Positions 1 through 25,330 of a stretch of DNA of 25,330 nucleotides are shown piece by piece. Each line of letters starts with the position of its first letter. Position 1 is the first letter of the stretch. The stretch spans positions 1-25,330 of IMG/VR virus record IMGVR_UViG_3300020159_001861. One strand, given 5' to 3'. The notes below the pieces were generated by a model that did no database searches, was not told the origin of the DNA, and worked only from the letters and a program-made list of their open reading frames with translations. The DNA comes from a virus. A program made the position numbers and the translations under genes.

Positions 1-2000
1 ATATCCCATTCTCCACATCAGTAGACAGCAGATTAGATGTAGTTGAAGCAACGGCATCACTATACGTTCCATTCTCCACATCGGTGGATAGTAGATTGGA
101 TGTGGTTGAAGCAACCGCATCACTCCATATCCCCCTTTCTACTTCGGTTAATAGCAGGCTTGGTAGTATTGAAGTCACAACCGCATCATTGCAAGTTAGC
201 ACTAACGCATTAAATTCATTTACCGCATCATACGCAACAACAGGTTCGAATACATTCAAGGCAAATCAAATCATATCAGGATCATTAATCGTAACTGGTA
301 ATTTAAATGTATTCCAAACAGCAAGTTTTATAACGGTAACATCTTCGGTAATATTAGGGGGAAATACTATAAAATTAAATACATTCAGCCCGGCGGTAAG
401 ATATGGTGGTATGGAAGTAATTGATTCAGGTTCGTCTGGATTGACAGGTTCTATGTTGTGGGATTCGCAGAATGATGTGTGGATATATGTAAACCCATCG
501 GGTTCTACCTATGTATCTGCAAGATTGATATCGGGTCCTAAATCAAACACTTTAGGCTCAGAACCCACTTTGACTCAAAATATATTACCTAAAGCTGATG
601 ATGGTGACCATTTAGTTGATTCGCAGATTACCGATAACGGAACAACTGTAACCATTCCATATACAGCATCGATTGGAAGTATTACGGGATTGGGTAGCCC
701 AACCGCATTCTCCACATCGGTGGATTCAAGATTATTCTTATTACAAGGAGGGGAACAGGGGGCAACTACACAGATATTGGCACTCGGTGATAAAGTGAAT
801 GCAATATCACCGTATACCGCATCAGTTATCGCTCTTAATACATATACTGCTTCAGTATCTACTTCAGTTGGGGTATTACAATCTACAGCATCACTATTTG
901 TTCCCCTTTCAACATCGGTTAATAGTAGATTGGTAACATTAGAAGGTAAAGATATTACAGTTACATTGACAGGAGATGTAACAGGTACAGGAACTATCAC
1001 CGATTTAGGTAACGTTTCATTCGCAACTACAATCGCTGCAAATTCAGTAGCATTAGGAACTGATACAGAGGGTAACTATGTTGCTACAATTACCGCTGGT
1101 AGTGGTTTATCATCAACTGGAGCAACAACAGGCGAAGGTATTGGACATACACTTTCAATTCCGACAAATGGAGTAACTAACACTATGTTAGCAGGTTCAA
1201 TTGGGAATGATAAATTAACGAATAGTTCAATAACAATCGCTGGAACTTCAACCGCTTTAGGCGGTTCGATTACCGCAGCAACAATATTAGGTGGAACGGG
1301 AGTAATTTCAGGTTCCGCACAATTGCCAGCAGGAACTGTTTCAGGTTCAGGACAAATTAACGTAGCATCTACAACGGGTGATATTGCATTGGGAACTAGA
1401 ACATCGGGTAATTATGTAGCAAGTATGACAGCCGGAACTGGTATCACAGTAGGAACTGCAACGGGTGAAGGTTCAACTCCTGTTATTACAAACACAGGTG
1501 TAACTTCAAATGTTGCAGGGACAGGTGTAACTGTAAGTGGGGCAACGGGAGCGGTAACAATTGCAATTGGACAAGCAGTAGGAACTGCATCAGATGTTCA
1601 ATTTAATTCATTAGGGGTTGGTAAAGCAGCATCCGCTACACCTGGTAGAATTGAAGCAACTCAAGATATCGTAGCATATTCATCTTCGGATAGAAGGTTT
1701 AAAGAAAACATTACTCCAATCGAAAACGCAATCGACAAAATCGTAAAGATTAGTGGTAACACTTACGATTGGAAAGCGGAAAACAAAATTGAACACGGAT
1801 ACGAAGGAAATGATGTGGGTGTAATAGCACAAGAAATTGAAGGAGTTCTTCCGCAATTAGTTCAAACCCGAGAAAACGGATACAAAGCAGTTAAATACGA
1901 AAAATTGGTAGCATTATTAATTGAAGGTATTAAAGAACAGCAAAAACAAATTCATTCGTTGACAATCGATATTGAAAAGTTAAAAGAATCAATTGAGTAG
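1..2000 (+). CDS. Tail fibre / tailspike protein, C-terminal part, with S74 self-cleaving chaperone (5' end outside window)
   Basis: The reading frame is open from base 3, so the gene begins upstream of the window; the GTG at 84 is only an internal Val codon of a repeat. The protein is rich in Ser, Thr, Ala and Gly and low in charge, as in trimeric beta-structured fibres. It starts with about 21-residue repeats (core FSTSVDSRL...ATASL) that recur more loosely near 700-730 and 840-930. The last ~103 residues, from about 1689, match the peptidase S74 intramolecular chaperone: a Ser-Asp junction followed by RRFKENI (Ser codon 1686-1688, Asp codon 1689-1691), then GVIAQEIE and a terminal heptad-like helix. 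In this family the chaperone directs trimerisation and then cleaves itself off between Ser and Asp. It probably binds the host surface. Neighbouring tail genes support this. Fibre assignment is firm; receptor and length are unknown. Confidence 0.87.
   Translation, partial: IPFSTSVDSRLDVVEATASLYVPFSTSVDSRLDVVEATASLHIPLSTSVNSRLGSIEVTTASLQVSTNALNSFTASYATTGSNTFKANQIISGSLIVTGNLNVFQTASFITVTSSVILGGNTIKLNTFSPAVRYGGMEVIDSGSSGLTGSMLWDSQNDVWIYVNPSGSTYVSARLISGPKSNTLGSEPTLTQNILPKADDGDHLVDSQITDNGTTVTIPYTASIGSITGLGSPTAFSTSVDSRLFLLQGGEQGATTQILALGDKVNAISPYTASVIALNTYTASVSTSVGVLQSTASLFVPLSTSVNSRLVTLEGKDITVTLTGDVTGTGTITDLGNVSFATTIAANSVALGTDTEGNYVATITAGSGLSSTGATTGEGIGHTLSIPTNGVTNTMLAGSIGNDKLTNSSITIAGTSTALGGSITAATILGGTGVISGSAQLPAGTVSGSGQINVASTTGDIALGTRTSGNYVASMTAGTGITVGTATGEGSTPVITNTGVTSNVAGTGVTVSGATGAVTIAIGQAVGTASDVQFNSLGVGKAASATPGRIEATQDIVAYSSSDRRFKENITPIENAIDKIVKISGNTYDWKAENKIEHGYEGNDVGVIAQEIEGVLPQLVQTRENGYKAVKYEKLVALLIEGIKEQQKQIHSLTIDIEKLKESIE
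3..128 (+). repeat. 63-bp tandem repeats in the fibre gene
   Basis: Two clearly related 63-bp units (3-65 and 66-128) each encode the same 21-residue motif, and a diverged 66-bp unit follows from 129. The 18-bp core attctccacatcggtgga at 71-88 recurs at about 708-725. The units are in frame, so they change fibre length without breaking it. The array may continue upstream of the window. Confidence 0.8.
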
Positions 2001-2003
2001 CTA

Positions 2004-2118
2004 ATTAGCTAAAAACACATAAAGCTAATACATTTATAGGTAATCAAACCATAAGCGTAAGTTCCAAATTTATGGGATTTACGCTTGTATATAAAGTATT
2101 GTGAAATGACTACCTATA
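2004..2118 (+). other. Structured RNA region between fibre and sheath genes (terminator or processed leader)
   Basis: Three stems can be drawn. The first is 2004-2010 with 2023-2029 (7 bp). The second is 2035-2046 with 2107-2118 (11 of 12 positions pair). Nested inside the second is a 15-bp hairpin, 2051-2065 with 2074-2088, which has two or three G-U pairs and an 8-nt loop. No U-tract follows, so it is not a textbook intrinsic terminator, although it sits where the fibre transcript would end. The rest of the 281-nt spacer (2119-2281) holds a small GATGT/ACATC hairpin at 2133-2145 and the sheath leader. I see no tRNA or small ORF here. Confidence 0.5.
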
Positions 2119-2194
2119 TTAGATTAGTTGATGATGTAATACATCGGAGAACAGATACCTCTACCTTAAATCGTTGATAATAGTTTTATATATG

Positions 2195-2268
2195 TTAGTT
2201 TAAAAAATAATCATATATTATATGTTTTGAATTTTTAATTTATATTTATGGTTGAATTTTTAAACTAA
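2195..2268 (+). repeat. 12-bp perfect inverted repeat around the sheath promoter candidate
   Basis: TTAGTTTAAAAA at 2195-2206 is the exact reverse complement of TTTTTAAACTAA at 2257-2268. The right arm ends 13 nt before the sheath ATG, and the octamer TATTTATG (2243-2250) lies between the arms. A read-through transcript would contain both arms; a transcript begun at the octamer would contain only the right one. Confidence 0.5.
2243..2250 (+). promoter_or_regulatory. Candidate late promoter octamer (TATTTATG) upstream of sheath gene
   Basis: This is one mismatch from the recurring TATTTATA octamer and lies 31 nt upstream of the sheath ATG. No TTTG box sits at the usual distance, so it is unlike the host-type promoters in this window. 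It is assigned by recurrence of the motif only. Confidence 0.35.
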
Positions 2269-2281
2269 TCAACCAATTAAC

Positions 2282-4519
2282 ATGGCAGAAAAAATAGTAT
2301 CACCCGGTGTATTTACGAAAGAAAATGATCTTTCATTTTTACAGCAGGGAGTAGCCGAAATAGGAGCGGCATTTGTAGGTCCATTCAAAGAAGGACCAGT
2401 TGTACCAACAATTGTAAACTCACAAGCAGAATTTGAAACTCTTTTTGGAAATGTAGATGATACATACTATACTCCGTTAGCAGTTCAATCTTATTTAAGA
2501 GAAGCAGGAACTGCTACAATAGCAAGAATTGCAGGTGTAGGTGGATATACCGAAACTGCTCCAATTCTACTAACCGCAACTTCTGGATCGGTAACAGCAT
2601 CATTGGGTATCCTATTTAACGGAGTATCCGCATCCAATTCGGGATTCGCAGGAACAACCGTAACTATAGGTACAGGTGGAGAGTTTTTATTATCAGGCTC
2701 AAATGCCGGATTAATATCCGCATCGTTGGATTCAACCGATATCAATGATATTGAAGCAGTATTTGGAACATCTCCATTCGGTAGTAAAAAACCGTATGTA
2801 TATGGATTCTTTAAGGATACCAATATAACATTTGATTCTAATGTATCGGCATCTATAACCATATTAGGAAATCAGAACTTTGGATACGATGCGCAGGAAG
2901 CACAGACCCCAACCATTCAATCTCAATTAATTAGTGGAGAAAGATTTAATCTTTTCCGATTTGAAACATTGGGAGTTGGAAATGCGGCTAATAATAAAGT
3001 TAAAATTGGTATAACGAATATTAAAGCAGCAGGTTCGGTAAACGGAACTGATTATGGTGTATTTACGGTTGTAGTAAGAGCATTTGGAGATACAAATAAA
3101 AAGAAAAATGTATTAGAAACATTTTCGAATGTAAATTTAGATCCTAATTCCCCTAACTACATTAGTAGAGTAATTGGAGATAGAAAATTATCCATAGATT
3201 CGACTGGTAAAATTTCTGAAACTGGTGATTGGGTTAACAATTCAAAATATGTTAGAGTACAAGACCTAAATGTAGGTGCACCTGTTCAAGCTGTACCATT
3301 TGCACATGCGGCTTATACATTACCGATTTCAGCATCAACATTGATAAGTGCAAAAATACCATCTGCAACATATGTGACTTCATCTGTTACCGTATATGGT
3401 GGTATTGATTTAGATTTTAATACTGATAATTTATTTTACGCTAAGCCATTACCGATTGGAGCAACAGTAGGAGCAAATGTAGCATTTGGATTAGATAACT
3501 CGGTAACTAATGGAACTGCCTTAGCGGTTGGTTCGACTTCTGCACAATTTGTAGTAGCATTTCAAGATGGATTCGATGGTATGAATCCAGCTACACCAAT
3601 ATATAAGGGTTCTGATATTATAGCAGGTAATTCTCAGGGATTTAATTTAGCATCATCAACATCCAGTGGTTCGGTTGCATATAGTAGAGCAATTGCTGCA
3701 CTATCAAACTCAGATGAATTTGATATTAATATGATTGTTACACCCGGTGTTATTAGAAGATTACACACATCCACCGCAACCGATGTATTGGACATGGTTG
3801 AGCAAAGAAATGATTGTTTCTATATAATGGATACAACCGCATTTGGAGATTCAATTACACAGGCAATTGGAGAATCTAACTCAATTGATTCAAATATGGC
3901 AGCAACATATTATCCTTGGGTTAAAACGGTTGATATTAATACTAATAAATTAATTGCAGTTCCACCATCAGTATTATTACCAGCAGTATTTGCAGCTAAT
4001 GATAGGGTAGCAGCTGAATGGTTTGCACCTGCCGGATTAAATAGAGGTGGATTAGTAGGAGCAGTGAGTGTTCAAAACAGACTTACCCATTCTGAAAGGG
4101 ATACCCTATATGAAGGTAAAGTAAATCCAATAGCACAGTTTCCTGGACAAGGTATTGTTGTATTTGGGCAAAAAACCCTACAAGATAAGCCATCGGCATT
4201 GGACAGAATTAATATAAGAAGATTATTATTAACTGTTAGGAAGTATATCGCTTCTACATCTCGATTCTTAATATTCGAACAAAATACGGCAACTACTCGT
4301 AACCGATTCTTAAATATCGCTAATCCATATTTGGAATCGATTCAACAAAGACAGGGGTTATATGCGTTTAGAGTGGTAATGGATGAATCCAATAATACTC
4401 CCGATGTAATCGATAGAAACATTTTAAAAGGCTCTATATTTTTACAACCAACTAAAACCGCCGAATTTATTCAAATTGATTTTAATATATTGCCAACGGG
4501 CGCAGCTTTTAGTGGATAA
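2282..4519 (+). CDS. Contractile tail sheath protein (T4 gp18-like)
   Basis: The 745-residue protein polymerises around the tail tube and contracts to drive infection. It opens with VSPGVFTKENDLSF, a typical start for gp18-type sheaths, followed by a conserved N-terminal segment (AAFVGPFKEGPVVPT, about residues 28-42). The C-terminal ~150 residues (INIRRLLLTVRKYIASTSRF, later TAEFIQIDFNI) match the conserved sheath C-terminal domain that forms the inner layer next to the tube. T4 gp18 is 659 residues; the extra length lies in the middle, where sheaths carry variable surface domains. The tube gene follows 48 nt later, the usual order. The leader is A/T-rich with no Shine-Dalgarno sequence; ATG 2282 gives the canonical N-terminus. 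Confidence 0.95.
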   Translation: MAEKIVSPGVFTKENDLSFLQQGVAEIGAAFVGPFKEGPVVPTIVNSQAEFETLFGNVDDTYYTPLAVQSYLREAGTATIARIAGVGGYTETAPILLTATSGSVTASLGILFNGVSASNSGFAGTTVTIGTGGEFLLSGSNAGLISASLDSTDINDIEAVFGTSPFGSKKPYVYGFFKDTNITFDSNVSASITILGNQNFGYDAQEAQTPTIQSQLISGERFNLFRFETLGVGNAANNKVKIGITNIKAAGSVNGTDYGVFTVVVRAFGDTNKKKNVLETFSNVNLDPNSPNYISRVIGDRKLSIDSTGKISETGDWVNNSKYVRVQDLNVGAPVQAVPFAHAAYTLPISASTLISAKIPSATYVTSSVTVYGGIDLDFNTDNLFYAKPLPIGATVGANVAFGLDNSVTNGTALAVGSTSAQFVVAFQDGFDGMNPATPIYKGSDIIAGNSQGFNLASSTSSGSVAYSRAIAALSNSDEFDINMIVTPGVIRRLHTSTATDVLDMVEQRNDCFYIMDTTAFGDSITQAIGESNSIDSNMAATYYPWVKTVDINTNKLIAVPPSVLLPAVFAANDRVAAEWFAPAGLNRGGLVGAVSVQNRLTHSERDTLYEGKVNPIAQFPGQGIVVFGQKTLQDKPSALDRINIRRLLLTVRKYIASTSRFLIFEQNTATTRNRFLNIANPYLESIQQRQGLYAFRVVMDESNNTPDVIDRNILKGSIFLQPTKTAEFIQIDFNILPTGAAFSG

Positions 4520-4532
4520 TTTTGAAAAATAA

Positions 4533-4540
4533 TATTTATA
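4533..4540 (+). promoter_or_regulatory. Candidate late promoter octamer (TATTTATA) upstream of tube gene
   Basis: This exact TATTTATA copy lies 27 nt before the tube ATG. Downstream is the leader ACAAACAACATA (4544-4555), repeated exactly at 5478-5489 before the gp26-like gene. Confidence 0.4.
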
Positions 4541-4567
4541 TAAACAAACAACATAAATTATAATAAA

Positions 4568-5056
4568 ATGGCAGAAGTATTAGAGTTTGATAAAATGTTT
4601 TATACCAACTTTGAACCAAAGTTAGCCAATAGGTTTATTATGGAGATAGATGGTATTGAATCATACATGATAAAAACAGCAAATAGGCCCACATTTACAT
4701 CAGAAGTAGTAACATTAGATCATATAAACATACAAAGAAAGATAAAAGGAAAATCTACTTGGGATGATATTAACATCACACTTTATGACCCAATTGTTCC
4801 ATCTGGAGCACAGCAAGTAATGGAGTGGATTAGGCAATCGCATGAATCGCTGACAGGTAGGGATGGATATGCGGCTTTTTACAAAAAGGATATCACATTT
4901 TACTTGTTAGGACCGGTTGGTGATAAAATCGAACAATGGACACTTAAAGGAGCGTTTATAAGCTCAGCAAACTTCGGTTCATTGGATTGGTCTACAAATG
5001 ATCCATTATCAATCGAACTTACACTTGCGTATGATTACGCTATTCTTGAGTATTAA
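4568..5056 (+). CDS. Tail tube protein (T4 gp19-like)
   Basis: The 162-residue protein is almost the same length as T4 gp19 (163). It should form the hexameric rings of the inner tail tube through which DNA passes. Visible family features are an N-terminal FEPKLANRFIMEIDGI segment, the central PTFTSEVVTLDHINIQRKI strand region and IEQWTLKGAFISSANFGSLD near the C-terminus, all typical of gp19-type tube proteins. It lies directly behind the sheath gene and ends at a strong intrinsic terminator (5086-5115). ATG 4568 follows an A-rich leader; no Shine-Dalgarno sequence is seen. The assignment is firm from both sequence and position. Confidence 0.95.
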   Translation: MAEVLEFDKMFYTNFEPKLANRFIMEIDGIESYMIKTANRPTFTSEVVTLDHINIQRKIKGKSTWDDINITLYDPIVPSGAQQVMEWIRQSHESLTGRDGYAAFYKKDITFYLLGPVGDKIEQWTLKGAFISSANFGSLDWSTNDPLSIELTLAYDYAILEY

Positions 5057-5085
5057 TCGGACAAATTAGAAATTTTAAATATTCG

Positions 5086-5115
5086 AAAGGGATGACATTA
5101 GTTATCCCTTTTTTT
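5086..5115 (+). terminator. Intrinsic terminator after tail tube gene
   Basis: AAAGGGAT (5086-5093) pairs with ATCCCTTT (5104-5111), extended by a G-U and an A-T pair, closing a 6-nt loop. A run of T residues follows at once (5109-5115). It should stop transcripts coming from sheath and tube, so isolating the small gene that follows. Confidence 0.85.
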
Positions 5116-5137
5116 ATTAAAAAAAAATAAGTAAAAA

Positions 5138-5169
5138 TTTGGAAATATCAAGTATTTTTTGTATATTTG
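5138..5169 (+). promoter_or_regulatory. Host-type (Bacteroidota) promoter for the 68-aa gene
   Basis: TTTG at 5138-5141 (-33 box) and TATATTTG at 5162-5169 (-7 box, consensus TAnnTTTG) are separated by 20 nt. The expected start is near 5175, giving a leader of about 28 nt. An exact TATTTATA octamer at 5176-5183 lies just downstream, 19 nt before the ATG, so the gene may have both promoter types. Confidence 0.75.
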
Positions 5170-5202
5170 GTATATTATTTATAACTAATTATACTAACAA
5201 AT

Positions 5203-5409
5203 ATGTACATAACAAGATTAAGTATTCTAAGTGGTAACTTAAATACAATGGATATAGATATAACTCCTGAACAACTCAAATCTATCGAAGAGTTGAATGA
5301 ATTGATTCAAAATACAGTTCCACATCTTTCAGTAAGTGAACGTGAATTCCTTATGAGTGGTATAACGGATGATGAATGGGATGCGGAATTTAGCGATGAG
5401 GCTGAATAG
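5203..5409 (+). CDS. Small acidic protein of unknown function (moron-like)
   Basis: The 68-residue protein is not recognised. It carries 16 Asp/Glu against 3 Arg/Lys, a net charge near -13, and is predicted mostly helical; the last third (EREFLMSGITDDEWDAEF) is the most distinctive part. It has no signal peptide or membrane segment. A second in-frame ATG at 5248 would give 53 residues (MDIDITPEQ...), and I cannot decide between them; 5203 fits the leader length predicted from the promoter. The gene has its own host-type promoter and lies between two intrinsic terminators inside the tail cluster, so it is expressed independently of its neighbours. That layout suggests an early or lysogenic-type accessory role rather than a structural one. 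Any anti-host function is speculation. Confidence 0.7.
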   Translation: MYITRLSILSGNLNTMDIDITPEQLKSIEELNELIQNTVPHLSVSEREFLMSGITDDEWDAEFSDEAE

Positions 5410-5427
5410 TTAATTGTTTATATAGAT

Positions 5428-5458
5428 AAAAAGGAGAGCATAATAGTTCTCCTTTTTT
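5428..5458 (+). terminator. Intrinsic terminator after the 68-aa gene
   Basis: AAAAAGGAGA (5428-5437) pairs with TCTCCTTTTT (5448-5457), a 10-bp stem with a 10-nt loop and a T-tract 5453-5458. It lies 19 nt after the stop codon. Confidence 0.85.
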
Positions 5459-5468
5459 AGTTTATATA

Positions 5469-5476
5469 TACTTATA
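5469..5476 (+). promoter_or_regulatory. Candidate late promoter octamer variant (TACTTATA) before gp26-like gene
   Basis: It lies 19 nt before the ATG and has one mismatch to TATTTATA. It is followed by the same ACAAACAACATA leader seen before the tube gene. Because a terminator lies just upstream, some promoter is needed here. Confidence 0.4.
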
Positions 5477-5495
5477 TACAAACAACATAGTTATT

Positions 5496-6308
5496 ATGGA
5501 ACAGCAAAATGCAGAACAGCAAATCAAACGAGGGTTAAGTAGTCCTCCAGTACATTCAAATTACCCATTTCCAACAGAAATTATCAGTTTACCATCTAAG
5601 GGATTGGTATATCCGGAATCATCACCATTATCCAAAGGAGAGTTAACAATCAAGTTAATGACTGCTAAGGAAGAGGATATTCTGACATCTACCAACCTAA
5701 TTAAGAAGGGAATTCAGTTGGATAAGGTATTGGAATCAATTGTAGTTGAACCTGGTGTAAATGTAAATGATATTCTAATAGGTGATAAAAATGCAATACT
5801 GATAACATCCAGAATATTAGCATTTGGCCCTGAATATATCACTAAAATAATTGACCCATCTAGTTCAGAAGAAGTTGATGTTACAATTGATTTAACTACT
5901 ATACAGATAAAGGAAATAGATGAATCTATTTTAAATAGAAATAATGAGTATTCATTTATATTGCCTATATCAAAGACTCAAGTTAAATATAAATTACTAA
6001 CTCACGGTGACGAGCAGGCTATTAATAGGGATATTGAAGCATCTCAAAAAACTTTAAAGACCGGTAATGAGATTACGGCTAGATATCGAAGGATAATCGT
6101 TGAAGTGGATGGTAATAGAGATTTAGGACATATCAGCAATTTCGTTACAAACCGATTATTAGCAGGTGATTCCAAAGCATTGAGAAAGGAAGTAAATAGG
6201 ATTAATCCTGATTTAGACCTTAAATTCGATTATACATCCCCAATTACAGGTGAGACGGAGGCCCTTAGAATCCCGTTTGGGATAGGCTTTTTTTATCCTA
6301 CCGACTAA
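5496..6308 (+). CDS. Baseplate/tail assembly protein, T4 gp26-like (T4_baseplate family)
   Basis: The 270-residue protein has the conserved core of the gp26-like baseplate family. IISLPSKGLVYPE is at about 29-41, followed by LTIKLMTAKEEDILTSTNLI near 50-69, then an all-helical segment and a C-terminal IPFGIGFFYPTD. The T4 gp26 family is linked to baseplate hub assembly. By its place between tube and tape measure this gene also occupies the slot of tail assembly chaperones such as lambda G or P2 E. The gene ends just after a seven-T tract, and an ORF in the +1 frame continues for 76 codons (6286-6513), which suggests a frameshifted longer product. The start at 5496 follows an A-rich leader. 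The family call is good; hub component versus chaperone is unresolved. Confidence 0.8.
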   Translation: MEQQNAEQQIKRGLSSPPVHSNYPFPTEIISLPSKGLVYPESSPLSKGELTIKLMTAKEEDILTSTNLIKKGIQLDKVLESIVVEPGVNVNDILIGDKNAILITSRILAFGPEYITKIIDPSSSEEVDVTIDLTTIQIKEIDESILNRNNEYSFILPISKTQVKYKLLTHGDEQAINRDIEASQKTLKTGNEITARYRRIIVEVDGNRDLGHISNFVTNRLLAGDSKALRKEVNRINPDLDLKFDYTSPITGETEALRIPFGIGFFYPTD

Positions 6309-6513
6309 CTATTCGGTTATATTACATCAGAAGATATTTCAAATGGTGTATTATGCCAATGGTGGATTTAATTGGCATGATGTATATTATATGCCAATTA
6401 AGCTTAGAGAGTTTTATTATAGAGAACTACTTAAAGCGAAAGATACGGAGCATGAGCAAATTAATGCCGCAAGTCGTAAATCAAATACATCATCTACGGT
6501 AAGAAGAAGATAA
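6286..6513 (+). CDS. Short +1-frame ORF after gp26-like gene; probable frameshift extension (tail assembly chaperone 'T'-type)
   Basis: Relative to the gp26-like gene this frame opens after a TAG at 6283-6285 and runs to TAA at 6511-6513. It overlaps the upstream gene by 23 nt, and that overlap contains the T7 tract at 6288-6294. Alone it could start only at ATG 6343, giving 56 residues without a Shine-Dalgarno sequence. The peptide looks like real protein: a GGFNWHDVYYMPIKLREFYY segment, then a charged helix and a basic TVRRR end. The MP...R.FYY pattern resembles the C-terminal extensions of tail chaperones in contractile phages. A ribosomal +1 or -2 slip on the T7 would join it to the 270-residue protein, giving a product of about 340 residues. 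A true T6 (sequencing error) would also fuse them. The -1 frame is open too but has less protein-like composition. Confidence 0.65.
   Translation, partial: AFFILPTNYSVILHQKIFQMVYYANGGFNWHDVYYMPIKLREFYYRELLKAKDTEHEQINAASRKSNTSSTVRRR
6288..6317 (+). promoter_or_regulatory. Candidate programmed frameshift site: T7 tract plus downstream hairpin
   Basis: In the zero frame the site reads GGC TTT TTT TAT. Phe-tRNA on TTT (6291-6293) can re-pair perfectly after moving +1 (6292-6294) or -2 (6289-6291). Five nt downstream ACCGA (6300-6304) can pair with TCGGT (6313-6317), with the zero-frame stop TAA (6306-6308) in the loop. The stem is short, so stimulation is only a possibility. Confidence 0.5.
6351..6402 (+). 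other. Two mutually exclusive hairpins sharing one arm
   Basis: ATGCCAAT at 6353-6360, ATTGGCAT at 6371-6378 and ATGCCAAT at 6391-6398 allow two alternative stems. The first is 6351-6360 with 6371-6380 (10 bp with a G-U). The second is 6367-6378 with 6391-6402 (12 bp with a terminal U-G). They lie within the short +1-frame ORF, about 56 nt after the T7 tract. Confidence 0.55.
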
Positions 6514-6529
6514 TTATTAAATTTGTTTA

Positions 6530-6537
6530 TATTTATA
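6530..6537 (+). promoter_or_regulatory. Candidate late promoter octamer (TATTTATA) before 88-aa gene
   Basis: This exact copy lies 20 nt upstream of the ATG. It falls in the loop between GTTTA (6525-6529) and TAAAC (6540-6544), with an outer ATTATTA/TAATAAT pair (6513-6519, 6546-6552). Confidence 0.4.
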
Positions 6538-6557
6538 TCTAAACATAATAATAAGGT

Positions 6558-6824
6558 ATGTCAAAGAAGAGAACGTTGGTAGAACTTGGTTTATTCGATA
6601 AATTAGCTAGTTCATTTTTTAAGGCTAAGGGTAATAATTCAGAAGCTGAATGGATTTCCAAAATCAGAAACACCAACCCGGAACTTGCTGATTTATGGGC
6701 AAAATGGGATACCGATATGAATAAGGCATTATCGATTGGTAGACAGGGAGTTGAAAAGTTTGCAAAAGATTTACCAAAGGAAACTGAATCAAACATAGAT
6801 AGAATTATTAAGCAATATAGATAA
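6558..6824 (+). CDS. Small phage protein of unknown function (tape-measure-adjacent)
   Basis: The 88-residue, soluble, helix-rich protein is balanced in charge and has no cysteines, membrane segment or signal peptide. I do not recognise a domain. An N-terminal LGLFDKLASSFFKAK helix is amphipathic, and the pattern SEAEWISKIRNTNPELADLW is reminiscent of small proteins found next to tail genes in marine T4-like phages, but I cannot name a family. It lies between the gp26-like/+1-frame pair and the tape measure gene with 18 nt to the latter, so it is probably co-transcribed with it and involved in tail assembly. Start ATG 6558 is 20 nt after an exact TATTTATA octamer. The antisense ORF covering it is a shadow. 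Confidence 0.7.
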   Translation: MSKKRTLVELGLFDKLASSFFKAKGNNSEAEWISKIRNTNPELADLWAKWDTDMNKALSIGRQGVEKFAKDLPKETESNIDRIIKQYR

Positions 6825-6842
6825 TTTATCAACTAAGTTTTA

Positions 6843-9800
6843 ATGGCTAAGCAAACAGTAAAACAGGATCAGGCTGATTTAAGCAATGAAGTATTATTAC
6901 TATCCGAAATTCAAAGGGAATGGGCTGATATACTGTCTAAGCAGCAACAAAGTCAAGTTTACGATAAAGAGCGATTAAAAAGTTTAAAATCGCAATACGG
7001 TACATATGATAAATTAGCTGATAGGGTTCGTGAAATAACGGATACGTTTATTACTTTAAACGAAGAAGTAGATGACCATAATAAATCTATAAAAGATTCT
7101 ATTGAAAGCTATGATGATATGGATGATGCTCTTATTAGCATCGGAAGTAGAATGGGAAAAAATAGTGCAGTATACGAAGGTATTAATCAAAAAATACTCA
7201 AATCCAAAGAAGCATTAGGTCAGATATCATCGATATTACAAGGACAAGGGCAATTAACAATAAGGCAGGAACAAAATGTAATGAATGCTGCCGAAGCATA
7301 TAAGGGATTTGTAGTAGATATTGCCGATGCAAGTAGAAAAATAAATCAAGGAAATATTTCACAAGAGGAGTATAATCAGTTAGTAAAGTCGAGTTATGAA
7401 AATCTAACCGGAATGGTTGATTTGATAGATGATTCTACAGAAGCCGGTCAACACCTTAAATCCCAATTTGAAGCTTTAGCTCAGGAGAGTGAATCTTTTT
7501 ACAATGCATCGATGAAATCGCTTGGAGCAATGCAATCATTGGATGAAATAATGGGTTCATTTAGTGGAATACCAGCATTATCAGAATTAAATAGCTTAAT
7601 AAAAACAAATACGAAGGATACACTTGCATTTAAAGCAGCTGTATTCGCATTAGGTGCAGCATTGGGTAATGCTGCATTTGAGTATTTCGGTGCTCCAATT
7701 ACCGCAGCAATGGAGCAAGATAAACAACGTGCCCAAAACAGAATTGATACCGAATCCTCTATAGGAAAAATAGCGGTAGATTCTCAATCAATACCTGCTC
7801 AAATTGAGCAAGAACGATTGGAAGCTAGACTTGATTCAGAAGGTGAGATTGCACGAATGCAATATGAAACCGCATTTATAGCTCAAAGAGTTGCAAATGA
7901 ATTCAATGCTGAAATGCAAAGTGGAGCAGCTGCGTTTGAAAGGGCAGCAAAAACAGCATTATTTGGTAAAGGAATTGGTTCAGTTGGATACGGTGCAGCA
8001 CAGCTTAACTTAATAGGTGTAGGAGCTGATACTATCGCATCGGCTATGGAAACTACATCAACTGCTATGGGAAGGATGCCATCTGCAAAATTGGCAGCTG
8101 ATATGGCAGTTATGGCTGAAAGAACTGGAGCATCGGTTGATGAAATTGTATCAATTAATGAGATGTTCCAACGAATCGATGGCACATCCGAATCCACCGC
8201 AATGAACTTATCAGAGGGATTGCGGAATATGGCAGAACAGGCAAATATTGGGCTAGGTGGATTGATGAGAGAAATTGCAGACGCATCAAAAGATGCACTA
8301 TCATACCAAATAAAATCAGGACCAGCATTAGCAAAACAAGTTGCATACGCCCAATCATTGGGTGTTAATTTCGGAGATATCGCCAAAGCCGGTAAGAGTA
8401 TGGTGATGAACTATAGCGATAGTATTAAAAAGGAGATGCAATTATCGGCAATGTTAGGTAAGAATGTAGACCTTTCCGAAGTGAGAGCTAAATTTGCAAG
8501 TGGAGATACGGCAGGTGCATTATCATCATTACAAGCACAAGGATTAGATCCGGCACAAATGGATATGTTTGCACAGGAGGCACTATCGGAAGCATTAGGT
8601 GGGTTGGATTTGAATACGTTATCGAAGCTATCACAGAATACAGGAAAAAATGTAGCACTTACTGCGGCAGACGCTAAAGCTGGAAATCAAGAGTTTATAT
8701 CAAGAACTCAAGCAGCAGAAGTAGCGTTAAACACTAAACAGGCGGTTATATCAGCTAATTCAGCAATGATAGACCAAGCGTTATCTCAGAAAATAGCCGA
8801 TTCATATATGGCTTCGGGCGAATATAAAACATTAAAAGAAAATCAAGCTGATGCAGCTAAACAAGCTGAGATATTGGCAGGTGCTATGAATGATGCTTGG
8901 ATTAAGAGCGAAGCTTTTGCTAAGCAGATGGTTGAAAGTTCTAAATTGGATTTTACAAGTGGATTAAAGCAAGCTGCAGTGCAAGGGACAGCTACGATAT
9001 TAGGTGGAGTTGCTGCTACGCTTATCAGTAATAGGGTAACCGGAGCAGGTGGTGGTGGATTATTATCTATGTTTGGTAGAGGAGGAGCTAATGCACCTGG
9101 AGGACCATCGGGCGGAAGTTCCACATTAGGTGCGCCAGTAGGAGTGGGTGGGAATTCAATGATTCCTGGCGGAGCATCCGCAGGAATGGGTGGAGCAGCT
9201 GGTGGACTTGGAGGCGCATTACAGGGTATAGCACAGGGATTGAAAGCATTCGCTAGTCCTCAAGTATTAGTTGGGTTAGCCGCAATAACAATTGCTTTAA
9301 AAGTATTAGAGCCGGTTATTGCTTCATTAGTTCCCCTTATGGTAAAACTTTCGGAAGTTATGGGTAATGTAATGGTTAAGGCTCTTGAAGTTGCCGCTCC
9401 AATTATAACATCCATATTTAATGGAATTGGAACTGTAATAAATTCAATAGGAACTGGTATTGGGAATATAATAACAAGCATTGCTGATAGTGTTTCCAAA
9501 TTTGCCGGATTAAACGCGGGAAACTTAACATTAGTAGCAGGTGGTATAACCGCCTTATCCGCAGCAGTTGCATTATTCGGAGCAGGTAGTGTATTGGGAG
9601 CACTTGGTGACTTTTTTAGTGGCGGAAGTGTATTCAATGATTTAAAAGATATATCAAATTATGCAAACCCAATAATGGCAACAGCCGTAGCGGTTAATGC
9701 GTTAGCCAGTGCGTTTGGTAGATTGAGTGGATTGGATGTAAGTGCGTTAAACAAAATACCTTGGGATGATATGGAAGATTTTGCATCAGAAGGTGGAAAA

Positions 9801-10052
9801 TTCGTATTAGCATCAAGCGGTGGAGGTAGTTTTGCACTTTCGAAAGATACTACTGATAATATTAAAAAAATGGCTACAAATACCGAAGCTATGGTTAAGT
9901 TGAATAATACTATGGTTAAACTATTAAAAGAAGGATTCTTCGGAACTTCAGAAACTACCAGCCAACTAAAGCTATATATAGATGGAAAGGATGTTAAACA
10001 ATCATTAAAACGATATACCGATAATACGAAAGGCGGTAAAAAATCAGAATAG
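6843..10052 (+). CDS. Tail tape measure protein
   Basis: At 1069 residues this is the longest gene in the window, which fits a tape measure protein that sets tail length and is ejected with DNA. Residues about 1-230 are charged, Gln-rich and coiled-coil-like. A hydrophobic segment follows at about 259-290, then long Ala-rich helices (290-730). A Gly-rich hinge lies near 732-799. Strongly hydrophobic stretches follow at about 805-836 and 895-921, as expected for the part that may enter the inner membrane. It has no clear transglycosylase or peptidase motif. Using the roughly 0.15 nm per residue seen for lambda-type tails, the tail would be about 160 nm (inference). It sits between chaperone-type and baseplate genes, the usual slot. 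Several antisense ORFs inside are composition shadows. Confidence 0.88.
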   Translation: MAKQTVKQDQADLSNEVLLLSEIQREWADILSKQQQSQVYDKERLKSLKSQYGTYDKLADRVREITDTFITLNEEVDDHNKSIKDSIESYDDMDDALISIGSRMGKNSAVYEGINQKILKSKEALGQISSILQGQGQLTIRQEQNVMNAAEAYKGFVVDIADASRKINQGNISQEEYNQLVKSSYENLTGMVDLIDDSTEAGQHLKSQFEALAQESESFYNASMKSLGAMQSLDEIMGSFSGIPALSELNSLIKTNTKDTLAFKAAVFALGAALGNAAFEYFGAPITAAMEQDKQRAQNRIDTESSIGKIAVDSQSIPAQIEQERLEARLDSEGEIARMQYETAFIAQRVANEFNAEMQSGAAAFERAAKTALFGKGIGSVGYGAAQLNLIGVGADTIASAMETTSTAMGRMPSAKLAADMAVMAERTGASVDEIVSINEMFQRIDGTSESTAMNLSEGLRNMAEQANIGLGGLMREIADASKDALSYQIKSGPALAKQVAYAQSLGVNFGDIAKAGKSMVMNYSDSIKKEMQLSAMLGKNVDLSEVRAKFASGDTAGALSSLQAQGLDPAQMDMFAQEALSEALGGLDLNTLSKLSQNTGKNVALTAADAKAGNQEFISRTQAAEVALNTKQAVISANSAMIDQALSQKIADSYMASGEYKTLKENQADAAKQAEILAGAMNDAWIKSEAFAKQMVESSKLDFTSGLKQAAVQGTATILGGVAATLISNRVTGAGGGGLLSMFGRGGANAPGGPSGGSSTLGAPVGVGGNSMIPGGASAGMGGAAGGLGGALQGIAQGLKAFASPQVLVGLAAITIALKVLEPVIASLVPLMVKLSEVMGNVMVKALEVAAPIITSIFNGIGTVINSIGTGIGNIITSIADSVSKFAGLNAGNLTLVAGGITALSAAVALFGAGSVLGALGDFFSGGSVFNDLKDISNYANPIMATAVAVNALASAFGRLSGLDVSALNKIPWDDMEDFASEGGKFVLASSGGGSFALSKDTTDNIKKMATNTEAMVKLNNTMVKLLKEGFFGTSETTSQLKLYIDGKDVKQSLKRYTDNTKGGKKSE

Positions 10053-10091
10053 TAAGAAGTCACTTTAAAAACTATAAAATTAAATAAAGGA

Positions 10092-10099
10092 TATTTATA
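10092..10099 (+). promoter_or_regulatory. Candidate late promoter octamer (TATTTATA) before baseplate operon
   Basis: This exact copy lies 20 nt upstream of ATG 10120. It overlaps the left arm of a 7-bp inverted repeat, GATATTT (10090-10096) with AAATATC (10108-10114), whose right arm ends 5 nt before the ATG. The four downstream baseplate genes are almost contiguous, so one promoter here could serve them all. Confidence 0.4.
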
Positions 10100-10119
10100 G
10101 TAAATACAAATATCATCTG

Positions 10120-11643
10120 ATGCCAAGTATCTTAGAATTATTTAAAAAATATAATGATAATAAAGAAATCACTATATGGAATGGCGAACGTTCTAAAGAG
10201 GGATTCGGCCAGACTACTATGGATTTTGTAAAAGCAGAAGCTAATCCAGATGGTCCAAGAGTTCTTTTTTATAAAAAATTGGTAACTCCACCATTAATTT
10301 ATGGAACTGATACCCCCAGAATATCACTTAAAGGCACAGTAGACCCTCCAAGAAGTCTATCGGTAGCATCGGCAAGATATAATGATGATGCAACAAAAAA
10401 ACCACCAGTATTAAACTTAGGTTCTCTACTGGGTGGTTCAGCTAATAGACCTTCGGATACTATATTTGAATCAAAAACAGGAGCACCCGTTAGTAAAGGA
10501 ACAATACCAGCATCAGTTGGAGACCATTCTGCTTTAAGAGACTCTGTAAAAGCTGGAACGGATTATAATGTAAGTAAAGTTCCGATGGGGGCAAACGCTC
10601 TTTCAGGTGTAATAAGTGGTGATTTAAATCAAATAGCAGATAAAGCAGTTGGAGCAGCAATTGCAGCAGCTAAGAAAGCTGTTTTAAATACTGCATCCGG
10701 ATTAGTTACTAAAAAGATAAAAAAATTACCAAATACCACATCAATTACTGAGCCAAAAAAAGGGAACGCAGGTAAGTTATATGGGAATAAATCATCATTC
10801 GGATTTACTACTAAGGAGAGTGTAAAAAACTCAGAATGGTATACAATTTACGGAGACACCACCAACAAATTCACAAACAGACCTGAATACATCGCAATTG
10901 GTACTGCTAAGCGTGCTCCAGGAGCCGATATAGATTCGTTTAATAGAAGATTACTTGAGAAGGCACCGAATTCCGATGATCCAAATACTGCAAACACCAT
11001 TGAAGCAAGTTTTATAAAAATAAAACCATTGGGGAAATCGTATTCTTTAATATTTCCCGCAACTGTATCAAATATTTCCGAAACTATTACACCCGAATGG
11101 AGTCCGTTTAAATATGTTGGCTCTCCCTATAATACATACAGATATAACGGAGTCGAACGGGCTCTTTCATTTGATTTTAAATTATATTATTTTGATTCAG
11201 GTACTAGAGATGCTATGAAACGAAATTTAAACTCTCTAAAAGAATTAACATTCCCATACGATGAAGTATCTACAATCAAATATGCGGATAGTGAAGTAGC
11301 TTTAACATTTGCACCTAATTTAATAGAATTAACAATAAACGGATTATATAAAAATATATTTGGATTTATAACTACATTATCCTTTACAATAGATGATAAC
11401 ACCAGCTGGGCAGGTGAGCCGCCTAAACAAGGTGAGGCAAATAGTGGTTCAGAATTATACCCAACTACTATTTCCGTATCGTTCGGTATGACTATAATAG
11501 AAAATCAAAAATTAGATAATAGTTCCAATCCAAATGTTAAAGTAGTTAGATATGATTTCGATGGATTGGGTATAAAGACTGCTAGTGTTTCTCAGCAAAT
11601 TGGAACTTTGTCTGGTATAAGATCAGTCAAATCAATTAGTTAA
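10120..11643 (+). CDS. Baseplate tube-cap / structural protein (gp48/gp54-type, tentative)
   Basis: The protein has 507 residues. The N-terminal ~70 residues begin with ILELFKKYN and include TTMDFVKAEANPDGPRVLFY. A low-complexity Ala/Gly/Lys-rich stretch follows to about 250. The C-terminal part (about 295-470) is the conserved portion: LIFPATVSNISETITPEWSP, then SPYNTYRYNGVERALSFDFK, a LTFPYD segment and FITTLSFTIDDNTSWAG. This pattern, with an RxLSFDF strand and a PD/DDxxW strand, recurs in baseplate proteins next to tape measure and LysM genes in T4-like phages, which I associate with tube-initiating caps. No lysozyme motif is visible. Position directly after the tape measure supports a baseplate or tube initiation role. 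The exact T4 counterpart is uncertain. Confidence 0.6.
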   Translation: MPSILELFKKYNDNKEITIWNGERSKEGFGQTTMDFVKAEANPDGPRVLFYKKLVTPPLIYGTDTPRISLKGTVDPPRSLSVASARYNDDATKKPPVLNLGSLLGGSANRPSDTIFESKTGAPVSKGTIPASVGDHSALRDSVKAGTDYNVSKVPMGANALSGVISGDLNQIADKAVGAAIAAAKKAVLNTASGLVTKKIKKLPNTTSITEPKKGNAGKLYGNKSSFGFTTKESVKNSEWYTIYGDTTNKFTNRPEYIAIGTAKRAPGADIDSFNRRLLEKAPNSDDPNTANTIEASFIKIKPLGKSYSLIFPATVSNISETITPEWSPFKYVGSPYNTYRYNGVERALSFDFKLYYFDSGTRDAMKRNLNSLKELTFPYDEVSTIKYADSEVALTFAPNLIELTINGLYKNIFGFITTLSFTIDDNTSWAGEPPKQGEANSGSELYPTTISVSFGMTIIENQKLDNSSNPNVKVVRYDFDGLGIKTASVSQQIGTLSGIRSVKSIS

Positions 11644-11656
11644 TACTAAATAAATT

Positions 11657-11956
11657 ATGAATAGATATATAAATAGCGAAATATTAAAAACAAAAGAAAC
11701 CAAACGACAGTATTTGGAATCTACCATATATCCAATAGTTAGAGCAGCCGATACCGATATGTATATCATATCAGAAGCCGGAGATAGATTGGATTTATTG
11801 GCATACAAATATTATGGAGATCAGAGTAAATGGTGGATTATAGCAACAGCTAATAATATAAATGATGCTACATTTTATGTAAATCCTGGTATTCAGTTGA
11901 GAATACCAATGGATACTGCAAAAATAGAAATCGATTTACGCAATATAAATAATTAA
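11657..11956 (+). CDS. LysM-domain baseplate protein (T4 gp53-like)
   Basis: The 99-residue protein has a single LysM-like fold at about residues 38-84: a short strand, GDRLDLLAYKYYGDQSKWW, then IATANNI and a closing NPGIQLRIP. The Y.YG....WW.IA..N.....P...L.IP pattern is typical of gp53-type and PVC/T6SS-type LysM baseplate adaptors, which join the hub to the tube or wedge rather than binding cell wall. It is shorter than T4 gp53 (196). It lies 13 nt after the tube-cap-like gene and 3 nt before the hub gene, so the three are probably translated together. ATG 11657 is the first plausible start. Confidence 0.82.
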   Translation: MNRYINSEILKTKETKRQYLESTIYPIVRAADTDMYIISEAGDRLDLLAYKYYGDQSKWWIIATANNINDATFYVNPGIQLRIPMDTAKIEIDLRNINN

Positions 11957-11959
11957 GTT

Positions 11960-14245
11960 ATGCCATTTCCATTCCTTGCACCTGTTAAAAAGTGGGTTGT
12001 AGATGTATTAAAAGAACGTGAAAATCTGGTAAATGATACCGTATCTAAGCCAGCTCATTTTAATTCAATTTTAAAAATTCCTTGGGTAATACTAACATCT
12101 GGCGCAAAGGTAGTTTCGGTATCTGGTCTAAAGAATTTATCAGCCGATGAACGTATTAAAAAGTTAAGGGAATTATATAGTATTAACTCATCAAATCAAG
12201 ATGCTTATTTAGGATGTATTATACAAAATAATGTAAACATAGATACTAAATATCAGAGAGAAGAATCGTATATTGGTTTTGATTTTTCCGGAAAAAAAGT
12301 AAAGGTAGAAGGAGAACTTAATCGTAGAATTTCAACTCCAATTATAGAAAATGTAGAAATAGATACGGATGGGACGAATAACACATTGAAAGTAGCAAGG
12401 GTAACGGTTAGATGCTTTTCATTAAAGCAATTTGAACTGTTTGAATTGTTTTTCTGTAAACCTGGTATGAATGTATTAGTAGAGTTTGGAGATAATACTT
12501 TGGATGCAAGGCGATTTAAATCAAATTTAGAAATATCTAATAATACAGCTTGGAGTTCATCTACTTTATTTCCAAAAAATAATTATAATGATTTTGTAAA
12601 TAAGTTTTCAGAATATTATAGATTTACTTCACTTTCATTTAAACTATTTCAAAATCATGTAAAACAATCGCTAGGTTCGTATGATTTTTTAGCAGGAAAG
12701 GTTACAGATTTTAATTTTGGAATCGAATCAGATGGTACATATAGTATTTCTTTGGAAATTTCACAAGGAAATCAGATATCATTAGCGATACCAACTAATA
12801 TATCCAATAATACAGCTCAAACTAATACTCCGCCAAAGCCAAATGTTAAAGATTTTGACCAATGGATTGCACAATTATGTGCCGATTTAAATATAGAAAA
12901 ATCCAAATTGAATGCAAGCGAAGCTGATTGGCAAAATGAATTCTTCAATTGGGGTAAGGTTAGTGATACAAAGCAGGATGAAACCGCATCAACTGAAAGA
13001 TATATCTCATTAAGATTTATTTTAAAAAAATTAATGAACTATTCATTAACCGAAAAAGGATATGAGCCGGATACATTTGATTTTAAAATTCCAACATACG
13101 ATATAGGTGGTGCTCAAAAAGAATACATCCCAATTCGTTCTCATAAAAATATAATATCAGCTAATACAGACATAATATATCCTAATAAACAAATGATTAC
13201 GTTTGTCGCACCAATCAAAGGCGATAAGGCAGATATTATTAATATATCGAATAAAACCATAGATTGTAGTATTAATGGGTATTCCATAAACGATGGAGCA
13301 ATTGTCAAAGATAGCGAAGGTAAGATTATAAATCCCACTACAAACGATGGATGCTGTGGAAATGCTTTAAACATTTTTTTAAATTATAAATTACTTGTTC
13401 AGTCTTGGAAAGCAACTTATACTAGAATAGATTTTATAACTGCAATACTGGAGGCCGTAAACTCAAACAGTTTAGGAAAATTCAGATTAGTAATCGGTAA
13501 TATAAAGGAAGGAACTTCTGCAAGTATATTAGACTACACTAGTCAGAGTGAGAATATCCCAGTGGATAATCTAATTTATAGATTTAACCCAAATACAATA
13601 CAATCCAATGTTATAGATTTTAGTTTCAATTTTGAAATGAGTAATTTAGTAGCAGGTAGAACTATATTTAATTCACAAAGATTTATAACAAATGCATTAA
13701 AGAATATATCAGATACAGACAAAGCATTATCCGATATCCCATTGCCTGATAAAATTTTCGAAGAATTCGATATGTCTATGATGAGCAATGCCGATGGTCG
13801 TTTTTCACTAAATATGATAGATTTTAGTGCATTGGAAAAAAACTTCAAGGAATCGGTAACTAAAACTACTACATTTGATAATTCGGAAGCTGAGGTAGTG
13901 CAAAACGAAGCAACCGATTATACCGATATTATAGATGGTAAATCTATAAAATTTAAATTCAAAGATGGTATCAAAGCTTTAATATTTACCGATGAAGATT
14001 TAATAAGAGAGAAAATAGCAGAACCAAAGGAAGATAAGAAATCAACATTGACACCAATTAGTGTAACCTTAGTGATAGATGGTATTAATGGGTTTAACTG
14101 CGGAGAATACTTTAGAATAAATGGTGTTCCTGAAATATACAATCAAATTGGCGTATTTCAAATCACAAATATAAAACATAGCGTTGCAGCTGAAGGTTGG
14201 AGGACTACATTGGAAGCACAATTTAGAATAACACCAAACAAATAA
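11960..14245 (+). CDS. Baseplate central hub protein (gp27-like)
   Basis: The protein has 761 residues. The most diagnostic part is the C-terminus (about 695-761): a VTLVIDGINGFNCGEYFRIN strand pair, then VPEIYNQIGVFQITNIKHSV and a final GWRTTLEAQFRI. This resembles the end of gp27/gpD-type hub proteins, where the segment forms part of the tube-like ring that carries the spike. The N-terminal region has VARVTVRCFSLKQFELFELF and GMNVLVEFGD, typical of hub domains. No lysozyme or metal-spike motif is visible, so the spike tip must be encoded elsewhere or be absent. It is much longer than T4 gp27 (391), with an insert in the middle. It lies 3 nt after the LysM gene and 3 nt before the 124-aa gene. 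Confidence 0.72.
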   Translation: MPFPFLAPVKKWVVDVLKERENLVNDTVSKPAHFNSILKIPWVILTSGAKVVSVSGLKNLSADERIKKLRELYSINSSNQDAYLGCIIQNNVNIDTKYQREESYIGFDFSGKKVKVEGELNRRISTPIIENVEIDTDGTNNTLKVARVTVRCFSLKQFELFELFFCKPGMNVLVEFGDNTLDARRFKSNLEISNNTAWSSSTLFPKNNYNDFVNKFSEYYRFTSLSFKLFQNHVKQSLGSYDFLAGKVTDFNFGIESDGTYSISLEISQGNQISLAIPTNISNNTAQTNTPPKPNVKDFDQWIAQLCADLNIEKSKLNASEADWQNEFFNWGKVSDTKQDETASTERYISLRFILKKLMNYSLTEKGYEPDTFDFKIPTYDIGGAQKEYIPIRSHKNIISANTDIIYPNKQMITFVAPIKGDKADIINISNKTIDCSINGYSINDGAIVKDSEGKIINPTTNDGCCGNALNIFLNYKLLVQSWKATYTRIDFITAILEAVNSNSLGKFRLVIGNIKEGTSASILDYTSQSENIPVDNLIYRFNPNTIQSNVIDFSFNFEMSNLVAGRTIFNSQRFITNALKNISDTDKALSDIPLPDKIFEEFDMSMMSNADGRFSLNMIDFSALEKNFKESVTKTTTFDNSEAEVVQNEATDYTDIIDGKSIKFKFKDGIKALIFTDEDLIREKIAEPKEDKKSTLTPISVTLVIDGINGFNCGEYFRINGVPEIYNQIGVFQITNIKHSVAAEGWRTTLEAQFRITPNK

Positions 14246-14248
14246 AAT

Positions 14249-14623
14249 ATGTATTCAAAAATATCTACCAATCTAAATGTATTCAAATTAGATATCCCAA
14301 AAACAATAGTACCAGCACCAACTGATATTGATTATGAAATTGGATTTATTAGAAGATATTTCTGCCAAAAATCAAATGATGCAAATAGCTACCTGTTTGA
14401 AATCGATGAGAATGAGTTTAGGAGATTATCGGAATCCCCGTTTTGGGTAGTTACTGATGTAAAATGGAGAATAGCTGGTCCAATTGAACGAACGTATAAA
14501 GAAGATGGTAGTTTATCAGATTTAGGAGTCGTGTCCTCAAATAAAGCCGCAATTGCGTTTGGAGCATCGACAATTAAAAATATTGGTTTGTATTTACCCA
14601 ATTTACTACAATTTTACAAATAA
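14249..14623 (+). CDS. Conserved phage baseplate-associated protein, function unknown
   Basis: The 124-residue soluble protein is not assigned to a named family. It has a compact alpha/beta pattern: IDYEIGFIRRYFCQKSNDAN near 27-46, a FEIDENEFRRL strand-helix, WVVTDVKWRIAGPIE near 68-82, and an ending NIGLYLPNLLQFYK. Proteins of this size and pattern occur beside hub genes in T4-like phages, which I treat as context and not proof of function. Its start is 3 nt after the hub stop codon, so it belongs to the baseplate operon and probably completes the hub or wedge. It is the last gene of the structural block; the polymerase promoter begins 12 nt after its stop. Confidence 0.7.
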   Translation: MYSKISTNLNVFKLDIPKTIVPAPTDIDYEIGFIRRYFCQKSNDANSYLFEIDENEFRRLSESPFWVVTDVKWRIAGPIERTYKEDGSLSDLGVVSSNKAAIAFGASTIKNIGLYLPNLLQFYK

Positions 14624-14634
14624 TTGCATATAAA

Positions 14635-14666
14635 TTTGTATTTCTCATTAAAATGTTGTATATTCG
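14635..14666 (+). promoter_or_regulatory. Host-type promoter for the polymerase-like gene, apparently leaderless
   Basis: TTTG (14635-14638) and TATATTCG (14659-14666) are separated by 20 nt, matching the other three host-type promoters; the -7 box has one mismatch to TATATTTG. The expected start of transcription is about 14670-14674, at or next to ATG 14674. Confidence 0.6.
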
Positions 14667-14673
14667 TAGGAAT

Positions 14674-15939
14674 ATGATACTGATAGAAAATAACAACAGC
14701 CTTTTTGAGTTTTACAAATCAAATGTAACACCCTTACTAGCGTTTCCAATATGGAGTTCGCCCAAAGCACATGAACATGATGCAAGTATATCCTTTCTAT
14801 ATATACGAACATACGACAATCATTATTTAATAAACTTTAATCACATCGATGCAGATACGTGCGATTTGATTAATTTTGATAAATTGATTAAGCCTGATAC
14901 ATTAGTATATGGAAATCGCTATTTAGCCACTAAGGGGTTGGATTATGAGTGGGTATATTTCGAACACTATGGTAAACCGTTCATACTCAATGAGTTCGCT
15001 GAAGAGGTTTATAAGGGGTATAAAAGCGATTTTAAATATCTAAACGATTGTATACCAATGATGCGTTGGATTAATACCTTAAAACGAATACCAATTATAC
15101 CTATAATTAAACATTCGTATAGAGCTTACTCCGATTCCATTACATTACTTGGTAAGTTGGAATCATCGGGCGTAAAAGTGGATGTAGAATCATTTGTGAA
15201 TCGATTTAACTTTAATAGGAAGTATTTATCTAACGGATTCGCTTATACCAAATATAACCCATATACCATTACAGGTAGACCTAGTAATAGACATTTAGGT
15301 GTTAATTGGGCTGCAATGAATAAATCCGATGGAAGTAGATCTAATATTGTTAGTAGATTTGAAGGTGGTACCCTTATTCAATTTGATTATGAATCGTATC
15401 ATATTCGGATTATTGGAAAACTAATTGGATATAAATTCCCAGTCGGAGAAACGGCACATGAGCATCTTGCTAAATACTATGGAGTTACGATTGAGGAATC
15501 AAAATCCCTATCATTTAAGTATCTGTATGGCGGTTTAGATGAATTCGCACGGACTATTCCATTTTTCCAACAAGTAGATGTATATATTAAAGAACTGTAT
15601 GAACAATTCATACTCAATGAATACCTAATAACTCCGATGTATAAGAGAAAGATTCCATTACAGCGTATAGAAGGTGTTACTGAGCAAAAAGTATTTAATT
15701 ACCTTTTACAGGCATTGGAAACGGAAATAAATTACAGTAAGATGCAGGAAGTAATGGATAAATTAGAAAGTAGAAGTTCAAAATTAATATTATATACCTA
15801 TGATGCATTTCTAATAGATATGCACCCAGATGATAGAGATACGGTAATTAATGAATTGGTAGATATATTAGAAAGGGGTGGATTTCCAGTTAGGATATTT
15901 GAGGGTTTGAATTACCATAGCTTGAATAAATTATCCTAA
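14674..15939 (+). CDS. Family A DNA polymerase-like protein, short and divergent
   Basis: The 421-residue protein has the palm and fingers motifs of Pol I-type polymerases. There is TITGRPSN (the TGR region), then motif A as FDYESYHIR (DYxxxxxR). Motif B is SKSLSFKYLYGG (KxxxFxxxYG) and motif C is YTYDAFLID in place of HDE. Both catalytic Asp positions are kept. The Arg four residues before the motif B Lys, which helps bind the incoming triphosphate in E. coli Pol I, is replaced by Ile. The Glu of HDE is Ala. The N-terminal ~160 residues show no clear 3'-5' exonuclease motifs. I start the gene at ATG 14674, not 14653, because the earlier ATG lies between the two promoter boxes. It could be the replicative enzyme or a specialised paralogue; the rest of the genome would decide. 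Confidence 0.72.
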   Translation: MILIENNNSLFEFYKSNVTPLLAFPIWSSPKAHEHDASISFLYIRTYDNHYLINFNHIDADTCDLINFDKLIKPDTLVYGNRYLATKGLDYEWVYFEHYGKPFILNEFAEEVYKGYKSDFKYLNDCIPMMRWINTLKRIPIIPIIKHSYRAYSDSITLLGKLESSGVKVDVESFVNRFNFNRKYLSNGFAYTKYNPYTITGRPSNRHLGVNWAAMNKSDGSRSNIVSRFEGGTLIQFDYESYHIRIIGKLIGYKFPVGETAHEHLAKYYGVTIEESKSLSFKYLYGGLDEFARTIPFFQQVDVYIKELYEQFILNEYLITPMYKRKIPLQRIEGVTEQKVFNYLLQALETEINYSKMQEVMDKLESRSSKLILYTYDAFLIDMHPDDRDTVINELVDILERGGFPVRIFEGLNYHSLNKLS

Positions 15940-15950
15940 ATTCATATATA

Positions 15951-15958
15951 TAGTTATA
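15951..15958 (+). promoter_or_regulatory. Candidate late promoter octamer variant (TAGTTATA) before 620-aa gene
   Basis: It has one mismatch to TATTTATA and lies 33 nt before the ATG at 15992, in a very AT-rich spacer. The evidence is weaker than for the exact copies. Confidence 0.25.
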
Positions 15959-15991
15959 TACAGTATTAAATTAAATAATAGTTTTAAGAGT

Positions 15992-17854
15992 ATGAAACCA
16001 GATTTTGACAAAATTTTATTAGATTTAAGTTATAGAATTACATCCGGTATAGTAGATTTAACGAAGCAAACGCATCTGAATGAACTTGCAATCATTTTAG
16101 AAGAACATGGTGTTTATAATCCCGAAGCAATTCGATATTTAATGGAGAAAGCAACGGCTGATTCCGATGAAACGTTTAATGCTAAGAAAAAAGATACAGG
16201 TGAAACGGTTGCTTTTAAATCAAAAGCCGCAAAAGATGCTGCAATTAAAAGTGGAACTCACATTGAACCAACTAAATCTGATAAGGAATCGGAACAGCCA
16301 TCATCACAAAAGTTAAGTGCTGCTGATTTTAAAACATCGGCTGAAAAAAATGCAGAACCACAGAAACAGCAAACAACCCAAACTCAGCAAACATCTGGAC
16401 CGCAAGCAGCACAAGAGCCAACCTCTAATTCTAACAAAACAATTATAAATGGTAAGGATAAAACGTTGAGTAACGAAAGTCCATTAAAAACTCAGGAGTA
16501 TCAAAAGGAATTAGAGCCAACCGATGATGATTTCTCTGTAAAAAATGAAAAGTTTGCAAATCCAATCCCACCACAACCATATAAAGCACCGGATAGTATT
16601 TTGAGCAATCCTAAGTTTCCAAAACGATATGTTAAATTATTGGAGAGATTTATGAATACTCAGCCAATAGGAAATGCAAAGAAAATATCACATTATTCCG
16701 ATTTTCCAGGTGGAGCGGGTAAGTTACCGGCACAAGCTGGTGAATTGCTAACAATGATGGGGGTTGCAATGGATGATAATCAATTTAATCAGTTTCAATC
16801 ATCAATATCTGAACATTTAAAACAATTGACATCGCAAAATCCTACCTTAAAAAGCGATGGTAGTAGAATTGTAAATGAAACATGGTTAAAAGCAGCGGCT
16901 AATAATAGAAAAGCTATCTTTAAAAAAATAGATAAAGAATTTCCTGGCTATAAGATTGGTGCAACTTCTTGGGATACTAAGAATGAAGTAGAAGCACTGG
17001 GTATGAGTAGTTATGATAACAAAGGATATTCAACGGACATATACCTACGATTAGAAAGTGATAAAGGTGATGCGCCTATTTTATCCGAAATTTCTTTGAA
17101 ACAAAATTTAAAAGTCAATTTATTAAATTCAGGAACGGGTAAATTCTTTGAATGGATAGGTAAAGATGAAACTCCTGATGATATTAATCCACAAAAGTTT
17201 GCAAAGACTCAGAGAGATAAATTATCTAAATTTTGTAACGAAAACGCAGATAGTATTCGAAGCTTAGTAAATAGTAGTGATTCATTGAGAACGGTGATAG
17301 AAGAAAAGGGTATTGATTTCGATACCGCATTAGCAGACTCTATGAAAGGTAAGGGAAGTAGAGATAAAAATAAAATTTTATTTGAAGGAATTAAGGCGTT
17401 AAAAAGTAGTGGAGATGCGGGTGCAACCTCTTTAATCGATGAAATGGATAAAGACCATGCTACTTATGTTTCCAATTCAATTAAGGCAGTTACAACTAAC
17501 CCTAAATTAAAAGAGGGTATGTTAAATGAAATTAAAAATGAATTTCCTTTAAAATCGGTAGCAGATAATGAAGAAAGTGTTGTATTGGGCGAATATATGT
17601 TAGATAAAAGCACTATGGCACGTATATTTGGCACAAGTGATTTCAATGAATTTAAAGAAGGATTAATTTCCCAGACAGGACCTCCACCATTCATTGCATA
17701 TAAAGTTAAATTGGGAGATAGAATTATACCAATCGCAGATATAGATATCAGAGAAGATGGTAGAAACTATGGCGGTCAATTTAAGTTTGAAATGACTGTA
17801 AATAATTCCTTCGCAAAAGAAATTATAAAAGCCAATAAAGAAATATATGGATAA
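15992..17854 (+). CDS. Large multidomain phage protein, possible nuclease-like C-terminal domain; function unknown
   Basis: The 620-residue protein is not firmly recognised. Residues about 1-50 form a helical module (LSYRITSGIVDLTKQTHLNE, then LAIILEEHGVYN) that recurs at the N-termini of unrelated proteins in T4-like phages and may be a docking domain. Residues about 55-190 are low-complexity, rich in Lys, Gln, Ser and Thr, and look like a disordered linker. The rest is folded. Near 347-371 it has STDIYLRL, a 15-residue loop, then SEISLKQ, followed by NSGTGKFFEW; D349, E366 and K370 could form a PD-(D/E)XK-like site, although Ser368 stands where E/D-x-K would have its acid. A long helical segment and a beta-rich C-terminus follow. 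It lies between polymerase-like and replication genes. It could be structural; nuclease is a low-confidence guess. Confidence 0.6.
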   Translation: MKPDFDKILLDLSYRITSGIVDLTKQTHLNELAIILEEHGVYNPEAIRYLMEKATADSDETFNAKKKDTGETVAFKSKAAKDAAIKSGTHIEPTKSDKESEQPSSQKLSAADFKTSAEKNAEPQKQQTTQTQQTSGPQAAQEPTSNSNKTIINGKDKTLSNESPLKTQEYQKELEPTDDDFSVKNEKFANPIPPQPYKAPDSILSNPKFPKRYVKLLERFMNTQPIGNAKKISHYSDFPGGAGKLPAQAGELLTMMGVAMDDNQFNQFQSSISEHLKQLTSQNPTLKSDGSRIVNETWLKAAANNRKAIFKKIDKEFPGYKIGATSWDTKNEVEALGMSSYDNKGYSTDIYLRLESDKGDAPILSEISLKQNLKVNLLNSGTGKFFEWIGKDETPDDINPQKFAKTQRDKLSKFCNENADSIRSLVNSSDSLRTVIEEKGIDFDTALADSMKGKGSRDKNKILFEGIKALKSSGDAGATSLIDEMDKDHATYVSNSIKAVTTNPKLKEGMLNEIKNEFPLKSVADNEESVVLGEYMLDKSTMARIFGTSDFNEFKEGLISQTGPPPFIAYKVKLGDRIIPIADIDIREDGRNYGGQFKFEMTVNNSFAKEIIKANKEIYG

Positions 17855-17926
17855 CGGATGCTATAAATAAAATCGCTTTTGTTTTACATTTTATATATAT
17901 GTTATATATAATGATAATACTTAGAA

Positions 17927-18343
17927 ATGAACACACAATTACTATGTCTATTCACATATAAAAACGAATTAGATACATCATTGGAATTTATAATGAAAAA
18001 TTATATTCTAATCAATCCAAACATTTTTATTTTAGTGAATAAACTGAATGATTCCGAATTTTATATAACATATAATGTGGAACGAGGCTCTACACCGATT
18101 GATTCAAACTGGAAAACTATTTTAGTTCATAGAAAAAAACAATCAAATACGATATATACTATAAATGCACTAAATACTATTATTAAGCATAAGACGGGAG
18201 GTCAATTAGATACTACATATCAATTAGATTGGGATGACTATAGAAACTCCATTTTGATTACATCGAATCAAAGCTATAAAAAAATACCTACAAAAATTCA
18301 TAAAAATATAATTGTATCAGATTTGAATATAAATGATTTTTAA
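17927..18343 (+). CDS. Conserved phage hypothetical protein
   Basis: The 138-residue soluble protein has no named domain that I recognise. It has an alternating beta/alpha pattern with a distinctive central block KTILVHRKKQSNTIYTINAL (about residues 63-82) and an ending in which KIPTKIHKNI precedes a short acidic tail. The His-Arg-Lys-Lys cluster followed by TIYTINALN looks conserved, and I have the impression of similar proteins in other T4-like phages, without a known role. It starts 72 nt after the 620-aa gene in a run of TATATA repeats and is followed directly by the host-type promoter at 18344, whose -33 box begins one base after its stop codon. It is likely the last gene of its transcription unit. 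Confidence 0.65.
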   Translation: MNTQLLCLFTYKNELDTSLEFIMKNYILINPNIFILVNKLNDSEFYITYNVERGSTPIDSNWKTILVHRKKQSNTIYTINALNTIIKHKTGGQLDTTYQLDWDDYRNSILITSNQSYKKIPTKIHKNIIVSDLNINDF

Positions 18344-18375
18344 TTTGGAAATTCAAAATTAATGTTGTATATTTG
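18344..18375 (+). promoter_or_regulatory. Host-type promoter for the DUF1599 gene
   Basis: TTTGG begins at 18344 and TATATTTG occupies 18368-18375, with 20 nt between TTTG and the -7 box. GGAAAT follows the TTT, as at 5141 and 18817. The predicted leader is about 25 nt. Confidence 0.78.
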
Positions 18376-18405
18376 TATAAGCGAAAAACTATATAATATT
18401 ACGTT

Positions 18406-18768
18406 ATGGAGAATACTAAAACAATCGATGAAATCGATGCAATTACATATTGCGAAAAATTATATCCGCAAACAACGGATGAGTTTAAAAACATCTTAAA
18501 TGAGATGTATCTTACCTTTTGCAAAAAGCAAAGAAACTATGGACCTGGCAACATTTCAGTAGGAACTACTCTACAGACCAACGAAGATATTAAATTATCG
18601 TTAACAGGGGTGTGGTTCAGACAAAATGATAAAATCAACAGATTAAAACAATTAGTAGTTATGGGACAGCCAGATGAAGTTGGAGAATCAGTAGAAGATA
18701 CCTATCAAGACCTTGCCGTATATTCTGTAATTGCCCAATTAGTGAATAGGGGTAAGTGGGCAAAATGA
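18406..18768 (+). CDS. DUF1599 / nucleotide modification associated domain 1 (Nmad1) protein
   Basis: The 120-residue all-helical protein shows the marks of the DUF1599 family, related in fold to MazG-type NTP pyrophosphatases: KKQRNYGPGN (41-50), GVWFRQNDKINRL (68-80, containing the R..DK.NRL motif) and EDTYQDLAVYSVIA (97-110). The Asp/Glu residues of these helices are the likely metal-binding positions by analogy with MazG. The family is found in phages that carry modified nucleotides, where it is proposed to act on nucleotide pools; the substrate is not known. Here it lies upstream of the SSB, UvsX and Mom-like genes and has its own host-type promoter, which suggests early expression. Start ATG 18406 fits the leader length. 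The family call is fairly firm; the reaction is unknown. Confidence 0.8.
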   Translation: MENTKTIDEIDAITYCEKLYPQTTDEFKNILNEMYLTFCKKQRNYGPGNISVGTTLQTNEDIKLSLTGVWFRQNDKINRLKQLVVMGQPDEVGESVEDTYQDLAVYSVIAQLVNRGKWAK

Positions 18769-18917
18769 GAAAATTTCCCCCCCAAAAATAAAATAAATTA
18801 TTTATAGAAATAAATTGGAAATTACAAAAAAAATTTCTATATTTGTTTATCAAAATGATAGAGAGGTTATATATACCACTTGAACATTAAACAATCTTTA
18901 ATTTTAAAACAACAACA
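18769..18917 (+). promoter_or_regulatory. Leader of the gp32 gene: C7 tract, octamer and host-type promoter
   Basis: The 149-nt spacer has a run of seven C (18777-18783), unusual in this AT-rich DNA, then an exact TATTTATA (18799-18806), then a host-type promoter: ATTG (18814-18817), 20 nt, TATATTTG (18838-18845). AATTTCC (18773-18779) can pair with GGAAATT (18817-18823), bracketing the octamer. The predicted leader from the host-type promoter is about 67 nt, longer than for the other genes. Confidence 0.7.
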
Positions 18918-19763
18918 ATGGACATTTCATTAGCATTGAAGCGATTCAACTCGCTACAAAACACTTCCAAAAAATCAGATTCACTTTGGAAGCCAACACC
19001 GGGAAAACATCAAATCAGATTAGTTCCCTATAAGTTCAACAAAGATATTCCTTTTATTGAACTTTTCTTTCACTACAACATTAACAACAAAACGTATTTG
19101 AGTCCTATCTCATTTGGTAGACCTGACCCAATCGTTGAATTTGCGGAAAAACTTAAAAGAACGGGGGATACTGATGATTGGAAAGCTGGCAAGAAGATGG
19201 AGCCAAAATTGAGAACATTTGCACCTATAATCGTTAGAGGTAAAGAAAACGAAGGTGTTAAGTTTTGGGGATTTGGTAAGACAGTTTATCAGGATATTTT
19301 AGGTTATATCGCCGATCCAGATTATGGAGATATTACCGACCCACTTAGTGGTAGAGATATTGTATTAGAGATACAATCGGCAGAAGAATCCAATGCAGCT
19401 TATCCAACTACAACAATTAGGGTTAAACCATCGCAATCTAAAATTTCAGAAACACCAGATGGAATTACTAATATTTTGGAAAATCAAAAAGATATCGTAG
19501 AATTGTATTCTGAATTATCTTATGCAGAATTGAAGGGAGTATTAGAGAATTGGTTAAACCCATCAGCTGTAAATTCAGCAGATGATATAGTTGAACATCT
19601 GGAAGCACCTAAGCAGGTAAATAAACCAACCAATGTTACACCTGTTAATTCGGAAAAATCTAATCAAATTGGTGATTTACCTTGGGAATCCAACTCTTCT
19701 GCAGAAACAGTATCCGCAAAGAGTGATGTAGCAACCGCATTTGACGATTTATTTAACAATTAA
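18918..19763 (+). CDS. Single-stranded DNA-binding protein, T4 gp32-like
   Basis: The 281-residue protein (T4 gp32 is 301) coats ssDNA for replication and recombination. Its plan fits gp32: a short basic N-terminus (ALKRFNSLQNTSKK, 6-19) used for cooperative binding, an OB-fold core opening with LWKPTPGKHQIRLVPYK (23-39) and containing FFHYNINNKTYLSPISFGRP, and an acidic tail ending in TAFDDLFNN, the usual docking site for partner proteins. The core has no cysteine, so the zinc-binding His/Cys loop of T4 gp32 is missing and the loop reads SPISFGRPDPIVEF instead. UvsX follows 12 nt later, in keeping with joint function. Start ATG 18918 lies after ACAACAACA with no Shine-Dalgarno sequence. Confidence 0.9.
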   Translation: MDISLALKRFNSLQNTSKKSDSLWKPTPGKHQIRLVPYKFNKDIPFIELFFHYNINNKTYLSPISFGRPDPIVEFAEKLKRTGDTDDWKAGKKMEPKLRTFAPIIVRGKENEGVKFWGFGKTVYQDILGYIADPDYGDITDPLSGRDIVLEIQSAEESNAAYPTTTIRVKPSQSKISETPDGITNILENQKDIVELYSELSYAELKGVLENWLNPSAVNSADDIVEHLEAPKQVNKPTNVTPVNSEKSNQIGDLPWESNSSAETVSAKSDVATAFDDLFNN

Positions 19764-19775
19764 AATTAGGTTACA

Positions 19776-20891
19776 ATGGCCAAAAGAGAAGATGATTTAG
19801 CAAGTGTTCTTGCTGATTCATTAAATAAACAAAATAAGGATGGTAAGATTGCATATTTCTTAAATGATGATGGTGGCGATGCTCCAACTAATGTTAAGGA
19901 TTGGCTATCTACTGGAAATGCAATGTTAGATGTTGCAATATCCAACCGACCTTATGGTGGATTACCTGTCGGCCGAATTAGTGAGATTACGGGATTAGAG
20001 CAGAGTGGAAAATCTCTGCTCTCAGCCCATCTCTTAGCCGAAACACAGAAAAAAGGTGGTGTAGCAGTTTTAATAGATACGGAAACCGCAGTAAGTAGAG
20101 AATTTTTGGAGGCAATTGGAGTAGATATATCTAAACTACTTTATGTATCAGTTGATACGGTTGAGGGTATATTTGAAGCATGCGAAACGATTATTGAGAA
20201 AGTTAGAACTGGTGATAAAACTAGATTGGTTACAATTGTAGTTGATTCTGTAGCAGCAGCATCATCTAAAAAGGAGATGGAAGCTGATTACGATAAGGAT
20301 GGTTACGCAACGGATAAGGCAATCATTATTAGTAAAGCTATGAGAAAGATTACTAATATGATTGGTAGACAATCAATTGCATTAGTATTCACAAATCAGT
20401 TAAGACAGAAGATGAATGCAATGTTTGGAGACCCGTGGACAACTTCCGGTGGTAAAGCTCTTGCATTCCATTCTTCTGTTAGATTAAGATTGAAGAGTAT
20501 GGGGCAGTTGAAAGTTGGAGATAGAATTGTGGGAATTAAAGTAAGAACACAGGTTATCAAAAACCGAATGGGGCCACCGTTAAGACACGCTGATTTCGAT
20601 ATTTTCTTTGATAGGGGTATTGATAATTTCGGTGGATGGTTAGCCGTAATGAAAGATGCTAAAATCTTAAAGCAGGCAGGAGCTTGGTATGAATATACCG
20701 ATATGGATTCGGGTGAAGTTAAAAAATTCCAATCAAAGGATTTCCAAAAAATATTAGATACTGATGAGGATTTGAAAGACCAAATCTATCGTAGAATCTG
20801 TGAAGCAACTATATTACAATACAAAACAAATTCGAATTCTAATTCCGATGATGTCGAAATAACAACAGATATGGGCAATGAGTCAGATTAA
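19776..20891 (+). CDS. uvsX: UvsX/RecA-type strand-exchange recombinase
   Basis: The 371-residue RecA-fold ATPase drives homologous pairing during recombination-dependent replication. It has a Walker A motif GLEQSGKS at residues 73-80, a DTETAVSREF segment at 101-110 carrying the likely catalytic Glu, and Walker B LVTIVVD at 151-157. The L2 DNA-binding loop region TNQLRQKMNAMFGDPWTTSG lies at about 206-225, followed by GGKALAFHSSVRLRLK as in RecA/UvsX. The C-terminal ~30 residues are Asn/Asp/Ser-rich and probably disordered. T4 UvsX is about 390 residues. It lies after gp32 by 12 nt, and its last 14 nt overlap the exonuclease gene, so the two are translationally coupled. A phage UvsX, not a host RecA, is indicated by size and context. 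Confidence 0.9.
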   Translation: MAKREDDLASVLADSLNKQNKDGKIAYFLNDDGGDAPTNVKDWLSTGNAMLDVAISNRPYGGLPVGRISEITGLEQSGKSLLSAHLLAETQKKGGVAVLIDTETAVSREFLEAIGVDISKLLYVSVDTVEGIFEACETIIEKVRTGDKTRLVTIVVDSVAAASSKKEMEADYDKDGYATDKAIIISKAMRKITNMIGRQSIALVFTNQLRQKMNAMFGDPWTTSGGKALAFHSSVRLRLKSMGQLKVGDRIVGIKVRTQVIKNRMGPPLRHADFDIFFDRGIDNFGGWLAVMKDAKILKQAGAWYEYTDMDSGEVKKFQSKDFQKILDTDEDLKDQIYRRICEATILQYKTNSNSNSDDVEITTDMGNESD

Positions 20892-21936
20892 TAAAAAGTA
20901 TTTAGATATACTAAAACAAATAGATGAAGAACATAAAGGTTTCGGTGATTTACATCGTAATTCCAAAACCTTAATTATCGATGGTCTTAATACTTTTATA
21001 AGGTCTTGGTCAACTGCGCCAAATCTTAATGATAATGGCGACCATGTCGGTGGCATAGTCGGTGCTTTAAAAAGCATCGGCTACGCCATCCGCCTTATCA
21101 ACCCTACACGTGTAGTCGTAGTATTCGATGGCAAAGGTGGTTCAAATAGTAGAAAAGAAATATACGCAGGATACAAATCCGAAAGAGGTAAGAACAAAAT
21201 CAAAATGAGATTAAATCGAGCCGCTACCGTTGAGATGAATCCAGAAGAGGAAAGTGTTTCGATGAAAAGGCAGATGACCGGATTAGGTGAATTACTTTCT
21301 GTATTACCTGTCACTATTATGATTTACGATGGTATTGAAGCTGATGATGTTATGGCATATATAGCTACTACATTAAAGCAAGATAATGAGAAAGTAGTAA
21401 TAATGAGTTCTGATAAGGATTTTCTTCAGTTAGTGAACAAAGATGTTAGCGCTTATTCACCATCTAAGAAAAAGATTTACACAATCGATGAGGTAAAAGA
21501 GGAATATGGGTTTCACCCACATAATTTTATTAATTTCAGAATAATCGATGGTGATAAATCCGATAATGTAGAAGGTATTACTGGGTTAGGCGCAAAGACG
21601 ATTATTAAAGCATTCCCAATTTTAACCGAAGAAACCATACATACGACTGAAAGTATGTTAGAGTATATTGAAACTTTACCAAAGAAATCAAAAGCTCACG
21701 ATTTGTTTAAGAATAATTTGGAAATATTAAAAAGAAATCGTAAATTGATGCAGTTATCGGAGCCGGATTTTAGTGGTAATTTACGTTTGAAAATAATGGA
21801 TAGATTCAATGAAGAAACTCCTAAATTTGACAAACATTCGTTTCTGAAATTAGCATTAAAGAATCGTATGTTAGATGCGTTTCCTAATGTTAATGATTGG
21901 TTACAATCGACATTTAGTCACATTTCTCGTTTTTAG
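20878..21936 (+). CDS. 5'-3' exonuclease / RNase H of the FEN family (T4 Rnh-like)
   Basis: The 352-residue protein should remove RNA primers and flaps during lagging-strand synthesis. Metal-binding acids of the FEN/5'-3' exonuclease family are visible in order: D35 in LIIDGLN, D84 in VVFDGKG, E154/D156/D157 in IEADD, D179/D181 in SSDKDF, and D224/D226/D229 in IDGDKSDNV. The helix-three-turn-helix DNA-binding motif VEGITGLGAKT follows directly (231-241). T4 RNase H is 305 residues; the extra length is mainly at the C-terminus. Translation starts inside the uvsX gene, in another frame, 14 nt before its stop, implying coupling. No separate polymerase domain is attached. Confidence 0.9.
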   Translation: MSQINKKYLDILKQIDEEHKGFGDLHRNSKTLIIDGLNTFIRSWSTAPNLNDNGDHVGGIVGALKSIGYAIRLINPTRVVVVFDGKGGSNSRKEIYAGYKSERGKNKIKMRLNRAATVEMNPEEESVSMKRQMTGLGELLSVLPVTIMIYDGIEADDVMAYIATTLKQDNEKVVIMSSDKDFLQLVNKDVSAYSPSKKKIYTIDEVKEEYGFHPHNFINFRIIDGDKSDNVEGITGLGAKTIIKAFPILTEETIHTTESMLEYIETLPKKSKAHDLFKNNLEILKRNRKLMQLSEPDFSGNLRLKIMDRFNEETPKFDKHSFLKLALKNRMLDAFPNVNDWLQSTFSHISRF

Positions 21937-21986
21937 ATATGTATTGTAAAATTTAATCGGAATAACGGGCATAATACTATAACACA

Positions 21987-22139
21987 ATGAGGAGCAAGAT
22001 ATTTCAAGAAATATTAGATGAAACCCCGAAAGATGTAGAAATCTTAGTGAGGACTTATGCCGACAGGTTGATTTACATCAATCAGTTATTATGTGAAATT
22101 AACAATAAGAAGGAATTAGTAAACAAAATAATAAAATAA
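21987..22139 (+). CDS. Small helical ORF of 50 residues, function unknown
   Basis: The frame runs from ATG 21987 (MRSKIFQEILDETPKDVEIL...) to TAA 22137-22139. The peptide looks coding: charged, helix-forming, one Cys, Lys-rich end, and the codon use is like its neighbours. It fills the gap between the exonuclease and groES genes, ending 5 nt before the groES ATG, which supports co-translation. The first half (about 5-35) recalls helices that precede XRE-type DNA-binding domains in Bacteroidota proteins, but no helix-turn-helix follows. I cannot assign a role. Confidence 0.5.
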   Translation: MRSKIFQEILDETPKDVEILVRTYADRLIYINQLLCEINNKKELVNKIIK

Positions 22140-22144
22140 AAGTT

Positions 22145-22459
22145 ATGGCAAAAACAGCAGACAAATTAGCTAAACCATTAGGGGATAGAGTTTTATTGAA
22201 GGAATCCGAAGCTCAAAGTGATAAAACATCCGGAGGTATTTATATACCTGATAGCGCTAAATTGGAGGATGTTAAGAGAGCAGAGGTGGTTAAAGTAGGA
22301 CCTGGTATTTATACACAAAGTGGTGTATTAATTCCAATGAGTGTAACTGAAGGGGATACTGTAATTATACCACCATATCACCAAGGTAATGAAATAAAGG
22401 TAAATGGAGAAAAATACACATTACTACGTGAATCGGAAATTTTAATGGTATTGAAATAA
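22145..22459 (+). CDS. groES: GroES-type co-chaperonin (Cpn10)
   Basis: The 104-residue protein has the full Cpn10 plan: KPLGDRVLLKE (10-20), the mobile loop that contacts GroEL (about 22-37, DKTSGGIYIPDSA, with the usual GGI(Y/V)(I/L)P), then AEVVKVGPGI, GDTVIIPPY and a C-terminal YTLLRESEILMVL. It should cap the host GroEL ring, since no GroEL is seen here. In T4 the equivalent job, folding the capsid protein, is done by gp31, which has little sequence likeness to GroES. This one is much closer to bacterial GroES and may have been acquired from a host. It lies between the 50-aa ORF and a small basic gene within the replication operon. A T8 tract (22460-22467) follows but without a hairpin. 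Confidence 0.93.
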   Translation: MAKTADKLAKPLGDRVLLKESEAQSDKTSGGIYIPDSAKLEDVKRAEVVKVGPGIYTQSGVLIPMSVTEGDTVIIPPYHQGNEIKVNGEKYTLLRESEILMVLK

Positions 22460-22489
22460 TTTTTTTTAAATTAAACATGGATAACAAAT

Positions 22490-22768
22490 ATGAAATGTAT
22501 TAAAGTTGTAAGACAGACTAACTCCTATAAATTAGGAACGATTCAGAGAGTATCAGAGGTAGATGCTGATGCAAAAGTAAGCACGGGAGTATTCGCATTC
22601 TGCCCAAAAATGGAATGGAAATTAGCAACTCGAAAGCCGAAGAAAGAGCAAGTAGAGGTTAAATCAACCGAAACCATATCCGACAGTATCATTAGAGGAT
22701 ATTCCAATGAAGCAAATTCTGTAAAAAGTTCAAAACCGAAATCGGATAGAAAGAAAAGTAAAAAATAA
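22490..22768 (+). CDS. Small basic protein of unknown function upstream of helicase
   Basis: The 92-residue protein has a small globular N-terminal part (MKCIKVVRQTNSYKLGTIQR then a STGVFAFCPKMEWK strand pair, about 1-45) and a Lys/Ser-rich, probably disordered, strongly basic tail (about 50-92). The N-terminal pattern GTIQRV...V.TG....PK.EWK recurs in small phage and bacterial proteins, but I know no function. Its stop codon overlaps the helicase start by one base (TAATG), so the two are coupled. The gene occupies a place where T4-like phages could carry a helicase accessory factor, but it does not look like gp59. An upstream ATG at 22477 reads only eight codons and is rejected as the start. 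Confidence 0.65.
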   Translation: MKCIKVVRQTNSYKLGTIQRVSEVDADAKVSTGVFAFCPKMEWKLATRKPKKEQVEVKSTETISDSIIRGYSNEANSVKSSKPKSDRKKSKK

Positions 22769-24123
22769 TGGAAGCAGTAGATACACTAACCAAATATGGC
22801 AGTTCGTATCAATCTAAAGTAGTGGCTTCTCTTATTTCGGACACCAAATTTTTAGAACAGGTAACTGAAATTACAAAACCAGCTTTTTTTGAATCACAAG
22901 CCAACCAATGGATTATAGGACAATTACAATCGTATTTTTCCGAATACCATACATCGCCTACTATGGAGGTGTTTAAGATAAAAGTTGGCGATATTGATGA
23001 TAAGATTCTAAAGCAGATGGTGGTAGAGCAATTAAAAATTGTTTACCTACAAATTGGTGCAGATGATTTACCATATGTTAAAAACGAATATCTTACATTT
23101 TCCAAAAATCAAAGAGTAAAAGATGCCTTATTAAAATCTGTAGATTTACTAAAAGCCGGAAATTACGATAAAATCATCGATACGATGATGGCAGCATCCA
23201 AAGTTGGTTTAGAAAATGATTTAGGTTTAGACTATGTCGATAATTTTGAATCGATTATAGAAGATGTAAAACGTAATTCTATATCCACCGGATGGGATGT
23301 AGTGGATGAATTAATGGATGGTGGATTAGGTCCAGGTGAATTGGGAGTAGTAATGGCTCCATCTGGAATTGGCAAAAGTTGGTTCTTATCGAAGATTGCA
23401 TGTTCAGCTATACAAATGGGTATGAATGTATTACACTATACTTTGGAATTATCTGAAAATTACGTTGGACAAAGATATACAACAATTCTAACAGGTATAC
23501 AGACAACCGAACACAAAGAACGTAAGGATGAAATAATTCGTAAAATCAAACAAACATCAGGCAGAGTTCGTATCAAATACTATCCACCACAATTCGCAAC
23601 ATCAAAAACGTTATCCGCTCATATAGAAAAATTACGAGCAACTGGATTTAATCCTAATTTAATTATTATAGATTACGCTGATTTGCTAAAATCATCAAAT
23701 AGTAGAGATGGGTTATATGCAGAATTGGGTGGTATCTACGAAGAGTTAAGGGGATTGAGTGGTGAAGCGGGGATACCTATTTGGACAGCAACACAGACAA
23801 ACCGTGCAGCTATTGACCATGAAGTTATTCAAGCGGATTCTGTAGGTGATTCGTATAAGAAAGTTCAAACCGCTGATTTCATTATGAGTGTTAGCAGAAA
23901 AACAAAAGATAAATTATCAAATACAGGTCGTATTCATATTGTAAAGAATCGATTTGGACCAGATGGTATGACTTTTCCGGCTAAGATTGATACGTTTCAT
24001 GGTATTATGGATGTATTTGCAGCAGCATCGGCAGATGGTATAATTGCGCAAAAAGAATCTAAAAATGGAGAAAATTTAGAAAAGAAACTATTGCACAAAA
24101 AATATGTGGAAAATATGGGCTAA
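22768..24123 (+). CDS. Replicative DNA helicase, DnaB/T4 gp41-type
   Basis: The 451-residue protein (T4 gp41 is 475) should form a hexamer that unwinds DNA at the fork in the 5'-3' direction. The N-terminal ~150 residues are helical, as in DnaB N-terminal domains. The RecA-like motor starts at STGWDVVDELMDGGLGPGEL (173-192). It has Walker A APSGIGKS (197-204), the TLELSE segment with a likely catalytic Glu (E227), and Walker B LIIIDYADLL (298-307). The ATQTNR segment is at 341-346 and a basic VKNRFGPDG loop lies near 400. Its start codon overlaps the stop of the preceding basic protein, and its own stop overlaps the Mom-like start (TAATG both times). No primase domain is fused, so primase must lie elsewhere. 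Confidence 0.92.
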   Translation: MEAVDTLTKYGSSYQSKVVASLISDTKFLEQVTEITKPAFFESQANQWIIGQLQSYFSEYHTSPTMEVFKIKVGDIDDKILKQMVVEQLKIVYLQIGADDLPYVKNEYLTFSKNQRVKDALLKSVDLLKAGNYDKIIDTMMAASKVGLENDLGLDYVDNFESIIEDVKRNSISTGWDVVDELMDGGLGPGELGVVMAPSGIGKSWFLSKIACSAIQMGMNVLHYTLELSENYVGQRYTTILTGIQTTEHKERKDEIIRKIKQTSGRVRIKYYPPQFATSKTLSAHIEKLRATGFNPNLIIIDYADLLKSSNSRDGLYAELGGIYEELRGLSGEAGIPIWTATQTNRAAIDHEVIQADSVGDSYKKVQTADFIMSVSRKTKDKLSNTGRIHIVKNRFGPDGMTFPAKIDTFHGIMDVFAAASADGIIAQKESKNGENLEKKLLHKKYVENMG

Positions 24124-24752
24124 TGAGTGAAGTAAAAAGTTATATTGTTGAGGAAACCAGTTTTAATCAAACTGTTAGAAAGTTTCTTAAAAAATGGCAC
24201 TATTCTGATTATGTAAATATACAAGCTAAACACACATTTTGCTTATTTAAACTTGGAAAGTTCGACCTGCCGGAAATGATTGGTGTATGTATTTACACAC
24301 GCCCGGCAGGTCCATCTGCTGCGCAATCCTATTACCCATCTAAGCCAGATAAAGTTTTAGAGTTAAGGAGATTATGCTTAATAGATGATACACCGAAAAA
24401 CGCAGAATCGTATTTTATTGGTAAAACCCTAAAGTGGCTTACTCATAAAACTGATTGGGAATTCGTAATATCTTATGCAGATCCTGAACAAGGACATAGT
24501 GGAGTTATATATAGAGCATCTAATTTTAAATACTTGGGAAACACTAAGCCGGGAAAAACATTGGAAGTTGATGGCAAAGCATTTCACATCAGAACCTTAT
24601 CAATGTTAGATAGACCATATGGAGTTGAAATAAACAGACGATATAAGGAAAAAGATGAAGGTGTTAAAATAATAGAAACACTACCGAAACACATTTATAC
24701 ATACGATTTAAGAGGAAAATATATATCAAAAAAACAGAAAAATCATAAATAA
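24123..24752 (+). CDS. Mom-like DNA adenine modification protein (GNAT fold)
   Basis: The 209-residue protein resembles phage Mu Mom and its relatives, GNAT-fold proteins that attach a carbamoylmethyl-type group to adenine in phage DNA. The core pattern is clear: VLELRRLCLIDDTPKNAESY (78-97), a FIGKTLKWL helix, then FVISYADPEQGHSG (114-127) and VIYRASNFKYLGN (128-140). This fits the usual L-R-L....PkN-S-f...L and SYADP..GH.G-iYqA-nf-y-G motifs of the family. The modification would protect phage DNA from restriction; the cofactor and exact chemistry are not readable from sequence. It is the last gene of the helicase operon (1-nt overlap), an early or middle setting, whereas Mu mom is late. Related GNAT proteins could have other substrates. 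Confidence 0.78.
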   Translation: MSEVKSYIVEETSFNQTVRKFLKKWHYSDYVNIQAKHTFCLFKLGKFDLPEMIGVCIYTRPAGPSAAQSYYPSKPDKVLELRRLCLIDDTPKNAESYFIGKTLKWLTHKTDWEFVISYADPEQGHSGVIYRASNFKYLGNTKPGKTLEVDGKAFHIRTLSMLDRPYGVEINRRYKEKDEGVKIIETLPKHIYTYDLRGKYISKKQKNHK

Positions 24753-24855
24753 ATATTTTTTCAAAAAACCCGAAATTAACTAAAGAAAATGTGAGTATTT
24801 ATGTCCATAACCCATATTTATCTTTACTTTATTAGGTTTTCCTGAAAAAATATTT
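24751..24855 (+). repeat. 13-bp perfect inverted repeat upstream of the reductase gene
   Basis: AAATATTTTTTCA (24751-24763) is the exact reverse complement of TGAAAAAATATTT (24843-24855); the left arm overlaps the Mom-like stop codon. Between the arms are TATTTATG (24796-24803) and TATTTATC (24815-24822). The right arm ends 29 nt before the reductase ATG. I see no cobalamin riboswitch. The arms are nearly all A/T, so chance cannot be excluded. Confidence 0.45.
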
Positions 24856-24884
24856 AATCACTTTAAAAAAACTTTACAAACAAA

Positions 24885-25330
24885 ATGGATATTTCGCAAA
24901 AGATTTTATCGGATATTACTGTATATATGAAATATGCAAAATATATACCCGAATTAAAAAGAAGAGAGACATGGGAAGAATTGGTTACCCGCAATATGGA
25001 TATGCATATTAAAAAATATCCACAATTAGAAGGTGATATAAGGGAAAACTACAAATTCGTATACGATAAAAAAGTTCTGCCATCAATGCGTTCAATGCAA
25101 TTTGCAGGAAAACCAATTGAAACCAGTCCAAATAGAATTTATAATTGCGCATACGCACCTGCGGATGATTGGAGAGTATTCGCAGAAATTATGTTTTTAC
25201 TTTTAGGTGGAACAGGCGTAGGGTATTCGGTTCAAAAGCATCATGTGGAACAACTACCTGAAATCAGAAAACCATCTACAGATAGGACTCGTAGATTTTT
25301 AATTGGAGATAATATCGAAGGTTGGGCAGA
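24885..25330 (+). CDS. Ribonucleotide reductase, class II (adenosylcobalamin-dependent, RTPR-type), N-terminal part
   Basis: The frame is open from ATG 24885 to the end of the window: 148 codons, so only the N-terminal fifth or so is present. It resembles the monomeric B12-dependent ribonucleoside-triphosphate reductase: KRRETWEELVTRNMDMHI (25-42), LPSMRSMQFAG (65-75), YNCAYAP (86-92) with Cys88 as the likely first redox-active cysteine, and a GGTGVGYSV (108-116) segment matching the GGGVGFSV of the Lactobacillus enzyme. EGW at 145-147 also fits. The enzyme makes deoxynucleotides and would supply phage DNA synthesis. It follows the Mom-like gene by 132 nt with its own AT-rich leader. The start follows ACAAACAAA with no Shine-Dalgarno sequence. 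Confidence 0.85.
   Translation, partial: MDISQKILSDITVYMKYAKYIPELKRRETWEELVTRNMDMHIKKYPQLEGDIRENYKFVYDKKVLPSMRSMQFAGKPIETSPNRIYNCAYAPADDWRVFAEIMFLLLGGTGVGYSVQKHHVEQLPEIRKPSTDRTRRFLIGDNIEGWA

Follow-up and report, generated by a model that had tools for sequence, protein, structure and literature searches.

The gp26-like gene at positions 5496 to 6308 of the window (the whole stretch of viral DNA that was analysed, 25,330 nucleotides of IMG/VR record IMGVR_UViG_3300020159_001861) and an open reading frame (ORF) that overlaps its 3′ end in the +1 frame very probably encode a tail assembly chaperone pair. The two products, a short protein (N) and a rarer fusion (N+T), would be made by a +1 programmed frameshift, a reading to which we assign a probability of about 88% on the strength of comparisons among related loci. 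The features of the locus are listed below.

4568–5056, forward strand: tail tube protein (gp19-like), the upstream neighbour, named by synteny with the annotated Gp19 tail tube gene of Mel-JY01
5496–6308, forward strand: N, the probable gp26-like short tail assembly chaperone, zero frame, 270 amino acids (PF12322, phrog_150, AlphaFold2 model)
6288–6294, forward strand: predicted slip site TTT TTT T, with UUU in the P site and U as the next base
6289–6513, forward strand: T, the +1-frame C-terminal extension, with its stop codon at 6511–6513, conserved in 182 of 186 loci
6300–6317, forward strand: hairpin of the original prediction, not supported as part of the signal
6306–6308, forward strand: zero-frame stop codon TAA
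6343–6345, forward strand: internal ATG, a candidate alternative start for T that was judged not to be the normal one
6843–10052, forward strand: probable tape measure protein, the downstream neighbour, named by position and length

Re-reading of the ORFs confirmed the layout on which the original prediction was built, namely a zero-frame gene ending at 6308, a +1 ORF from 6286 to 6513 and an overlap of 23 nt. The 3′ end of the N gene reads GGC TTT TTT TAT CCT ACC GAC TAA, and the +1 frame has a TAG at 6283–6285, after which it is open. Because the +1 frame is closed at 6283–6285 and the zero frame stops at 6308, a shift in the window must fall within 6286–6308. The T7 tract at 6288–6294 is the sole homopolymer of note in that interval, in agreement with the earlier statement that the overlap holds one obvious slip site. 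T7 is not rare in this AT-rich window (24 tracts on both strands vs 32 expected), so the tract by itself proves nothing.

In the mechanism that we propose, gene 5496–6308 would make abundant N. At GGC TTT TTT TAT, where tRNA-Phe occupies UUU in the P site, a fraction of ribosomes would move forward by one base to the UUU that overlaps it, bypass the stop codon at 6306 and read the +1 frame to 6513. The fusion would be the rarer product, with a predicted length of about 338 amino acids (266 N residues plus 72). By analogy with lambda gpG/gpGT, N may coat the tape measure protein while T recruits tail tube subunits, and both N and N+T would be missing from the finished tail.

The assignment of N draws on family matches, fold and gene order. 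N matches the PF12322 T4_baseplate family, which includes T4 gp26 (E 3.8e-6, 27.2 bits vs a cut-off of 24.5, with scores of up to 100 bits among its relatives), and phrog_150 baseplate hub (E 1.7e-8). N and T were modelled apart with AlphaFold2. With the N model (pLDDT 88), the first-ranked Foldseek match was the HK97 tail assembly chaperone (2ob9). Alignment of the same model to 704 solved chains with VIA gave four that reach Z 2, the top two being YqbN (3klu; Z 5.1, 81 residues aligned, rmsd 3.6), which we take to be the tail assembly chaperone of a phage-like element, and HK97 2ob9 (Z 4.9, 96 aligned, rmsd 4.1); these are modest scores, below Z 8, for which chance likeness is possible. A sequence search of the PDB gave no meaningful match. 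Gene order in the window, and in relatives with annotation, places the N gene between the tail tube and tape measure genes, and a tape measure gene is annotated downstream at the equivalent loci of Flavobacterium and Listeria phages. The fold matches and this position together make a tail assembly chaperone the best reading of N.

Several other ORFs of the window were recorded. Between the tail tube and chaperone genes lies a 68-amino acid ORF (5203–5409; phrog_20898, unknown function, E 1e-14), and between T and the tape measure gene one of 88 amino acids (6558–6824) for which no family was matched; at the position equivalent to the latter, a small ORF of unknown function is present in Mel-JY01. 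Elsewhere the window encodes a GroES-like co-chaperonin (22145–22459; PF00166, E 4e-26), a Mom-family protein (24123–24752; PF25680, E 4e-35), a family of DNA modification enzymes known from phage Mu, and a 428-amino acid protein (14653–15939) whose C-terminal part only has a weak match to family A DNA polymerases (E 0.001, below the cut-off).

Alignment of related loci gave strong support to the idea that a frameshift fuses the gp26-like protein to a hidden ORF. We collected 186 related loci with the N gene, among which some contigs are present twice and 151 site sequences are distinct; representatives below 90% identity numbered 129, and further thinning to 70% and 60% left 64 and 33. With an HMM of the +1 ORF, a +1-frame T that overlaps the 3′ end of the N gene was detected in 182 of the 186 loci, and seven T's are present in 119 of the 129 representatives, so that both the frame change and the T-tract proved to be conserved, the outcome against which the original prediction was to be checked. 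Related contigs were binned with Flavobacteriales and other Bacteroidota, and the +1 arrangement is also found in cultured phages of Flavobacterium, Microcystis, Bacillus and Listeria. In the homologous genes, T7 occurs off-site once per 110,460 positions, yet it stands at the slip position in most loci; the site rises above chance because it is conserved at this position and accompanied by the +1 ORF. The frame relation and its conservation, like the slip site and the direction preference treated below, are properties of the sequences themselves. A sequencing error or gene decay, which through a single-base change would likewise split one ORF in two, is refuted by the recurrence of the arrangement across many assemblies and independently sequenced cultured phages.

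Codon-level conservation changes phase at the site. In an ungapped comparison around the site, conservation upstream peaks at codon position 2 of the N frame (0.79 bits, vs 0.28 for position 3), and downstream the peak is at the second position of the +1-frame codons (0.82 bits). The switch coincides with the T-run, and every phase scores high from +0 to +14. Because the switch covers the stretch that precedes ATG 6343, this stretch is probably translated in the +1 frame.

Four loci are exceptions to the +1 T. RM378 has a +1 ORF that the HMM does not match, and in LR756511 the −1 frame carries T and the site is T_TTT_TTC. In the remaining two, L180 and L185, the slip site is lost (TTC TTG TAT and TTC CTT TGG), and an ATG directly downstream of the N stop opens a separate ORF for T. 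The N tree puts these two loci inside the +1 group, adjoining Flavobacterium phage immuto, which is the place expected if one mechanism replaced another. Since their T has its own ATG, the fusion is not indispensable in every relative. The separate T ORFs (L180:3223-3543, and near 3224 in L185) carry a new N-terminal stretch.

The sites themselves bear on the direction of the shift. Among distinct loci the site reads TTT TTT TGG in 82, TTT TTT TAC in 44, TTC TTT TGG in eight and TTT TTT TAT, as in the window, in four, with rare others. UUU is followed by U or C in all 129 representatives, so tRNA-Phe can re-pair after a +1 move in every one. The original prediction had allowed a −2 move as well, and on the T7 of the window tRNA-Phe can indeed re-pair two bases back as well as one forward; a −2 slip, known for phage Mu (PMC5009743), would enter the same frame and add one Phe. 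However, the natural variants TTC TTT TGG, TTC TTT TAC, TTT CTA TTC and TTC TTT CGT keep the frame relation although −2 pairing is impossible there (UCU and the like), whereas +1 pairing is intact. Variants that allow +1 and not −2 indicate that the shift is +1, and we regard a −2 slip as improbable. Variants such as TTC TTT TGG also keep the frame relation with a shorter run, so a long T-run is not required.

Codon choice around the site further separates +1 from −1 shifting. The second Phe codon is TTT in 126 of the 129 representatives and never TTC, while Phe elsewhere is encoded by TTT in 81% of cases. A T precedes the run in only two of the 129, vs an expected 68 based on the synonymous codons of these genes, and the deficit persists at lower identity (1/64 vs 31.7 expected at 70%; 0/33 vs 14.6 at 60%). 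The avoidance is not one inherited state, because it is spread over 12 to 16 different codons. A T at this position would create T_TTT_TTT, a −1 heptamer; all but one of the loci that have it carry TTC first, which spoils the heptamer, the exception being L159, with T before the run and nine T's. Judged by these counts, the −1 heptamer T_TTT_TTY is avoided in the +1 group. The site of the window, C_TTT_TTT, is no such heptamer, and the −1 frame, which is open for a median of nine codons in relatives, holds no T domain.

We also considered that T might be a separate small protein, translated from ATG 6343 or by re-initiation. The window does contain this ATG, a T ORF of its own is found in each of L180 and L185, and an ORF of this kind is annotated as gp51 in the S-PM2 record. 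However, the AlphaFold2 model of T (pLDDT 84) has three helices, of which the first spans residues 9–23; ATG 6343 is residue 20 of the T ORF and would cut this helix, half of which is formed by residues that precede the ATG and are conserved in the +1 frame. Furthermore, 83 of 139 relatives have no ATG between the slip site and the T core motif, and 49 have no ATG, GTG or TTG there. A separate gene would need neither the overlap nor the T7, and the loci with a separate T, L180 and L185, are exactly those that have no slip site. We therefore judge a separate start to be slightly less probable even than the −2 slip.

The Pfam family DUF6760, whose function is unknown, was weakly matched by 17 of 83 T domains (best E 1.5e-4), a possible link to other contractile systems, and some T domains weakly match the phrog_634 baseplate hub assembly catalyst. 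A fold search with the T model returned no confident match, nor did the T-domain HMM match T4 gp26 or gp51 significantly. When the fused N+T and gp51 were aligned as profiles, the T core fell on the C-terminal end of gp51, at a low probability (5.8%, E 0.0065).

Slippage of RNA polymerase on the T-run, yielding mRNAs with altered T counts, is less probable than a −2 slip or a separate start. A homopolymer of seven in an AT-rich gene is compatible with it, but the frame relation is kept at runs of only three or four (TTTCTTT, TTCTTTT and TTCTTTC) and runs longer than seven are rare (three loci). Moreover, the two rules set by codon phase, avoidance of T ahead of the run and TTT rather than TTC as the second codon, are rules of tRNA re-pairing and not of polymerase slippage. 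Frameshifting by +1 during translation thus remains our preferred reading.

A short hairpin just past the slip site had been proposed as part of the signal. It is present in the window, where 6300–6304 pair with 6313–6317 (−5 kcal/mol), and with a z of −0.8 it is not unusual; in relatives, 58.6% of cells are paired, no more than in shuffles. We therefore dropped it from the signal. The upstream GGG was rejected as an internal Shine-Dalgarno sequence, as this triplet encodes Gly and its third base varies, and a search across the relatives for a conserved stimulator, either RNA structure or internal Shine-Dalgarno, found none.

A second group of homologues would shift in the opposite direction. 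In S-PM2-type cyanophages, gp26 aligns with N and has TTT TTC at the equivalent Phe-Phe position, with an open −1 frame, in 80 of 80 loci, and it is this −1 frame that holds the T domain. These loci resemble the window in having the T domain at the matching Phe-Phe position and differ in the −1 shift at T_TTT_TTC, with C for T in the second Phe codon and a T before the run. Among distinct −1 sites a T precedes the run in 61 of 61; one was scored T_TTC_TTC, probably from taking the second Phe pair of LR756511. Atu_ph07 and PA5oct likewise have −1 at T_TTT_TTC. In S-PM2, gp51 is annotated as a separate gene and looks like the −1-frame T part of gp26 (L199:6191-6364, which is S-PM2 151190-151363; IMG/VR loci L200-L279).

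T4 differs from both groups. Its two PF12322 genes, gp26 and the longer gp51, stand apart on opposite strands and involve no frameshift, where the window has one N gene with an overlapping T; PF12322 matches and proposed chaperone roles (PMC9024508) are common to both. PF12322 covers residues 1–201 of the 249 of T4 gp51, which together with the literature that PRFect cites suggests that gp51 is an N-like protein with a C-terminal extension. Published tail-chaperone frameshifts are −1, −2 or +1 depending on the phage, with T4 listed as an exception (PMC5009743). The lambda (−1) and Mu (−2; PMC5009743) shifts differ from the predicted +1 shift of the window group on UUU_U/C and share no sequence with it. 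The tail chaperone of the archaeal myovirus HSTV-2 resembles the window in its shift, which is reported as very likely +1 (PMC5009743). Bacterial RF2 also relies on a +1 slip of the P-site tRNA, on CUU_U or, in a minority of species, UUU_U (PMC5009743). Unlike RF2, the window group has no stop codon in the A site (UAU here, UGG or UAY in relatives) and no conserved internal Shine-Dalgarno that we could see.

Vladimirov et al. 2022 reportedly identified T4-like tail assembly chaperone genes and argued for a mechanism other than frameshift; in the account that PRFect gives of that work, the mechanism is one short gene accompanied by a longer gene for the fusion. PMC12846349 mentions poly-T −1 signals for the chaperone genes of T4-like phages and cites Vladimirov et al. 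2022 for them. The statement in the original prediction that no case was described for a T4 gp26-like gene was therefore too strong, and the −1 shift of S-PM2-type gp26/gp51 bears on the same point. An incomplete literature search found no published description of the +1 form in gp26-like chaperone genes. Tail-chaperone frameshifting and poly-T signals in T4-like chaperones are thus known, and the +1 form appears to be new as far as the accessible literature extends.

On balance, and with less assurance than for the frameshift itself, we favor the broader view that a widespread +1 frameshift in T4-related phages occurs on a bare UUU_U, without a stop codon, conserved structure or Shine-Dalgarno-like stimulator, at codons selected against the −1 heptamer. 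One homologous gene would then reach two chaperone forms by four routes (+1, −1, a separate T gene, and, as in T4, a separate long gene), and the direction of the slip would be linked to two bases, the one ahead of the run and the third of one Phe codon.

Among phages with tail-chaperone frameshifting, which is otherwise conserved, T4 has long been counted as the exception, and recent work has linked its chaperone genes to another mechanism. Here, relatives of one gene very probably use +1 or −1 at one Phe-Phe position, and two bases set the +1 loci apart from the −1 loci, which together offer natural material for testing what sets the direction of the slip. Small ORFs that are now unannotated or misannotated, S-PM2 gp51 among them, can in many cases be annotated correctly, and proteins now labelled baseplate hub gain an inferred function as tail assembly chaperones.
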